From positions 930,001 to 994,000 of the forward strand of contig CP052876.1 in the NCBI GenBank assembly GCA_020881835.1: 64,000 nucleotides of DNA. Reading direction: 5' to 3'. The notes under the pieces are model-generated. The model was not told where the DNA came from. It made no database searches and saw nothing but the letters and a program-made list of their open reading frames with translations. The DNA comes from Kineosporiaceae bacterium SCSIO 59966 (GTDB taxonomy: Bacteria > Actinomycetota > Actinomycetes > Actinomycetales > SCSIO-59966). Numbering within the stretch: position 1 is the stretch's first letter; each line of letters begins with the position of its first letter. The translations under genes and the position numbers were made by a program. Of this stretch, positions 1 through 64,000 are shown in pieces.

Positions 1-1
1 G

Positions 2-544
2 CAGGTGCTCGACGCGGCGGTGGCCACTGGTGCGCAGGACGTCGACTCCCTGCTGACCGCCCAGGTGGACGGCAAGGACGTCAAGACCCTGCTCGACGAG
101 GCGAGCTCCACCATCGGGGAGAAGATCGAGGTCCGCCGGGTGGCCCGGCTGCAGGGCGGGCACGTCGCCTCCTACCTGCACCGCACCAGCCCCGACCTGC
201 CGCCGCAGATCGGCGTCCTCGTCGTCACCGACGTCGAGCACGAGGTCGCCCGGGACGTCGCCATGCACATCGCGGCGATGTCCCCGACCTTCCGTGCCCG
301 GGAGGACGTCCCCGCCGAGACGGTGGAGAACGAGCGTCGCCTGGCCGAGGAGACCGCCCGGGAGGAGGGCAAGCCCGAGCAGGCCCTGCCCAAGATCATC
401 GAAGGCCGGGTCAACGGCTACTTCAAGGACGCCGTGCTGCTCGAGCAGCCGTTCGCGAAGGACCCGAAGAAGACGGTCTCGGCCGTCCTCGCCGACGCCG
501 GGGTGCAGCTGAGCGCCTTCGCCCGGTTCCGCGTCGGCGCCTGA
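2..544 (+). CDS. tsf: Elongation factor Ts, C-terminal part (cut by window edge)
   Basis: This is the last ~180 residues of EF-Ts, the guanine-nucleotide exchange factor that regenerates EF-Tu-GTP in the cytoplasm. The reading frame is open to the first base of the window, so the N-terminal UBA-like domain and true start lie upstream. The visible part has the family's dimerisation/core region, including [16 protein letters not shown] and the terminal block that begins [12 protein letters not shown]. The full family length is about 270-280 residues, so roughly one third is missing. Known gene order predicts rpsB just upstream. A strong hairpin follows the stop and separates the gene from pyrH. 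Confidence 0.95.
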
Positions 545-555
545 GCCGACCCGTG

Positions 556-596
556 CTGCACGGCCCCGTCCCGGCGTCCGGGGCGGGGCCGTTGCA
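556..596 (+). terminator. GC-rich hairpin after tsf
   Basis: Bases 561-574 pair with 578-591 around a three-base loop. The 14-bp stem has one G-U wobble. It lies 17 bases after the tsf stop and about 60 bases before pyrH. No clear T-run follows, as is common for high-GC actinobacterial terminators, so it may be an attenuator or RNA-stabilising hairpin instead. Confidence 0.65.
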
Positions 597-653
597 CGAG
601 CGGTGCAGTGCGGCAGACTGCCCCGCACAGCCGCCCACCACCAGGGGAGACCG

Positions 654-1406
654 ATGAGCCAGACCGACGAGCTGGACCCGACCCCCCACGGGGGGACCCG
701 CTACCACCGGGTGCTGCTCAAGCTCTCCGGTGAGTCCTTCGGCGGCGGCAGCGTCGGCGTCGACCCGGACGTCGTGGCCCGCATCGCCCGGGAGATCGCG
801 GCCGTGGTCGCCGAGGGCGTCGAGGTCGCCGTCGTCACCGGCGGCGGCAACTTCTTCCGCGGGGCCGAGCTGTCCCAGCGCGGGATGGACCGGGCCCGGG
901 CCGACTACATGGGCATGCTCGGAACGGTGATGAACTGCCTGGCCCTGCAGGACTTCCTCGAGCAGGGGGGGACCGACACCCGGGTGATGACCGCGATCAC
1001 CATGGGGCAGGTGGCCGAGCCGTACATCCCGCGCCGGGCGATCCGGCACATGCAGAAGGGCCGCGTGGTGATCTTCGGCGCGGGCGCCGGGCTGCCCTAC
1101 TTCTCCACCGACACCGTCGCCGCCCAGCGGGCCCTGGAGATCCACGCCGACGTCGTCCTGATGGCCAAGAACGGGGTTGACGGGGTGTACACCGCCGACC
1201 CCCACGTCGATCCCACCGCCCGCCGCCTCGAGCGGATCACCTACACCGAGGCGCTCCAGCGGGGGCTCAAGGTCGCCGACGCGACCGCGTTCAGCCTGTG
1301 CATGGACAACAAGCTGCCGATGATCGTCTTCGGTCTGGAGCGCGAGGGCAACGTCCTGGCCGCGGTCCGGGGTGAGAGGATCGGGACCCTGGTCGTCGCC
1401 GAGTGA
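654..1406 (+). CDS. pyrH: UMP kinase
   Basis: The 250-residue product phosphorylates UMP to UDP with ATP in pyrimidine nucleotide synthesis. It is a cytoplasmic, hexameric member of the amino-acid-kinase fold. Visible signatures are KLSGES at residues 23-28, GGGNFFRG at 63-70 and the C-terminal block around DNKLPMIVF. The ATG at 654 is chosen because GGGGAGA lies about 8 bases upstream and the family motif then begins at the expected place. An in-frame GTG at 603 would add 17 unrelated residues. The gene is followed by frr after 34 bases, the usual bacterial order. Confidence 0.96.
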
Positions 1407-1440
1407 CGTCCGCGGGTACGACACGACGAAGGAGCGAGGC

Positions 1441-1998
1441 GTGATCGACGAGACCCTCCTCGAGGCGGAGGAGAAGATGGACAAGGCCGTGGAGGTCGCC
1501 AAGGAGGAGTTCGCGGCGATCCGCACCGGCCGTGCGAACCCGGCCATGTTCGCCCGGATCACGGTGGAGTACTACGGCAGCCCGACGCCGCTGCAGCAGC
1601 TCGCCTCGTTCCAGACCCCGGAGGCCCGCACCGTCCTCATCACCCCGTACGACCGGTCCTCGATGAGTGCCATCGAGAAGGCGCTGCGCGACTCCGACCT
1701 GGGCGTCAACCCGGCCAACGACGGGAACGTGATCCGGGTGAACCTGCCCGAGCTCACCCAGGAGCGGCGCCGCGACTACATCAAGATCGCGCGCGCGAAG
1801 GCGGAGGAGGCCCGCGTGTCGGTCCGCAACATCCGCCGCCGGGCCAAGGAGGAGCTGGACCGCATCGCCAAGGACGGCGAGGCCGGCGAGGACGAGGTCG
1901 CCCGCGCCGAGAAGGAGCTCGAGCAGCTCACCAGGCGCCGGGTGGACGCCGTCGACGAGCTCCTGCGGCACAAGGAGAGCGAGCTGCTCGAGGTCTGA
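1441..1998 (+). CDS. frr: Ribosome recycling factor
   Basis: RRF, together with EF-G, splits post-termination 70S ribosomes. The product is 185 residues, the standard length. It shows the conserved IRTGRANP block near residues 22-29 and the C-terminal helical region containing [17 protein letters not shown]. The GTG at 1441 is chosen over an upstream in-frame ATG at 1372. AAGGAG sits 6 bases before the GTG, and the 23 residues upstream of it are not conserved in the family. cdsA starts 2 bases after the stop, so the two genes are almost certainly cotranscribed. Confidence 0.96.
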
Positions 1999-2000
1999 GC

Positions 2001-2876
2001 ATGGACATCCTGCCGTCCTCGCCGACCCTGCCCCCGCCCTCCCGTCGCGCCGCCCGCACCCGGGGGCGGGCCGGGCGCAACCTGCCGGTGGCGGTCGGCG
2101 TCGGCGTCGGCCTCGCCGGCCTGGTGCTCGCCTCCCTGCTCGTCCGCAAGGAGGCCTTCGTCGCCGTCGCCGCGGTCGCGATCGTCCTCGCCGTCTGGGA
2201 GCTCGGGCAGGCCTTCGCGGCCCGCCGGATCACGGTCCCCCTCGTGCCGGTCCTCGTCGGCAGCGTGGGCATCCTCGTCTCGGCGTACGCCGCCGGCGAG
2301 GAGGCGCTGCTCGTCGCCTTCGGCCTCACCGTGCTGGCCGTCGTCGTGTGGCGCGTCCTGGAGGGCGTCGACGGTGCCGTGCGGGACGTCGCCGCCGGGA
2401 TCTTCAGCACCGCCTACGCGCCCTTCCTGGCCGGCTTCGCGATGCTCATGCTCGCCGCGGACGACGGACCGGCCCGGGTCATCGTCTTCGTGCTGGTGAC
2501 CGTGGCCAGCGACATCGGCGGCTACGCCGTCGGCGTCCTGCTCGGGCGCCACCCGATGGCGCCGTCGGTGAGTCCCAAGAAGTCCTGGGAGGGGCTCGCC
2601 GGCTCGGCCGTCGCCGCCCTGCTCGCCGGCGCCCTCGGCGTCGTCCTGCTGCTCGGGGGCACCTGGTGGGCGGGCGTCGTGGTCGGCGCCGCCGTCCTGG
2701 TCACCGCCACGCTGGGCGACCTGGCCGAGTCCCTGCTCAAGCGGGACCTCGGCATCAAGGACATGGGGTCCCTGCTGCCCGGCCACGGCGGCGTCATGGA
2801 CCGCCTGGACTCCCTGCTGGCCACCGCACCTGTCGTCTACCTGCTGCTGGCCGCCCTCGTGCCGGTGGCCTCCTGA
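2001..2876 (+). CDS. cdsA: Phosphatidate cytidylyltransferase (CDP-diacylglycerol synthase)
   Basis: This integral membrane enzyme makes CDP-diacylglycerol from phosphatidate and CTP, the entry point to phospholipids. The 291-residue protein has a basic N-terminus and about eight hydrophobic segments. The family signature is near residues 250-271, with DMGSLLPGHGG followed by MDRLDS. The upstream block SPKKSWEG is also conserved. The start is an ATG 2 bases after the frr stop. Placement after frr is conserved across bacteria. Confidence 0.94.
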   Translation: MDILPSSPTLPPPSRRAARTRGRAGRNLPVAVGVGVGLAGLVLASLLVRKEAFVAVAAVAIVLAVWELGQAFAARRITVPLVPVLVGSVGILVSAYAAGEEALLVAFGLTVLAVVVWRVLEGVDGAVRDVAAGIFSTAYAPFLAGFAMLMLAADDGPARVIVFVLVTVASDIGGYAVGVLLGRHPMAPSVSPKKSWEGLAGSAVAALLAGALGVVLLLGGTWWAGVVVGAAVLVTATLGDLAESLLKRDLGIKDMGSLLPGHGGVMDRLDSLLATAPVVYLLLAALVPVAS

Positions 2877-2892
2877 GGAGCTGCACCACCTG

Positions 2893-3444
2893 ATGGCCCT
2901 GCACCTGGTGCGCCACGGCCCCCCGCTCATCGACCCGACGACGCCGGCGAGCAGCTGGCACCTGGACCCCGACGAGGTGGGCCGGGTCCGCGAGCTCGCC
3001 GAGGCCGGGGTGCTCCCGGAGCGGGCCCGCTGGGTCAGCTCGGACGAGCCCAAGGCGGTCGAGACGGCGCGCATCCTGGCCGGCGACGCCGACGTCGAGG
3101 TTCTCGAGGACCTGCGTGAGCAGTACCGCCCGGCGGGCTGGGTCGACGCGTACGCCGTCCGCGTGCACCGTTCGGTGATCCACCCCGACGAGCCGCCGGA
3201 GGAGGGCTGGGAGACGGCCGGCGCCACCCGGGTACGGGTGGCCCGGACCGTGCGGGCGCTGGTCGAGGAGACACCGGGGGACGTCGTCCTCGTCGGGCAC
3301 GGCACGGCGTGGACGCTGGCGGTCGCGGAGCTCACCGGCAGCCCGGTCGACCTCGTCGCCTGGGAGCGGATGCAGCTGCCCGACCACTGCGTCATCGACG
3401 GCGGGGAGGTGGTGCGCCCGTGGGGCGCCTGGCGGTCGGGCTGA
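2893..3444 (+). CDS. Histidine phosphatase family protein
   Basis: The 183-residue cytoplasmic protein belongs to the phosphoglycerate mutase-like/histidine phosphatase superfamily. The phosphohistidine motif RHG is at residues 6-8 (LVRHGPP) and the second catalytic histidine is in VLVGHGTA near residue 137. Such enzymes remove phosphate from sugars or small metabolites. The substrate cannot be told from the sequence. The start ATG at 2893 is preceded by a GAGGAG sequence near the cdsA stop, and the gene begins 16 bases after cdsA. A different histidine phosphatase is encoded at 22950. Confidence 0.8.
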   Translation: MALHLVRHGPPLIDPTTPASSWHLDPDEVGRVRELAEAGVLPERARWVSSDEPKAVETARILAGDADVEVLEDLREQYRPAGWVDAYAVRVHRSVIHPDEPPEEGWETAGATRVRVARTVRALVEETPGDVVLVGHGTAWTLAVAELTGSPVDLVAWERMQLPDHCVIDGGEVVRPWGAWRSG

Positions 3445-3486
3445 GCCGTAGGGGACCGGCCGGGCTCGTGCGACCATGGGCCGGTC

Positions 3487-4656
3487 ATGCCTGAACCGCT
3501 GCCCCTCGTCGGACGCCGACCCGCGGCCGGCGAGCTGACCTTCACCGCACCGCGCCGCGGCAAGCCGCCGCGGCACCTCGCCGACCTGTCCCCGGCCGAG
3601 CGAGCCGACGTCGCCGCCGAGCTGGGGGAGCGGCCGTTCCGGGCCCGCCAGCTCGCCGTGCACTACTTCGAGCACCTCACCCGTGACCCGGCCCGGATGA
3701 CCGACCTGCCGGCCGCGGGCCGGGAGCGGCTCGTCGGCACCCTGCTGCCCGAGCTGCTCACCCCGGTGCGGGTCCTGACCGCCGACGCCGGGGCGACGGT
3801 CAAGACGCTGTGGCGGCTGCACGACGGGGCCCTCGTCGAGAGCGTGCTGATGCGCTACCGGGACCGGGTGACCCTGTGCGTGTCGAGCCAGGCCGGCTGC
3901 GGGATGAACTGCCCGTTCTGCGCCACCGGGCAGGCCGGGCTGACCCGCAACCTGTCCGCCGCCGAGATCGTCGAGCAGGTCGTCGCGGCCGCCCGGTCGC
4001 TGCGGGACGGCGAGGTCGCCGGCGGCGCGGTGGCCGCGCCGCTGCGGGTGAGCAACGTCGTGTTCATGGGCATGGGCGAGGCGCTGGCCAACTACCGGGC
4101 CGCGATGACCGCCGTCCGGGCGATGACGGCGCCGCCTCCGGACGGGCTGGGCATCTCCGCGCGCGGCGTCACGGTGTCCACCGTGGGCCTCGTCCCGGCC
4201 ATCGACCGGCTGGCCGGCGAGGGCGTCCCGGTGACGCTGGCGCTGTCCCTGCACGCCCCGGACGACGAGCTGCGCGACGAGCTGGTGCCGGTCAACACCC
4301 GCTGGCGGGTCGGGCAGGCCCTGGACGCCGCCCGCCGGTACTTCGAGGCGACCGGACGGCGGGTCAGCATCGAGTACGCACTCATCCGCGACGTCAACGA
4401 CCAGGCCTGGCGGGCCGACCTGCTCGCCGACGAGCTGCTGGCCCGTGGCCGCGGCTGGGTGCACGTCAACCCGATCCCGCTCAACCCGACGCCCGGCTCC
4501 CGGTGGACCGCCAGCGACCCGCAGGTCGAGGCGGAGTTCGTCCGCCGGCTGCGGCGCCGCGGCATCCCCACCACCGTGCGCGACACCCGGGGCAGCGACA
4601 TCGACGGCGCCTGCGGTCAGCTGGCAGCCGCCCCGGTCCCTGGCCTGGCACGATGA
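3487..4656 (+). CDS. rlmN: 23S rRNA/tRNA (adenine-C2)-methyltransferase RlmN
   Basis: RlmN is a radical-SAM enzyme that methylates C2 of A2503 in 23S rRNA and of adenosine 37 in some tRNAs. The 389-residue protein carries the Fe-S motif CxxxCxxC (CGMNCPFC, Cys138, Cys142 and Cys145). A C-terminal cysteine in GACGQ near residue 376 matches the position of the acceptor/resolving cysteine. The GMGEALANY block typical of the family is also present. The ATG start has no obvious Shine-Dalgarno sequence. The stop codon overlaps the start of the next gene (ATGA). Confidence 0.95.
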
Positions 4657-5231
4657 GCGCCGTGCCGAGCAGCGTCTCCCGCAGCAGCTTCTCCCGCACC
4701 GGCCGGTGGGCCCGCGGGTACCACGTCGAGCAGGTCGACGAGTTCTTCGACCGTGCCCGGGTCGCCTACGAGCACGCCGAGGCCGGTGCCGCCGTGACGT
4801 CCGCGGACGTGCGGCGGGTGGGCTTCGACCTGGTCCGTGGCGGCTACGACGTCGGGCAGGTGGACGCCGCCCTGGACCGGCTGGAGGACGCGTTCGCCCG
4901 CCGGGAGCAGGAGGGCCTGCGGGCGCGGGTCGGTGCGCAGGCCGCCCTGGAGAACCTCACCACCCGGGCGCGCACCCTGCGCGGGCGGCTGCTGCGTCCC
5001 GACGGGGACCGGTTCGAGCGGGCCACCGGGTTCGCCCCGGCGTACGACCCGGACGACGTCGACGAGCTGTGCCACCGGGTGCTCGGCTACCTCGACCACG
5101 GCGACCCGATGTCCGTCGACGAGGTGCGCCGCGCGGTCTTCCGGACCCGGCGCGGCTCGCGCGGCTACCGGGAGGAGCAGGTGGACGCCTTCCTCGACCG
5201 GGTGGTGGAGGTCATGGTCGCGGTCGAGTGA
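4653..5231 (+). CDS. DivIVA-domain protein with repeated modules
   Basis: The 192-residue soluble protein consists largely of repeats of a DivIVA N-terminal-like motif. The pattern is aromatic/RGY-x-x-x-QVD-x-x-(L/F)-D-R. Copies lie at about residues 12-40 ([13 protein letters not shown]), 53-82 ([13 protein letters not shown]) and 154-190 ([13 protein letters not shown]). A degenerate copy is at 121-147 ([13 protein letters not shown]). The long coiled-coil tail of Wag31/DivIVA is absent. It starts inside the rlmN stop (ATGA), so it is translationally coupled to rlmN. A role in membrane-curvature or cell-pole binding is only an inference from the motif. Confidence 0.72.
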
Positions 5232-6339
5232 GCACCGGCGGGCCGGGGTGCGCGGCGTCACCGAGCGCGGCGAGCACCCCGTCGGTGTCGGAGGCGTCGT
5301 CGAGCAGGTGGACGCGTGCGGCCATCGGCCGCCCGGCGGCCAGCGCGCCGAGCAGGTCCCACGCAGGCAGGCGGCGCGTCCAGTGCTCGCGGCCGAGCAG
5401 GACCAGGGGAACCCCGCCGCCGGGGGAGTAGTACCCCGGGGTGGCCGCCTGGAACAGCTCCTGGAGCGTCCCGGCCGCGCCGGGCAGGTAGACGATGCCC
5501 GCGGTGACCGTGACGAGCAGGACGTCCTCCCGCAGGGCGTTGGAGAAGTACTTGGCCACCAGGCCCGGGAACACGTTCGGTGGCTCGTGCCCGTAGAACC
5601 ACGTCGGGATCCCGATGCTCGCCGGGGAGTGCGGTGCGGGGTGGTCCGCCAGCACGTCGAGGCCCGCTCTGGCCCACGCGGCGACGTCCGGCGCGAAGTC
5701 CGGGACGGTTCCGAGGTGGTCGAGCGCGTCCTGCAGGGCCGCGTCGTCCGCACCGGCCAGCCGGGCACCGAGGTTGGCGGCCTCCATCGCCCCAGGGCCG
5801 CCGCCGGTGAGCACGAGGTGGCCGGCGCGGGAGAGCGCCCGGGCCAGGTGAGCCGCCTCGGCGTACTGCGGGGTACCCCGGCGCAGCGCGTGGCCGCCCA
5901 TCACGCCGACCACGCTGCGCCCGGCCAGCACCTCCACGAGCGCGTCGGACACCGCGTCGTCGTGGACGGCCCGGACCATCGTGGCCAGGACGTCGTGGCG
6001 CGTCGTGGCGTCCCGCGACCACGCGTAGCAGCGGGCGTCAAGGGTGTGCTCGTAGCCGTCCTGCAGACCGGCGTACAGCTCCTCGGCCGTGTACAGCCGG
6101 TTGCGGTACGGGTCGACCGGGCACTGCGGCAGCGCCGGGAAGACGAGCGCCCCGCCGCGGCGCAGGTGCTCCTCGAGCCGCTCCCCGACCCGGCCGCCGA
6201 GCACGACGGCGCCGCGCGGGTCGGCCGCCAGCAGCTCCTCCTCCACCTCGGTGAGATCGAGGCCCTGCAGGCGCATCCCGTCCATCGGGGTCCCGGCGGC
6301 GAGCAGGGCGCGCAGGGTCTGGACGCTCTCGATCTCCAT
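5212..6339 (-). CDS. Long LOG-family (lysine decarboxylase-like Rossmann) protein
   Basis: The 375-residue protein has the two LOG-family motifs. GGGPGAMEAAN is at residues 179-189 and PGAAGTLQE at 286-294. These motifs bind the nucleotide and phosphate in cytokinin riboside 5'-monophosphate phosphoribohydrolases and in PpnN-type nucleosidases. Classic LOG proteins are about 180-200 residues. This one has an extra ~130-residue N-terminal region, so it is closer in layout to long PpnN-like enzymes acting on purine nucleotides. The 3' end overlaps the convergent DivIVA-like gene by 20 bases. Upstream on its strand is CAGGAT, 6 bases before the ATG, a possible leaderless -10 box. Confidence 0.75.
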   Translation of the reverse strand: MEIESVQTLRALLAAGTPMDGMRLQGLDLTEVEEELLAADPRGAVVLGGRVGERLEEHLRRGGALVFPALPQCPVDPYRNRLYTAEELYAGLQDGYEHTLDARCYAWSRDATTRHDVLATMVRAVHDDAVSDALVEVLAGRSVVGVMGGHALRRGTPQYAEAAHLARALSRAGHLVLTGGGPGAMEAANLGARLAGADDAALQDALDHLGTVPDFAPDVAAWARAGLDVLADHPAPHSPASIGIPTWFYGHEPPNVFPGLVAKYFSNALREDVLLVTVTAGIVYLPGAAGTLQELFQAATPGYYSPGGGVPLVLLGREHWTRRLPAWDLLGALAAGRPMAARVHLLDDASDTDGVLAALGDAAHPGPPVLTRPRP

Positions 6340-6452
6340 GCCGGCATCCTGCCTGGTGGCAGCACCCAGCGCCCTCGCGTGCTCACGGTCCCCTCGAAGC
6401 GGCCACCGACGCAGGGGTGGCCAAGCGCCGACGAGGTGGCCAGGATGCGGGT

Positions 6453-8348
6453 ATGAGCACAGGCGCGTACGAGCAGGCGTACCGGCGGTCCCTGCAGGAC
6501 CCTGAAGGCTTCTGGGGCGAGGCCGCCGCCGGCGTGGACTGGATCCGCAGGCCCACCAGGGTGCTGGACGACGACAACCCGCCCTTCTACCGATGGTTCT
6601 CCGACGGCGTCCTCAACACCTGCTACAACGCGCTCGACCGGCACGTGGTCAACGGTCGCGGCGACCAGCCCGCACTCGTCCACGACTCCCCGGTGACCGG
6701 GACGAAGCGCGTCCTCACCTACGCCGAGCTGCTCGAGCTCGTCGCCCGCTTCGCCGGCGTGCTGCGGGACCTCGGCGTCGTCGCCGGGGACCGGGTCGTC
6801 ATCTACATGCCGATGGTGCCCGAGGCGGTCGTCGCGATGCTCGCCTGCGCCCGGATCTGCGCCGTGCACAGCGTGGTGTTCGGCGGCTTCGCCCCGAGCG
6901 AGCTGGCCGCCCGCATCGACGACGCCCGGCCCCGGGTCGTCGTGTCCGCCTCGTGCGGCATCGAGCCGAGCCGCGTGGTGGAGTACAAGCCGATGCTCGA
7001 CGCGGCCATCGAGCGCAGCGGGCACAAGCCGGAGCGGGTCGTCGTCCTGCAGCGGCCGCAGGCCGAGGCCGCCATGGGTGAGCGCGACCTCGACTGGGCC
7101 GAGCTCATGCGCCCGGGTGTCGTCGAGCCCGCCGAGTGCGTGCCGGTCGCCGCGACGGACCCGCTCTACGTGCTGTACACCTCCGGGACCACCGGCCGGC
7201 CGAAGGGGATCGTCCGGGACAACGGCGGCCACGCCGTGGCGCTGCACTGGTCGATGCGCAACGTCTTCGGTGTCGAGCCCGGTGAGACCTGGTGGACGGC
7301 GAGCGACGTCGGGTGGGTCGTCGGCCACTCCTACATCGTGTACGCCCCGCTGCTGGCCGGGTGCACCACCGTGCTGTACGAGGGCAAGCCGGTCGGCACC
7401 CCCGACTCCGGCGCGTTCTGGCGGGTGGCCGCCGAGCACGGGGCCGTCGCGCTGTTCACGGCGCCGACGGCGATCCGGGCGATCAAGAAGGACGACCCGG
7501 AGGGCACACGGATCGCCGAGCACGACCTGTCCCGGCTGCGGACCCTGTTCCTCGCCGGCGAGCGGCTCGACCCCGACACCTACCACTGGGCGGCCGACCG
7601 GCTCGGCGTCCCGGTCATCGACAACTGGTGGCAGACCGAGACCGGCTGGCCGATCTGCGCGAACCTTCGCGGACTGGAGCCGATGCCGGTCAAGCCCGGT
7701 TCCCCGACGGTGCCGGTACCGGGCTACGACGTGCAGGTGCTGGGGGAGAACGGCGAGCCCCTGCCGCCCGGCACCGAGGGCGCCATCTGCATCCGCCTGC
7801 CGCTGCCACCGGGCACCCTGCCGACGCTGTGGGGCGACGACGAGCGGTACGTCGCGTCGTACCTGTCGGCGTTCCCCGGCTACTACCTCACCGGTGACGG
7901 CGGCTACAAGGACGAGGACGGCTACGTGTTCGTCATGGGGCGCACTGACGACGTCATCAACGTCGCCGGGCACCGGCTGTCCACCGGGTCCATGGAGGCC
8001 GCGATCGCCGGGCACCCCGCGGTCGCCGAGTGCGCGGTGATCGGCGTCCACGACGAGATGAAGGGCCAGGTGCCCCGGGGGCTGGTCGTGCTCAAGGGCG
8101 GGCAGGAGTACACCGACGCGGACGTCGAGCGGATCACCCGCGAGTGCGTCCAGCGGGTGCGCGACGAGGTGGGCGCGGTCGCGGCGCTGCGGCAGGTCGA
8201 CGTCGTGCCGGCGCTGCCGAAGACCCGCTCGGGCAAGATCCTGCGCAAGACGATGCGGGAGATCGCCGACGGCCGGACGCCCGCGGTGCCCTCGACGATC
8301 GAGGACCCCGCCGTCCTCGACGCGCTGGCGTCGACGCTGCGGCGCTGA
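6453..8348 (+). CDS. prpE: Propionyl-CoA synthetase (acyl-CoA synthetase, AMP-forming)
   Basis: The 631-residue enzyme activates a short-chain acid (propionate most likely) to its CoA thioester through an acyl-adenylate. The adenylation motif YTSGTTGRPKG starts near residue 241 and is followed by VRDNGGH, the variant typical of PrpE rather than acetyl-CoA synthetase. TGDGG lies near 478, RTDDVINVAGHRLS near 495, and the catalytic lysine lies in TRSGKILRK near 594. The ATG at 6453 fits the family length; an in-frame start at 6417 is less likely. It is divergent from the LOG gene and has no propionate-pathway partners nearby. Confidence 0.88.
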   Translation: MSTGAYEQAYRRSLQDPEGFWGEAAAGVDWIRRPTRVLDDDNPPFYRWFSDGVLNTCYNALDRHVVNGRGDQPALVHDSPVTGTKRVLTYAELLELVARFAGVLRDLGVVAGDRVVIYMPMVPEAVVAMLACARICAVHSVVFGGFAPSELAARIDDARPRVVVSASCGIEPSRVVEYKPMLDAAIERSGHKPERVVVLQRPQAEAAMGERDLDWAELMRPGVVEPAECVPVAATDPLYVLYTSGTTGRPKGIVRDNGGHAVALHWSMRNVFGVEPGETWWTASDVGWVVGHSYIVYAPLLAGCTTVLYEGKPVGTPDSGAFWRVAAEHGAVALFTAPTAIRAIKKDDPEGTRIAEHDLSRLRTLFLAGERLDPDTYHWAADRLGVPVIDNWWQTETGWPICANLRGLEPMPVKPGSPTVPVPGYDVQVLGENGEPLPPGTEGAICIRLPLPPGTLPTLWGDDERYVASYLSAFPGYYLTGDGGYKDEDGYVFVMGRTDDVINVAGHRLSTGSMEAAIAGHPAVAECAVIGVHDEMKGQVPRGLVVLKGGQEYTDADVERITRECVQRVRDEVGAVAALRQVDVVPALPKTRSGKILRKTMREIADGRTPAVPSTIEDPAVLDALASTLRR

Positions 8349-8403
8349 CGCGGGGAGCCGCCGGCCGGGCTCGGTGGCTGGTGGGTTCGGTGACTGGCTG
8401 GGC

Positions 8404-9765
8404 TCAGTGACCGGTGAGGGCGGCCAGCGGCCGGGCCAGTACGGACGGCCGGCCGGTCACCCGCTCCTCGGCGTCCGCCCAGGACGCCAGCCGCAGCCCC
8501 GCGTTCACCCCCAGCCACCGCAGCGGCTCGGGCTCCCACCGCCGGGTCGGGTGCTGCACCCAGGGCAGCGCGGTGAGCTCGCTGTCCCGGCCCAGGACGA
8601 GGTCGGCCAGCGTGCGGCCGGCGAGGAAGGACGTCGTCACGCCGTCCCCGACGTACCCGCCGGCGGTGCCGACGCCGGTGCCGGGGTCGAACCGGACGGC
8701 GGGGTGCCAGTCGCGGGGGATGCCGAGCGGCCCGCCCCAGGCGTGGGTGAACCGGGCGCCGGCCAGCACCGGGAACATCGTGCGGGCCGTGCGGCGCAGG
8801 GCCGTGAACACGCGCTCGTCGTGGTCGTGCTCCGGGGCGATGCGGGACCCGAGGTGGTACGGCGCGCCCCGGCCGCCCAGGACCAGCCGGTCGTCCGCCG
8901 TCCGCTGCCCGTAGAGGACGACGTGCCGGTGCTCCCCGAGCGTCTCCCGCCCGGCCAGCCCGACCTGCTCCCAGGTCGCCGCGTCCAGCGGCTCGGTCGC
9001 CACCAGGAGCGAGTACACCGGGACGACGTCCCGGCGGCGGCCCGGCAGCCCGGCCGTCCAGGCCTCGGTCGCGACCACGACCGCCTCGGCCGTCACCGTG
9101 CCCCGGTCGGTCCGCACCCGCCGCGGGGCGACGTCCAGGGCCCGGGTGCGCTCGAGCACCGTCCCGCCGCGCGCCTCCACGGCGGCGGCGAGGCCGGTGA
9201 CCAGGCGGGCCGGCTGGATCCGCGCACAGTCCGGCGTCCAGGTGCCACCGAGCGCCCCGCGGACCCGGACGCGGCGGGTGACCTCGTCGGCGTCGAGCAG
9301 GTGCACCTCGTCCCCGCCGGCTGCCGCCGCCTCGGCCTCGGCGCGGGCCCGCGCGAGCTGGGCGGGCCCGCGGGCGACGGTGACCGTGCCGCCCCGGACG
9401 TAGTCGCACTCGATGCCCTCGGCCGCGGTCACCTCGCCGAGGTCGCGCACGGCGGTGCGCATCGCCCGGCGCACGGCGAGCGCCGCGTCCCGGCCGTGGC
9501 GGCGCACCAGCGCCGCCGTCGAGACCGGGAACAGCGCCGACGCCCACCCGCCGTTGCGACCGCTGGCACCGAACCCGACGTGCTCCGCCTCGAGGACGAG
9601 GACGCGCAGCGACGGGTCGAGGACCAGCAGCCGGTGCGCCGTCCACAACCCGGTGAACCCCGCCCCGACGACGCACACGTCGGCGTCGGTGTCGCCGTCC
9701 AGCGGGTCGCGTCTCGGCTGCGGCCCGACCTGGTCGAACCACAGCCCGGGCGCGGCCAGGCTCAC
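8404..9765 (-). CDS. FAD-dependent amine/amino-acid oxidoreductase (DAO family)
   Basis: The 453-residue protein is a glycine oxidase/D-amino-acid oxidase-type flavoenzyme. The dinucleotide-binding motif VVGAGFTGLW is near residues 32-41, followed by GASGRNGGWASAL, which is typical of the PuuB/OrdL branch that oxidises polyamine derivatives. Its GTG start overlaps the stop of the aminotransferase (GTGA), so it is the third gene of an Lrp-aminotransferase-oxidase operon. By context it probably oxidises a primary or gamma-glutamylated amine to an aldehyde. No gamma-glutamylputrescine synthetase is present in the window, so the exact substrate is open. Confidence 0.78.
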   Translation of the reverse strand: MSLAAPGLWFDQVGPQPRRDPLDGDTDADVCVVGAGFTGLWTAHRLLVLDPSLRVLVLEAEHVGFGASGRNGGWASALFPVSTAALVRRHGRDAALAVRRAMRTAVRDLGEVTAAEGIECDYVRGGTVTVARGPAQLARARAEAEAAAAGGDEVHLLDADEVTRRVRVRGALGGTWTPDCARIQPARLVTGLAAAVEARGGTVLERTRALDVAPRRVRTDRGTVTAEAVVVATEAWTAGLPGRRRDVVPVYSLLVATEPLDAATWEQVGLAGRETLGEHRHVVLYGQRTADDRLVLGGRGAPYHLGSRIAPEHDHDERVFTALRRTARTMFPVLAGARFTHAWGGPLGIPRDWHPAVRFDPGTGVGTAGGYVGDGVTTSFLAGRTLADLVLGRDSELTALPWVQHPTRRWEPEPLRWLGVNAGLRLASWADAEERVTGRPSVLARPLAALTGH

Positions 9766-11186
9766 AGCCGCTCCCAGGCCTCCGTGAGGACGCCGCGCAG
9801 GATCTGCTCCATCGTGTCGAACTCGGCCTGACCGCTGATCAGCGGCGGGGCCAGCTGGACCACCGGGTCCCCGCGGTCGTCGGCGCGGCAGTACAGGCCC
9901 GCCTCGAACAGGGCCCGGGACAGGAAGCCGCGCAGCAGCCGCTCGGACTCCTCCTCGTCGAAGGTCTCCCGGGTCGTCTTGTCCTTGACCAGCTCGATCC
10001 CGTAGAAGAAGCCCTCGCCCCGCACGTCCCCGACGATCGGCAGGTCGAGCAGCTTCTCCAGCGTCGCCCGGAACGCGGGGGCGTTGCGCCGGACGTGCTC
10101 GTTGAGGCCCTCGCGCTCGAAGATGTCGAGGTTCGCCATCGCCACCGCCGCGGACACCGGGTGGCCACCGAAGGTGTACCCGTGGGAGAACGTCGTCTGC
10201 CCGTGCCGGAACGGCTCGAAGAGCCGGTCGGAGGCGATCATCGCGCCGATGGGCGAGTAGCCGGACGTCATCCCCTTCGCGCAGGTGATGATGTCGGGGG
10301 TGAAGCCGAAGTCGACGCAGGCGAACATCGAGCCGATCCGGCCGAACGCCGTGATCACCTCGTCGGACACGAGCAGCACGTCGTACTCGTCGCAGATCTC
10401 CCGGACCCGCTCGAAGTACCCGGGCGGCGGGGGGAAGCAGCCGCCGGAGTTCTGCACCGGCTCGAGGAAGACGGCGGCGACCGTGTCCGGGCCCTCGAAC
10501 AGGATCGCCTCCTCGATCCGGTCGGCAGCCCAGCGGCCGAACGCCTTGGGGTCCTCCCGCAGGTGCTCAGGCGCGCGGTAGAGGTTGGTGTTCGGCACCT
10601 TGAACGCGCCGGGCACGAGCGGCTCGAAGGCCTCCTTCGCCGCGGGGATGCCGGTGATGGACAGCGCCCCCTGCGGGGTGCCGTGGTAGGCCACCGCGCG
10701 GCTGATCACCTTGTGCTTCGTCGGCTTGCCGACGAGCTTCCAGTACTGCTTGGCGAGCTTCCACGCGGACTCGACCGCCTCGCCGCCGCCGGTGGTGAAG
10801 AACACCCGGTTGAGGTCCCCGGGGGCGTAGTGGGCCAGCCGCTCGGCGAGGTCGATGGCCTGCGGGTGGGCGTAGGACCACAGCGGGAAGAACGCCAGCT
10901 CCCGCGCCTGGCGGGCCGCGGCGTCCGCGAGCTCGGCGCGGCCGTGCCCGACCTGGACGACGAACAGCCCGGACAGCCCGTCGAGGTACCGCTGGCCGGC
11001 GGCGTCCCAGACGTGGACGCCCTCGCCGCGGACGAGGATCGGCACCTCCGCCCCCTGCTCGTAGGGGGAGTGCCGGGTGAAGTGCATCCACAGGTGGTCT
11101 CGGGCCGCGTGGCTGCGATGAGTTCCCCGCGGGGTGTCGGTGGGCTGGTGGTGGGCGGCCGCGAAGTCGGCCGGTGTCGTGGTCAT
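9762..11186 (-). CDS. Class III omega-aminotransferase (putrescine/diamine--pyruvate type)
   Basis: The 474-residue PLP enzyme belongs to aminotransferase fold type I, class III. The Schiff-base lysine is Lys304 in TCAKGMTSGY, with the DEVIT block at about 275-279. The N-terminal features WMHFTRHSPYEQ and LDGLSGLFVVQVGHG resemble SpuC/omega-amino acid:pyruvate aminotransferases. The ATG at 11186 lies in the stop codon of the upstream Lrp gene (ATGA overlap), so the regulator and enzyme are translationally coupled. Together with the aldehyde dehydrogenases encoded divergently, it would convert putrescine or a related diamine to the aminoaldehyde. Cadaverine or beta-alanine as substrate cannot be excluded. 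Confidence 0.85.
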   Translation of the reverse strand: MTTTPADFAAAHHQPTDTPRGTHRSHAARDHLWMHFTRHSPYEQGAEVPILVRGEGVHVWDAAGQRYLDGLSGLFVVQVGHGRAELADAAARQARELAFFPLWSYAHPQAIDLAERLAHYAPGDLNRVFFTTGGGEAVESAWKLAKQYWKLVGKPTKHKVISRAVAYHGTPQGALSITGIPAAKEAFEPLVPGAFKVPNTNLYRAPEHLREDPKAFGRWAADRIEEAILFEGPDTVAAVFLEPVQNSGGCFPPPPGYFERVREICDEYDVLLVSDEVITAFGRIGSMFACVDFGFTPDIITCAKGMTSGYSPIGAMIASDRLFEPFRHGQTTFSHGYTFGGHPVSAAVAMANLDIFEREGLNEHVRRNAPAFRATLEKLLDLPIVGDVRGEGFFYGIELVKDKTTRETFDEEESERLLRGFLSRALFEAGLYCRADDRGDPVVQLAPPLISGQAEFDTMEQILRGVLTEAWERL

Positions 11187-11650
11187 CGGGTACCCCAGTT
11201 GTAGAGCTGCTTGCGCAGCCGCAGGTAGACGAACGTCTCGGTGCTGTCCACGCCCTCGAGCCGCCGGATCCGGTCCCCGACGAGTCCCAGGAGGTGGTCG
11301 TCGTCCTCGCAGACGACCTCGGCGAGCAGGTCGAACGAGCCGGCGGTGATGACGACGTAGTCGACCTCCGGCATGTCGGCGAGCTCGTCGGCGACCCGCT
11401 CGAGCGGCCCGGAGCACCGCACGCCGACCATGGCCTGGCGGGCGAAGCCGACCTGGACCGGATCGGTCACGGCGACGATCTGCACGACGCCGTCGCCCAG
11501 GAGCTTCTGCACCCGTTGCCGGACGGCCGCCTCGGACAGCCCGACCGCCTTGCCGATGGTGGCGTACGGCCGGCGGCCGTCCTCCTGCAGCTGCTCGATG
11601 ATCTGCTTGGAGACGTCGTCGAGGTGGTTCGGCCGGCCTCGGGTGCTCAC
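11183..11650 (-). CDS. Lrp/AsnC family transcriptional regulator
   Basis: The product is about 155 residues. The N-terminal helix-turn-helix is visible around ATIGKAVGLSEAAVRQRVQ, followed by a C-terminal ligand-binding RAM domain ending in ETFVYLRLRKQLYNWG. The GTG at 11650 is chosen because it gives the usual N-terminus before the LDDVSKQII helix. A TTG at 11686 in frame would add 12 residues, and neither has a clear Shine-Dalgarno sequence. It is the first gene of the minus-strand operon with the aminotransferase and oxidase. It stands divergently to the dehydrogenase-transporter operon, so it is the likely local regulator of both. Confidence 0.88.
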   Translation of the reverse strand: MSTRGRPNHLDDVSKQIIEQLQEDGRRPYATIGKAVGLSEAAVRQRVQKLLGDGVVQIVAVTDPVQVGFARQAMVGVRCSGPLERVADELADMPEVDYVVITAGSFDLLAEVVCEDDDHLLGLVGDRIRRLEGVDSTETFVYLRLRKQLYNWGTR

Positions 11651-11865
11651 CGGGCCGATGGTGGCCCGGTCCGGCGAGGAAATCAAGTGAATCCGCGCCG
11701 GGAGGGGCCTTCGGCAACCGATTCGTGCTTCGCGGGTTCGTAGTTCTACCGGATCTGGCCGTCACCGCGTTATCGTCACCGCGGGCGCCCCGTCCGTCGG
11801 TGGCGCTCCCGGACCGCACCCCGCCCGTGCAGCCCCGTCAGCAGCTGCCCGTAAGGAGAGCCACT
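11651..11865. promoter_or_regulatory. Divergent control region between lrp-type gene and dehydrogenase operon
   Basis: This 215-base gap carries promoters in both directions. It contains the least GC-rich sequence in the neighbourhood (about 11680-11760). Three TTCG-centred steps (TTCGTGC, TTCGCGG, TTCGTAG) recur about every 8-10 bases at roughly 11721-11745. That spacing would suit helical stacking of an Lrp-type octamer, but this is inference. GTAAGGAGAG at 11851-11860 is the ribosome-binding site for the GTG at 11866. Confidence 0.5.
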
Positions 11866-13320
11866 GTGACCTCGCCGGACGTCCCCGCCCCCCGCCGCCT
11901 GCGCCACGTCGTCGACGGCGAGCTCGTCGACCCGCTGGGTGACCGGACCACCCCGGTCGTGGACCCCTCGACGGGTCAGGTCGTCGCCGAGTCGCCGGTG
12001 GGCACCGAGGAGGACGTCGACCGGGCCTACCGGGCCGCTGCCCGGGCGTTCGAGCAGTGGCGGGACACCACCCCGTCGGAGCGCCAGCTGGCCCTGCTGC
12101 GCCTGGCCGACACGATCGAGGCCCACGCCGACGAGCTCGTGGAGATGGAGGGCCGCAACACCGGCAAGCCGAACGCGCTGACCGCCAGCGAGGAGATCCC
12201 GCCGATGGTGGACCAGCTCCGGTTCTTCGCCGGTGCCGCGCGCCTGCTCGAGGGCAGGTCCGCGGGGGAGTACATGCGCGGGCACACGTCCTGGATCCGG
12301 CGGGAGCCGGTCGGCGTCGTCGGCCAGGTCGCGCCGTGGAACTACCCGATGATGATGGCGGTCTGGAAGATCGGCCCCGCCCTGGCAGCCGGCAACACCG
12401 TGGTGCTCAAGCCCAGCGACACCACGCCGGAGACCACCTTGCGCATCGCCGAGCTCGCGGCCGAGTTCCTGCCGCCGGGCGTGCTCAACGTGATCACCGG
12501 CGACCGGGACACCGGCCGGGCGCTCGTCGCGCACCCGACACCCCAGCTCGTGGCGATCACCGGGTCGGTCCGGGCCGGCATGGAGGTGGCCGGCGCGGCC
12601 GCCCGCGACGTCAAGCGGGTCCACCTGGAGCTCGGCGGCAAGGCCCCGGTCCTGGTGTTCGACGACGCCGACGTGGCCGCTGCCGCCGAGGGCATCGCCG
12701 CGGCCGGCTACTTCAACGCCGGGCAGGACTGCACCGCCGCCACCCGCGTCCTGGCCGGCCCGCGGGTGCACGACGACGTCGTGGCCGCGCTGACCGAGCA
12801 GGCCCGCCGGGTCAGGGTCGGGCGGCCCCAGGACGCCGAGGCGGACATGGGTGCCGTCAACAACGCCGACCAGCTGCGGCACGTCACCGGCTTCCTCGAG
12901 CGGCTCCCGGACCACGCCCGGATCCAGGCCGGCGGGCACCGGATGGAGGGCATGGGCGGTGGGTTCTTCGTCGAGCCGACGGTGGTGGACAACCTGCGCC
13001 AGGACGACGAGATCGTCCAGCGGGAGGTCTTCGGCCCCGTCATCACCGTCCAGCGGTTCGACGACGAGGAGCAGGCGGTGCGCTGGGCCAACGGCGTCGA
13101 GTACGGCCTCGCCTCCAGCGTGTGGACGACGGACGTCGGACGGGCGCTGCGGGTCAGTCGCCGGCTCGACTTCGGCACGGTGTGGATCAACACCCACATC
13201 CCGCTGGTGGCCGAGATGCCGCACGGCGGCTTCAAGCACTCCGGGTACGGCAAGGACCTGTCGGTGTACGCGCTCGAGGACTACACCCGCATCAAGCACG
13301 TGATGGCTGCCATCGAGTAA
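11866..13320 (+). CDS. Aldehyde dehydrogenase, 4-aminobutyraldehyde type (first of two)
   Basis: The 484-residue NAD(P)-dependent dehydrogenase oxidises an aldehyde to its acid. Catalytic residues are visible: Asn159 in PWNYP, Glu255 in HLELGGKAP and nucleophile Cys289 in NAGQDCTAATR. The C-terminal signature EMPHGGFKHSGYGKDLS followed by an EDYT block closely matches gamma-aminobutyraldehyde dehydrogenases of the PatD/YdcW group. The GTG at 11866 is preceded by AAGGAG 8 bases upstream, and the reading frame further upstream is not conserved. By context it makes GABA from 4-aminobutyraldehyde. A paralogue follows after a 197-base gap. Confidence 0.88.
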   Translation: MTSPDVPAPRRLRHVVDGELVDPLGDRTTPVVDPSTGQVVAESPVGTEEDVDRAYRAAARAFEQWRDTTPSERQLALLRLADTIEAHADELVEMEGRNTGKPNALTASEEIPPMVDQLRFFAGAARLLEGRSAGEYMRGHTSWIRREPVGVVGQVAPWNYPMMMAVWKIGPALAAGNTVVLKPSDTTPETTLRIAELAAEFLPPGVLNVITGDRDTGRALVAHPTPQLVAITGSVRAGMEVAGAAARDVKRVHLELGGKAPVLVFDDADVAAAAEGIAAAGYFNAGQDCTAATRVLAGPRVHDDVVAALTEQARRVRVGRPQDAEADMGAVNNADQLRHVTGFLERLPDHARIQAGGHRMEGMGGGFFVEPTVVDNLRQDDEIVQREVFGPVITVQRFDDEEQAVRWANGVEYGLASSVWTTDVGRALRVSRRLDFGTVWINTHIPLVAEMPHGGFKHSGYGKDLSVYALEDYTRIKHVMAAIE

Positions 13321-13355
13321 ACCCAGGTCACGATTTCGTTGCGAGTCCTCGCAGA

Positions 13356-13374
13356 CGCGACGGAAAGCGTCGCG
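13356..13374 (+). terminator. Perfect hairpin between the two aldehyde dehydrogenases
   Basis: CGCGACG at 13356-13362 pairs perfectly with CGTCGCG at 13368-13374 around a GAAAG loop. A weak T-containing stretch (ACTCTTGTT) follows. It lies 36 bases after the first dehydrogenase stop. It could terminate or process the transcript so that the two dehydrogenases are expressed at different levels. Confidence 0.5.
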
Positions 13375-13389
13375 ACACTCTTGTTCCGC

Positions 13390-13500
13390 ACGCGTGTCGG
13401 TGTCAGGATTCCGCGCACCACGTCCACCACACCCACTACGCCCATCACGTCCACGGCCAGTACGGCCACCACGGCCACCGTGCCGGTGGGCGCCGCCCGA
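13390..13500 (+). other. CCAC-rich spacer that reads His-rich in the downstream frame
   Basis: The spacer contains imperfect repeats of CCACGTCCACC-, CCACACCCAC- and CCACCACGGCCACC-like units. Read in the frame of the following dehydrogenase it would encode a histidine-rich run (about 11 His in 27 codons). No ATG, GTG or TTG start exists in that frame between the first dehydrogenase stop and the GTG at 13518, so it is probably not translated in that frame. Its role is unknown. Confidence 0.45.
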
Positions 13501-13517
13501 GTCGTCGAGGAGGAACG

Positions 13518-14972
13518 GTGACCGACCGTCGGCACGACGTCATCGACCCGGCCACCGGCGAGGTCGTCGACTCCCTGCCGCTGGCAGGTGCCGCCGAGGT
13601 CGACGCCGCGGTCGCCCGGGCCCGCCGGGCCGCGCCCGAGTGGGCAGCCGCCACCCCGGCCGAGCGCTCGGCGGCGCTGCACGCGCTGGCACGCCGGCTG
13701 GCGCAGACCGCCGAGGACCTGGCCGGCACCGAGACACGGCAGACCGGCAAGGCGATCCGGCTGTCCCGCGAGTTCGACGTCCCCGGCACCGTCGACAACG
13801 CCGCGTTCTTCGCCGGTGCCGCCCGCGTGCTCGAGGGGAAGGCCGCCGGGGAGTACTCACCGGACCACACCTCCTACGTGCGCCGCGAGGCGGTCGGCGT
13901 GGTCGGCTCGGTAGCGCCGTGGAACTACCCCCTGCAGATGGCGGGCTGGAAGATCCTGCCGGCCGTCGCGGCCGGCAACACGATCGTGCTCAAGCCGAGC
14001 GAGCTCACCCCGTTGACCTCGCTCATGGTCGAGCAGGCGTGCCGGGACGCCGGGATGCCCGACGGCGTCGTGTCCGTCGTCGTCGGGACCGGGCCGGAGG
14101 CGGGGGAGGCCCTCGTCGGGCACCCGGACGTCGACATGGTGTCGTTCACGGGGTCCACCGCCGTGGGCCGGCGGGTGATGTCGGTCGCGGCCCGGCGGGC
14201 GGCCCGCGTGCACCTGGAGCTCGGCGGCAAGGCGCCGTTCGTCGTCCTCGACGACGCCGACCTGCAGGCGGCCGCCCACGGCGCCGTGGCCGGTGCCCTG
14301 ATCAACGCAGGTCAGGACTGCACGGCCGCCACCCGCGCGATCGTGCCCCGAGCGGTGCACGACGAGTTCGTCGCCGCGGTCGCGGACCTCTTCGCCGGCG
14401 TCCGGGTCGGCGACCCCACCGACCCGGCCACCGACATGGGCTCGCTGGTGTCCCGCCGGCAGCAGCAGCGGGTGCACGGCTTCGTCGAGCGGGCCCGCGC
14501 GGACGGCGCCACGGTGCTCACCGGCGGGCGCCTGCCCGGTGGTGAGCTGGCGCGGGGCGCCTTCTACGAGCCGACGCTGGTCACCGGGGCCGCACGGGAC
14601 TCCGAGATCGCCCGTGAGGAGGTGTTCGGGCCGGTCCTCGTCGTGCTGGCCCACGACGGGGACGACGACGCGCTCGAGGTCGCCAACGACACCGAGTACG
14701 GCCTGGCGGCGTCGGTGTGGACCCGGGACGTCGTGCGGGCCCAGCGCTTCACCCGTGGCATCCGTGCCGGTGTCGTCTGGGTCAACGACCACATCCCGAT
14801 CATCAGCGAGATGCCGCACGGGGGCTACAAGTCCTCCGGCTTCGGCAAGGACATGAGCTCGTACTCCCTGGAGGAGTACACGAACGTCAAGCACGTCATG
14901 ACCGACCTGACCGGCGCCGCGCGCAAGGCGTGGCACCGCACGGTCTTCACCGCCCGAGAGGACCTCCGATGA
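13518..14972 (+). CDS. Aldehyde dehydrogenase, 4-aminobutyraldehyde type (second of two)
   Basis: This 484-residue paralogue of the preceding dehydrogenase has Asn136 in PWNYP, Glu234 in HLELGGKAP and Cys268 in NAGQDCTAATR. It ends in the same EMPHGGYKSSGFGKDMS signature, plus a ~20-residue basic tail. The N-terminus is about 20 residues shorter than in its neighbour. The GTG at 13518 has GAGGAGGAAC directly upstream. The open frame continues far upstream without conserved sequence or a usable start. The stop overlaps the ATG of the substrate-binding protein gene (ATGA), tying it to the polyamine transporter operon. Confidence 0.87.
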   Translation: MTDRRHDVIDPATGEVVDSLPLAGAAEVDAAVARARRAAPEWAAATPAERSAALHALARRLAQTAEDLAGTETRQTGKAIRLSREFDVPGTVDNAAFFAGAARVLEGKAAGEYSPDHTSYVRREAVGVVGSVAPWNYPLQMAGWKILPAVAAGNTIVLKPSELTPLTSLMVEQACRDAGMPDGVVSVVVGTGPEAGEALVGHPDVDMVSFTGSTAVGRRVMSVAARRAARVHLELGGKAPFVVLDDADLQAAAHGAVAGALINAGQDCTAATRAIVPRAVHDEFVAAVADLFAGVRVGDPTDPATDMGSLVSRRQQQRVHGFVERARADGATVLTGGRLPGGELARGAFYEPTLVTGAARDSEIAREEVFGPVLVVLAHDGDDDALEVANDTEYGLAASVWTRDVVRAQRFTRGIRAGVVWVNDHIPIISEMPHGGYKSSGFGKDMSSYSLEEYTNVKHVMTDLTGAARKAWHRTVFTAREDLR

Positions 14973-16231
14973 CTCCACCCGTCCGCCGGCCCCGCCGGCC
15001 CCGCCGTCCGCTCACCGCCGGCGACCTCGCCGCCGTCCCGCCGCACGTCCGCCCCCTCGTCGCGGCCCAGCTGACCCGCCGCGGGGTGCTGCGCGGTGCC
15101 GGGGTGCTGGGCGTCGGAGGACTGCTCGCCGCCTGCGGCACGGGCTCCGGGACCGAGGGCACCTCCACCGCGGGGACCCTCACCCCCGCTCAGGACCGTT
15201 CCGACACCGAGAAGGTCGTCAACTGGGCCAACTGGACCCTCTACCTGGACCAGAGCGAGGACGGGCAGAGCTACCCCACCCTCGAGGCGTTCACCGAGCA
15301 GACCGGCATCGAGGTGACCTACAGCGAGGACATCGACGGCAACGACAGCTACTACGGCAAGATCCAGGGCCAGCTCGCCAACGGCCAGGACATCGGCCAG
15401 GACATCGTCACGTTCACCGACTGGATGGCCGCGCGGATGATCCGCCAGGGGTACACCCAGGAGCTCGACGAGGCGAACGTCCCGAACAAGAAGAACATCC
15501 TGCCCAACCTCGCCGACGTCGACTTCGACCCCGGCCGGCGGCACTCCCTCACCTGGCAGTCCGGCTTCGCCGGTCTGGCGTGGAACACCGAGAAGGTCCC
15601 CGAGATGCGCAGCGTCGAGGACCTGTGGCGGCCCGAGCTCAGGGGCCGGGTCGAGGTGCTCGACGAGATGCGGGACACGATGGGGCTGATCATGATGTCC
15701 CAGGGCGTCGACATCTCCGGTGACTGGGGCGAGGACGAGTTCGCCGCCGCCCTCGCCGTCCTGGAGGAGCAGATCGCCAGCGGCCAGATCCGCCAGGTGC
15801 GCGGCAACTCCTACAAGGAGGACCTCATCTCCGAGGACGCGCTGGCCGTCATCGGCTGGTCCGGGGACATCACCCAGATCAACTTCGAGAACGGCGACAA
15901 GTGGGCCTTCGCCCTCCCGGAGTCCGGCGGGACGCTGTGGAGCGACAACCTGCTCGTGCCGATCGGCAGCCCGCACAAGAAGAACGCCGAGACGCTGATG
16001 AACTACTACTACGACCCCGAGGTCGCCGCCCAGGTGGCCGCGTGGGTGAACTACATCAGCCCGGTCCAGGGGGCTCGGGAGGCGATGGAGGCGATCGACC
16101 CCGAGCTCGTCGACGACCCGCTGATCTTCCCCACCGACGAGTACCTGCAGAACGTCCAGGTGTTCCGCTCCCTGGAGCCGGCCGAGGAGCAGCAGTTCAA
16201 CGCCGACTTCCAGGCGGTGATCGGCAACTGA
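14969..16231 (+). CDS. potD: Polyamine ABC transporter substrate-binding lipoprotein (PotD/PotF-like)
   Basis: The 420-residue protein binds the polyamine outside the membrane and delivers it to the permease. Twin arginine residues at 37-38 begin a signal region (RRGVLRGAGVLGVGG). It ends in a lipobox LAAC with Cys56 as the lipidated residue, so a Tat-exported lipoprotein is likely. The N-terminal ~35 residues are an unusually long Arg/Pro-rich extension. The mature part contains VVNWANWTLYLD and the GDITQ and VPIGSPHKKNAE blocks typical of spermidine/putrescine-binding proteins. The ATG overlaps the upstream stop and the gene abuts potA (TGATG). Confidence 0.9.
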   Translation: MTPPVRRPRRPRRPLTAGDLAAVPPHVRPLVAAQLTRRGVLRGAGVLGVGGLLAACGTGSGTEGTSTAGTLTPAQDRSDTEKVVNWANWTLYLDQSEDGQSYPTLEAFTEQTGIEVTYSEDIDGNDSYYGKIQGQLANGQDIGQDIVTFTDWMAARMIRQGYTQELDEANVPNKKNILPNLADVDFDPGRRHSLTWQSGFAGLAWNTEKVPEMRSVEDLWRPELRGRVEVLDEMRDTMGLIMMSQGVDISGDWGEDEFAAALAVLEEQIASGQIRQVRGNSYKEDLISEDALAVIGWSGDITQINFENGDKWAFALPESGGTLWSDNLLVPIGSPHKKNAETLMNYYYDPEVAAQVAAWVNYISPVQGAREAMEAIDPELVDDPLIFPTDEYLQNVQVFRSLEPAEEQQFNADFQAVIGN

Positions 16232-17397
16232 TGGCGGGCCCCGCCGGCGCCGAGGGTGGCGCCGACCTCGAGCTGGACCGGGTGACGAAGGCCTTCGGGA
16301 CCTTCACCGCGGTCGACGACCTGTCCCTGACCGTGCCCGCCGGGTCGTTCTTCGCCCTGCTCGGACCCTCCGGGTGCGGCAAGACGACGACGCTGCGGAT
16401 GGTCGCCGGCCTCGAGCAGCCGACGTCCGGGGCGCTGCGGATCGGCGGACGGGACATCACCGCCGCCAAGCCCCACAAGCGACCGGTCAACACCGTCTTC
16501 CAGAACTACGCGCTGTTCCCGCACCTCGACGTTCTCGACAACGTCGCGTTCGGGCTGCGGCGCCGTGGGGTGAAGGACGCGCAGCAGCAGGCGGAGTCCG
16601 CGCTCGACCTCGTCGAGCTGCGCCACCTCGCCCGGCGCCGGCCGGCGCAGCTCTCCGGCGGTCAGCAGCAGCGGGTGGCGCTTGCCCGGGCGATCGTCAA
16701 CCGGCCGTCGGTGCTGCTGCTCGACGAGCCGCTCGGCGCCCTGGACCTGAAGCTGCGGCGCCAGATGCAGGTCGAGCTCAAGCGGATCCAGACCGAGGTC
16801 GGCCTCACCTTCGTGCACGTCACCCACGACCAGGAGGAGGCCATGACGATGGCCGACACGGTCGCGGTGATGAACGCGGGCCGGATCGAGCAGATGGGCG
16901 CGCCGGCCGAGCTGTACGAGCTGCCCCGCACCGTGTTCGTGGCCAACTTCCTCGGCCAGTCCAACCTCGTCCCGGGCACCGTGGCGGGGCGCCGCGGGGA
17001 CGCGCTGGAGGTCGAGCTGCTGGGCCGCCGGGCCCTCGTGCCGACCGCGCGGTCCGTCGTCCACGACGGCCGGGTGCTCGTCGGCGTCCGGCCCGAGAAG
17101 GTGCACCTCGTCACCGAGGCCGAGGAGGTGCCCACGGACGTCAACGTCCTGGGACCCGGCCGGGTCGTCGACGTCTCCTTCGCCGGGGTCAGCACCCAGT
17201 TCCTCGTCGACGTGCCGGGGGCGGGGCGGCTCACCGTGTTCACGCAGAACCTCGAGGTGTCGCCGACCGCCCGCGTCGGCGACACGGTGCACCTGGCCTG
17301 GGCCCCGCAGCACGGCTTCGGCCTGGGCGGTGACGAGAACACCCACGCCGGGCTCGAGGAGCTGGAGGCCGAGCTGCGTCCCAGCGGGGTGGGCTGA
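16231..17397 (+). CDS. potA: Polyamine ABC transporter ATP-binding protein
   Basis: The 388-residue ATPase energises polyamine import. Walker A GPSGCGKT is at residues 45-52, the Q-loop in FQNYALFPH near 90, the signature LSGGQQQR near 140 and Walker B LLLDEP near 160. A C-terminal TOBE regulatory domain follows (GVRPEKVHLV). Start ATG at 16231 shares one base with the potD stop. The potB ATG likewise shares one base with this stop. Confidence 0.93.
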   Translation: MAGPAGAEGGADLELDRVTKAFGTFTAVDDLSLTVPAGSFFALLGPSGCGKTTTLRMVAGLEQPTSGALRIGGRDITAAKPHKRPVNTVFQNYALFPHLDVLDNVAFGLRRRGVKDAQQQAESALDLVELRHLARRRPAQLSGGQQQRVALARAIVNRPSVLLLDEPLGALDLKLRRQMQVELKRIQTEVGLTFVHVTHDQEEAMTMADTVAVMNAGRIEQMGAPAELYELPRTVFVANFLGQSNLVPGTVAGRRGDALEVELLGRRALVPTARSVVHDGRVLVGVRPEKVHLVTEAEEVPTDVNVLGPGRVVDVSFAGVSTQFLVDVPGAGRLTVFTQNLEVSPTARVGDTVHLAWAPQHGFGLGGDENTHAGLEELEAELRPSGVG

Positions 17398-18311
17398 TGG
17401 CCCTCGCCGGTGCGCTGCACACACCCGGCGCCGGGGCGGAGGTGTCCCCGCAGCGCCCGGGCCGGCGCGTGCCCTACCTGCTGCTGCTCCCCGGGACCCT
17501 GTGGCTGCTCGTCTTCTTCGCGCTGCCGATCGTCGTGCTGTTCAGCACCTCGCTCATGGTCCCGGTGCCCGGCGGCGAGATCGGCGAGTACGCACCGGGG
17601 CTGCGGTTCGCCAACTACACCGAGGCCCTGGCCCAGTACTGGCCGCAGTTCCTGCGGTCCTTCGGCTACGGGTTGACCGCCACCGTCCTGGCGCTGGCGA
17701 TCGGGTACCCGCTGGCGTACGTGATCGCCGTCCGGGCCCGGGGCCGTCCGCTGCTGCAGCAGGTGATGCTGCTCATGGTCATCGCGCCGTTCTTCGTGAG
17801 CTTCATCCTGCGCACCCTGGCCTGGCGGCAGATCCTCGCCGACGAGAGCCTGGTCGTGACGACCCTCAAGGCCGTCTCGCTGCTGCCGGACGACGCCCGC
17901 CTCACCGCGACGCCGGTCGCCGTGATCGCCGGCCTGACCTACAACTTCCTGCCGTTCATGACGCTGCCGATCTACGCCAGCCTCGAGCGACTGGACCTGC
18001 GTCTCATCGAGGCCGGCCAGGACCTGTACGCCAGCGCCGTCGGGACGTTCCGGCGGGTGACGCTGCCGCTGTCCATGCCCGGTGTGGTGGCCGGCACCCT
18101 GCTGACGTTCATCCCGGCGACCGGCGACTACGTCAACGCGGCCCTGCTCGGCACCTCCCGGACGGCGATGATCGGCAACGTCATCGACTCCCGGTTCTTC
18201 CGGGTCGTCGACTACCCGACCGCCGCGGCCCTGTCGTTCATGCTGATGGGGACGATCGTCGTCCTCGTCGCGCTCTACGTCCGCCGGGCCGGGACGGAGG
18301 ACCTGGTATGA
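17397..18311 (+). CDS. potB: Polyamine ABC transporter permease, PotB type
   Basis: The 304-residue inner-membrane subunit has six predicted membrane segments starting with PYLLLLPGTLWLLVFF. The EAA loop that docks on the ATPase is visible as EAGQDLYASAVGTFRRVTLP near residues 204-223. Its ATG overlaps the potA stop (TGATG) and its stop overlaps the potC start (ATGA). It forms the membrane channel with PotC. Confidence 0.92.
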   Translation: MALAGALHTPGAGAEVSPQRPGRRVPYLLLLPGTLWLLVFFALPIVVLFSTSLMVPVPGGEIGEYAPGLRFANYTEALAQYWPQFLRSFGYGLTATVLALAIGYPLAYVIAVRARGRPLLQQVMLLMVIAPFFVSFILRTLAWRQILADESLVVTTLKAVSLLPDDARLTATPVAVIAGLTYNFLPFMTLPIYASLERLDLRLIEAGQDLYASAVGTFRRVTLPLSMPGVVAGTLLTFIPATGDYVNAALLGTSRTAMIGNVIDSRFFRVVDYPTAAALSFMLMGTIVVLVALYVRRAGTEDLV

Positions 18312-19162
18312 CCGCGGGCGAGGTCGCCGCCGGCGGGGTCGCCGCGGCCCGGGTCGAGCCACCCGTGCGGCGTCGCCGCCGGTTCGCGCTGGGGGACTAC
18401 CTGCTGCCCGCGTTCGCGGCGCTCGCGTTCGTCTACCTGTTCGTCCCGATCGCCTACACGTTCGTCTTCTCCTTCAACGACTCCGGCAAGAGCAACCTCG
18501 TCTGGCAGGGCTTCACCCTGGACAACTGGGCCAACCCGTGCGGGGCGCCGGGGGTGTGCGGCGCGGTCGTCAACAGCATCCAGATCGGGCTGATCGCCAC
18601 CGTGGCCGCGACGGCGATGGGCACCCTGATCGCCGTCGCCCTCGTGCGCTACCGGTTCCGGTTCCGGTCCACGATGAACCTGCTGATCTTCCTGCCGATG
18701 GCCACCCCGGAGGTCGTGCTCGGTGCGTCGCTGCTCGCGCAGTTCCTCAACTTCCGGGTGAACCCGGGGTTCTGGACCATCGTCATCGCCCACACGATGT
18801 TCTGCATCAGCTTCGTCGTCGTCACGGTCAAGGCACGAGTGGCGAGCCTCGACCCGCGGCTCGAGGAGGCCGCGGCCGACCTCTACGCCTCGCCGGTGCA
18901 GGCGTTCTGGCGGGTCACCTTCCCGCTGCTGCTGCCGGGGATCGCCGCAGCGGCGATGCTCGCGTTCGCCCTCAGCTTCGACGACTTCATCATCACGAAC
19001 TTCAACTCCGGCAACACCGACACGTTCCCCAAGTTCGTCTACGTCTCGGCCACCCGCGGCATCCCGGCCCAGGCCAACGTCATCGGGTCGGCGATGTTCC
19101 TCCTGGCCCTGGGGGTCGTCGTCCTCGGCCGGGTGCTCAGCAGGAGGCGACGGGCCGCGTGA
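18308..19162 (+). CDS. potC: Polyamine ABC transporter permease, PotC type
   Basis: The 284-residue second permease subunit has six hydrophobic segments and the EAA loop EEAAADLYASPVQAFWRVTF near residues 187-206. The conserved block AFALSFDDFIITNFNSG follows, as is typical of PotC/PotI. Start ATG at 18308 overlaps the potB stop. The stop overlaps the GTG of the FAD oxidase gene, so transport and catabolism are physically coupled. Confidence 0.92.
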   Translation: MTAGEVAAGGVAAARVEPPVRRRRRFALGDYLLPAFAALAFVYLFVPIAYTFVFSFNDSGKSNLVWQGFTLDNWANPCGAPGVCGAVVNSIQIGLIATVAATAMGTLIAVALVRYRFRFRSTMNLLIFLPMATPEVVLGASLLAQFLNFRVNPGFWTIVIAHTMFCISFVVVTVKARVASLDPRLEEAAADLYASPVQAFWRVTFPLLLPGIAAAAMLAFALSFDDFIITNFNSGNTDTFPKFVYVSATRGIPAQANVIGSAMFLLALGVVVLGRVLSRRRRAA

Positions 19163-20547
19163 GACGGATGCTCGCGGACGCCGCGCCGACGCCGTACTGG
19201 CTGGACCGGCCCGAGCGGCCGGACCCCGCCCCGCGGCTCGTCGCCGACACCGAGGCCGACCTCGTCGTCGTCGGGGGCGGGTTCACCGGACTGTGGGCCG
19301 CCCTGCAGGCGGTGGAGGAGGACCCGGGACGCGACGTCGTCCTGCTCGAGGCCGACCTCGTCGCCGAGGGGGCCACCGGACGCAACGGCGGGTTCTGCGC
19401 CGCGAGCCTCACCCACGGGCTGGCGAACGGTCTGGACCGGTTCCCCGAGGAGCTGCCCGAGCTGCTGCGCCTGGGCTTCGGCACGCTGGAGGCCATCGCC
19501 GCCGCGGTCGAGCGGCACGGCATCGCGTGCGACCTGGAGCGCACCGGCGAGCTCACCGTCGCGGTCCAGCCGTGGCAGGTCGACGAGCTCGCCCGGCTGC
19601 ACGCCGAGGCGGACCGGCTCGGGCTGCGCTGGCGGCTGCTGGACGGCGAGACGGTGCGGGACGAGGTCGCCTCACCGACGTACCTGGCCGGGCTGGAGGA
19701 CCCCGACGGGGTCGCCCTGGTCGACCCGGCCCGTCTGGCCTGGGGGCTGCGCGCCGCCTGCCTGCGCCTCGGCGTACGGGTGCACGAGCGGACCCCGGCG
19801 ACCGCACTGGCCCGGGACCCGTCCGGTGTCCGGGTCAGCACCCCGTACGGCACGGTGCGCGCCGCGAAGGTGCTGCTCGCGACCTCGGCGTTCCCGCCGC
19901 TGCTGCCCCGCATCTCGCGGTACGTCGTCCCGGTCTGGGACTACGCGCTGATGACCGCGCCGCTGAGCGCCGAGCAGCGCGCCGCGATCGGCTGGCGTGG
20001 GCGGCACGGGATCTCGGACGCCGGTAACCAGTTCCACTACTACCGGCTCACCGCGGACGACCGGCTGCTGTTCGGCGGCTACGACGCGATCTACCACCTG
20101 GGCGGCAGCACCGACCCGCGGCACGCCCAGCGCCCGGAGACGTTCGCCCTGCTCGCCGACCACCTCGTGCGGACCTTCCCGCAGCTGGACGGGATCCCGG
20201 TCACCCACGCCTGGGGCGGTGTCATCGACACCTGCACCCGGTTCAGCCCGATGTGGGGGACGGCGATGGGCGGCAGGGTCGCCTACGCGGTCGGCTACAC
20301 CGGTCTCGGGGTCGGCGCGTCCCACTTCGGTGCCCGGACCGCGCTGGACCTGCTCGACGGCAGGGACACCGAGCGGACGCGGCTGTCGATGGTGCGGCGC
20401 CGGCCCCGGCCGTTCCCGCCCGAGCCGGTCCGCTGGGGCGGCATCCAGATGACCCGCCGGGCGCTGGCGGCCGCCGACCTGCACGGTGGGCGGCGCGGCC
20501 CGTGGCTGCGTCTGCTCGACGCCCTCGGTCTCGGTTTCGACTCGTGA
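19159..20547 (+). CDS. FAD-dependent amine oxidoreductase (PuuB/OrdL-like)
   Basis: The 462-residue flavoenzyme belongs to the DAO family. LVVVGGGFTGLWAA is near residues 34-47, then GATGRNGGFCAASLTHG, and a C-terminal VGYTGLGVGASHFGAR that completes the FAD site. It resembles gamma-glutamylputrescine oxidase and related amine oxidases. It is the second such enzyme in the island; the other is at 8404-9765. The GTG at 19159 overlaps the potC stop. An ATG three codons later (19168) is an alternative start. Likely substrate is an imported polyamine or derivative, producing an aminoaldehyde, ammonia and peroxide. Confidence 0.8.
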   Translation: MRRMLADAAPTPYWLDRPERPDPAPRLVADTEADLVVVGGGFTGLWAALQAVEEDPGRDVVLLEADLVAEGATGRNGGFCAASLTHGLANGLDRFPEELPELLRLGFGTLEAIAAAVERHGIACDLERTGELTVAVQPWQVDELARLHAEADRLGLRWRLLDGETVRDEVASPTYLAGLEDPDGVALVDPARLAWGLRAACLRLGVRVHERTPATALARDPSGVRVSTPYGTVRAAKVLLATSAFPPLLPRISRYVVPVWDYALMTAPLSAEQRAAIGWRGRHGISDAGNQFHYYRLTADDRLLFGGYDAIYHLGGSTDPRHAQRPETFALLADHLVRTFPQLDGIPVTHAWGGVIDTCTRFSPMWGTAMGGRVAYAVGYTGLGVGASHFGARTALDLLDGRDTERTRLSMVRRRPRPFPPEPVRWGGIQMTRRALAAADLHGGRRGPWLRLLDALGLGFDS

Positions 20548-20602
20548 GCGCCGCCTGCCCGGGCGTCCGGTCGGTCCAGGACCGCACGGTGAACGGACGA
20601 CG

Positions 20603-21643
20603 ATGACCAGGTACGGATCCCAGTTCGGCCCGGACGTGACGTTTCTCGGGGTGCCACGGTGCGACTGGCGCGACCCCACGTCGATGGAGGGCGCCGACGT
20701 CGTCGTGCTGGGGGCTCCCTTCGACGGCGGAACGTCGCACCGGCCGGGCACTCGGTTCGGGCCGCTGGCCATCCGCACCGCCGACTACCTCGCCCACGAC
20801 GGCTCCCGGCCGTCCCTGGCCCTGCGCACCGACGCGCTGCAGGACCTCGACGTCCGCGACGCCGGGGACGTGGAGATGCCACCCGGCCACATCGAGCGCT
20901 CCCTGGCCGCCCTGGAGGAGGCGGTCGGCGCGGTGGCCGCCGCCGGGGCGGTGCCCGTCGTCCTCGGCGGGGACCACAGCGTGACGTACGCCGACGCCCG
21001 TGGCGTCGCGGCCCACCACGGCGAGGGCCGGGTGTCGATGATCCACTTCGACGCGCACGCCGACACCGGTGACATCGAGTTCGGGTCGCTGTGGGGTCAC
21101 GGGCAGCCGATGCGCCGCCTCATCGAGTCCGGTGCGCTCCGCGGCGACCGCTTCCTGCAGATCGGCCTGCGGGGGTACTGGCCGGGGCCGCAGACGCTGC
21201 GCTGGATGGCCGAGCAGCGGATGCGCTCCTTCGAGATGAGCGAGATCGGCGCCCGCGGGCTCGCAGCCTGTCTCGACGAGGCCTTCACCATCGCGGTCGA
21301 CGACTGCGACGGGGTCTTCCTGTCCGTCGACATCGACGTCGCGGACCCCGGTCACGCACCCGGCACGGGCACCCCCGAGCCCGGTGGTCTCACCGCGCGC
21401 GAGCTGCTCGACGCGGTGCGGCGGACCTGCCTGGAGGTGCCCGTGGTCGGGGTCGACGTCGTCGAGGTGTCCCCGCCCTACGACCACGCCGACATCACCG
21501 CCGCGCTCGCCAACCGGGTGGTCCTCGAGGCGCTGTCGGCGACCGCCCGACGCCGCCAGGACGCCGCCGCCGGCACCACCTGGCAGCCCGCCCGGCCGCT
21601 CCTGGACGGTCGGCTCGACCCGGACCCCGAGGAGGCCCCCTGA
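20603..21643 (+). CDS. speB: Agmatinase-family ureohydrolase
   Basis: The 346-residue Mn-dependent hydrolase releases urea from a guanidino compound. Metal ligands are all present: His125 in GGDHS, Asp150, His152 and Asp154 in HFDAHADTGD, and Asp243/Asp245 in SVDIDVADPGHAPGTGTPEP. These motifs fit agmatinase or guanidinobutyrase. Context with putrescine and GABA catabolism allows either agmatine to putrescine or 4-guanidinobutyrate to GABA. A GGACGA sequence precedes the ATG at 20603. The stop overlaps the start of the next gene (TGATG). Confidence 0.85.
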   Translation: MTRYGSQFGPDVTFLGVPRCDWRDPTSMEGADVVVLGAPFDGGTSHRPGTRFGPLAIRTADYLAHDGSRPSLALRTDALQDLDVRDAGDVEMPPGHIERSLAALEEAVGAVAAAGAVPVVLGGDHSVTYADARGVAAHHGEGRVSMIHFDAHADTGDIEFGSLWGHGQPMRRLIESGALRGDRFLQIGLRGYWPGPQTLRWMAEQRMRSFEMSEIGARGLAACLDEAFTIAVDDCDGVFLSVDIDVADPGHAPGTGTPEPGGLTARELLDAVRRTCLEVPVVGVDVVEVSPPYDHADITAALANRVVLEALSATARRRQDAAAGTTWQPARPLLDGRLDPDPEEAP

Positions 21644-22890
21644 TGCGCATCCTGCTGGTCGGCGCCGGAGGCGTCGGCGACGCCTTCGCCAGGATCGCCG
21701 CCCGCCGTGACTTCTTCGAGCGCTTGGTGGTCGCCGACCAGGACCCGCGGCGGGCGCAGCGCACCGTCGCCGCGGTGCGGGAGCGGCACCCGGGCGAGGA
21801 CCGGCTGGTCGCCGCCCGGGTCGACGCCTCGTCCGCCGCCGAGGTCACCGCGCTGGCCCGCGAGCACGGCGTCACCCACGTGCTGAACGCCGTCGACCCC
21901 CGCTTCGTGCTGCCGGTGTTCGAGGGTGCCCTGGCCGCCGGTGCCGACTACCTCGACATGGCGATGTCGCTGTCCCGGCCGCACCCGGAGCAGCCGTGGT
22001 CCCGGACCGGGGTCAAGCTCGGGGACGAGCAGTTCGCGGCCGCGCCGCGCTGGGAGCGGGCCGGTCGGCTCGCGCTGGTCGGGATGGGGGTCGAACCGGG
22101 GCTGTCCGACGTCTTCGCCCGGTACGCCGTCGACCACCTCTTCTCCGACGTCGACGAGCTGGGTACCAGGGACGGGTCCAACCTCACGGTCGACGGCCCG
22201 GACGGGCCCGCGTTCGCGCCGTCCTTCTCGATCTGGACGACGATCGAGGAGTGCCTCAACCCGCCGGTCGTCTGGGAGCGGGACCGCGGCTGGTACACCA
22301 CGGAGCCGTTCTCCGAGCCCGAGGTGTTCGACTTCCCCGGTGGGATCGGCCCCGTCGAGTGCGTGCACGTCGAGCACGAGGAGGTCGTCCTCATGCCCCG
22401 CTGGCTCGACGCCCGGCGGGTGACGTTCAAGTACGGACTCGGGGCCGACTTCATCGAGGTCCTGCGCACCCTGCGCCGGCTCGGGCTGGACCGGACCGAG
22501 CCGGTGCGGGTCGGTGGTGTGCAGGTGTCCCCGCGGGACGTGGTCGCCGCCTGCCTGCCGGACCCGGCCACGCTGGGTGACCGGATGCGCGGCGCGACCT
22601 GCGCCGGGCTGTGGGTGACCGGGACGGGCCGGGACGGGGCACCGCGGGAGGTGTACCTCCACCACGTCGTCGACAACTCCTGGTCGGTGCGCGAGTACGG
22701 CGTCCAGTGCGTCGTGTGGCAGACCGCGGTCAACCCGGCGGTTGCCCTCGAGCTGCTGGCCCGAGGCACCTGGCGCGGGACGGGCGTGCTGGGGCCGGAG
22801 GCCTTCGACGCCGTGCCCTTCCTCGAGCTGCTCGCGGCGCCGGACGGCTACGCCTCCCCGTGGGCACTGCAGGAGCGCACCCCGTCCTGA
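21643..22890 (+). CDS. Saccharopine dehydrogenase-like NAD(P)-binding protein
   Basis: The 415-residue protein begins with a Rossmann motif LLVGAGGVGDAF (glycines 7, 9, 10 and 12). It then shows the saccharopine-dehydrogenase-type block THVLNAVDPRFVLPVFEGAL and GMGVEPGLSDVFARYAVDH. Relatives include saccharopine reductases, homospermidine synthase and carboxynorspermidine dehydrogenase, which form or split secondary amines. It is coupled by TGATG to the agmatinase-family gene and lies between a polyamine importer and GABA genes. A polyamine-adduct reductase or oxidase role is therefore plausible, but this is inference. A true lysine-pathway role is less likely since no partner gene is nearby. 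Confidence 0.68.
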   Translation: MRILLVGAGGVGDAFARIAARRDFFERLVVADQDPRRAQRTVAAVRERHPGEDRLVAARVDASSAAEVTALAREHGVTHVLNAVDPRFVLPVFEGALAAGADYLDMAMSLSRPHPEQPWSRTGVKLGDEQFAAAPRWERAGRLALVGMGVEPGLSDVFARYAVDHLFSDVDELGTRDGSNLTVDGPDGPAFAPSFSIWTTIEECLNPPVVWERDRGWYTTEPFSEPEVFDFPGGIGPVECVHVEHEEVVLMPRWLDARRVTFKYGLGADFIEVLRTLRRLGLDRTEPVRVGGVQVSPRDVVAACLPDPATLGDRMRGATCAGLWVTGTGRDGAPREVYLHHVVDNSWSVREYGVQCVVWQTAVNPAVALELLARGTWRGTGVLGPEAFDAVPFLELLAAPDGYASPWALQERTPS

Positions 22891-22949
22891 CGGCCGCCAG
22901 CCCCGGGGCACCGGGTGCGCGCACGCCGCCGGCCGGGCAGGATGCCGGC

Positions 22950-23519
22950 GTGCAGGCGGCCGGTGACAGCGAGGTGTGGCTGGTCCGCCACGGGGAGACC
23001 CGGTGGAGCCGGGAGCACCGCCACACGTCGGTGACCGACCTCGAGCTCACCGCCGCGGGCGTGGCCGCCGCGAGGGCGCTGGGACCCCGCCTGCGCGGGA
23101 CCGCCTTCGACCTCGTGCTGACCAGCCCGCTGCGCCGGGCCCGGGACACCGCCCGGACCGCCGGGTTCGCCGACGCCGTCGTCGACGACAGGCTGCACGA
23201 GTGGCGGTACGGCGACGTCGAGGGCGTCAGCACGGCGGCGATGCGCCAGAGGGTCGCCGGCTGGACGGTCTGGACGCACGAGGTCCCCGGCGGGGAGCAG
23301 GTGGACGACGTCGCCCGGCGCGCCGACGGGGTCGTCGAGCGGCTCCGTGACGCCGGCCGGTCGCTGGTGTTCGCCCACGGGCACCTGCTGCGGGTGCTCG
23401 CCGTGCGCTGGCTGGGCCTGGACGCCCGCGCCGGGGCCCACCTGCGCCTCGACACCGGCACCGTGTCCGTGCTCGGCTGGGAGCGCGAGACGCCGGCCGT
23501 CGTGCGCTGGAACACCTGA
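22950..23519 (+). CDS. Histidine phosphatase family protein (phosphoglycerate mutase-like)
   Basis: The 189-residue protein has RHGET at residues 13-17 and the second histidine in FAHGHLLRVLA near residue 137. SPLRRARDTA near residues 56-65 is also typical of broad-specificity phosphatases of this superfamily. The GTG at 22950 has no Shine-Dalgarno sequence; CAGGAT lies 6 bases upstream as in prpE and the LOG gene. It is convergent with the next gene, only 6 bases apart. The substrate is not identifiable. Confidence 0.8.
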   Translation: MQAAGDSEVWLVRHGETRWSREHRHTSVTDLELTAAGVAAARALGPRLRGTAFDLVLTSPLRRARDTARTAGFADAVVDDRLHEWRYGDVEGVSTAAMRQRVAGWTVWTHEVPGGEQVDDVARRADGVVERLRDAGRSLVFAHGHLLRVLAVRWLGLDARAGAHLRLDTGTVSVLGWERETPAVVRWNT

Positions 23520-23525
23520 CGGGGC

Positions 23526-24101
23526 TCAGGTCGGCGGCTCCACCGGCTCGGCGCCGCGGTGGATGGGGACACCGGTGAACTCCACGTCGACCGGCGCGGT
23601 GAAGCGTCGTCCGTTGATCTCGTCGTGGCGCATGAACGTGGGCGGCTCGACGTGCACCCGGAGGGTGTACTCGCCGTCCTCCGGCAGCGACCAGTTGCGG
23701 GCGTAGTGGTAGAGCATCGGGTGCCACACCAGCTCCTGGGGGAACGGGCCGAGCTCCTGCCCGCTCGGGCTGACCAGGGTCGCGCTGACCTCCAGGCCGG
23801 GGATGAACCGGCCGTCGGCGGCGTCGCACACCGCGACCTCGACGTGGGCGTTGGTGTCGCCGGGGTTGTGCCACACCAGCTCCCCGTCGGTGAGCTGGTA
23901 CATCCCTTCGGCCTCCTCGATGGCGTACCCGACGAGGTACTCACCGACCTGCTGGATGCCGCCGGTGTCGGCGACCTCCTGGGCCATGTGCTCCAGGGCC
24001 CGCCGGTAGGCCTGGCCCTGCGCGACGGCGAGCTCGAGCTGGCGGTCGGTGGCCTCCGAGGAGGTCGGGTCCATGGGCGGTGTGCCCGGTGCGCTGGTCA
24101 T
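23526..24101 (-). CDS. Iron-transport (P19/Tp34)-like beta-sandwich protein, no signal peptide
   Basis: The 191-residue protein has a ~55-residue helical N-terminus (QLELAVAQGQAYRRALEHMA), then a beta-rich part. The blocks DTNAHVEVAVCDA, RFIPGLEVSATL, WHPMLYHYARNWSLPEDG and PPTFMRHDEINGRRF recall the P19/Tp34 periplasmic iron/copper-binding fold (Iron_transport family). The match is by eye and tentative. Unlike those proteins it has no signal peptide or lipobox, so it is predicted cytoplasmic. It lies downstream of the aminotransferase pair on the same strand, 88 bases after the 24190-25536 gene, and may be part of that operon. Function unknown. Confidence 0.5.
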   Translation of the reverse strand: MTSAPGTPPMDPTSSEATDRQLELAVAQGQAYRRALEHMAQEVADTGGIQQVGEYLVGYAIEEAEGMYQLTDGELVWHNPGDTNAHVEVAVCDAADGRFIPGLEVSATLVSPSGQELGPFPQELVWHPMLYHYARNWSLPEDGEYTLRVHVEPPTFMRHDEINGRRFTAPVDVEFTGVPIHRGAEPVEPPT

Positions 24102-24189
24102 TCACCCCTCCTGTGCCGTGCGGTCTCCTCCGAGGGTGCCCGGTGGCCCGGCGCCGCGCATCCCGGGAGCCGGCCCAGCGCTGGACGGG

Positions 24190-25536
24190 TCACCCCAGCG
24201 ACTGCAGGGCCCGTCCGAACGACGCGGTGTGCCGGTCGACGTCCTGCGCCGAGGTCTGCGGGGACATCAGCGCCATGTTGTGGAAGGGGGTGAGCAGCAC
24301 CCCGTCGTTGAGGGCGGCGAGGTGCAGGTACTGCTGGAGGGCGAAGTCGTCCGCGGCGGCGGCCTCGGCGCCGGTGCGCGGTGGCTCGGGGGAGAACGCG
24401 TACTCCGCCCGGCACCCCAGCCGGGTGACGTGCCAGGGCACCCCGTGCTCGGCGAGGGACTGCTGCACCCCCGCCGTCCAGCGGACCGCCATCTGCTCCA
24501 TGTGCCCGAACGCCTCGTCGGTGAGCACCTCGGTCAGCGTCGCCCGGACCGCGGCGAGGGACAGCGCGTTGCCGGCCAGCGTGCCCCCCACCCCGCCGAC
24601 GTCGACGTCCTCCAGGTCGACGGAGGAGCGCACCCGCTGGGCCAGCTCGGCGGTCATCCCGAACGCCCCCGCCGGGACGCCGCCCCCGATCGTCTTGCCG
24701 ACGACCACGGCGTCCGGCTGCAGGTCCCAGGCCCTGGTGCAGCCGCCCGGCCCGGCGCACAGCGTGTGCGTCTCGTCCAGGACGAGCAGCACGCCGTAGC
24801 GCGTGCACAGGTCACGCAGCGCCTCGTGGTACCCCGGCTCCGGCAGCACGATGCCGATGTTCGTCATCGCCGGCTCCAGCAGCGCGCACGCCACCTCACC
24901 GGTCGACAGCGCGGCCTCCAGCGCGTCCACGTCGTTGAACGGGACGACGACGGTCGTCACCGCGGGGTCGACCGGGGGGCCGATGCTGCCGCGCCGGGCC
25001 ACGACCCGGCCGGTGCCCGGGTCGAGGGTGGCGAAGGTCTCGTCGACGGTCCCGTGGTAGCAGTAGTCGACCACCAGCACCTTCGGGCGGCCCGTGACGT
25101 GCCGGGCGTAGCGGATCAGGTGCCGGTTCGCGTCGGTCGCCGAGAGCGTGAACTGCCACTGCGGGACGCCGAAGCGGCGGCCGAGCTCCTCGGCTGCCAG
25201 CGCCGCGTCCTGCGTCGGCAGCATCGCCGTGATCCCCCGCCCGACCTGCTCGCGGACGGCGGCGACGGTGGCCGCGGGGGAGTGCCCCACCATCGCGCCG
25301 GTGTCGCCGAGGCACAGGTCCACGTGGTCGATGCCGTCCACGCAGGTGAAGTGCGCACCGTGCGCCTCGTCGACGAAGACCGGGAACGGTCCCGGCCACT
25401 TGGCCATCCACGACATCGGGACGCCGCCGGGCATCGACTCCTGCGCCCTCGCCGCGAGCTCCCGCGACCGCGGCCTGGCCGCGACGAACCGCTGCGTCTC
25501 GGCCGCGGTCAGCTCGGCGAGCCGGTCGGCGTTCAC
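24190..25536 (-). CDS. Class III aminotransferase, glutamate-1-semialdehyde aminomutase-like
   Basis: The 448-residue PLP enzyme has the Schiff-base lysine Lys281 in VVVGKTIGGGVPAGAFG and the cofactor aspartate in DETHTL (254-259). The N-terminal half (ESMPGGVPMSWM, GDTGAMVGHSP) resembles the glutamate-1-semialdehyde aminomutase subgroup rather than GabT. The substrate region differs enough that heme biosynthesis is unlikely in this place. Its GTG start lies in the gabT stop (GTGA), so the two aminotransferases are made together. A role on a second amino donor or aminoaldehyde in the same pathway is inferred from that coupling only. Confidence 0.78.
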   Translation of the reverse strand: MNADRLAELTAAETQRFVAARPRSRELAARAQESMPGGVPMSWMAKWPGPFPVFVDEAHGAHFTCVDGIDHVDLCLGDTGAMVGHSPAATVAAVREQVGRGITAMLPTQDAALAAEELGRRFGVPQWQFTLSATDANRHLIRYARHVTGRPKVLVVDYCYHGTVDETFATLDPGTGRVVARRGSIGPPVDPAVTTVVVPFNDVDALEAALSTGEVACALLEPAMTNIGIVLPEPGYHEALRDLCTRYGVLLVLDETHTLCAGPGGCTRAWDLQPDAVVVGKTIGGGVPAGAFGMTAELAQRVRSSVDLEDVDVGGVGGTLAGNALSLAAVRATLTEVLTDEAFGHMEQMAVRWTAGVQQSLAEHGVPWHVTRLGCRAEYAFSPEPPRTGAEAAAADDFALQQYLHLAALNDGVLLTPFHNMALMSPQTSAQDVDRHTASFGRALQSLG

Positions 25537-26891
25537 GCGAGACTCTCCGCCACGGCTGACTCGAGGACGTCCAGGGCCTCGTCGAGCAGCCGGGGGGCGA
25601 TCGTCAGCGGGGGCAGGAACCGCAGGACGTTGCCGTAGGTGCCGGCGGTCAGCGTGACCACACCGGCGGCGTGGCAGGCCGCGCTGATCCGCGCGGCCTG
25701 CGCGGCGTCCGGCTCGGTGGTCCCCGGGTGGACCAGCTCGATCGCGAGCATGGCTCCGCGACCGCGGACGTCGCCGATCGCCGGGTGGTGCTGCGCCAGG
25801 GCGCGCAGCCGCGGCAGCATCTGCTCCTCGACGGCCCGGGCGCGGGCCGGCAGGTCGTCCTCGACGAGGGTGCGCATGGCCGCCAGCGCCGCGGCGCAGG
25901 CGACCGGGTTGCCGCCGTACGTCCCGCCCAGGCCGCCGGGGTGGACGGCGTCCACCACCTCGGCCCGCCCGACGACGCCGGCCAGGGGCAGGCCCCCGGC
26001 GACGCCCTTGGCGACCGTCATGAGGTCGGGCACGACCCCTTCGTGCTCGCAGGCGAACACCCGGCCGGTGCGCCCGAACCCGGTCTGGATCTCGTCGGCG
26101 ACGAGCAGCACCCCGTGCTGGCGGCACCAGCGCTCCACCGCGGGCAGGAAGCCGGGAGCGGGGACGACGAAGCCGCCCTCGCCCTGGATCGGCTCCACGA
26201 CGACGCACGCGACGCGGTCGGCGCCGACCTGGGTGGTGACGGCGTCCAGCGCCCGGGCAGCCGCCTCCTCCCCGGTGACCGGGACCGGCTCCCGGAACGG
26301 GTAGGACGTCGGCACCCGGTAGACCTCGCCCGCGAACGGCCCGAACCCGCTCTTGTACGGCACGGCCTTGGCGGTCATCGCCATCGTGAGGTTCGTGCGG
26401 CCGTGGTAGGCGTGGTCGAGGACGACGACGGCGTCCCGTCCGGTGGCGTGCCGGGCGATCTTCACCGCGTTCTCCACCGCCTCGGCGCCGGAGTTGAACA
26501 GCGCCGCCCGCTTCGGGTGGGACCCCGGTGACAGCTCCGCCAGGCGCTCGCAGACCGCGACGTAGCCCTCGTAGGGCGTGACCATGAAGCAGGTGTGGGT
26601 GAAGGCTGCGACCTGCTCCTGCACGGCGTGGACCACGGCCGGCGCGGCGTGCCCCACGTTGACGACGGCGATCCCGGAGCCCAGGTCGATGAGGTGGTTG
26701 CCGTCGACGTCGACGATCACGGCTCCGCCGGCGCGCTCGACGTAGACCGGCAGCGTCGTGGCGACGCCGCGGGCCACGGCGGACTCCTTGCGGGCGGCGA
26801 GCTCCCGCGAGCGCGGGCCGGGGACCGGGGTGAGGAGTCGGCGGACCTGCTCGACGCCGTTGACGACGTCAGGTGCGGGGGCGGTTGTCAT
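25533..26891 (-). CDS. gabT: 4-aminobutyrate aminotransferase
   Basis: The 452-residue enzyme transfers the amino group of GABA to 2-oxoglutarate, giving succinic semialdehyde. The PLP lysine is Lys295 in TVAKGVAGGLPLAG, with Asp266/Glu267 in ADEIQTGFGRTG. EPIQGEGGF near residues 233-241 is the GabT-type block. It is divergent from gabD with a 126-base shared control region, and coupled at its 3' end to a second aminotransferase. A 12-base palindrome covers its start codon. A tiny upstream frame (ATG-CCG-GCA-TGA) ends inside the gabT ATG. Confidence 0.9.
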   Translation of the reverse strand: MTTAPAPDVVNGVEQVRRLLTPVPGPRSRELAARKESAVARGVATTLPVYVERAGGAVIVDVDGNHLIDLGSGIAVVNVGHAAPAVVHAVQEQVAAFTHTCFMVTPYEGYVAVCERLAELSPGSHPKRAALFNSGAEAVENAVKIARHATGRDAVVVLDHAYHGRTNLTMAMTAKAVPYKSGFGPFAGEVYRVPTSYPFREPVPVTGEEAAARALDAVTTQVGADRVACVVVEPIQGEGGFVVPAPGFLPAVERWCRQHGVLLVADEIQTGFGRTGRVFACEHEGVVPDLMTVAKGVAGGLPLAGVVGRAEVVDAVHPGGLGGTYGGNPVACAAALAAMRTLVEDDLPARARAVEEQMLPRLRALAQHHPAIGDVRGRGAMLAIELVHPGTTEPDAAQAARISAACHAAGVVTLTAGTYGNVLRFLPPLTIAPRLLDEALDVLESAVAESLA

Positions 26892-26900
26892 GCCGGCATG
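26889..26900. promoter_or_regulatory. Perfect 12-bp palindrome over the gabT start
   Basis: CATGCCGGCATG is fully self-complementary and includes the gabT start codon on the minus strand. Just beyond it, GTGAC (26904-26908) and GTCAC (26921-26925) form a second spaced dyad. Either could be an operator in the gabT/gabD divergent region. The palindrome also contains an out-of-frame ATG whose three-codon frame stops by overlapping the gabT ATG. Confidence 0.45.
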
Positions 26901-27003
26901 GTAGTGACGGATACGCCTGTGTCACCAGGTCTCAGCGACGGATTCCGTGGGTCGAGCCGGCAACGCCCCCGGCATCCGTGGTCCGCACCGACGGTCGACT
27001 CGG

Positions 27004-27009
27004 TAGAGT
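27004..27009 (+). promoter_or_regulatory. Predicted -10 box of gabD (leaderless)
   Basis: TAGAGT ends 8 bases before the gabD ATG, and no Shine-Dalgarno sequence lies between. Transcription would start at or next to the start codon. Confidence 0.5.
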
Positions 27010-27017
27010 CGGTGCCC

Positions 27018-28490
27018 ATGACCGGACTCTCGGAGCGCGAGCGCGCGGTGCTGGACGCGGTCCCCACGGGACTGCTCATCGGCGGGACCTGGCGGGAGGC
27101 CGCCTCCGGCCGGCGGCTGGACGTCGAGGACCCGGCGACCGGGCAGGTGATCGCCACGGTCGCGGACGCCGACGTCCAGGACGGGGACGCCGCACTCACC
27201 GCGGCGGTCGAGGCGCAGGCGGGCTGGGCCGCCACCCCGCCCCGGGAGCGCGCGGAGATCCTGCGCCGCTCCTTCGAGGCGGTGATGGACCGCCAGGAGG
27301 ACCTGGCGCTGCTGATGACCCTGGAGATGGGCAAGTCGCTGGCGGAGTCCCGCGGCGAGATCGCCTACGGCGCGGAGTTCCTCCGCTGGTTCTCCGAGGA
27401 GGCGGTGCGCGTCCACGGCCGGTACTCGGTCGCCCCCGCCGGGGGCAGCCGTCTGCTGACGATGAAGCAGCCGGTCGGGCCCTGCCTGCTCATCACCCCG
27501 TGGAACTTCCCGCTGGCGATGGGCACCCGAAAGATCGGCCCGGCGGTCGCCGCCGGCTGCACGATGGTGGTCAAGCCGGCGTCGGCGACACCGTTGTCGA
27601 TGCTGGCGCTCGCGGCCGTCATGCAGGAGGCCGGCCTGCCGCCCGGAGTGCTCAACGTCGTCACCACCTCCTCGACAGGCGCGGTGATGGAGCCGCTCAT
27701 CCGCGACCCGCGGTTGCGCAAGCTGTCCTTCACCGGCTCCACCGAGGTGGGCCGGCGGCTCGTCGAGCAGTCCGCCGACCAGCTGCTGCGGGTGTCCATG
27801 GAGCTGGGCGGCAACGCACCGTTCCTCGTCTTCGCCGACGCCGACCTCGACGCCGCGGTCGACGGCGCCATGCTGGCGAAGATGCGGAACATCGGCGAGG
27901 CGTGCACCGCCGCCAACCGCTTCCACGTCCACGTCGACGTCGCCGAGGAGTTCTCCCGCCGGCTGGCCGAGCGGATGGCCGCCCTCACCCTCGGCCGGGG
28001 CACCGACGACGGCGTCCAGGTCGGACCGCTCGTCGACGAGCGGCAGCGCAGCACCGTGGACGAGCTGGTCCGCGACGCCGTCGCCCGGGGAGCCACCGTG
28101 CTCACCGGCGGCGAACGGGTCGGGGACGCCGGCTACTTCTACGCGCCGACCGTCCTCGGCGACGTCCCGGCCGGTGCCCGCATCCTCGCCGAGGAGGTCT
28201 TCGGGCCGGTCGCCCCGGTCACGACGTTCCGCACCGACGACGAGGCCGTCGCAGCCGCCAACGACACCCCCTACGGGCTCGTCGCCTACGTCTTCACCCG
28301 CGACCTCGACCGCGCGCTGCGGGTCGCCGAGCGGCTGCAGACGGGCATGGTCGGGCTCAACGCCGGCGTGGTGTCGAACCCGGCCGCGCCGTTCGGCGGG
28401 GTCAAGGCCAGCGGCTTCGGCCGGGAGGGCGGCTTCGAGGGGATCGAGGAGTACCTCGAGACCAAGTACGTCGGCATCTCCCTGCCCTGA
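27018..28490 (+). CDS. gabD: Succinate-semialdehyde dehydrogenase
   Basis: The 490-residue NAD(P)-dependent enzyme oxidises succinic semialdehyde to succinate, the last step of GABA breakdown. Catalytic Glu262 is in MELGGNAP and nucleophile Cys296 in [11 protein letters not shown], the GabD-type context. PWNFPLAM carries the conserved Asn. The C-terminal [18 protein letters not shown] is typical. The ATG at 27018 follows a TAGAGT box by 8 bases with no ribosome-binding site. It stands divergently to gabT, so both can share one regulator. Confidence 0.92.
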
Positions 28491-28551
28491 GGCCGCGCGC
28501 GGCGTCCGGCCACGGTCCCACCAGTCCCCGGGGGTGGGGGACACTGACCCG

Positions 28552-29760
28552 GTGACGCCCCGTGACGTGGTCCTGCTCGGCTCCACCGGGTCCATCGGCA
28601 CCCAGGCCGAGGACGTCGTCCGGCGCAACCCCGACCGGTTCCGCGTCGTCGGCGTGGCCGCCGGCGGGCGGGACCCGGTCGCGCTCGCCGAGCAGGCGGT
28701 CCGGCTGGGGGTGCAGACGGTCGCGGTCGCCGACCCGGGGGCCGCGGCCGCCCTGGGCGAGGCCCTGCGCACCGCCCGCGCCAGGGTCCCCGACCCCGGT
28801 CCCGTCCCGGAGGTGCTGGCCGGCCCGCAGGCCGCCACCGAGCTCGCCGCCCGGCCGTGCGACGTCGTCCTCAACGGGATGACCGGCTCCGTCGGCCTGG
28901 CGCCGTCCCTGGCCGCCGTGCAGGCGGGACGCACCCTGGCCCTGGCGAACAAGGAGTCCCTCGTCGTCGGTGGCCCGCTGCTGAGCCGCGCCGCCGCAGC
29001 GGACCAGATCGTGCCGGTGGACTCCGAGCACTCCGCGCTGGCGCAGTGCCTGCGGGCCGGACGCCGCGACGAGGTGCGTCGCCTCGTGCTCACCGCGTCC
29101 GGCGGGCCGTTCCGCGGACGCTCCCGGGCCGAGCTCGCCGACGTCACCCCCGAGCAGGCGCTCGACCACCCGACCTGGTCGATGGGCCCGGTGGTCACCG
29201 TGAACTCCGCGACCCTCGTGAACAAGGCGCTCGAGGTGATCGAGGCGCACCTGCTGTTCGACGTCGGGTACGAGGCGATCGACGTGGTCGTGCACCCGCA
29301 GTCGGTGGTGCACTCGATGGTCGAGTTCGTCGACGGCTCGACCCTCGCCCAGGCCTGCCCGCCCAGCATGCTCATCCCCATCGCGCTCGGGCTGGCCTGG
29401 CCCGACCGGGTCCCGGGTGCCGCGCCCGGCTGCGACTGGTCGGCGGCGACGTCCTGGGAGTTCCTGCCGCTGGACGAGGAGGCCTTCCCCGCCGTCCGGC
29501 TGGCCCGGGACGTCGGACGCGCCGGCGGCGCCCTGCCGGCGGTCTACAACGCGGCCAACGAGGAGGCGGTCGCGGCCTTCCTCGCCGGGGGCCTGCCCTT
29601 CCTGGGAATCGTCGACACGGTCCAGCGAGTTGTGGACGACGCGGTGCGCGACGAGGCGGTGCCCACCGGCGACCAGGTGGTGCTCGGTGACGTGCTCGCG
29701 GCCGAGACGTGGGCCCGCAGCCGGGCGCACGGGCTGCTCGAGGGGAGGGTGGGACGATGA
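28552..29760 (+). CDS. dxr: 1-deoxy-D-xylulose 5-phosphate reductoisomerase
   Basis: The 402-residue enzyme makes MEP in the non-mevalonate isoprenoid pathway using NADPH. GSTGSIG at residues 10-16 binds the cofactor. The metal/substrate region shows VDSEHSAL and HPTWSMGP, and the C-terminal domain [13 protein letters not shown]. The GTG at 28552 is preceded by GACACT with a 6-base gap. The stop overlaps the rseP ATG (ATGA). It is grouped with ispG, another MEP-pathway gene, two genes downstream. Confidence 0.94.
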
Positions 29761-31097
29761 CCGAGGTGGTCGCCTACACCGTCGGCGTGCTCGTCGTCGT
29801 CGTGGGGCTCGCGCTGTCCATCGCCCTGCACGAGATCGGGCACCTGGTGCCGGCCAAACGCTTCGGGGTCAAGGTCACCCAGTACATGGTCGGGTTCGGG
29901 CCCACCCTGTGGGCGCGCCGGCGCGGGGAGACCGAGTACGGCGTCAAGTGGGTCCCGCTCGGCGGCTACATCCGGATGATCGGCATGTTCCCCCCGGCGC
30001 CCGGCTCGGACGACCGCCACCTGCGGGCCTCGTCCACCGGCCCCTTCCAGTCCCTCGCCGACGAGGCGCGGCGGGCCAGCGCCGAGGAGATCGAGCCCGG
30101 TGACGAGGACCGGGTCTTCTACCGGCTCCCGGTCGCCAAGCGCTTGGTGATCATGCTGGGTGGCCCGGTGATGAACCTCGTGCTGGCCGTCGTCTTCCTC
30201 GGGGCCACCGTCGTCGGCATCGGTCTGCCCACCCTCACCCCGACCGTGTCCGCGGTCTCGGAGTGCGTCGTCCCGGTGACCCGGGCGGACCAGACCTGCG
30301 GGCCCGGGGACCCGGCCGCCCCGGCCGCCGAGGCCGGCATCCGGGCCGGCGACGTCATCCTCGCCGTCGACGGCCGCCCCACCCCGGACTGGCGCTCGGT
30401 GCAGGAGGCCATCCGCGGAGCCGCCGGGCGCACGGTCCCCGTCGTCGTCGAGCGCGACGGGCAGCGCCTCGAGCTGTCCGCCCCGATCATCGCCGACGAC
30501 CGGCCCGCCCTGGACGCGGCCGGCGAGCCGGTCCTGGACGCCGACGGTGAGCCGGTGCTCGAGCAGGTCGGCTTCCTCGGGGTGTCTCCCAGCCAGGAGC
30601 TCGTCCCCCAGCCGGTCACCGAGGTGCCGGCCGTCGTCGGCGACGCCGTCGTCCAGACCGCCGCCATCATCATCGACCTGCCGGCCCGGATGGTCGACGT
30701 CGCCGAGGCCGCCTTCGGGGACGCCGAGCGCGACCCGCAGGGGCCGATCGGCGTCGTCGGGGTCGGTCGGCTCTCCGGTGAGGTCGCCACCAGCGACCTG
30801 CTCGCCAGCACCCAGGAACGGGTGGCGGTGATGCTCTCGCTGCTCGGGTCGCTCAACGTCGCGCTGTTCGTGTTCAACCTGCTGCCGCTCATGCCGCTGG
30901 ACGGCGGGCACGTGGCCGGCGCCCTGTGGGAGGGTGCCCGCCGCCAGCTGGCCCGGCTCCGCGGGCGGCCCGACCCCGGCCCGGTCGACATCGCCCGGCT
31001 GCTGCCGCTGACCTACGCGGTCGCCATCGTCCTCGTCGGGATGTCCGGCCTGCTGCTGTACGCGGACGTCGTCCGACCGGTCACCCTCGGGGGCTGA
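29757..31097 (+). CDS. rseP: Site-2 metalloprotease RseP/Rip1 (M50 family)
   Basis: The 446-residue membrane zinc protease performs intramembrane cleavage of anti-sigma factors and other membrane proteins. The zinc motif HEIGH is at residues 25-29 in the first membrane helix. The distal zinc aspartate is in [11 protein letters not shown] near residue 384. A central PDZ domain ([15 protein letters not shown]) lies between. The PDZ region has an unusual in-frame repeat [18 protein letters not shown] near residues 252-270. Translationally coupled to dxr by an ATGA overlap; this dxr-rseP-ispG order is conserved in actinobacteria. Confidence 0.93.
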
Positions 31098-31154
31098 GAT
31101 GTCCTGCCCACGGGCCGGGCGGCCCAGGCTGCCCTGATCGCGGATACTGGAGCC

Positions 31155-32354
31155 ATGTCGAGTCCTGCCAGCACGCCGACCCCCGGACGCCCCGCTGCCC
31201 CCGGCACCCCGGTAGGGCTCGGCATGCCGGCCCTGCCACCGCCGGTGCTCGCCCCCCGACGTCGCAGCCGCACGATCCGGGTGGGGTCGGTCGAGGTCGG
31301 CGGCGACGCGCCGATCAGCGTCCAGTCGATGACGACGACGCCCACCGCGGACGTCAACGCGACCCTGCAGCAGATCGCCGAGCTCACGGCCGCCGGCTGC
31401 GACATCGTCCGGGTCGCCTGCCCCAGCCAGGACGACGCGGACGCGCTGCCAGCCATCGCCGGCAAGTCCCAGATCCCGGTCATCGCCGACATCCACTTCC
31501 AGCCGAAGTACGTGTTCGCCGCGATCGAGGCCGGGTGCGCGGGCGTCCGGGTCAACCCGGGCAACATCCGCAAGTTCGACGACCAGGTCAAGGAGATCGC
31601 CCAGGCGGCCAAGGACCACGGCACCTCCATCCGGATCGGCGTCAACGCCGGGTCGCTCGACAAGCGGCTGCTCGACAAGTACGGCAGGCCGACCGCCGAG
31701 GCGCTCGTGGAGTCCGCGGTGTGGGAGGCGTCGCTGTTCGAGGAGCACGACTTCCACGACTTCAAGATCTCCGTCAAGCACAACGACCCGGTGGTCATGG
31801 TCCGCGCCTACGAGATGCTGGCCGAGCGGGGGGACTGGCCGCTGCACCTCGGTGTCACCGAGGCGGGCCCGGCGTTCCAGGGGACGATCAAGTCCGCGGT
31901 CGCGTTCGGGGCGCTGCTCAGCAAGGGCATCGGTGACACGATCCGGGTGTCGCTGTCCGCACCCCCGGTGGAGGAGGTCAAGGTCGGGCTGCAGATCCTC
32001 GAGTCGCTCAACCTGCGCCCGCGCCGTCTGGAGATCGTCTCCTGCCCGTCCTGCGGCCGCGCTCAGGTGGACGTGTACAAGCTCGCCGAGGAGGTCACCG
32101 CCGGGCTCGAGGGGATGGAGGTGCCGCTCCGCGTCGCCGTCATGGGGTGCGTCGTCAACGGGCCCGGCGAGGCCCGCGAGGCCGACCTGGGCGTCGCCTC
32201 CGGCAACGGCAAGGGCCAGATCTTCGTCAAGGGCGAGGTCATCAAGACGGTGCCCGAGTCGCAGATCGTCGAGACGCTCATCGAGGAGGCCATGCGGATC
32301 GCCGAGGAGATGGGCGAGGACGTCGAGGGCACGCCCTCCGTGAGCGTCGGCTGA
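31155..32354 (+). CDS. ispG: 4-hydroxy-3-methylbut-2-enyl diphosphate synthase (IspG/GcpE)
   Basis: The 399-residue Fe-S enzyme converts MEcPP to HMBPP in the MEP pathway. The [4Fe-4S] cysteines are visible in SCPSCGRAQ (residues ~297 and 300) and [11 protein letters not shown] (~332), with the conserved glutamate after NGPG. The TIM-barrel half carries [14 protein letters not shown] and the RVNPGN block. A ~35-residue Pro-rich N-terminus precedes the core. The ATG at 31155 has GATACT 6 bases upstream and a GGAG next to the start. Confidence 0.95.
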
Positions 32355-32355
32355 G

Positions 32356-33222
32356 GTGCTGCGCCAGCCCGTGACGGTGCTGGACGACGCCGCCGCCGGC
32401 GCCGTCCTGGAGCTGTGCGAGCAGGACCCCGTCGCCAACGTGTTCGTGTCCTCCCGGGTCGCCGCCGTCGGCTGCGACCCGCGCCGGCTCGGCGGGGAGC
32501 TGTGGGGGTACTGGCGGCGGGGTCGGCTGCGGGCCGCGTGCTGGGCGGGCGCCAACCTCGTCCCGGTCGGGGTCGACGACGTCGCGGTCGACGCGTTCGC
32601 CGCTCGCGCGCGGCGCCAGGGTCGCCGGTGCTCCTCGCTGGTCGGCCCGGCCGAGGGCGTGCTCGCGCTGTGGGACCGGCTCGAGCCCGCGTGGGGGCCG
32701 GCGCGCGACGTCCGGCCCGACCAGCCGCTGCTCGCCATCGCCGCCGACCCGCTGGTCGCGCCGGACCCCGCCGTCCGGGCGACCACCGAGGCCGACCTCG
32801 ACCTGCTGTACCCGGCCTGCGTGGCGATGTTCACCGAGGAGGTCGGGTACTCCCCGGAGACCGGGGACGGCGGCGCGACCTACCGGCGCCGGGTCGCCGA
32901 GCTCGTCCGGCTCGGTCGCTCGTTCGCCCGCATCGACGAGGTGGACGGCCGCCGGCGGGTCGTGTTCAAGGCCGAGCTCGGCGCGGTCGCCCCCGGCGTC
33001 GTCCAGGTCCAGGGCGTGTGGGTGCACCCGGCGCTGCGCGGTCGCGGGCTCGCCGCACCGGGGATGGCCGCGGTCGTCGCGCTCACCAGGGAGCGGTTCA
33101 CCTGGGCCGGCCGGGACACCGTCGTCAGCCTCTACGTCAACTCGTTCAACCGGCGAGCCGTCGCCGCCTACGAACGGGTGGGGATGCAGCACGTCGGGCG
33201 CTTCGCCACCGTCCTGTTCTGA
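32356..33222 (+). CDS. GNAT N-acetyltransferase with N-terminal DUF4081-like domain
   Basis: The 288-residue protein has a ~130-residue N-terminal DUF4081-like part (QDPVANVFVSSRV), then a GNAT domain. Acetyl-CoA-binding motifs are VQGVWVHPALRGRGLAAPGM near residues 215-235 and SLYVNSFNRRAVAAYERVGM near the end. The acceptor is unknown. The gene follows ispG with 1 base between, as in many actinobacteria. Its last codons form the first copy of a 20-bp unit repeated three times across and beyond the stop. Confidence 0.82.
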   Translation: MLRQPVTVLDDAAAGAVLELCEQDPVANVFVSSRVAAVGCDPRRLGGELWGYWRRGRLRAACWAGANLVPVGVDDVAVDAFAARARRQGRRCSSLVGPAEGVLALWDRLEPAWGPARDVRPDQPLLAIAADPLVAPDPAVRATTEADLDLLYPACVAMFTEEVGYSPETGDGGATYRRRVAELVRLGRSFARIDEVDGRRRVVFKAELGAVAPGVVQVQGVWVHPALRGRGLAAPGMAAVVALTRERFTWAGRDTVVSLYVNSFNRRAVAAYERVGMQHVGRFATVLF

Positions 33223-33272
33223 GGCCCCCGGCCCTGTTCTGAGGACCCCGGCCCTGTTCTGAGGACCCCGGC
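33213..33272. repeat. Three tandem 20-bp units spanning the GNAT stop codon
   Basis: Units at 33213-33232, 33233-33252 and 33253-33272 each read CCTGTTCTGAGG followed by (C/A)CCCCGGC. The second and third are identical; the first differs by one base. Each carries the TTC-TGA end of the GNAT gene, so the gene's 3' end has been copied twice. The third unit stops two bases before the large palindrome at 33275. Confidence 0.9.
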
Positions 33273-33274
33273 GG

Positions 33275-33359
33275 TGATCGCCACCGGGGGAGGAGTCGCA
33301 GCCCGCAGCGGCCTCGCGCACGCCCTGGCGGGCTCCGACTCCTCCCCACCTGGCGATCA
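33275..33359. repeat. 85-bp near-perfect palindrome, copy 1 (possible bidirectional terminator)
   Basis: The arms pair in four steps. They are TGATCGCCA with TGGCGATCA (9 bp), a 3-base mismatch, GGGGAGGAGTCG with CGACTCCTCCCC (12 bp), a 1-base mismatch, and AGCCCGC with GCGGGCT (7 bp). A 21-base loop remains. The right end includes the stop codon of the minus-strand gene 33357-34259. A related element (34264-34347) lies just beyond that gene's start. It may act as a terminator for the two convergent genes, or be a mobile repeat. Confidence 0.85.
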
Positions 33360-34259
33360 GCCCGCGACGTCGCGCAGCACCCCGATCACCCACTCCTGGT
33401 CGAGCATGACGTCCTCCCAGGCGAACCGCCGCACCGTCCACCCGGCGCGCACCAGCTCGTCGTAGCGGCGGGCGTCCCGGCGCAGCGCCCTGCGGTCGCC
33501 GTGCCACTCGAAGGAGTCCGCCTCGAGCACGACGCGTCGCCGCCGGTCGGCGAGGTCCACCCGGGCCGGGCGCCCCGCGTCGATGCGGACCTGCGGCTCG
33601 AAGCCCGTGCAGCCGGCGCTCAGCGCGAGCCCGCGCAGGGCCGACTCGAACGGGTTGGCCGCCCGGCCGTCGGCGTGCTCGGCGACCCAGCAGGCGGCGC
33701 GCCGGCCCCGACGTCGGCGAACGGCCGCCGCCAGGAGGTCCTCCCGGTGGACGAGCCCGAGCCGCAGCGCCCCGTCGGCCACCGCAAGAGCCTCCAGCCG
33801 GTCGAGGTCGGCAGCACAGTCCAGCACCGTCCGCAGCGGGGTCGTCACCGCTGCGCGCCGCTCGACGTCGGCGGGGGCCAGCGACCGCCAGCGGTACACG
33901 ACGTCCGACCGGGGCGGGGGGTGGGCGTTGGGCGGCACCGTGACGGACGCGGTCTCGGGCGGCAGCAGCAGCGGCAGCCGGTGCTGCTCGGCGGCGGACA
34001 GGTGGCTCACCACCCCGCCGCACCGCGCCGCCACCTCTCGGGCGGTGGGCAGCTCGGGCAGGGCGTACACGCCGCGCGCCGCGCGCAGCACGAGCCCGGC
34101 CTGCAGCGCCGAGCGCAGCGCGTGCTGGGTCACGTGCTCCGCCAGCTGCGTCCACGTCGCCGTGCCGCCGTGCCGGCGCACCACCATCTCGGGGGTCAGG
34201 CCCGTCCGCACCCGGCTGAGCGTGCCGCGCGCCGCAGGGTCCCCGCGCTCGTCGTCCAC
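33357..34259 (-). CDS. AbiEi-like N-terminus plus DUF559 (nuclease-fold) protein
   Basis: The product is about 300 residues. The N-terminal part ([27 protein letters not shown]) resembles the winged-helix of AbiEi-type antitoxins. The C-terminal part ([55 protein letters not shown]) has the E...D...E-x-D pattern of DUF559/Vsr-like endonuclease folds. GTG at 34259 gives the longest supported protein; GTG 34211 and ATG 34187 are alternatives. No partner toxin gene is adjacent. It is framed by two related palindromes and interrupts the GNAT-proS neighbourhood, which suggests insertion. Function unknown. Confidence 0.7.
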
Positions 34260-34263
34260 AGGC

Positions 34264-34347
34264 GATCGCCACCGCAGGAGGTGGAACCGCGGAGCGCGCG
34301 CCGCGGTTCGGGGCCGGCAGCGCGGAACTCCTCCTGGCGTGGCGATC
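34264..34347. repeat. 84-bp palindrome, copy 2, upstream of the DUF559 gene
   Basis: The outer arms GATCGCCAC (34264-34272) and GTGGCGATC (34339-34347) pair perfectly. After a 3-base mismatch, AGGAGG pairs with CCTCCT. An inner hairpin AACCGCGG/CCGCGGTT occupies 34285-34308. The outer arm sequence and the GGAGG/CCTCC step match the element at 33275-33359; the loops differ. It lies 5 bases beyond the likely start codon of the DUF559 gene. Confidence 0.8.
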
Positions 34348-34404
34348 ACCCGAGCCGGGCCGGGCAGGTGCAGGGCGGCGGGGCGGCAGGGTGGCGGGGG
34401 AGCC

Positions 34405-34436
34405 GGGGCGGCGGGGCGGCGGGGCGGCGGGGCGGC
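34405..34436. repeat. GGGGCGGC tandem repeat (four perfect copies)
   Basis: The 8-bp unit GGGGCGGC is repeated four times exactly, with degenerate copies on both sides (about 34376-34456). It lies 43 bases before the proS start, upstream of its predicted -10 box. Copy number could vary by slippage and alter proS promoter spacing. Confidence 0.85.
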
Positions 34437-34465
34437 AGTGCGGCAGGGCGGGGCGGGCTCGTCGC

Positions 34466-34471
34466 TAGGCT
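34466..34471 (+). promoter_or_regulatory. Predicted -10 box of proS (leaderless)
   Basis: TAGGCT ends 7 bases before the proS ATG, with no Shine-Dalgarno sequence between, so a leaderless transcript is likely. Confidence 0.5.
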
Positions 34472-34478
34472 CCGGCCC

Positions 34479-36242
34479 ATGATCCTGCGGATGTCGTCCC
34501 TGTTCCTGCGCACCCTGCGCGAGGACCCGGCGGACGCCGAGGTGCCCAGTCACCGGCTGCTCGTGCGGGCCGGTTACATCCGCCGTGCGGCCCCGGGCAT
34601 CTACAGCTGGCTGCCGCTCGGCGTCCGGGTGCTGCGCAACGTGGAGCGGATCGTCCGCGAGGAGATGGACGCCATGGGCGCCCAGGAGGTGCACTTCCCG
34701 GCGCTGCTGCCCCGAGAGCCCTACGAGGCCACCGGGCGCTGGACCGAGTACGGCCCGAACCTGTTCCGGCTCACCGACCGCAAGCAGGGCGACTACCTCC
34801 TCGGCCCCACCCACGAGGAGATGTTCACCCTGCTCGTCAAGGACCTGTACTCCTCGTACAAGGACCTGCCGCTGTCCCTCTACCAGATCCAGACCAAGTA
34901 CCGGGACGAGGCGCGTCCCCGTGCCGGCCTGCTGCGCGGCCGCGAGTTCGTCATGAAGGACTCCTACTCCTTCGACGTCGACGACGCCGGCCTCGAGCGC
35001 TCCTACCGGGCCCACCGCGACGCCTACGTGCGGATCTTCGACCGGCTCGGCATGGACTACGTCATCGTCACCGCGATGTCCGGGGCGATGGGCGGGTCGG
35101 CCAGCGAGGAGTTCCTCGTGCCGGCCGTCAACGGCGAGGACACCTACGTGCGGTGCACGCGCTGCGACTACGCCGCGAACGTCGAGGCCGTCCGGGTCCC
35201 CGTCCCCGAGCCGGTGCCGGCCGGCGACGCACCCGCCGCCCACGTCGAGGACACCCCCGGTACGCCGACCATCGACACCCTCGTCGACCACCTCAACGAG
35301 CGGTTCCCCCGCGCGGACCGGCCGTGGACCGCCGCCGACACGCTGAAGAACGTCCTCGTCGTCCTCGTCCACCCCGACGGCCGGCGCGAGCCGCTCGCCG
35401 TCGGCCTCCCCGGCGACCGTGACGTCGACGAGAAGCGCCTGGCGGCACAGGTGGAGCCCGCGGTCGTCGAGCCGTTCACCGAGGCCGACTTCGCGGCGAA
35501 CCCCGTGCTGCGCAAGGGCTACATCGGCCCCGGCGTGCTCGGGACCGACCGCGCCAGCGGCGTCCGCTACCTCCTGGACCCCCGGGTCGTCGACGGCACA
35601 CGGTGGGTGACCGGCGCCGACCAGGACGGCCGGCACGTGCTCGGCCTCGTCGCCGGCCGTGACTTCACCGCGGACGGCACGATCGAGGCGGCCGAGGTCC
35701 GTGACGGCGACCCCTGCCCCCAGTGCGGCGGGGCGCTGGAGTCCGCCCGGGGCATCGAGATGGGCCACGTGTTCCAGCTCGGCCGCAAGTACGCCGAGTC
35801 CCTCGGGCTGCGGGTCCTCGACGAGAACGGCAAGCTCGTCACGGTGACCATGGGGTCCTACGGGATCGGCGTGTCCCGTGCCGTCGCCGCGATCGTCGAG
35901 AACAGCCACGACGACCTCGGCATCGTCTGGCCCCGCGCCGTCGCGCCGGCCGACGTCCACCTCGTCGCGGCCGGCAAGGACGCCTCGGTGCTCGAGGCCG
36001 CCGCAGCCCTCGCCGACGACCTCGACGCGGCCGGCCTCACCGTCCTGCACGACGACCGGCCCCGGGTGAGCCCCGGGGTGAAGTTCAAGGACGCCGAGCT
36101 CATCGGCGTCCCGACCGTCGTCACGGTCGGACGCCGGCTGGCGGACGGCGTGGTGGAGGTCACCGACCGCGCCACCGGTGAGCGCTCCGACGTGCCGGTG
36201 GCGGACGCGGCCGCGCACCTCGTCGCCGTGTGCCGCGGCTGA
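34479..36242 (+). CDS. proS: Prolyl-tRNA synthetase (bacterial type with editing insert)
   Basis: The 587-residue class IIa synthetase charges tRNA-Pro. Motif 2 is in [18 protein letters not shown], followed by VMKDSYSFD. The INS editing domain that hydrolyses Ala-tRNA-Pro lies between about residues 230 and 390. Motif 3 is [14 protein letters not shown], followed by the anticodon-binding domain. The ATG at 34479 begins the family N-terminus [15 protein letters not shown]; the open frame extends upstream without homology. A GGGGCGGC repeat and a TAGGCT box lie upstream. Confidence 0.95.
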
Positions 36243-36252
36243 CCCGGCCACC

Positions 36253-37035
36253 GTGGAGCTGACCGACCTCGGCGCCGGCACCGTCATCCTGCTGCTGCTC
36301 GCGGCCCTGTCCGCCGGCTGGGTCGACGCCGTCGTCGGCGGCGGAGGGCTCCTCCAGCTCCCCGCGCTGCTGCTCGTGCCCGGGATGACCCCGCTGAACG
36401 CCCTGGCGACGAACAAGGTCGCCAGCATCTTCGGCACCGCGACGAGCAGCATCACGTACTACCGCCGCGTCCACCCGGACCTGCGGACCGCGCTGCCGAT
36501 GGCCGGACTGGCCCTGGTCGGAGCGGCCGGCGGGGCGCTGTCGGCCAGCCTGCTGCCCGAGCAGGTGCTGCAGCCGGTCATCGTCGTCGCCCTGCTCGCG
36601 GTCGCCGTCTACACCCTGGCCCGGCCCGCGCTCGGGGAGGCCACCGCGCTGCGCTGGCACGGACGCCGCCACCACCTGGCAGCCGGGGCCGCCGGAGCGG
36701 CGATCGGGTTCTACGACGGCATCCTCGGACCGGGCACCGGGTCGTTCCTCGTCTTCACCCTCGTCGGGCTGCTCGGCTACGCCTTCCTCGAGGCCAGCGC
36801 CAAGGCGAAGATCGTCAACTTCGCGACGAACCTGGGCGCGCTGCTCGTGTTCGTCCCCCAGGGGGCGGTGCTGTGGGGGCTGGGCCTGCTCATGGGCTCG
36901 GCGAACCTGCTCGGCGGCTACCTCGGCGCCCGGACGGCGGTCGCCCGCGGCAGCGGCTTCGTGCGGGTGGTGTTCCTGCTCGTCGTCGGCGCGCTCATCC
37001 TGCGGCTCGGCTGGCAGGTCGTGACCGGCGGCTGA
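36253..37035 (+). CDS. TauE/SafE-family membrane permease
   Basis: The 260-residue protein has about eight hydrophobic segments and the two TauE/SafE-type repeats. WVDAVVGGGGLLQLPALLL is near residues 20-38 and YDGILGPGTGSFLVFTLVGL near 156-175. Members export sulfite, sulfoacetate or other organic acids, or import sulfur compounds. The substrate is not predictable. The GTG at 36253 lies 10 bases after the proS stop, and no ribosome-binding site is clear. It converges on the DUF4439 gene with 14 bases between the stops. Confidence 0.82.
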   Translation: MELTDLGAGTVILLLLAALSAGWVDAVVGGGGLLQLPALLLVPGMTPLNALATNKVASIFGTATSSITYYRRVHPDLRTALPMAGLALVGAAGGALSASLLPEQVLQPVIVVALLAVAVYTLARPALGEATALRWHGRRHHLAAGAAGAAIGFYDGILGPGTGSFLVFTLVGLLGYAFLEASAKAKIVNFATNLGALLVFVPQGAVLWGLGLLMGSANLLGGYLGARTAVARGSGFVRVVFLLVVGALILRLGWQVVTGG

Positions 37036-37049
37036 CCCCGCGCGGGTAC

Positions 37050-38054
37050 TCAGTGCAGCCCGGGCAGGGCGGTGGGCGTCCCGGTCCACCGGACCTCCCG
37101 GACGGCGGTCCCCACGAGCAGGTCCGCGCCGAGCAGCCGGACGCTGCCGGTCGCGGCCGCCACCGGGGCGTAGTGGCCGGCGAGGCGCCGCTCGATCCCG
37201 GCGGCGAGCTCCACCAGCTCCGCAGGCGTGCCGGCCGGGCCCGGCAGGGCGTAGGCGACCTCGGGCACCGGCGGTTCGTGGCCGGCGCCGACGAGCACGT
37301 CACGCAGCTGCGCCACCGCCGCCTCGTGGTCGGCCAGCGCGGCGCGGGCGGCCTCCTGGGCAGCGCCGGTCAGCCGGGCGGCGACGACGCCGTACCCGTA
37401 GACCGCGGCGTGCGCGGCCTCGGTCGCGGCGGTCAGCGCGGTGACGGCGTCGGCGTCCAGGCCCTCGGACCAGGTGGTGCGCGTGGCCTCGGTGACGAGG
37501 GCCGGTGTCGCCGGGGGCGGCGTCCCGGCGGTCCGGGCCACGACGTCGGCGCAGGCCGAGCGGGCCGCGCCCACGGCGGCGAGCAACCGGGCCATCCCCC
37601 CGGACACCTCCGGCACGTGGCCGAGCGCCCGGACGGCCGCCGCGGACTCCCGGCCCGGCAGCTCACCGACCGGTGGCGGGACCGGTGGCGCGGTCGTCGG
37701 CGCGGCTGACGGCGCGGCTGTCGGCGTCCGGGCGGGCTCGCGGGCGGCGAGCGCCTCGAGGTGGACGGCGTGCACGTCGGCCACCTGCTTGAGCAGCCCA
37801 GCCAGCGCCGGGTCACCGGCCGACGCCGCGGCGGCGCCGGCGGCGTCGCGCAGCACCCGCGCGTCGGCCACCGCGGCCCTCCGGGCCAGCTCGTCGGGGC
37901 CGGGCACCGGGGGCGGGACCGTCTCGTCGTCGTCCAGCCGGACGTCGCCCAGGCGCGAGAGGTCCGCGCACCCGGTCAGACCGAGAGTGAGCCCGGCCAC
38001 CAGCGAGGCGAGAACCGCCCGGCGCGGCGGGCCGGCGGCCGGGGAGGGACGCAT
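37050..38054 (-). CDS. DUF4439 ferritin-like lipoprotein
   Basis: The 334-residue protein starts with RR at residues 11-12 and a hydrophobic stretch ending in GLTGC (Cys29), a lipoprotein signal. Two long Ala-rich helical regions follow, the second being the DUF4439 domain (EAAHAAVYGYGVVAARL, ALADHEAAVAQLRDVLV). The domain has a ferritin-like helical bundle, but no clear pair of ExxH metal motifs is seen. A Pro/Thr/Ala linker lies near residues 115-135. Position divergent to rimP is conserved in actinobacteria. Function unknown; envelope location predicted. Confidence 0.8.
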   Translation of the reverse strand: MRPSPAAGPPRRAVLASLVAGLTLGLTGCADLSRLGDVRLDDDETVPPPVPGPDELARRAAVADARVLRDAAGAAAASAGDPALAGLLKQVADVHAVHLEALAAREPARTPTAAPSAAPTTAPPVPPPVGELPGRESAAAVRALGHVPEVSGGMARLLAAVGAARSACADVVARTAGTPPPATPALVTEATRTTWSEGLDADAVTALTAATEAAHAAVYGYGVVAARLTGAAQEAARAALADHEAAVAQLRDVLVGAGHEPPVPEVAYALPGPAGTPAELVELAAGIERRLAGHYAPVAAATGSVRLLGADLLVGTAVREVRWTGTPTALPGLH

Positions 38055-38084
38055 GGTCGAGGATCCTCGCACGCCGGTTCCGGC

Positions 38085-38090
38085 TAGGGT
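38085..38090 (+). promoter_or_regulatory. Predicted -10 box of the rimP-nusA-infB operon
   Basis: TAGGGT lies in the divergent gap between the DUF4439 gene and rimP. A start near 38096 would give a ~48-base leader containing GGGAGG before the rimP GTG. Confidence 0.5.
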
Positions 38091-38143
38091 GCGCGGTGCA
38101 GGTCCGTCGCAGCGCACAACTGCAGAGCCGCCGGGAGGTCACC

Positions 38144-38680
38144 GTGTCGTCGTCCGACCGCGTCCGCGCCCTGCTCGAGCCCGTCGTCGGCGGGACCGGG
38201 CACGTCCTGGAGGACGTGACACTCACACCCGCGGGCCGTCGCCGGGTGCTACGGGTGGTCGTGGACCTGCCCGCCGAGGCCGAGGGCAGCCTCGACCTCG
38301 ACGCGGTCGCCGAGGTGTCCCGGGCGGTGTCCGAGGCGCTCGACGCCTCCGACGTGCTCGGCGGCTCGCCGTACGTCCTGGAGGTCACCTCGCCCGGCGT
38401 CGACCGTCCGCTCACCGAGCCTCGGCACTGGTCCCGCGCCCGCGGCAGGCTGGTCAGGGTCGAGACCGCGCCGGACGCCGCGACCGACGACCTGACCGGC
38501 AGGGTCACCGGTACCGACGCGGACGGCGTCACCGTGGAGGTGGACGGCGAGCAGCGGCACCTGCCGTGGGGCGCGCTGCGCCGCGGCCGGGTGCAGGTCG
38601 AGTTCGACCGTCCCGGTGACACCGACTCCGACACCGACTCCGACACTGACTCTGACTCCGACACCGACGCGGAGGACTGA
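38144..38680 (+). CDS. rimP: Ribosome maturation factor RimP with acidic Asp/Ser tail
   Basis: The 178-residue protein helps mature the 30S subunit. Conserved blocks are [20 protein letters not shown] and [22 protein letters not shown]. The GTG at 38144 has GGGAGG about 7 bases upstream; an in-frame GTG at 38096 lies where the promoter should start. The C-terminus is an unusual Asp-Ser/Thr repeat ending in [11 protein letters not shown], produced by a 12-bp repeat (gacaccgactcc) at 38617-38668. The nusA start follows the stop by one base. Confidence 0.92.
38617..38668. repeat. 12-bp tandem repeat in the 3' end of rimP
   Basis: GACACCGACTCC and close variants repeat about four times, encoding alternating Asp and Ser/Thr at the RimP C-terminus. 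The repeat is a likely slippage site; changes in multiples of three would only lengthen or shorten the acidic tail. Confidence 0.85.
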
Positions 38681-38681
38681 G

Positions 38682-39686
38682 GTGGACATCGACCTCACCG
38701 CGCTGCGGATGCTCGAGCGCGAGAAGGAGATCCCGTTCGACGTCCTCGTCCGGGCGATCGAGCAGGCGCTGCTCATCGCCTACCACCGCACCGAGGGGGC
38801 CCAGCGGCACGCACGGGTCGAGCTCGACCGGCGCACCGGTCACGTCGTGGTCTGGGCGGCCGAGGTGGACGACGAGGGGGCCGTCGTGCGCGAGTATGAC
38901 GACACGCCCACCGGCTTCGGCCGGATCGCCGCGACCACGGCCCGCCAGGTCATCCTGCAGCGGCTGCGGGACGTCGAGGACGAGGCCGTCCTCGGTGAGT
39001 TCCGCGGCCGGGAGGGCGACGTCGTCGCGGGCGTCGTCCAGCAGGGTCCCGACCCCCGGGTGGTGCACGTCGACCTCGGCACGGTGGAGGCCGTCCTGCC
39101 GCCGGCCGAGCAGGTCCCGGGCGAACGGTACGAGCACGGGGCGCGGATCCGCTGCCTCGTCGTCGCCGTCCGCAAGGGACCCAAGGGACCCTCCATCACC
39201 CTGTCGCGCACGCACCCCAACCTCGTCCGTCGGCTGTTCGCGCTGGAGGTGCCCGAGGTCGCCGACGGCACCGTCGAGATCACCGCCGTCGCCCGGGAGG
39301 CCGGGCACCGCACGAAGATCGCCGTCCGGTCCACGGTCCCCGGCGTCAACGCCAAGGGCGCCTGCATCGGTCCGATGGGGCAGCGGGTCCGGGCGGTCAT
39401 GGCCGAGCTGCACGGCGAGAAGATCGACATCATCGACCACAGCGACGACCCGGCGGAGTTCGTCGGCAACGCCCTGTCGCCGGCACGGGTGTCCTCCGTC
39501 GAGGTCGTGGACGCCGCGGCCCGGGCCGCCCGTGTCGTCGTGCCGGACTACCAGCTCTCGCTGGCGATCGGCAAGGAGGGCCAGAACGCGCGGTTGGCCG
39601 CCCGGCTGACCGGCTGGCGGATCGACATCCGGCCGGACACCGCCCCTGGGGGCGGCACGTCGGGGAACACTCCCGGTGCCGGGTGA
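38682..39686 (+). CDS. nusA: Transcription termination/antitermination factor NusA
   Basis: The 334-residue RNA-polymerase-binding protein modulates pausing, termination and antitermination. The N-terminal domain starts [17 protein letters not shown]. The S1 domain ([20 protein letters not shown]) and two KH domains follow, with [18 protein letters not shown] and [18 protein letters not shown] as the KH loops. The C-terminal acidic repeats of E. coli NusA are absent, as usual in actinobacteria. The GTG at 38682 has GGAGGA at 38671-38676. Confidence 0.95.
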
Positions 39687-40017
39687 CGCTAGACTGACTG
39701 AGGCCGGACGCTCCGTCCGGCGGTCTGCGCGCCCCGCTGCCCCCCAGCGGACCTGCGTCGGCTGCCGGGTGCGGGACGACCGGTCCCGGTTGCTGCGGGT
39801 CGTCGCGGAACCGGGTCCTGCCACCGAGATGGCGCTGGTCCCGGACCCACGTGGCAGGCTTCCGGGCCGGGGTGCGTGGCTGCACCCGGACCTGGACTGC
39901 CTCGACCTCGCCGAGCGCCGGCGGGCGTTCGCCCGGGCCCTGCGCCTGCAGGGACCGGTGGACACCGCCGCCGTGCGGGAGCACCTCGCCACGGCGGGGG
40001 GCACACAGGGCCGGTAG
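39676..40017 (+). CDS. ylxR: YlxR-family (DUF448) nucleic-acid-binding protein
   Basis: The 113-residue protein has the YlxR signature [19 protein letters not shown] near residues 25-43 and [19 protein letters not shown] near 66-84. It lies between nusA and infB as in most Gram-positives. Members bind nucleic acid, and some affect rnpB or ribosome-associated transcription. The GTG at 39676 overlaps the nusA end by 11 bases and is the only usable start before the conserved region. Confidence 0.88.
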
Positions 40018-40173
40018 CGCCGGTAGCAGAGCACCACGTCAGAGAACCAGCCGTCGAGTCGGAAGCGGGTCAGCGTCTGATGGGCACCCGATGAGCACCC
40101 AGCGATGAGCACCCCCCAGCACTAACGACGGTCCGCGCCTGTCTGCCAGGGCCCGGACCGAGACAGGAGAGAT

Positions 40174-43029
40174 GTGGCAAAGGTCCGGGTCTACGAGCTC
40201 GCCAAGGAGCTCGGAGTCGAGAGCAAGGTCGTCCTGACCAAGCTCCAGGAGCTCGGTGAGTTCGTCCGTTCCGCCTCCTCCACGGTGGAGGCCCCGGTCG
40301 TGCGCCGGCTGCGCGAGGCGATGCCTCCAGCCGCGGACGGTGCAGGGAACGGCGCGAGCACCGACACGAGGTCGGCCAGGCCGGCGAAGCCGTCCGCCAG
40401 GCCGGGGAGGACGTCCGCGTCTGCGGGCGCGCCACCGGCAGGCGAGCTGCCGGCCGAGGCCCCCCAGGCGCCCCAGGAGTCCCAGCAGCCCCAGCAGTCC
40501 GAGCGGCCAGAGCCGATCGAGGCTCCCGCTGCCGACACTGCACAGCAGCCCGCCGCCGCGGCCCCGTCCGCGCCGGCCGGTGACGCGTCGGCCGGTGACG
40601 CACCGGCCCGGCCGGGCCCGAAGCCCGCGCCGAAGCCGGCGACGCCGCAGGCCCCCGCGGCCGGCGAGGAGGGCCGCAGCGGTCGTCCGGGTCCGGCCCG
40701 CCCGGGGAACAACCCGTTCGCGCCGAGCCAGGGGATGCCCCGGCCCGGTCAGCGTCCGCCGCGTCCGGGGAACAACCCGTTCGCGCCGAGCCAGGGCATG
40801 CCCCGGCCCGGTCAGCGCCCGGCGCCCGGTGCCGGTGCGCCGGCTGCCGGGGGCGAGCGCCCCGGCGGTCCTCGCCCGGGTGGTCCGCGTCCGGCTGCGC
40901 CCCGCCCCGGCGGTCCGCGTCCGAACCCCGGGATGATGCCCGGGCGCTCCTCGGTCGCCCGCCCCGGTGCGCCCGCGCGTGGCGGGGGTCGTCCTGGCGG
41001 CGGCCGTCCCGGGGGTGCCCCTGGCGGTCCTCCCGGTCGTGGCGGGGGCCCGGTCGGCGGCGGCTTCGGCAAGGGCAGTCGCGGTCGCGGTGGCACCCAG
41101 GGCGCGTTCGGCCGCGGTGGCGGCCGGCCGGTCCGAGGGCGCAAGTCCAAGCGCGCGAAGCGCCAGGAGTTCGAGGCCATGCAGGCGCCGTCGGTCGGAG
41201 GCGTCCAGGTCCCCCGCGGGGACGGCTCGACCGTCGTCCGGATCCGGCAGGGTGCCTCGCTGACCGACTTCGCCGAGCGGATCGACGCCAACCCGGCGAG
41301 CCTGGTCACCGTGCTGTTCCACCTCGGTGAGATGGCGACGGCGACCCAGTCCCTGGACGAGGACACCTTCAAGCTGCTCGGTTCCGAGCTCGGGTACGAC
41401 GTCCGGATCGTCTCTCCCGAGGACGAGGAGCGCGAGCTCCTCGGTGCCTTCGACATCGATCTCGCGGCAGAGCTCGAGGCCGAGGACGACGAGGACCTGC
41501 AGCCGCGCCCGCCGGTGGTGACCGTCATGGGTCACGTCGACCACGGCAAGACCAAGCTCCTCGACGCCATCCGCTCCACCGACGTGGTCGCCGGTGAGGC
41601 CGGTGGCATCACCCAGGCCATCGGCGCCTACCAGGTGCACACCGAGCACGAGGGTCAGGACCGTGCGCTGACGTTCATCGACACCCCCGGTCACGAGGCG
41701 TTCACCGCCATGCGTGCCCGCGGCGCTCAGGTGACCGACATCGCCATCCTCGTCGTGGCCGCGGACGACGGTGTGATGCCGCAGACCATCGAGGCGCTCA
41801 ACCACGCCCAGGCGGCCGGTGTCCCCGTGGTCGTGGCGATCAACAAGATCGACAAGGAGGGCGCCAACCCGGAGAAGGTCAAGCAGCAGCTGACCGAGTA
41901 CAACCTGGTGGCCGAGGAGTACGGCGGCGACACCATGTTCGTGCCCATCTCCGCGCTGAAGCGCCAGGGCATCGACGACCTGCTCGAGGCCGTGCTGCTC
42001 ACCGCGGACGCCGAGCTCGACCTGCGGGCGAACCCGAACAAGGACGCCCGCGGGGTGGCCATCGAGGCCCACCTCGACAAGGGTCGCGGTCCCGTCGCCA
42101 CGGTGCTCGTGCAGTCCGGCACGCTGCACGTCGGTGACGCCATCGTCGCCGGTAACGGCTTCGGCCGGGTACGGGCGATGCTCGACGAGCACGGTGAGAC
42201 CATCGAGGAGGCCGGTCCCTCGCGGCCGGTGCTCGTGCTCGGCCTCACCGCCGTCCCGGGAGCGGGCGACACGTTCCTCGTCGCCCCGGACGACCGCACC
42301 GCCCGGCAGATCGCCGAGCGCCGCGAGGCCGCCCAGCGGGCCGCGAGCCTGGCCAAGCGCCGTAAGCGGATCAGCCTCGAGGACCTCAACGAGGCGCTCG
42401 CGGCCGGCAAGGTCGAGACCCTCAACCTGATCATCAAGGGTGACGGGTCCGGCTCGGTGGAGGCGCTCGAGGACGCCCTGCTCAAGATCGACGTCGGCAA
42501 CGAGGTCGAGCTGCGGATCATCCACCGCGGCGTCGGGGCGATCACCCAGAACGACGTCAACCTGGCGACCGTCGACAACGCCGTCATCATCGGTTTCAAC
42601 GTGCGGCCGGCGGAGCGGGTCGCCGAGCTCGCCGAGCGGGAGGGCGTCGACCTGCGGTTCTACTCGGTCATCTACCAGGCGATCGAGGACGTCGAGAACG
42701 CGCTGCGCGGCATGCTGAAGCCGGAGTACGAGGAGGTGCAGCTCGGCACCGCGGAGATCCGCGAGGTCTTCCGCTCCTCCAAGTTCGGCAACATCGCCGG
42801 TGCGCTCGTGCGCTCCGGGGTGATCCGGCGCAACGCCCGGGCCCGGTTGCTGCGGGACGGCGTGGTCGTCGGGGACAACCTCACCATCGAGTCGCTGCGC
42901 CGGTTCAAGGACGACGCGACCGAGGTCCGTGAGGGTTTCGAGTGCGGTATCGGTCTGGGGTCGTTCAACGACATCAGGGTCGGCGACGTCATCGAGACCT
43001 TCGAGATGCGCGAGAAGCCGCGCGACTGA
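40174..43029 (+). CDS. infB: Translation initiation factor IF-2
   Basis: The 951-residue GTPase places fMet-tRNA on the 30S subunit. The IF2-N domain ([16 protein letters not shown]) is at the start. A ~300-residue Pro/Gly/Ala-rich linker follows, containing two near-identical 19-residue repeats around [17 protein letters not shown] (DNA about 40707-40820). The G domain has GHVDHGKT near 453-460, DTPGHEAF and NKIDK. Domains II-IV then follow, ending in [13 protein letters not shown]. The GTG at 40174 has AGGAGAG about 6 bases upstream. The long disordered linker is typical of high-GC actinobacteria. Confidence 0.96.
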
Positions 43030-43103
43030 CACGCGGCCGGCAGTCGCAGCGGCGCGGTGGCCACCGGCTGCCGCGCCGCTGCGACGCCGGGGGAGGAGGC
43101 GGG

Positions 43104-43433
43104 GTGTTCGTCGGCACGCTGACCCTCGACCTGCTGCTCGGGGACGTCCGCTCCCTCAAGCAGAAGCGGGCGGTGGTCCGTCCGCTGGTGGCCGAGCTGC
43201 GACGCCGTCACGACGTGGCCTGCGCCGAGACCGGCCACCTCGACCTGCACCGCCGCAGCGAGGTGGCGGTGGCGGTGGTGGCGGCGGACGCCACGCACTG
43301 CCGGGAGGTGCTCGACGCCTGCGAGCGCCTCGTGGCCGGCCGTCCGGAGCTCGAGCTCCTGTCGGCCCGCCGACGGGTCCTCGGCGACGGGGACCTGGAC
43401 GACCGACCCAGCGACAGTGAGGACGGACCATGA
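43104..43433 (+). CDS. ylxP: YlxP-family (DUF503) protein
   Basis: The 109-residue protein begins [20 protein letters not shown], the DUF503/YlxP signature. The conserved positions of infB-linked YlxP proteins follow, although the central block here ([19 protein letters not shown]) is slightly diverged. Function unknown; location between infB and rbfA suggests a ribosome-assembly role. GGGAGGAGG at 43090-43098 is the ribosome-binding site for the GTG at 43104. The stop overlaps the rbfA ATG (ATGA). Confidence 0.9.
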
Positions 43434-43921
43434 GCGACCCAGCGCGCGCCCGCAAGCTCGCCGACCGGATCAAGGTCGTCGTCGCCGAGACGCTCGAGCG
43501 CCGGATCAAGGACCCGCGGCTCGGGTTCGTCACGGTGACCGACGCCCGGGTCACCAACGACCTGCAGCACGCGACGGTCTTCTACACGGTGCTCGGCGAC
43601 GAGACCGAGCGGGCCGGGACCGTCGCGGCGATGGAGAGCGCCCGCGGGGTGCTCCGCTCCGAGGTCGGGCGGCGGACCGGCGTCCGTCTCACCCCGACCC
43701 TGGAGCTCGTCCTGGACGCCGTCCCGGAGACTGCCGCGCACATCGACGACCTGCTGCGCCGGGCGGCCGAGCAGGACGCGGAGGTGGCGCGGCGTGCCAG
43801 CGCTGCCGGCTACGCCGGCGACCCCGACCCCTACCGGCGCCCGGACGACGAGGACGGCGGGGACGACGAGGACGCCGAGGACGTCGAGGACCCGGGCGAC
43901 GACGGGGACGCCGGCCGGTGA
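43430..43921 (+). CDS. rbfA: Ribosome-binding factor A
   Basis: The 163-residue KH-like factor assists 16S rRNA 5'-end maturation in late 30S assembly. Conserved segments are [38 protein letters not shown] and [21 protein letters not shown] long acidic tail of Asp/Glu residues (about 140-163) follows, as in several actinobacteria. ATG overlaps the ylxP stop; its own stop overlaps the truB GTG. Confidence 0.94.
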
Positions 43922-44823
43922 GCCGCCCGGAGGGCCCCTCCGGGATCGTCGTGGTGGACAAGCCGGCCGGCTGGACCAGCCACGACGTCGTCGCCCGGGT
44001 GCGTCGGCTGGCGGGCACCCGCCGGGTCGGGCACGCCGGCACCCTCGACCCGATGGCGACCGGGGTACTCGTCCTGGGCGTCGAGCGGGCGACCCGGCTG
44101 CTGACCTTCCTCGTCGGGGCGGACAAGTCCTACACGGCCACGGTGCGCCTGGGGACCGCGACGGTGACCGACGACGCCGAGGGCGACGTCGTCTCCCGCG
44201 CCGACGCCAGCGGCGTCACCGACGACGCGCTGGCGGCCGCCGTCGCCCGGCTGACCGGGCCGATCGAGCAGGTGCCCAGCGCGGTCAGCGCGATCAAGGT
44301 CGACGGCCGCCGCTCCTACGCCCGGGTGCGTGCCGGTGAGGACGTCGAGCTGCCGCCGCGGGCGGTCACCGTGCACCGGTTCGCGGTCGTCGCCACCCGG
44401 GCGCTCACCGTCGACGGGGTGCCCCAGGTGGACGTCGACGTGGAGGTCGACTGCAGCAGCGGCACCTACGTGCGCGCACTCGCCCGGGACCTGGGCCGCG
44501 ACCTGGGGGTCGGGGGCCACCTCACCGCGCTGCGCCGGACCCGGGTCGGCGGCTACGGCCTCGAGACCGCCCGCACCCTCGACGATCTGGAGGGGTCGTT
44601 CTCGGTGCTCCCCCTGGCCGAGGCGGCGCGCGCGGCCTTCCCGGTGCGCGAGCTCGACGCCGAGGAGGCCCGACGGCTCGCCCGCGGGCAGCGACTCACC
44701 GTGGCCGGAGGCCCCGGCGACGGGGTCCCGGTCGCCGCCTTCGCCCCCGACGGCACCCTCGTCGCCGTCGTCCAGGACGTCGGGCCGACGACGCGACCTC
44801 TCGTCGTCCTCGCCCCGGCCTGA
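43918..44823 (+). CDS. truB: tRNA pseudouridine-55 synthase
   Basis: The 301-residue enzyme makes pseudouridine 55 in the T-loop of tRNAs. The catalytic aspartate is Asp44 in [12 protein letters not shown] (residues 38-49). [15 protein letters not shown] at residues 9-23 and [13 protein letters not shown] near 180-192 are family blocks. The GTG at 43918 overlaps the rbfA stop (GTGA). The longer open frame upstream covers rbfA and is not part of the protein. Confidence 0.95.
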
Positions 44824-44900
44824 GCGCGGCGCCCGCGGCCGGGCTGGCACAGTTGTCGCGACCCGAGCCCCGCCGGGGGGCCGCGGAAGGAGGCACGCGC

Positions 44901-45872
44901 GTGCAGCGCTGGAACGACCTGGCCGAGGTCCCCGCCGACCACGGCCCGTCCGTCGTCGCGATCGGCAACTTCGACGGCGTGCACCTCGGCCACCGGAGCG
45001 TCCTGACCCGGCTCGTCGAGGAGGCCCGCGCCCGCTCCGCCGCCGCCGTCGCCATCACCTTCTGGCCGCACCCGCTGCACGTGCTGCACCCCGACCGTGC
45101 CCCCGAGCTGCTCACCGGCCGGCAGGACAAGCTCGACCTGCTCGACTCCACCGGGCTCGACGCCGTCCTGGAGATGCCGTTCACCCGTGAGCTCGCCGGC
45201 TGGAGCCCCGAGCGCTTCGTCGAGGACGTCCTGGTCCGCGCCCTGCACGCCACCGCCGTCGTCGTCGGCCGCGACATCCGGTTCGGGTACCGCAACTCCG
45301 GTGACCTGTCCACGATGCGTCGCCTCGGCGAGCAGCACGGTTTCGACGTGATCGTCCTCGACGACGTCGGTGCCGGCGGGGCCGGGGAGGGGAGGTGGTC
45401 CTCCACGATCGTCCGGCAGCGGCTGGCCGCCGGGGACGTAGCGGGCGCGGCCGAGGTCCTCGGACGCCCCCACCGACTGCGCGGCACCGTCGTCCACGGG
45501 GACCACCGGGGCCGCGAGCTGGGCTTCCCGACCGCGAACCTGGGCCCGGACCAGACCGGGATGCTGCCCGCCGACGGCGTCTACGCCGGCTGGATGGAGC
45601 GCCTCGACCTGCCCGCCGGGGCGCCCGACCGCCGGCTGCCCGCGGCGATCTCCATCGGCACCAACCCCACCTTCGACGGGCACGGCCGGCGGGTCGAGGC
45701 GTACGTGCTCGACCGTGACGACCTCGACCTGTACGGCGAGACCGTCGCGCTCGACCTGGTGGAGCGGCTCCGGGACACCGTCCGCTACGACGGTCCCGCG
45801 TCGCTCGTCGAGCAGATGCGCCGGGACGCCGAGCAGGCCCGGCGGGTCCTCGATTCGGGACGACGGGCCTGA
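44901..45872 (+). CDS. ribF: Bifunctional riboflavin kinase/FAD synthetase
   Basis: The 323-residue enzyme phosphorylates riboflavin to FMN and adenylates FMN to FAD. The N-terminal FAD synthetase domain has [13 protein letters not shown] near residues 19-31. The C-terminal kinase domain has [12 protein letters not shown] and the [14 protein letters not shown] block. GAAGGAGGC at 44885-44893 precedes the GTG at 44901; an upstream in-frame start at 44853 would add 16 unrelated residues. It lies between truB and rpsO as in many bacteria. Confidence 0.94.
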
Positions 45873-45972
45873 CGCTGATAGCCTGAGCGACGCCGTCCGA
45901 TCGGCCGCGGACCCACAGAGCCCGGGTGAACAGGCCCCGGCGCGCCGCGCAACGACCCACGAAGGAGAGCCA

Positions 45973-46242
45973 GTGCCGCTCGACAGTGCCACCAAGCAGA
46001 AGATCATGTCCGAGTACGCCACGCGCGAGGGCGACACCGGTTCCCCCGAGGTCCAGGTCGCGATGCTCACCCAGCGGATCAAGGACCTGACCGAGCACAT
46101 GAAGGAGCACAAGCACGACCACCACAGCCGTCGTGGTCTGCTCCTGCTCGTCGGCCAGCGCCGCCGGCTGCTGAACTACCTGGCGAAGAAGGACATCGAT
46201 CGCTACCGCTCGCTCATCGAGCGGCTCGGTCTGCGCCGCTGA
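45973..46242 (+). CDS. rpsO: 30S ribosomal protein S15
   Basis: The 89-residue protein binds 16S rRNA helix 22 and bridges to 23S rRNA. Its length and the blocks [35 protein letters not shown] and [13 protein letters not shown] are textbook. GAAGGAGAG lies about 3-11 bases before the GTG at 45973. A strong hairpin follows the stop and separates it from pnp. Confidence 0.97.
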
Positions 46243-46249
46243 CACCACC

Positions 46250-46277
46250 GGCCGCGGTCCCCTCAGGGGCCGCGGCC
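46250..46277 (+). terminator. Hairpin between rpsO and pnp
   Basis: GGCCGCGG plus CCCC (46250-46257, 46259-46262, one bulged T) pairs with GGGG plus CCGCGGCC (46266-46277) around a TCA loop. A short TTCGT sequence follows. It may be the rpsO terminator or a processing site in the pnp leader. Confidence 0.75.
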
Positions 46278-46481
46278 TTCGTGCACGGCGCCGCAGGAGC
46301 ACCGAAACGGCACCACAACCGAATACACACCACACCAGGAGCGCAGGCCCGATCCGTCGCGCCGGTCCTCGGTAGTGGCTCCCGGGAGCCGCCGGCAGGC
46401 GAGAGCCCGAGGGCTTCAATCGATGACCGGACACCCGCCCGGACCGCGCGCCGATGCTCCGTGAACCAGAACGGAGTTCCC

Positions 46482-48755
46482 GTGGAGGGTTCCCAGCACG
46501 ACGGCGTCGCCGTCACCGAGGCCGTCATCGACAACGGCTCCTTCGGCACCCGCACCGTCCGCTTCGAGACCGGCCGGCTGGCCCGGCAGGCCGCCGGCTC
46601 GGTGGTCGCCTACCTCGACGACGAGACGATGCTCCTGTCGGCCACCACGGCCGGCAAGCACCCGAAGGAGCACTTCGACTTCTTCCCGCTCACCGTTGAC
46701 GTCGAGGAGCGGATGTACGCCGCGGGCCGGATCCCCGGCTCGTTCTTCCGCCGCGAGGGCCGGCCGAGCACCGACGCCATCCTCACCTGCCGCCTCATCG
46801 ACCGGCCGCTGCGGCCGTCGTTCGTCTCCGGGCTGCGCAACGAGGTCCAGGTCGTCATCACGGTGATGGCGCTGCACCCCGACGACGCCTACGACGTCGT
46901 CGCGATCAACGCCGCCTCGGCGTCCACCCAGCTGTCCGGCCTGCCGTTCTCCGGCCCGATCGGCGGCGTCCGGGTGGCGCTCGTCGAGGGCCAGTGGGTG
47001 GCCTTCCCGCGGCACTCCGAGCTGGAGCGCGCGGTGTTCGACATGGTCGTCGCCGGCCGCGTCGTGTCCGGCTCCGGCGCGGACGCCGACGTCGCGATCA
47101 TGATGGTCGAGGCGGAGGCCACCGAGACCTCGTGGGACCTCATCTCCGAGGGGGCCACCGCGCCGACCGAGGAGGTCGTCGCCGAGGGCCTCGAGGCGGC
47201 CAAGCCGTTCATCGCCGAGCTATGCCGGGCTCAGCAGCAGCTCGCGGACGCCGCTCGCAAGGAGACCGTGGAGTTCCCGCGGTTCCTGGACTACACCGAC
47301 GACGTGCTGGAGGCCGTCACCGAGCTGGCCGCCGACGACCTGGCGCAGGCGCTGACCATCGCCGGCAAGCAGGAGCGCGAGAGCCGGCTCGACGAGCTGA
47401 AGGCGTCGGTCCGCGAGCGGCTCGCCGACCGCTTCGAGGGCCGCGACAAGGAGGTCGGCGCCGCGTTCCGCGCGCTGACCAAGAAGCTGGTCCGTCAGCG
47501 GATCCTGCGGGACAAGGTGCGCATCGACGGCCGAGGCCTGGAGGACATCCGGCAGCTGTCCGCCGAGGTGGACGTCGTCCCGCGGGTGCACGGGTCGGCC
47601 CTGTTCGAGCGCGGCGAGACCCAGATCCTCGGCGTCACCACGCTGAACATGCTCCGGATGGAGATGCAGCTCGACACGCTCTCCCCGGAGACGCGCAAGC
47701 GGTACATGCACAACTACAACTTCCCGCCGTACTCGACCGGCGAGACCGGCCGGGTCGGCAGCCCCAAGCGGCGAGAGATCGGCCACGGCGCGCTCGCCGA
47801 GCGGGCGCTCGTGCCGGTGCTGCCCACCCGCGAGGAGTTCCCCTACGCGATCCGGCAGGTCTCCGAGGCGCTGGGGTCCAACGGGTCGACGTCCATGGGG
47901 TCGGTCTGCGCCTCGACGATGTCGCTGCTCAACGCCGGCGTGCCGCTGCGCGCCCCGGTCGCGGGCATCGCGATGGGACTGGTGTCCGACACCGTCGAGA
48001 ACGCCGCCGGCGAGACCGAGACCGCGTACGCGGCCCTGACCGACATCCTCGGCGCCGAGGACGCGTTCGGTGACATGGACTTCAAGGTCGCCGGCACGAA
48101 GGACTTCGTCACCGCGATCCAGCTCGACACCAAGCTCGACGGGATCCCGGCGTCCGTGCTCGCCTCTGCGCTGACCCAGGCCCGCAACGCCCGGCTGCAC
48201 ATCCTCGACGTCATGGCCGAGGCGATCAGCGAGCCGGACGAGATGTCCCCGAACGCCCCGCGGGTCATCTCCGTCAAGGTCCCGGTCGACAAGATCGGTG
48301 AGGTCATCGGCCCGAAGGGCAAGATGATCAACCAGATCCAGGAGGAGACCGGGGCCCAGATCTCCATCGAGGACGACGGCACCGTCTACATCGGCGCCAC
48401 CGACGGGCCGTCCGCCGAGGCCGCGCGCTCGCAGATCAACGCGATCGCCAACCCGCAGATGCCGGAGGTGGGGGAGCGCTACGTCGGCACGGTCGTCAAG
48501 ACGACGACGTTCGGCGCGTTCATCTCGCTGACCCCCGGCAAGGACGGCCTGCTGCACATCTCCAAGATGCGCCAGCTCAACGGCGGCAAGCGGGTGGAGA
48601 ACGTCGAGGACGTGCTGTCCGTCGGGCAGAAGGTCCAGGTGGAGATCGCCGAGATCGACGCCCGCGGCAAGCTCTCGCTCGTCCCGGTGACCGAGGGCGG
48701 TCAGGACGGCGACACCGCTGGTGACGACGCGGACGCCGCTGGGGACGACGCCTGA
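46482..48755 (+). CDS. pnp: Polyribonucleotide nucleotidyltransferase (PNPase)
   Basis: The 757-residue phosphorolytic 3'-5' exonuclease degrades RNA. Two RNase PH domains are visible (N-terminal [21 protein letters not shown]-terminal [20 protein letters not shown] and [20 protein letters not shown]). A KH domain with [20 protein letters not shown] and a C-terminal S1 domain ([16 protein letters not shown]) follow. The GTG at 46482 has ACGGAG 6 bases upstream. The open frame continues 200 bases upstream without homology. A hairpin and a ~200-base leader lie between rpsO and this gene. Confidence 0.95.
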
Positions 48756-48756
48756 G

Positions 48757-50109
48757 GTGGGCGTCCCGCTCCCGCTGACCACCGGCCACCCCGACGGCCG
48801 GACGTCTCGGCTCGCCGGGGAGGCGGGCGGCGCCGAGGTGCGCCGCTCCGTCCTCCCCGGCGGGGTCCGGGTGCTCACCGAGTCGATGCCCTCGATGCGC
48901 TCGGCGACCGTCGGGGCGTGGGTGGGCGTCGGCTCCCGGGACGAGGCCGAGGGCCACCACGGCTCGACCCACTTCCTCGAGCACCTGCTGTTCAAGGGCA
49001 CCGCCCGGCGCTCGGCGATGGACATCGCGGCGGCCTTCGACGAGGTCGGCGGAGAGGCCAACGCCGCCACCGGCAAGGAGCACACCTGCTACTACGCGCG
49101 GGTGCTCGACGCCGACCTGCCGATGGCGGTCGACGTCATCTGCGACATGGTCACCTCTGCACGGATCGCGCCGGAGGACGTCGACAGCGAGCGCGGGGTG
49201 ATCCTCGAGGAGCTGGCGATGAACGACGACGACCCCGCGGACGTCGTCCACGAGCGGTTCGCCGAGGTGGTGCTCGGCGGCCACCCGCTCGGCCGGCCGA
49301 TCGGCGGCACCCCGCAGACCATCCGCGCCGTCCCGGCCGAGGCCATCCGGGCCCACTACGAGCGGCACTACGAACCGGGCACACTCGTCGTCACCGCTGC
49401 CGGCGGCGTCGACCACGAGGCGCTGTGCCGGCTCGTCGAGGACTCCCTGGCCGGTGCCGGCTGGCCGATGGAGGACGCGGCCGGTCCCCGTCCCCGACGG
49501 ACCCCTGACCCGGACGGCGTCCGCCTTCCCGCCGGTGGCCGGCTGACCGTCCGTCGCAGCACCGAGCAGGCCAACGTGATCCTCGGCGGACCCGGGCTGG
49601 TGGCGACCGACGAGCGGCGGTTCACCCTCGCCGTCCTCAACGCCGTGCTCGGCGGCGGGATGAGCAGTCGGCTCTTCCAGGAGGTCCGGGAGAACCGCGG
49701 CCTGGCGTACTCGGTGTACTCCTTCTCCGCCGGGTACGCCGACGCCGGCTACTTCGGCCTGTACGCCGGCTGCGCGCCGGCCCGCGTGCCCGAGGTGGTC
49801 GAGCTGCTGGCCGAGCAGTGGCACGCCGTCGCCACCGGTGGCATCACCGAGGAGGAGCTGGTCCGTGGCGTCGGCCAGGTCAGTGGCAGCACGGTGCTGG
49901 CCATGGAAGACACCGGGTCCCGGATGAGCCGGCTGGGCAAGGCCGAGCTCGTGCACGGGGAGTTCATGGGGGTCGACGAGACCCTGGACCGGTTCCGGGC
50001 GGTCACCACCGAGGACGTCCGGGACCTCGCCGCCGAGCTGTGGCAGGCCCCGCACTCGCTCGTCGTCGTCGGTCCGTTCGACGACGACCCCGTCCCCGTC
50101 GTCCCCTAG
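48757..50109 (+). CDS. M16-family zinc peptidase (processing-peptidase-like)
   Basis: The 450-residue peptidase has the inverted zinc motif HFLEH at residues 72-76 and the distal glutamate region ERGVILEELAMND. The C-terminal half carries GGGMSSRLFQEVRENRGLAY, the typical M16B R/Y block. It follows pnp directly, a conserved arrangement in Gram-positives. GTG 48757 is taken as the start, one base after the pnp stop. A GTG at 48721 in frame would overlap pnp by 35 bases and is possible. Substrate unknown; likely cytoplasmic. Confidence 0.88.
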   Translation: MGVPLPLTTGHPDGRTSRLAGEAGGAEVRRSVLPGGVRVLTESMPSMRSATVGAWVGVGSRDEAEGHHGSTHFLEHLLFKGTARRSAMDIAAAFDEVGGEANAATGKEHTCYYARVLDADLPMAVDVICDMVTSARIAPEDVDSERGVILEELAMNDDDPADVVHERFAEVVLGGHPLGRPIGGTPQTIRAVPAEAIRAHYERHYEPGTLVVTAAGGVDHEALCRLVEDSLAGAGWPMEDAAGPRPRRTPDPDGVRLPAGGRLTVRRSTEQANVILGGPGLVATDERRFTLAVLNAVLGGGMSSRLFQEVRENRGLAYSVYSFSAGYADAGYFGLYAGCAPARVPEVVELLAEQWHAVATGGITEEELVRGVGQVSGSTVLAMEDTGSRMSRLGKAELVHGEFMGVDETLDRFRAVTTEDVRDLAAELWQAPHSLVVVGPFDDDPVPVVP

Positions 50110-50142
50110 CCGCCGTCCCACCCACCCCCCGCCCACCCCCCC

Positions 50143-50455
50143 GTGATCATGCAATCCCGCCACCCTGCCCCCCCACCCCCCCGTGATCATGCAGTCCCGC
50201 CACCCTGCGCGGGACCACGGCCATGGCCACATGCCGCCCCGAAGCTTGCGTCGAGAGCGTGGTCTCGGGCTGCAGAATGCTGGATTCGTCACAGCTTTGC
50301 CGGCGTGTTGCGCCACCAACCCAGCACTTTGCGCGGGGTGGGGGGAGGAGGGCAGTGAGGCGGCGGGGGTGGCGGGATTGCATGATCACCAAGGGGAGGT
50401 GGGGGCGCGGGGGGCGGGGAGAGACCGGGCGGGGGTGGCGGGATTGCATGATCAC
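50143..50455. repeat. Cluster of four GTGATCATGCA(A/G)TCCCGCC repeats, two in each orientation
   Basis: Forward copies lie at about 50143-50166 and 50183-50207. Inverted copies lie at 50368-50389 and 50434-50455. All share a ~22-base core (GTGATCATGCAATCCCGCC plus ACC, with one A/G change). The outer and inner pairs could fold back over the ~160-base centre. That centre is lower in GC and holds a further imperfect inverted repeat (TGCTGGATT at about 50278, AACCCAGCA at about 50323). The flanks are G or C homopolymer-rich. The pattern fits a clustered REP-like element; no gene is seen in 50110-50495. Confidence 0.85.
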
Positions 50456-50496
50456 CGAGGGGGAGTGACATACTGGGGGGCGAGACACACGACTGC

Positions 50497-50624
50497 GCGT
50501 GCTCCGGGGTTGGGTGAAAGTCCCGACCGGCGGTAACAGTCCGCGACCCGGCCGAAGCCATCGGCCGGTTGACCCGGTGGAACTCCGGGACCGACGGTGA
50601 GAGTCCGGATGGGAGGCAGCACGC
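50497..50624 (+). ncRNA. FMN riboswitch (RFN element)
   Basis: The closing stem is GCGTGCT (50497-50503) with AGCACGC (50618-50624). Inside are the conserved RFN segments GGGTGAAAGTCCC, GACCGGCGGTAACAGTCC, GTGGAACTCCGGGACCGACG and GAGAGTCCGGATGGGAGG. A variable hairpin (GGCCGAAGCCATCGGCC) sits in the middle. It lies 84 bases before ribE and should shut down ribE-ribBA-ribH when FMN is plentiful. Confidence 0.95.
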
Positions 50625-50679
50625 AGGCGTCCGGTCCGCCGTCATCGGCGTCGCCGGTCGTCCGTCCCGTTCCCCGGAG

Positions 50680-50707
50680 CCCGTGCCCGACCAGGACGGA
50701 GCACGGG
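50680..50707 (+). promoter_or_regulatory. Hairpin enclosing the ribE ribosome-binding site
   Basis: CCCGTGC (50680-50686) pairs with GCACGGG (50701-50707), which directly abuts the ribE ATG at 50708. The likely ribosome-binding site GGACGGAG is in the loop and stem base. It is a plausible expression platform for the FMN riboswitch acting on translation. Confidence 0.6.
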
Positions 50708-51319
50708 ATGTTCACCGGCATCGTCGAGGAGCTCGGCGAGGTCCTCGGCACGGAGAGCGGGCCGAGCAGCGCCCGGCTCACCGTGCGCGGCCCCGTGGTC
50801 ACGGCGGACGCCCGGCACGGCGACTCGATCGCCGTCAACGGGGTCTGCCTGACCGTCACCGACCAGCCCGCTCCCGACGCCTTCACGGCCGACGTCATGC
50901 TCGAGACCCTCGAGCGGACGACGCTCGGCGGCCTGCGGCTCGGCGACCCGGTGAACCTCGAGCGCGCGGTGCCCGCCGGTGCCCGCCTCGGCGGCCACGT
51001 CGTCCAGGGGCACGTCGACGGGGTCGGACGGGTCGTGGCGCGCACCCGGGGGGACCGGTGGGAGACGGTACGCATCGAGGTGCCCGCCGCCCTGGCCCGC
51101 TACGTCGCCGAGAAGGGGTCGGTGGCCGTCGACGGCACCTCGCTGACCGTCGCGGCCGTCCACGACGACCCCGCCCCGTCGTTCTCCGTGGGTCTCATCC
51201 CGACCACGCTCGCCGCCACCACGCTCGGCCGCGCAGCCCCGGGCGCCCGCGTCAACCTGGAGGTCGACGTCATCGCCAAGTACGTGGAGCGGCTGCTGAC
51301 GGCCGGTGCGGCGTCGTGA
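50708..51319 (+). CDS. ribE: Riboflavin synthase, alpha subunit
   Basis: The 203-residue enzyme dismutates two 6,7-dimethyl-8-ribityllumazine molecules to riboflavin. It has the typical start [12 protein letters not shown] and two lumazine-binding repeats. Each contains a [11 protein letters not shown] or [11 protein letters not shown] block and a [10 protein letters not shown] segment. GGACGGAG precedes the ATG at 50708. First gene of the riboswitch-controlled operon; its stop overlaps the ribBA GTG. Confidence 0.95.
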
Positions 51320-52566
51320 GCGCCCCCGCGGTCCGGCTGGACCCGGTCGAGCGCGCCGTTGCCGAGATCGCCGCCGGCCGGCCGGTCGTCGTCGTGGACG
51401 ACGTCGAGCGGGAGAACGAGGGCGACCTCGTGATGGCCGCGGACGCCGTGACCGCCGAGTGGATGGCCTTCTTCGTCCGGCACACCTCCGGGGTGGTCTG
51501 CGTGCCGATGACCGGTGACGCCCTCGACCGCCTGCGGGTGCCGTTGATGACCCCGCACAACGAGGAGCGGATGCGCACCGCGTACACGGTGACGGTCGAC
51601 GCGCGGGTCGGCGTCACGACCGGGATCTCGGCCGCCGACCGCACCCGCACCGTCCGGGTTCTCGCCGACCCGGCCAGCACGCCGGAGGACCTCGCCCAAC
51701 CCGGCCACGTGCTGCCGCTGCGGGCACGCGACGGCGGCGTGCTCGTGCGCCGCGGGCACACCGAGGCCGCGGTCGACCTGGCCCGCCTCGCCGGCCGGCA
51801 GCCCGCCGGCGTCATCGCCGAGCTCGTCGAGGACGACGGTGGGATGCGCCGGGCACCGTCGTGCCGCCGGTTCGCCGACGAGCACGGGCTGGCGATGGTG
51901 TCCATCGAGGACCTCGTCGCCCACCGCCGCCGGCACGACCGGCTCGTCGACCGGGCTGCCACCACGAGGCTGCCGACCCGGCACGGTGAGTTCACCGCCG
52001 TCGGGTACGCCGACCGGGTCGACGGCAGCGAGCACCTGGCCCTCGTCGCCGGGGACCTCGTGGAGGGGCGGCTCGTCGACGGCCGCGACGTCCTCGTCCG
52101 GGTGCACTCCGAGTGCCTCACCGGGGACGTGCTCGGCTCCCAGCGCTGTGACTGCGGCCCCCAGCTGGACGCCGCGCTCGCGGAGGTCGCCCGCACCGGA
52201 CGCGGCGTCGTCGTCTACCTGCGCGGGCACGAGGGCCGCGGGATCGGGCTGCTCGCCAAGCTGCGGGCCTACGCGCTGCAGGACGCCGGTCTCGACACGG
52301 TCGACGCCAACCTCGAGCTGGGACTGCCCGCCGACGCGCGGGAGTACGCGGCGGCCGCGCAGGTCCTCGCCGACCTCGGGGTGCGCAGCGTCCGGCTGCT
52401 GACCAACAACCCCGACAAGGTCGCGGGACTGCGCCGGTACGGCGTCGAGGTCACCGAGCGCGTCGGTCTCACCGTCGGCGTCCGGCCGGAGAACATCGAC
52501 TACCTGCGCACCAAGCGCGACCGGATGGGCCACGACCTGCCCGACGACCTCGGGGTGCGGGCGTGA
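51316..52566 (+). CDS. ribBA: 3,4-DHBP synthase/GTP cyclohydrolase II fusion
   Basis: The 416-residue bifunctional protein makes both riboflavin precursors. The N-terminal DHBP synthase has [16 protein letters not shown] at residues 28-43 and [12 protein letters not shown]. The C-terminal GTP cyclohydrolase II has zinc cysteines 267, 278 and 280 in [18 protein letters not shown], and the [18 protein letters not shown] block. The GTG at 51316 overlaps the ribE stop (GTGA). The open frame upstream overlaps ribE and is not homologous. Confidence 0.95.
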
Positions 52567-52596
52567 GGCAGGGACGGCGATGACCTGGGAGCGCAC

Positions 52597-53076
52597 GTGA
52601 GCGGGACCGGGGCCCCGACCCCGACGATGCCGGACGGCGCGCAGGGGCTTCGGGTCGCGGTGGTCGCCGCCCAGTGGCACGAGACGGTGATGGCCGGGCT
52701 CCTGGACGGCGCCCGCCGGGCCCTCGCCGACGCCGGCGTCCGGGAGGTCACCGAGGTCCGCGTCCCCGGCTCCTTCGAGCTGCCGGTCGCGGCGGCGCGG
52801 CTGGCGGTGGCCGGCGCCGACGCCGTCGTCGCCCTCGGTGTCGTCGTCCGCGGCGAGACGCCGCACTTCGACTACGTCTGCCAGGCCGCGACGACCGGGC
52901 TCACCCAGGTCGCGGTGTCCACCGGCGTGCCCGTCGGGTTCGGCGTGCTCACCGTGGACACCGAGCAGCAGGCGCTCGACCGGGCGGGGCTCGACGGGTC
53001 CCGCGAGGACAAGGGCTACGAGGCCGTCCACGCCGCCCTCAGCACCGTGCTGGCCCTGCGGGCCGAGGGCGCCTGA
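52597..53076 (+). CDS. ribH: 6,7-dimethyl-8-ribityllumazine synthase
   Basis: The 159-residue enzyme condenses the RibBA and RibD pathway products to the lumazine. [15 protein letters not shown] near residues 56-70 and [15 protein letters not shown] near 81-95 are the signatures, with His90 catalytic. It follows ribBA by 30 bases. No ribD (deaminase/reductase) gene is present in this cluster, so that step must be encoded elsewhere. Confidence 0.94.
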
Positions 53077-53085
53077 GGCGCAGGC

Positions 53086-53091
53086 TAGGGT
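53086..53091 (+). promoter_or_regulatory. Predicted -10 box of dapB (leaderless)
   Basis: TAGGGT ends 7 bases before the dapB ATG at 53099 and lies after the ribH stop. No Shine-Dalgarno sequence is present. Confidence 0.5.
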
Positions 53092-53098
53092 CGTCGGC

Positions 53099-53845
53099 AT
53101 GGTGCGGGTGGCCGTGATCGGCGCGAGCGGGCGGATGGGCGGCCAGGCCTGCCAGGCCGTGGAGGGCGCTGACGACCTCGAGCTCGTCGCCCGGATCGGT
53201 CGCGACGACCCGTTGGAGCGCATCGTCGAGGCGCGGGCCGACGTCGCCGTCGAGCTGTCCGTCCCGGACGCCGCCCCGGGCAACGTGGCCTTCTGCGTCG
53301 ACCACGGCGTGCACGCGGTGGTCGGGACGACCGGCTGGGACGAGCCCGCACTCGCCGACCTGCGCGCCCGGCTGGAACGGCACCCGGACGTCGGCGTGCT
53401 CGTCGCCCCGAACTTCGCCCTCGGCGCCGTCCTGGCCATGCGGTTCGCCGAGATGGCCGCCCCGTACTTCGAGTCGGTCGAGGTGGTCGAGCTCCACCAC
53501 CCGGAGAAGGTGGACGCCCCCAGCGGGACGGCCCGCCGCACCGCCGAGCAGGTGGCCGCGGCCCGCCGGGCCGCCGGTACCGGTCCCAGCCCGGACGCCA
53601 CCGTCTCGGCCCTGGCGGGGGCCCGGGGCGCGGACGTCGACGGCGTCCGGGTGCACAGCGTGCGGCTGCGCGGCCTGGTCGCCCACCAGGAGGTGCTGCT
53701 CGGCGGGGCGGGGGAGCAGCTGACCCTCCGGCACGACTCCTTCGACCGGGTCTCGTTCATGCCGGGGGTGCTGCACGGGGTGCGCACGGTGGCGTCCCGG
53801 CCGGGTCTGACCGTCGGCCTCGAGCACTACCTGGACCTGGGGTGA
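53099..53845 (+). CDS. dapB: 4-hydroxy-tetrahydrodipicolinate reductase
   Basis: The 248-residue enzyme reduces the dihydrodipicolinate precursor in lysine/diaminopimelate synthesis. GASGRMG at residues 8-14 binds NAD(P)H. The catalytic block ELHHPEKVDAPSGTA is at 131-145, with Lys137. The start ATG follows a TAGGGT box. A second in-frame-looking GTG sits next to the ATG. Its stop overlaps the next start (GTGA). Confidence 0.95.
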   Translation: MVRVAVIGASGRMGGQACQAVEGADDLELVARIGRDDPLERIVEARADVAVELSVPDAAPGNVAFCVDHGVHAVVGTTGWDEPALADLRARLERHPDVGVLVAPNFALGAVLAMRFAEMAAPYFESVEVVELHHPEKVDAPSGTARRTAEQVAAARRAAGTGPSPDATVSALAGARGADVDGVRVHSVRLRGLVAHQEVLLGGAGEQLTLRHDSFDRVSFMPGVLHGVRTVASRPGLTVGLEHYLDLG

Positions 53846-54288
53846 GGACGAAGGCGCTCGTCGCCGTCCTCGTCGCCGGCGTGGTGTTCTACCTCGTCCT
53901 GCTCGGTCAGCGTGCCTGGATGCTGCTCACCAGCGGGTCGACGGCCGGTGTGCTGCTCGGCGTGGGTGTGCTGGCGCTGCCGCTGCTCGTCGGCTGGGCG
54001 GTGTGGCGCGAGCTGCGCTTCGGTCTGGCCACGCAGCGGCTCGCCCGCGACCTGGACGCCGCAGCCGGCGTCCGTGACGTCGCCGACGTCGCCGACCTGC
54101 CGCGCCGACCCAGTGGCCGGGTGGACCGGGCCGCGGCCGACGCCGCCTTCTCCGGGTACCGCGCGGCCGTGGAGGCGGCGCCGCAGGACTGGCGGGCCTG
54201 GTACCGGCTCGCACAGGCCTACGACGCCGCCGGGGACCGCCGCCGGGCCCGCGCCGCGATGCGGCACGCCGTCAGCCTGCACGGCTGA
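53842..54288 (+). CDS. Small membrane protein with one TPR-like repeat
   Basis: The 148-residue protein has two hydrophobic segments (VAVLVAGVVFYLVLLGQRA near 7-25 and TAGVLLGVGVLALPLLVGWA near 34-53). A soluble C-terminus follows whose end resembles a tetratricopeptide repeat (AAPQDWRAWYRLAQAYDAAG, then RRRARAAMRHA). GTG at 53842 overlaps the dapB stop, so it is coupled to dapB. The 3' end overlaps the convergent acyltransferase-like gene by 17 bases. Function unknown. Confidence 0.75.
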   Translation: MRTKALVAVLVAGVVFYLVLLGQRAWMLLTSGSTAGVLLGVGVLALPLLVGWAVWRELRFGLATQRLARDLDAAAGVRDVADVADLPRRPSGRVDRAAADAAFSGYRAAVEAAPQDWRAWYRLAQAYDAAGDRRRARAAMRHAVSLHG

Positions 54289-55357
54289 CCGGCCGGGCCG
54301 CGCTCCGCGCGGCCGCCGCGGCCAGCGCCTCGAGCGGCCCCCGCTGACCGGTCGACCGCCACAGCGTCCCGATCACCAGGGCCCCGACGACGTGCCAGGT
54401 CAGCTCCCGCAGGCCGAGGCCGAGCGCGACGACGTGCACCGAGTACAGCGTCAGGGTCATCGACCCGGCTGCGGCCAGGGGGAGCAGCAGCCGCCCGGCC
54501 CAGGGTGCCAGCAGCAGGCACCCGCCGAGGACGGCGAGCGCCGTCCCGGTCGTGTGCAGCAGGTCGGGCGGGGTCCCGGCATGCGGGGAGTCGACGGCCA
54601 GCCACCACCAGGACTCGGTCGGGGTCACCCCGTAGAACCACCGGTCGGCGTCGACGGCGGCCGCCCCGCCGGCGTCCAGCAGCACGGCGGACAGCACTGA
54701 CGCCGCGGCCGCGAGCAGCAGGCCACCGAGGCCCAGCCCGACCGCCGTCCGCGTCCGGTTCAGCCGGCTGCGCCCCACCGCCAGGCCGACGAGCAGGTAG
54801 CCGGTCCACTGCAGCGCCGGGTAGTACCCGGTCAGCAGCAGCTCGGTGAGCAGGCCCACCGGGTCACCGAGCGACAGCCACGACGGGTTGGCTCCGGACG
54901 GCGGAGGTACCGCCGGCCGCAGGACGTGCCCCACCACGGGGCTGACCACCAGCCACGCCCCGGCGAGCACCGCGAGCGTTCGCGCCCGCAGCCGCAGGAA
55001 CGGCACGGCGAGGACGAACAGCAGCCCGTAGTTCACGAGGATGATCGCGACCGGGGTGGGCAGCAGCCCGAGGGTGAGCCCGATCGCGGCCACCACGGCG
55101 GCCCGGGCCAGGACGGCGCGGGCACCGGCGCCGGCCAGGGCGAGCCCGACGCCGGCCAGGACGGCGAACAGCGCCGACGCCCGCCCGGAGGACACCGCGT
55201 AGGCGAGGGAGAGGGAGCCGTCGGCGTCCGTGCGCGGCAGCACGTGCACCGACATCATCCCCAGCAGCGCCAGTCCGCGGGCGACGTCCACCCCGGCCAG
55301 CCGCCGCCCGACCGGGGCGGCCCGCTGCCCGGTGGCTCCGGCCGCGAGGCCGCTCAT
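54272..55357 (-). CDS. Polytopic membrane protein, HGSNAT/DUF418-like acyltransferase type
   Basis: The 361-residue protein has about ten hydrophobic segments. The N-terminus GVDVARGLALLGMMSVHVLP is typical of the heparan-alpha-glucosaminide N-acetyltransferase/DUF418/OpgC group of membrane acyltransferases. A C-terminal GSMTLTLYSVHVVALGLGL block is also characteristic. The substrate is unknown; a cell-envelope sugar or lipid is likely. ATG at 55357 overlaps the azlD stop (ATGA), so it is the last gene of a GNAT-azlC-azlD operon. Confidence 0.72.
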   Translation of the reverse strand: MSGLAAGATGQRAAPVGRRLAGVDVARGLALLGMMSVHVLPRTDADGSLSLAYAVSSGRASALFAVLAGVGLALAGAGARAVLARAAVVAAIGLTLGLLPTPVAIILVNYGLLFVLAVPFLRLRARTLAVLAGAWLVVSPVVGHVLRPAVPPPSGANPSWLSLGDPVGLLTELLLTGYYPALQWTGYLLVGLAVGRSRLNRTRTAVGLGLGGLLLAAAASVLSAVLLDAGGAAAVDADRWFYGVTPTESWWWLAVDSPHAGTPPDLLHTTGTALAVLGGCLLLAPWAGRLLLPLAAAGSMTLTLYSVHVVALGLGLRELTWHVVGALVIGTLWRSTGQRGPLEALAAAAARSAARPVSRAG

Positions 55358-55665
55358 CCGACCCCGGCGGCGCGCAGCCCGGCCGCCACCGCCGCGGCGA
55401 GCACGACCACCAGGATGAACGGCGCCCTCAGCCACAGTGCGAGCGCCGCGACGGCCACCGCCGCGACCCGGGCGTCGAGGACGAGCCCGGCGTCCCCGCC
55501 GAATGTCTGCACTCCCACCAGGGCGGCGAGCAGCGCGACGGTGACGAGGGCGGCCAGCCGCCGGGCGCGCTCCCCGGTCAGCAGCCGGGCAGGGACGAGG
55601 TAGCCGCCGAGCTTGAGCAGGTAGCAGGCGGCGGAGGCGGCCAGCACCGCCACCCAGCCGGTCAC
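55354..55665 (-). CDS. azlD: AzlD-family branched-chain amino acid exporter subunit
   Basis: The 103-residue protein has four membrane segments (WVAVLAASAACYLLKLGGYL at the start). It is the small subunit that works with AzlC to export branched-chain amino acids or analogues. GTG 55665 overlaps the azlC stop (GTGA). Confidence 0.85.
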   Translation of the reverse strand: MTGWVAVLAASAACYLLKLGGYLVPARLLTGERARRLAALVTVALLAALVGVQTFGGDAGLVLDARVAAVAVAALALWLRAPFILVVVLAAAVAAGLRAAGVG

Positions 55666-56357
55666 CGGGTCCCCCCGACCGGCCGCGGCAGGAGGCCGAC
55701 GACGACGGCGACGCCGGCGGCGAGCAGCACCGGCACCCCGGCCGGCAGGCCGGGGGTCGTCGCCACCGCGACGACCGCCGCGCCGGCGGCCACGGCGCGG
55801 GCGTCCCGGTGGCGCAGCCGGGGCCACAGCAGCCCGAGGAACGCGGCCGCCGCGGCCGCGTCGAGGCCCCACCGGCGCGGGTCCCCCAGGGCGTCCCCGA
55901 CGACGGCGCCGAGCAGCGTCATCGCGTTCCACAGCACGTACACGGCCGCGCCGGTCGCCCAGAACCCCAGCCGCCGGGTCGCGGCGGTCGGCTGTGCCGT
56001 GGCCACGGCCGTCGACTCGTCGATGGTCAGGTGGGCGGCCAGTGCGCGCAGCGGCCCCCGAGCACCGAGCATGGGGGCGACCTGCAGCCCGTAGAGGCCG
56101 TTGCGCGCACCGAGCAGGCCGGCCGTGGCGACCGCCGCACCACCCGCCCCGCCGGCGCCGAGCACGCCGATGAACGCGAACTGCGACCCGCCGGTGAACA
56201 TGAGCAGGCTGAGCGCCGCGGTCTGGGCGACGGAGAGCCCGGCGGCCACCGACAGGGCGCCGAACGACACCCCGTAGGCACCGGTGGCCGCCCCGACCGA
56301 CAGGGCCTGCCGCCAGGTCGCGGCCCGCAGCACCCGGTCGGCGTCCGCGGACGTCAC
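55662..56357 (-). CDS. azlC: AzlC-family branched-chain amino acid exporter subunit
   Basis: The 231-residue membrane protein has the AzlC signature GAYGVSFGALSVAAGLS near residues 26-42, LMFTGGSQFAFIGVLGAGG near 52-70, and TIDESTAVAT. It partners AzlD. GTG 56357 lies in the stop of the preceding GNAT gene (GTGA). The four-gene minus-strand unit is GNAT-azlC-azlD-acyltransferase-like. Confidence 0.88.
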   Translation of the reverse strand: MTSADADRVLRAATWRQALSVGAATGAYGVSFGALSVAAGLSVAQTAALSLLMFTGGSQFAFIGVLGAGGAGGAAVATAGLLGARNGLYGLQVAPMLGARGPLRALAAHLTIDESTAVATAQPTAATRRLGFWATGAAVYVLWNAMTLLGAVVGDALGDPRRWGLDAAAAAAFLGLLWPRLRHRDARAVAAGAAVVAVATTPGLPAGVPVLLAAGVAVVVGLLPRPVGGTR

Positions 56358-56896
56358 GACGCCAGCCCCGCGTGCAGGTGGACCTCCTCCAGAGTGGCGC
56401 CACCCGGCAGCTCGAGGGTGCGCCGCCGGCCGTCCGGCTCCAGCCCGCTGGTGCGCAGGAACGCCAGTCGCGGCGCGTCCTGCTCCGGCGTCCAGGTGCC
56501 GATCCGCTCACCCCCGGCCTCACGGAGCAGGTCGGCGACCGCGTTGAGCAACCGGGACCCGTGCCCGCGCCGCTGGTGGGCGGGGTCGACGAGCAGCGCG
56601 ACCACCTCGCCGTCCGGCTCGGCCGCGGCGAACCCCACGACGGTCGGACCGGCCGCGGCGACGAGCACCCGGTGACCGGGGGAGGGCGGAGCGCTCACCG
56701 CGGGTCGCCACGCCTCGGCCAGGGCCTCCGGTGCCAGCGCCTCGAGCACCTCGGCGGGCAGCAGCCCGGAGTAGGCCGTCCGCCAGGCGCGGGAGTGCAC
56801 GGCGCCGATGGCGGGGACGTCGCCGGCGGTGGCCGCGCGCACGGAGGCGTCGGCGCCGGGTCCGGTCAGCACGTCGGGCGTCTCCACCCGCGGCAT
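56354..56896 (-). CDS. GNAT-family N-acetyltransferase
   Basis: The 180-residue protein has SVRAATAGDVPAIGAVHSRAW at the start and the acetyl-CoA motif VALLVDPAHQRRGHGSRLLN near residues 103-122. The acceptor is unknown; coupling to an amino-acid exporter suggests an amino acid or amine, as inference only. ATG at 56896 begins the gene 36 bases from the divergent thyX GTG, and no ribosome-binding site is evident. Confidence 0.82.
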   Translation of the reverse strand: MPRVETPDVLTGPGADASVRAATAGDVPAIGAVHSRAWRTAYSGLLPAEVLEALAPEALAEAWRPAVSAPPSPGHRVLVAAAGPTVVGFAAAEPDGEVVALLVDPAHQRRGHGSRLLNAVADLLREAGGERIGTWTPEQDAPRLAFLRTSGLEPDGRRRTLELPGGATLEEVHLHAGLAS

Positions 56897-56920
56897 CCTC
56901 GCACCCGGGACGGCGGTCGG

Positions 56921-56926
56921 TAGGGT
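56921..56926 (+). promoter_or_regulatory. Predicted -10 box of thyX (leaderless)
   Basis: TAGGGT ends 6 bases before the thyX GTG at 56933, and no Shine-Dalgarno sequence is present. Confidence 0.5.
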
Positions 56927-56932
56927 CGGCCC

Positions 56933-57658
56933 GTGACCGACGACTTCGAGATCACCTTCCGCAGCGACGTCACCGTCGAGCTGGTGCGCGCCAGCGCTCA
57001 GGACGCGGACGTCGTGTTCGCCGCGAGGGTGTCGACGAAGGGTGAGCAGAGCCTCCAGGACGTCGACGCCGACGCCCAGCGGTCCGCCGGGCTCATCAAC
57101 TACCTCATGCGGGACCGGCACGGCAGCCCGTTCGAGCACAACTCGATGACCTTCTACGTGCAGGCGCCGATCTTCGTGTTCCGGGAGTGGATGCGCCACC
57201 GGATCGCCTCCTACAACGAGGAGAGCGGTCGGTACCGAGAGCTGCGACCGGTGTTCTACGTCCCCGGGCCGCAGCGGCACCTGGTCCAGGAGGGCAAGCC
57301 GGGGCAGTACGTCTTCGTCCCCGGCACGCCGGACCAGCACGCGCTCGTCGACGAGCAGATCCGGGCCGCCTGCGAGCAGGCCTACGCCGCCTACCGCCGG
57401 ATGCTCGACGCCGGGATCGCCCGCGAGGTCGCCCGGATCGTGCTGCCGGTGACCACCTACTCCTCGATGTACGTGACGATGAACGCCCGCTCGCTGATGA
57501 ACTTCCTGTCGTTGCGGACCAAGCGCGAGGACGCCCGGTTCCCGTCCTTCCCGCAGCGGGAGATCGAGATGGCGGCGGAGCAGATGGAGAGTCACTGGGC
57601 CCGGCTCATGCCGTTGACCCACGCCGCCTTCGAGCAGAACGGCCGCGTCGCGCCCTGA
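56933..57658 (+). CDS. thyX: Flavin-dependent thymidylate synthase ThyX
   Basis: The 241-residue FAD enzyme makes dTMP from dUMP using methylene-THF and NADPH. The ThyX motif RHRx7S is at residues 88-98 (RHRIASYNEES). RLMPLTHAAFEQNGR closes the protein. The arrangement close to dapB is common in actinobacteria. GTG start as in the leaderless pattern above. It is convergent with glpK. Confidence 0.95.
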   Translation: MTDDFEITFRSDVTVELVRASAQDADVVFAARVSTKGEQSLQDVDADAQRSAGLINYLMRDRHGSPFEHNSMTFYVQAPIFVFREWMRHRIASYNEESGRYRELRPVFYVPGPQRHLVQEGKPGQYVFVPGTPDQHALVDEQIRAACEQAYAAYRRMLDAGIAREVARIVLPVTTYSSMYVTMNARSLMNFLSLRTKREDARFPSFPQREIEMAAEQMESHWARLMPLTHAAFEQNGRVAP

Positions 57659-57663
57659 GCCTG

Positions 57664-57678
57664 CTCAGCGCGGCTGAG
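57664..57678. terminator. Small hairpin between convergent thyX and glpK
   Basis: CTCAGC (57664-57669) pairs with GCTGAG (57673-57678) across a GCG loop; further GCTGAG/CTCAG copies lie within the next 30 bases. It may serve both converging genes. Confidence 0.4.
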
Positions 57679-57702
57679 TCTCGGCTGAGGCGGGGGGAGG
57701 GC

Positions 57703-59223
57703 TCAGTCGGTCAGTGGGGCCCAGCCGTGGGACCGGGCGACCCCGGCCCGCCAGCGCCGGTAGCCGGCCTCGTCCCGTTCGCCGGGCTCGAACCGGCGGT
57801 CCAGCCGCCAGGTGTCGCGCAGCTCCTCCAGCGACGACCACACCCCGGTCCCGAGCCCGGCGAGGAAGGCCGCGCCGAGGCCGGTGGTCTCCGGCATCGC
57901 CGGTCGCTCGACCGGGACCCCGAGCTGGTCGGCCTGCAGCTGCATGAGCAGGTTGTTCGCCGACGCGCCGCCGTCGGCGCGCAGCACCGGGACGGTGGTC
58001 TCCATCGTCGCGACGACGTCGCGGACCTGGAAGGCGATCGCCTCCAGCGTCGCGCGGACGAGGTGGGCGCGGGTGGTGCCCCGGGTGATCCCGAGGATGG
58101 TGCCGCGGGCGTCGGGGTCCCACTCCGGGGCGCCGAGGCCGGTCAGCGCCGGGACGAACACCACCCCGCCGGTGTCCGGCACGGTCCGGGCCAGGGCCTC
58201 GGTCTCCGCCGCCGAGCCGATCACCTGCAGCCCGTCCCGCAGCCACTGGACGGCGGCCCCGGTGACGAAGATGGAGCCCTCCTGGGCGTAGGTGAGGGTG
58301 CCGTCGGGGGCCATCCACGCGACCGTCGACAGCAGCCCACCGAGCTCGCCGTCGACGGTCCCCGCCGCCGCGGTCGCGCCGGTGTTCACGAGTACGAAGG
58401 ACCCGGTGCCGTACGTGCACTTGGTGTCCCCGACCTCGAAGCACGTCTGCCCGAACAGGGCCGCCTGCTGGTCGCCGGCGATACCGGCGACCGGGACGTC
58501 GAGGCCCAGGAACGAGCCGGGATCGGTCCGGGCCACCTCGCCCCAGCTCGGCACCACCTCGGGCAGCGCCTCCGCCGGGACGCCGAACAGCTCGCACATC
58601 TCCGGGGACCAGGTGCCGCTGCGCAGGTCGAGCAGCAGGGTCCTCGACGCGTTCGAGGCGTCGGTGACGTGCCGGGTGCCACCGGACATCCGGGCGACGA
58701 GGTAGGAGTCGACGGTGCCGACGGCGACGGAGCCGCCCTGGACCCCGGCCCACGTGTCCGGGTCGTGGTCGCGCAGCCACGCCAGCTTCGTCGCGGTGAA
58801 GTACGGGTCGAGCCGAAGTCCGGTGAGCTCGGCGACCCGCGGCTCGTGGCCCTCCTCGCGCAGCCGCTCGCACAGGGCGGCGCTGCGCCGGTCCTGCCAG
58901 ACGACGGCGCGGCGGGGGGCGGCCAGGGTGCGGCGGTCCCACAGCACCGCGGTCTCGCGCTGGTCGGTGATCCCCACCGCGTGGATCTCGGTGTCACCGC
59001 CGCGGCCGCCGTGGCGGGCCCCCGCGGCCCGCAGCGCGTCGCGGCAGGCGGTGAGCGTGGCCTGCCAGATCTCCTCGGGCTCGTGCTCGACCCAGCCGGG
59101 CCGGGGGAAGTGCTGGGCGAACTCGGCGTAGCCGCGGCCCAGGACGGTGGCGTCCTCGGCGATGACGAGCGCGGTGACGCCCGTCGTCCCCTCGTCGACG
59201 GCGAGTACGGCGCGGCGGGTCAC
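57703..59223 (-). CDS. glpK: Glycerol kinase (FGGY family)
   Basis: The 506-residue kinase converts glycerol to glycerol-3-phosphate with ATP. The N-terminal phosphate motif reads DEGTTG (residues 10-15), differing from the common DQGTTS. GITDQRETAVLWDRRT and WQDRRSAALCERL match glycerol kinases. GDQQAALFGQ, GGLLSTVAWM and ADGGASANNLLMQLQADQLG are FGGY blocks. GTG 59223 is the start. No glpF or glpD is nearby. It sits next to a phosphofructokinase on the same strand, 9 bases downstream of it, so a joint transcript is likely. Confidence 0.88.
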   Translation of the reverse strand: MTRRAVLAVDEGTTGVTALVIAEDATVLGRGYAEFAQHFPRPGWVEHEPEEIWQATLTACRDALRAAGARHGGRGGDTEIHAVGITDQRETAVLWDRRTLAAPRRAVVWQDRRSAALCERLREEGHEPRVAELTGLRLDPYFTATKLAWLRDHDPDTWAGVQGGSVAVGTVDSYLVARMSGGTRHVTDASNASRTLLLDLRSGTWSPEMCELFGVPAEALPEVVPSWGEVARTDPGSFLGLDVPVAGIAGDQQAALFGQTCFEVGDTKCTYGTGSFVLVNTGATAAAGTVDGELGGLLSTVAWMAPDGTLTYAQEGSIFVTGAAVQWLRDGLQVIGSAAETEALARTVPDTGGVVFVPALTGLGAPEWDPDARGTILGITRGTTRAHLVRATLEAIAFQVRDVVATMETTVPVLRADGGASANNLLMQLQADQLGVPVERPAMPETTGLGAAFLAGLGTGVWSSLEELRDTWRLDRRFEPGERDEAGYRRWRAGVARSHGWAPLTD

Positions 59224-59232
59224 GGCGGCCCC

Positions 59233-60438
59233 TCAGCCGGCCGCCTGGCCGATGCCCTCGAGCAGGTCCGTGAACCAGGGCGCCGAGGTGTCGAACTGCT
59301 TTCCGCCGGCGATCCGGTCGAACTCGATGGCCCGCAGGCGCCCGCCGTGGTCCTCGTCGTGCCCGACGACGCCGGACTCCCCGCGCAGTGCGCACTCCAC
59401 GGCCAGGTCGACCATCGACTGGATGAGCCGGAGGTCCTTGGCGTTGGCCGGCGCCGAGCGGGAGAAGTACCCCGACTTCTGGACCATGACCTTCTCGGCC
59501 GCCAGGCGCTCGGCGAACTGCTCGCCGAACCAGCGGCCCGGGTTGATGGTGTCGAGCTTGACGTGGCCGAACGGGTCGCGCTGCACCTCCTCGCCGGCGG
59601 CCTCGAGCTCGGCGACGATGTCGGCGACACCGGCCCCCTCGGACAGGAAGATGTTGACGCAGCCGACGGTGTCCATCACCTTTCGCAGGCGGGCCGCCTC
59701 GGCGTCCAGGTCGATGCGCTGCTCGGGCACGTAGACGGCGTGCACCGCCCAGCGCTCGGGGGACAGCCCGATGCTCGGCACCCAGGTCTGCCGGGAGTGC
59801 CAGTCCATGTAGTCCCGTGCCGCGGCCGCGGTCAGCCAGCCGCAGTTGCGGCCCATCACCTCGTGCACGATGAGCATCCGTGGGTTCGAGCCGTGCTCGG
59901 CGAGCACGTTGCGGGCGAACAGGGAGGCCTGCTCGGCCGCGGTCCACGCGCCGAGGCTCTGCTGGACCGGGACGACGTCGTTGTCGATCGTCTTGGGCAG
60001 CCCGACCACGGTGAGCCCGTAGCCGTGCTGGTCGAGGTAGGCGGCGAGGTCCGCGGCGGTGGTGCTCGTGTCGTCCCCGCCGATGGTGTGCAGGACGTCG
60101 ACGCCGTCGGCCTGCAGCCGCTCGGCCGCGACCTGGAGGGCGTCCTGCCCCTCGGCGATCAGCCCCCGCCGGACGAGGTCGGCGTTGTTCGTCAGCTTCA
60201 CCCGGCTGTTGCCGATCGGGCTGCCGCCGAAGGCGTGCAGCACGTCGGCGTGCGCCCGGGCGTCGTCGTCGACGAGGAACGAGTTACCGGTGAGCAGACC
60301 GTGGTACCCGTGCCGGTAGGCGAGGATCTCGACGTCCGGGGCGATCTCGGTGTACCGGGAGACCAGCCCTCCTACCGCGGAGGACAGGCAGGGGGCGAAG
60401 CCCCCGGCGGTGAGCAGTGCGACGCGTCGGGTGCTCAT
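59233..60438 (-). CDS. pfp: Pyrophosphate-dependent 6-phosphofructokinase
   Basis: The 401-residue enzyme phosphorylates fructose 6-phosphate. GGDDT at residues 120-124 has the second aspartate (Asp123) that favours PPi, where ATP-type enzymes have Gly. PKTIDND at 148-154 carries the catalytic Asp and the PPi-linked Lys149. HEVMGRNCGWL near 190-200 is the sugar-phosphate region. ATG at 60438 follows TACGAT by about 8 bases on the minus strand. The reaction is reversible, so it fits both glycolysis and gluconeogenesis. Confidence 0.9.
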   Translation of the reverse strand: MSTRRVALLTAGGFAPCLSSAVGGLVSRYTEIAPDVEILAYRHGYHGLLTGNSFLVDDDARAHADVLHAFGGSPIGNSRVKLTNNADLVRRGLIAEGQDALQVAAERLQADGVDVLHTIGGDDTSTTAADLAAYLDQHGYGLTVVGLPKTIDNDVVPVQQSLGAWTAAEQASLFARNVLAEHGSNPRMLIVHEVMGRNCGWLTAAAARDYMDWHSRQTWVPSIGLSPERWAVHAVYVPEQRIDLDAEAARLRKVMDTVGCVNIFLSEGAGVADIVAELEAAGEEVQRDPFGHVKLDTINPGRWFGEQFAERLAAEKVMVQKSGYFSRSAPANAKDLRLIQSMVDLAVECALRGESGVVGHDEDHGGRLRAIEFDRIAGGKQFDTSAPWFTDLLEGIGQAAG

Positions 60439-60520
60439 GTCCCCTCATCGTAGGGGGCTCCTCGTCGCCGGGGGGCCGTCCGGGTGCCGGACTGGCGCGG
60501 GGCACCGCGGGAACGGGGCC

Positions 60521-60526
60521 TAACCT
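60521..60526 (+). promoter_or_regulatory. Predicted -10 box of the DAHP synthase gene (leaderless)
   Basis: TAACCT ends 7 bases before the GTG at 60534 without a Shine-Dalgarno sequence. Confidence 0.5.
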
Positions 60527-60533
60527 GGGTCGG

Positions 60534-61867
60534 GTGACCAGCACCGAGGAGCTCGACGCCTGGCGCGACCTGCCGGCCGCGCAGCAGCCGTCGTGGCCGG
60601 ACCCGGCCGCCGTCCGTGACGTCGCCGAGGAGCTGGCGGCCCTGCCGCCGCTCGTGTTCGCCGGTGAGGCGGACGTGCTGCGCAGCCGCTTGGCGGAGGT
60701 GGCCGAGGGGCGGGCCTTCCTGCTCCAGGGCGGGGACTGCGCCGAGACGTTCGCCGGAGCCACCGCCGACAAGATCCGGGACCGGGTCAAGACCGTCCTG
60801 CAGATGGCCGTGGTGCTCACCTACGGGGCCAGCGTGCCGGTGGTGAAGATGGGCCGGATGGCCGGCCAGTTCGCCAAGCCGCGCAGCAGCGACACCGAGA
60901 CCCGGGACGGGCTGACGCTGCCGGCCTACCGCGGCGACGCCGTCAACGACTTCGAGTTCTCCCCGGAGGGCCGCACCCCGGACCCGCGGCGGATGGTCCG
61001 CGCGTACCACACCGCCGCGGCGACGTTGAACCTCATCCGCGCGTTCACCCAGGGCGGGTTCGCCGACCTGCGCCGCGTGCACGAGTGGAACCGCGGCTTC
61101 CTCGGCAGCGCCGCCAACGCCCGCTACGACGAGCTCGCCCGCGAGATCGACCGGGCGATGGCCTTCATGGCGGCCTGCGGCGTCGACTTCGACGCGCTGC
61201 GCAGCGTGGACTTCTACTCCAGCCACGAGGCCCTGCTGCTGGAGTACGAGCGGGCGCTGACCCGGATCGACTCGCGGACGGGGCTGCCCTACGACGTCTC
61301 GGCGCACTTCCTGTGGATCGGTGAGCGCACCCGCGACCTCGACGGCGCCCACGTCGAGCTGCTCTCCCGGGTGCGCAACCCGATCGGGGTCAAGCTCGGG
61401 CCGAGCGCGACACCGGACGACGCGCTGGCCCTGATCGACCGGCTCGACCCGGACCGGGAGCCCGGACGGCTCACCTTCATCACCCGGATGGGGGCCGAGC
61501 GGGTCCGCGAGGCGCTGCCGCCGCTGGTGGAGAAGGTCACCGCCTCCGGTGCCCGGGTGGTCTGGGTGAGCGACCCCATGCACGGGAACACCATCACCTC
61601 CGGCAGCGGCTACAAGACCCGGCGTTTCGACGACGTCATCGACGAGGTGCGAGGCTTCTTCGAGGTGCACCGGGCCCTCGGCACCGTCCCCGGCGGCCTG
61701 CACATCGAGCTCACCGGCGACGACGTCACCGAGGTCCTCGGCGGGTACGAGCAGATCGACGAGGAGGCTCTCGGCCGCTGCTACGAGACGCTGTGCGACC
61801 CCCGGCTCAACCACCAGCAGTCCCTCGAGCTCGCCTTCCTCGCCGCCGACATGCTCCGCGGGTCCCG

Positions 61868-61871
<4 letters not shown>
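60534..61871 (+). CDS. aroG: 3-deoxy-7-phosphoheptulonate synthase, class II
   Basis: The 445-residue enzyme condenses PEP and erythrose 4-phosphate, the first step of the shikimate pathway. LLQGGDCAETFA near residues 61-72 and PVVKMGRMAGQFAKPRSS near 100-117 are class II (plant/actinobacterial) signatures. VWVSDPMHGNTITSG near 343-357 and the C-terminal LNHQQSLELAFLAADML complete the fold. GTG at 60534 is chosen for the leaderless box and family N-terminus. The stop overlaps the threonine aldolase GTG. Confidence 0.95.
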
Positions 61872-62913
<1,042 letters not shown>

Positions 62914-62917
<4 letters not shown>

Positions 62918-63525
62918 GTGGCCCGCCGGCCGGCGGGCCGGAGCCGGACGCCGCCCCCCGGGTGCTGCCACCCGGTCAGCGGCGGGCCAGCCGGCTCAAG
63001 GTCCTGCACTACGGACCGGTGCCCCGCCTGCGGGCGGACCGCTGGCGCCTGGTCGTCAGCGGGGCCACCGCCGACGGCCGGCAGCACGAGCTGGACCTCG
63101 ACGGGCTGCGCGCGCTGCCGCGGATCCGGGTCCGGGCCGACCTGCACTGCGTCGCCCGGTGGACGGTGCCCGACCTGGAGTGGGAGGGCCCGGCCACCCG
63201 GACCCTGCTGGAGGCCTTCCCGCCCGCGGACGACGCCACCCACGTGCTGGCCTGGGCCGAGTTCGGCTACTCGGCGACCCTGCGCGTCGACGATCTCGCC
63301 AGCCCCCGAGCCCTGCTCGCCACCCACCTCGACGGCGCCGAGCTCACCCCCGAGCACGGGCACCCCGTCCGGCTCGTCGTCCCGCACCTGTACGCGTGGA
63401 AGGGACCCAAGTGGCTGCGGGGCATCGAGTACCTGACCCGACCGGTGCGCGGGTTCTGGGAGGAGCGCGGCTACCACGCGGTGGGCGACCCGTGGCGCGA
63501 GGAGCGCTACTCCTACCAGGAGTGA
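62914..63525 (+). CDS. Small molybdopterin-dependent oxidoreductase (sulfite-oxidase fold)
   Basis: The 203-residue protein contains the sulfite oxidase/MsrP-type molybdopterin-binding core. ADLHCVARWTVPDLEWEG has Cys79 as the likely Mo ligand. HGHPVRLVVPHLYAWKGPKW and WEERGYHAVGDPW end the domain. No signal peptide is seen, unlike MsrP, so it is predicted cytoplasmic. It is shorter than sulfite oxidases and lacks the heme and dimerisation domains. The ATG at 62914 overlaps the threonine aldolase stop. Substrate unknown. Confidence 0.85.
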
Positions 63526-63599
63526 GCGCCGGCGCGACGTAAGACGCCCAGTCCGAAGGCGATGGTGCAGGCGCTCACCCCGGTCTGCCGCATCTCGAC

Positions 63600-63605
63600 T
63601 ACGGT
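63600..63605 (+). promoter_or_regulatory. Predicted -10 box of the DUF4258-like gene
   Basis: TACGGT ends 7 bases before the GTG at 63613; no Shine-Dalgarno sequence is present. This supports the shorter start. Confidence 0.45.
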
Positions 63606-63612
63606 GCGCAAC

Positions 63613-63849
63613 GTGCCGCTTCGACCATCCGCCCACGCCAGGCAACGGATGAGGCAGCGAGGGATCGCCCTCTCGGAGATCGAGGAGGTTCTGCTCAGCC
63701 CGCGAACCTCCTACGCCTCGCGCGAGTATCCGGGGGAACGGACGGTCGTTCTCGGGGAGACATCCGGGGGTCGGAGGCTGAAGGTGGTGATCGTGACGCA
63801 CGATCCTGATGTGGTGGTCACCGTCGCCGATCGCAGCGGAGAGGAGTAG
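63613..63849 (+). CDS. DUF4258-like small protein
   Basis: The product is 78 residues with the start at GTG 63613, chosen for its leaderless -10 box. An in-frame ATG at 63562 would give 95 residues. The pattern HARQRMRQRGIALSEIEEVL near the N-terminus, followed by GRRLKVVIVTHDPDVVVTVA, is typical of DUF4258, a fold related to RelE/BrnT-type toxins. Base composition is lower in GC than the neighbouring genes. A DUF2283-like gene follows by 9 bases. The pair is a candidate toxin-antitoxin-like or regulatory module. Confidence 0.7.
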   Translation: MPLRPSAHARQRMRQRGIALSEIEEVLLSPRTSYASREYPGERTVVLGETSGGRRLKVVIVTHDPDVVVTVADRSGEE

Positions 63850-63852
63850 CCT
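63847..63852 (+). promoter_or_regulatory. Possible -10 box of the DUF2283-like gene
   Basis: TAGCCT includes the stop codon of the DUF4258-like gene and ends 6 bases before the next GTG. It may give the second gene its own leaderless transcript. Confidence 0.35.
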
Positions 63853-63858
63853 GAGCCG

Positions 63859-64000
63859 GTGCTCGTGCAGTACGACCCGGACGTGGGCGCCACTTACGTG
63901 GTGCTCTCGGAGACCCCGTGCGCCCGGACGGTTGAGGTGGGCGACCTCGTCGCAGTGGACGTCGACGAGCACGGCGATCCCGTCGGAGTCGACTTCGCCG
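63859..64000 (+). CDS. DUF2283-like small protein (cut by window edge)
   Basis: The frame from GTG 63859 is open to the window edge (47 codons). VQYDPDVGATYVVLSE and VEVGDLVAVDVDEHGDPVGV match the N-terminal two thirds of DUF2283 proteins, which are small, usually 60-80 residues, and often paired with DUF4258. The 3' end is outside the window. Confidence 0.72.
   Translation, partial: MLVQYDPDVGATYVVLSETPCARTVEVGDLVAVDVDEHGDPVGVDFA

Follow-up and report, generated by a model that had tools for sequence, protein, structure and literature searches.

A DUF559/AbiEi-like gene framed by two related palindromes in SCSIO 59966, a probable member of a REPIN-like family in Actinomycetota

Why should a gene for a nuclease-like protein lie between two copies of one long palindrome? 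The question is raised by a DUF559/AbiEi-like gene of Kineosporiaceae bacterium SCSIO 59966, found between a GNAT gene and proS in the 64-kb stretch of DNA analyzed here (the window). A first-pass annotation described two related palindromes of about 85 nt framing this gene, with common outer arms, a GGAGG/CCTCC step and different loops, and these are indeed present (Table 1). Copies b and c both contain GATCGCCA-N5-GGAGG and its complement, differ in their centres and form strong GC-rich hairpins. The 32-nt arms of copy b (33275-33306 and 33328-33359) are 88% complementary, and no other long inverted repeat of the whole window pairs as well as copy b (32 nt, 88%); the arms of copy c (34261-34281 and 34330-34350) are 86% complementary. 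As had also been seen, the stop codon of the gene lies inside one palindrome: the TGATCGCCA end of copy b provides it (TGA, 33357-33359, minus strand). Adjoining copy b, the end of the GNAT gene carries tandem repeats of a 20-bp unit (about CCCCGGCCCTGTTCTGAGGA; window 33206-33279).

The other palindrome had been placed 5 bases from the likely start of the gene, a distance that holds only for the GTG start listed in Table 1. The ATG (residue 25 in GTG-start numbering) is the likelier start, because residues 1-22 from the GTG are modelled by AlphaFold2 as disordered, at low confidence, and the alignments of homologues begin at about residue 8-28 of the same numbering. The palindrome would then be about 75 bp away.

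Table 1. Features of the palindrome-framed locus (window coordinates)
Feature	Position	Strand	Remarks
GNAT gene (DUF4081)	32356..33222	+	Left neighbour of slot, conserved; Pfam DUF4081 3e-45
Palindrome copy b	33275..33359		3' of DUF559/AbiEi-like gene; R1 model E 8e-17
DUF559/AbiEi-like gene	33357..34187	-	276 codons from ATG 34185-34187; 300 from GTG 34257-34259
Predicted domains of DUF559/AbiEi-like gene	33357..34187	-	N-terminal AbiEi-type winged helix and C-terminal Vsr/EDxHD-like nuclease (Pfam, PADLOC, AlphaFold2, Foldseek)
Palindrome copy c	34263..34348		5' of DUF559/AbiEi-like gene, in gene/proS gap; R1 model E 7e-15
proS	34479..36242	+	Right neighbour of slot, conserved

The encoded protein scores above cut-off for the Pfam models AbiEi_4 and DUF559 (the latter at 24.2 bits vs 20.6) and below it for REase_MTES_1575, and it has a PADLOC AbiEi match at 2e-14. 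The AlphaFold2 model, from 39 aligned sequences, has a pLDDT of 93. With Foldseek the N-terminal part matches AbiEi (6y8q, E 6e-5), the catalytic domain of I-Bth0305I is also matched (3r3p, TM 0.78 normalised to that domain, 2.5 A), and Vsr (1cw0, 1vsr) matches the C-terminal fold; the two nuclease matches have weaker E-values than that of AbiEi and high probability, and the nuclease part is also identified by a profile search. In the alignment of homologues E205 is fully conserved and D235, E246, D248 and R265 almost fully. Sequence match, likeness of fold and conserved acidic residues together assign the protein to the DUF559/Vsr-like nuclease superfamily. The protein is confidently modelled as an AbiEi-type DNA-binding domain fused to a Vsr/I-Bth0305I-like nuclease. 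Since AbiEi antitoxins bind palindromes in their own promoters and so autoregulate (PMC11062541), recognition of the palindrome by the N-terminal part is plausible.

The palindrome is not confined to this locus. Pattern and covariance-model searches of the 3.1-Mb genome found nine full copies of 85-87 nt, with one of 99 nt, and the covariance model returned exactly these nine (E 1e-17 to 1e-12). The pattern GATCGCCA-N50-80-TGGCGATC has six forward matches genome-wide, five of which are family members, and the reversed-pattern control has none. The nine copies start with TGATCGCC or CGATCGCC and have no 5' GT(A/G)G head. Two frame the DUF559/AbiEi-like gene; the remaining seven are solo and intergenic (genome positions 624536, 1024074, 1057915, 1798418, 2680524, 2751354 and 2812614), with no DUF559/AbiEi family gene adjoining any of them, and their gaps lie between divergent, convergent and co-directional gene pairs alike. 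Along the genome the nine show no more than a hint of clustering (p 0.08; nearest pair, p 0.02). Palindromes away from DUF559 genes had been named in advance as evidence against a gene-plus-repeats unit, and taken narrowly 7/9 copies are so placed, but solo copies are expected under REP logic. Beside two of the full solo copies, left-end partial copies stand in tandem (L036 1843-1916 and L034 2002-2038), as if produced by slippage or repeated insertion. The covariance model gave no convincing match, and four weak single near-threshold ones, among 296 other genomes of the order, and none of the sequences in the named genome and viral collections fits the strict pattern.

Within the nine-copy family the centres vary, whereas no copy departs from the others in the outer seven pairs or the GGAGG/CCTCC step. 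On average, left inner arms pair better with their own right arm than with those of other copies (mean -22.9 vs -18.8 kcal/mol, permutation p 0.0006). A seven-copy family from a different genome shows compensatory changes, with both sides altered and pairing kept, at 8 of its 34 stem pairs; as these copies are related, the shuffles serve only as a guide. REPIN hairpins likewise show compensatory changes (PMC3116915).

Among relatives the order ispG-GNAT-proS is conserved, and the GNAT-proS gap (window 33223-34478) is a slot whose content varies within the order, being empty or holding DUF559/AbiEi-like, glycosylase-like, permease-like or other genes. Three of the closest homologues occupy this same gap: in G017 and G034, as in SCSIO 59966, gene and proS are on opposite strands, and in G006 the gene shares the strand of proS and lies past a permease-like gene. 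In other relatives the gap contains a formamidopyrimidine-glycosylase-like gene or others, or is empty (47-300 bp), so that the empty sites sought at the outset do exist. The SCSIO 59966 palindrome sequence is absent from the relatives with the gene in the gap. Occupancy of the slot without the repeats had been proposed as a refutation of the unit; this palindrome is indeed missing there, but inspection for any inverted repeat overturned the refutation, each gene in G017, G034 and G006, and in G025 at a different place, lying between its own, different palindrome pair.

Family members occur in 41/119 sampled genomes of the phylum, with up to 14 per genome. Framing was scored as the similarity of left flank to right flank at two cut-offs, 15 and 18, both quoted because GC-rich coding DNA by itself gives a genuine background of flank similarity. 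In a first set, 40/50 family genes reached 15, vs 1% of 400 cross-genome pairs, and 35/50 reached 18, vs 0 of 400. A second set of 48 loci, mainly of other orders and classes and taking in one re-captured first-set gene (L253), one same-order locus (L263) and two further SCSIO 59966 genes, gave 32 at 15 and 30 at 18, vs 0.8% and 0% of mismatched pairs. Related flanks are present at 5/5 family genes found in the SCSIO 59966 genome. Controls were 1/23 for GNAT genes at 14, 4/47 for shifted windows, 3/43 for neighbouring genes at 15, and 5/32 at 15 and 0/32 at 18 for genes of the window itself, which is GC-rich; at the stricter cut-off, in-genome control genes gave 0/32 to 3/43 vs 35/50 and 30/48 for the family. 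A clear flank pair is missing at 10/50 and 16/48 family genes, and wrong start calls may lie behind some of these. The association of the family gene with palindromes is near certain. In two loci of other classes (L280, L259) the family genes are flanked by tandem or multi-copy repeats, not one clean hairpin. A homologue search found no match on plasmids, and an unannotated phage record (MT837367.1, 3929-4729) codes for a 48% identical homologue.

In most framed loci one flanking copy lies at or near the 3' end or stop codon of the gene, an arrangement that bears on two functional explanations. If the palindromes were operators, bound by an AbiEi-like protein that represses its own gene, the solo copies would form its regulon; the autoregulation of AbiEi through promoter palindromes (PMC11062541) and the copy upstream of the gene agree with this. 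The second copy at the 3' end does not, nor do solo sites in divergent, convergent and co-directional gaps or the conservation of nuclease residues, and near-identical full-length copies with sharp ends look copied rather than evolved in place; we regard operators as unlikely. The palindromes might instead act as terminators or RNA hairpins, insulating an acquired gene and unlinked to the activity of the protein, as the strong GC-rich hairpins and the copy ending near the stop codon would allow. However, copies also lie upstream of the gene, and solo between divergent genes, termination requires no sequence identity between the two flanking copies or with distant solo copies, and Rfam has no match for the palindromes, which makes this explanation very doubtful. 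An RNA-family reading was set aside for want of an Rfam match, and a terminator-only reading as a poor fit to the gene orientations around the palindromes.

The palindromes also appear to be private to their genes. With 24 gene-flanking palindromes as a composite query against 15 genomes, the matches listed reach about E 3e-10; among these, every one falls in its palindrome's own genome, and most of the 24 palindromes have further solo copies. Excluding flanking copies, the solo copies among the matches listed number at least about 11 in G020 and the same in G003, at least 7 and at least 2 for two families of G026, at least 5, 4, 2 and 2 for four families of G007, at least 5 in each of G004 and G024, and 1-3 in several more; L033, L065 and L067, among others, have no solo copy among the matches listed. 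More copies would be expected of a mobile element. The solo loci examined hold no family gene, and the copies stop sharply at the palindrome edge, the surrounding sequence being unrelated; at solo copies no target-site duplication is visible and no target motif was seen. Near-orthologues from two species (75% identity) share palindrome arms and same-genome paralogues do not, and the palindromes of other families start with sequences unrelated to that of SCSIO 59966. In a single case, L302 (694-780 and 1721-1807; G026:C2:428193-429306), two solo copies lie around a gene outside the DUF559/AbiEi family, which might reflect two insertions close to each other.

Solo copies, empty sites and framing would equally result if the gene were cargo between two miniature inverted-repeat elements moved by another transposase. 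Against cargo, the framed gene belongs to the DUF559/AbiEi family in nearly every case, the palindrome sequence is particular to each gene, the flanking copies show no preferred orientation (14 direct vs 12 inverted), target-site duplications were not seen at solo copies, and framing is rare at control genes. Cargo is in our judgement distinctly improbable. In the SCSIO 59966 genome no Y1/HUH transposase was found (no PF01797, Y1_Tnp), and a search there for a RAYT gave nothing.

G007 belongs to another genus, and 18 genomes of that genus were searched for empty sites. The queries were the flanks of one G007 gene unit and of eleven solo copies, each left flank joined to its right flank. Four genomes (G185, G298, G043 and G304) match the gene-unit query continuously over the junction, showing an empty site, and several solo copies (e.g., L213, L202 and L211) have empty sites in G185 or G305. 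Identity around these sites is mostly 76-84%, too diverged for exact insertion points. Insertion in G007 is likelier than loss in all other congeners, though not proven.

RAYT proteins are thought to spread or maintain REP repeats. In REP/RAYT systems a nuclease gene lies between two short palindromes, solo copies of which are dispersed in the genome, and the REPIN hairpins of about 70-90 nt have conserved ends and a variable centre, the palindromes diverging along with the RAYT protein (PMC2817692, PMC3116915). The present system resembles them in its gene flanked by two repeat copies, its dispersed extragenic solo copies, its hairpins, which keep their ends, vary in the centre and show compensatory changes, and the divergence of its palindromes along with the protein. 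It differs in its enzyme (AbiEi plus Vsr-like, not Y1/HUH), in flanking copies that are direct or inverted, where those of REP/RAYT are always inverted, in the lack of a GTAG head in the SCSIO 59966 palindromes, and in copy numbers of about 2-13. The system would work like REPIN/RAYT, yet the lack of a Y1/HUH enzyme, of a GTAG head and of a single flanking orientation places it outside that group. The gene-plus-repeats unit with REP/RAYT logic put forward in the first-pass annotation is supported, framing being found in most family members across the phylum.

Other known systems share parts of the design. The EDxHD homing endonuclease I-Bth0305I has a similar catalytic-domain fold and selfish-DNA context, but the present gene is outside any intron or intein and is linked to palindromic repeats. 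AbiEi type IV antitoxins resemble the N-terminal part (6y8q and PADLOC AbiEi models); unlike AbiE toxin-antitoxin loci, this one has a nuclease fusion and no adjacent AbiEii toxin gene, its neighbours being GNAT and proS. The very-short-patch repair endonuclease Vsr shares the C-terminal fold (1cw0, 1vsr) and lacks the additional DNA-binding domain and the palindrome association. A classical transposon would not have the mixed repeat orientation, or solo copies free of target-site duplications. A full-text search of the open-access literature, with preprints and most subscription papers outside its range, found no published description of such a system.

On balance we think it probable that the SCSIO 59966 locus belongs to a widespread actinobacterial REPIN-like family, made up of an AbiEi plus Vsr-like gene, the palindromes that frame it and usually solo copies, with a proposed capacity for self-dispersal. 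We favour, with moderate confidence, the view that this family is a new class of selfish repeat, convergent with REPIN/RAYT and common in Actinomycetota, in which the AbiEi-Vsr/homing-endonuclease-like protein would maintain and disperse a private hairpin. The palindromes of the system form hairpins of 50-115 nt, two per gene. Binding of the palindrome by the protein is inferred, as are cutting and dispersal, the last two because the protein has a nuclease domain, the pairing is private and solo copies exist. The mobility mechanism, which we hold to be somewhat more credible than its opposite, would have the AbiEi-like part bind its own palindrome and the Vsr-like part make a cut or nick in DNA, either at the extruded or single-stranded palindrome or at a target, after which the hairpin would be copied into a new intergenic site by repair or replication; occasionally the gene would travel with its palindrome pair.

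Domains of the AbiEi and restriction-like kinds are characteristic of genome-conflict systems, and the palindromes could serve defence or self-recognition by marking the host genome for the nuclease. The copies are few, some families have no solo copy among the matches listed, and no conserved partner gene stands beside the DUF559/AbiEi-like gene at this locus; we give such a role very little credence.

The private palindrome link provides a first testable role for DUF559/AbiEi-like genes, which are common in the phylum, and it offers an origin for the lineage-specific intergenic palindromes of these genomes. Because each gene names its own substrate, specificity is directly testable. The enzyme may spread or maintain its own repeat, and the system would then be a second, non-homologous answer to the problem that RAYTs solve.
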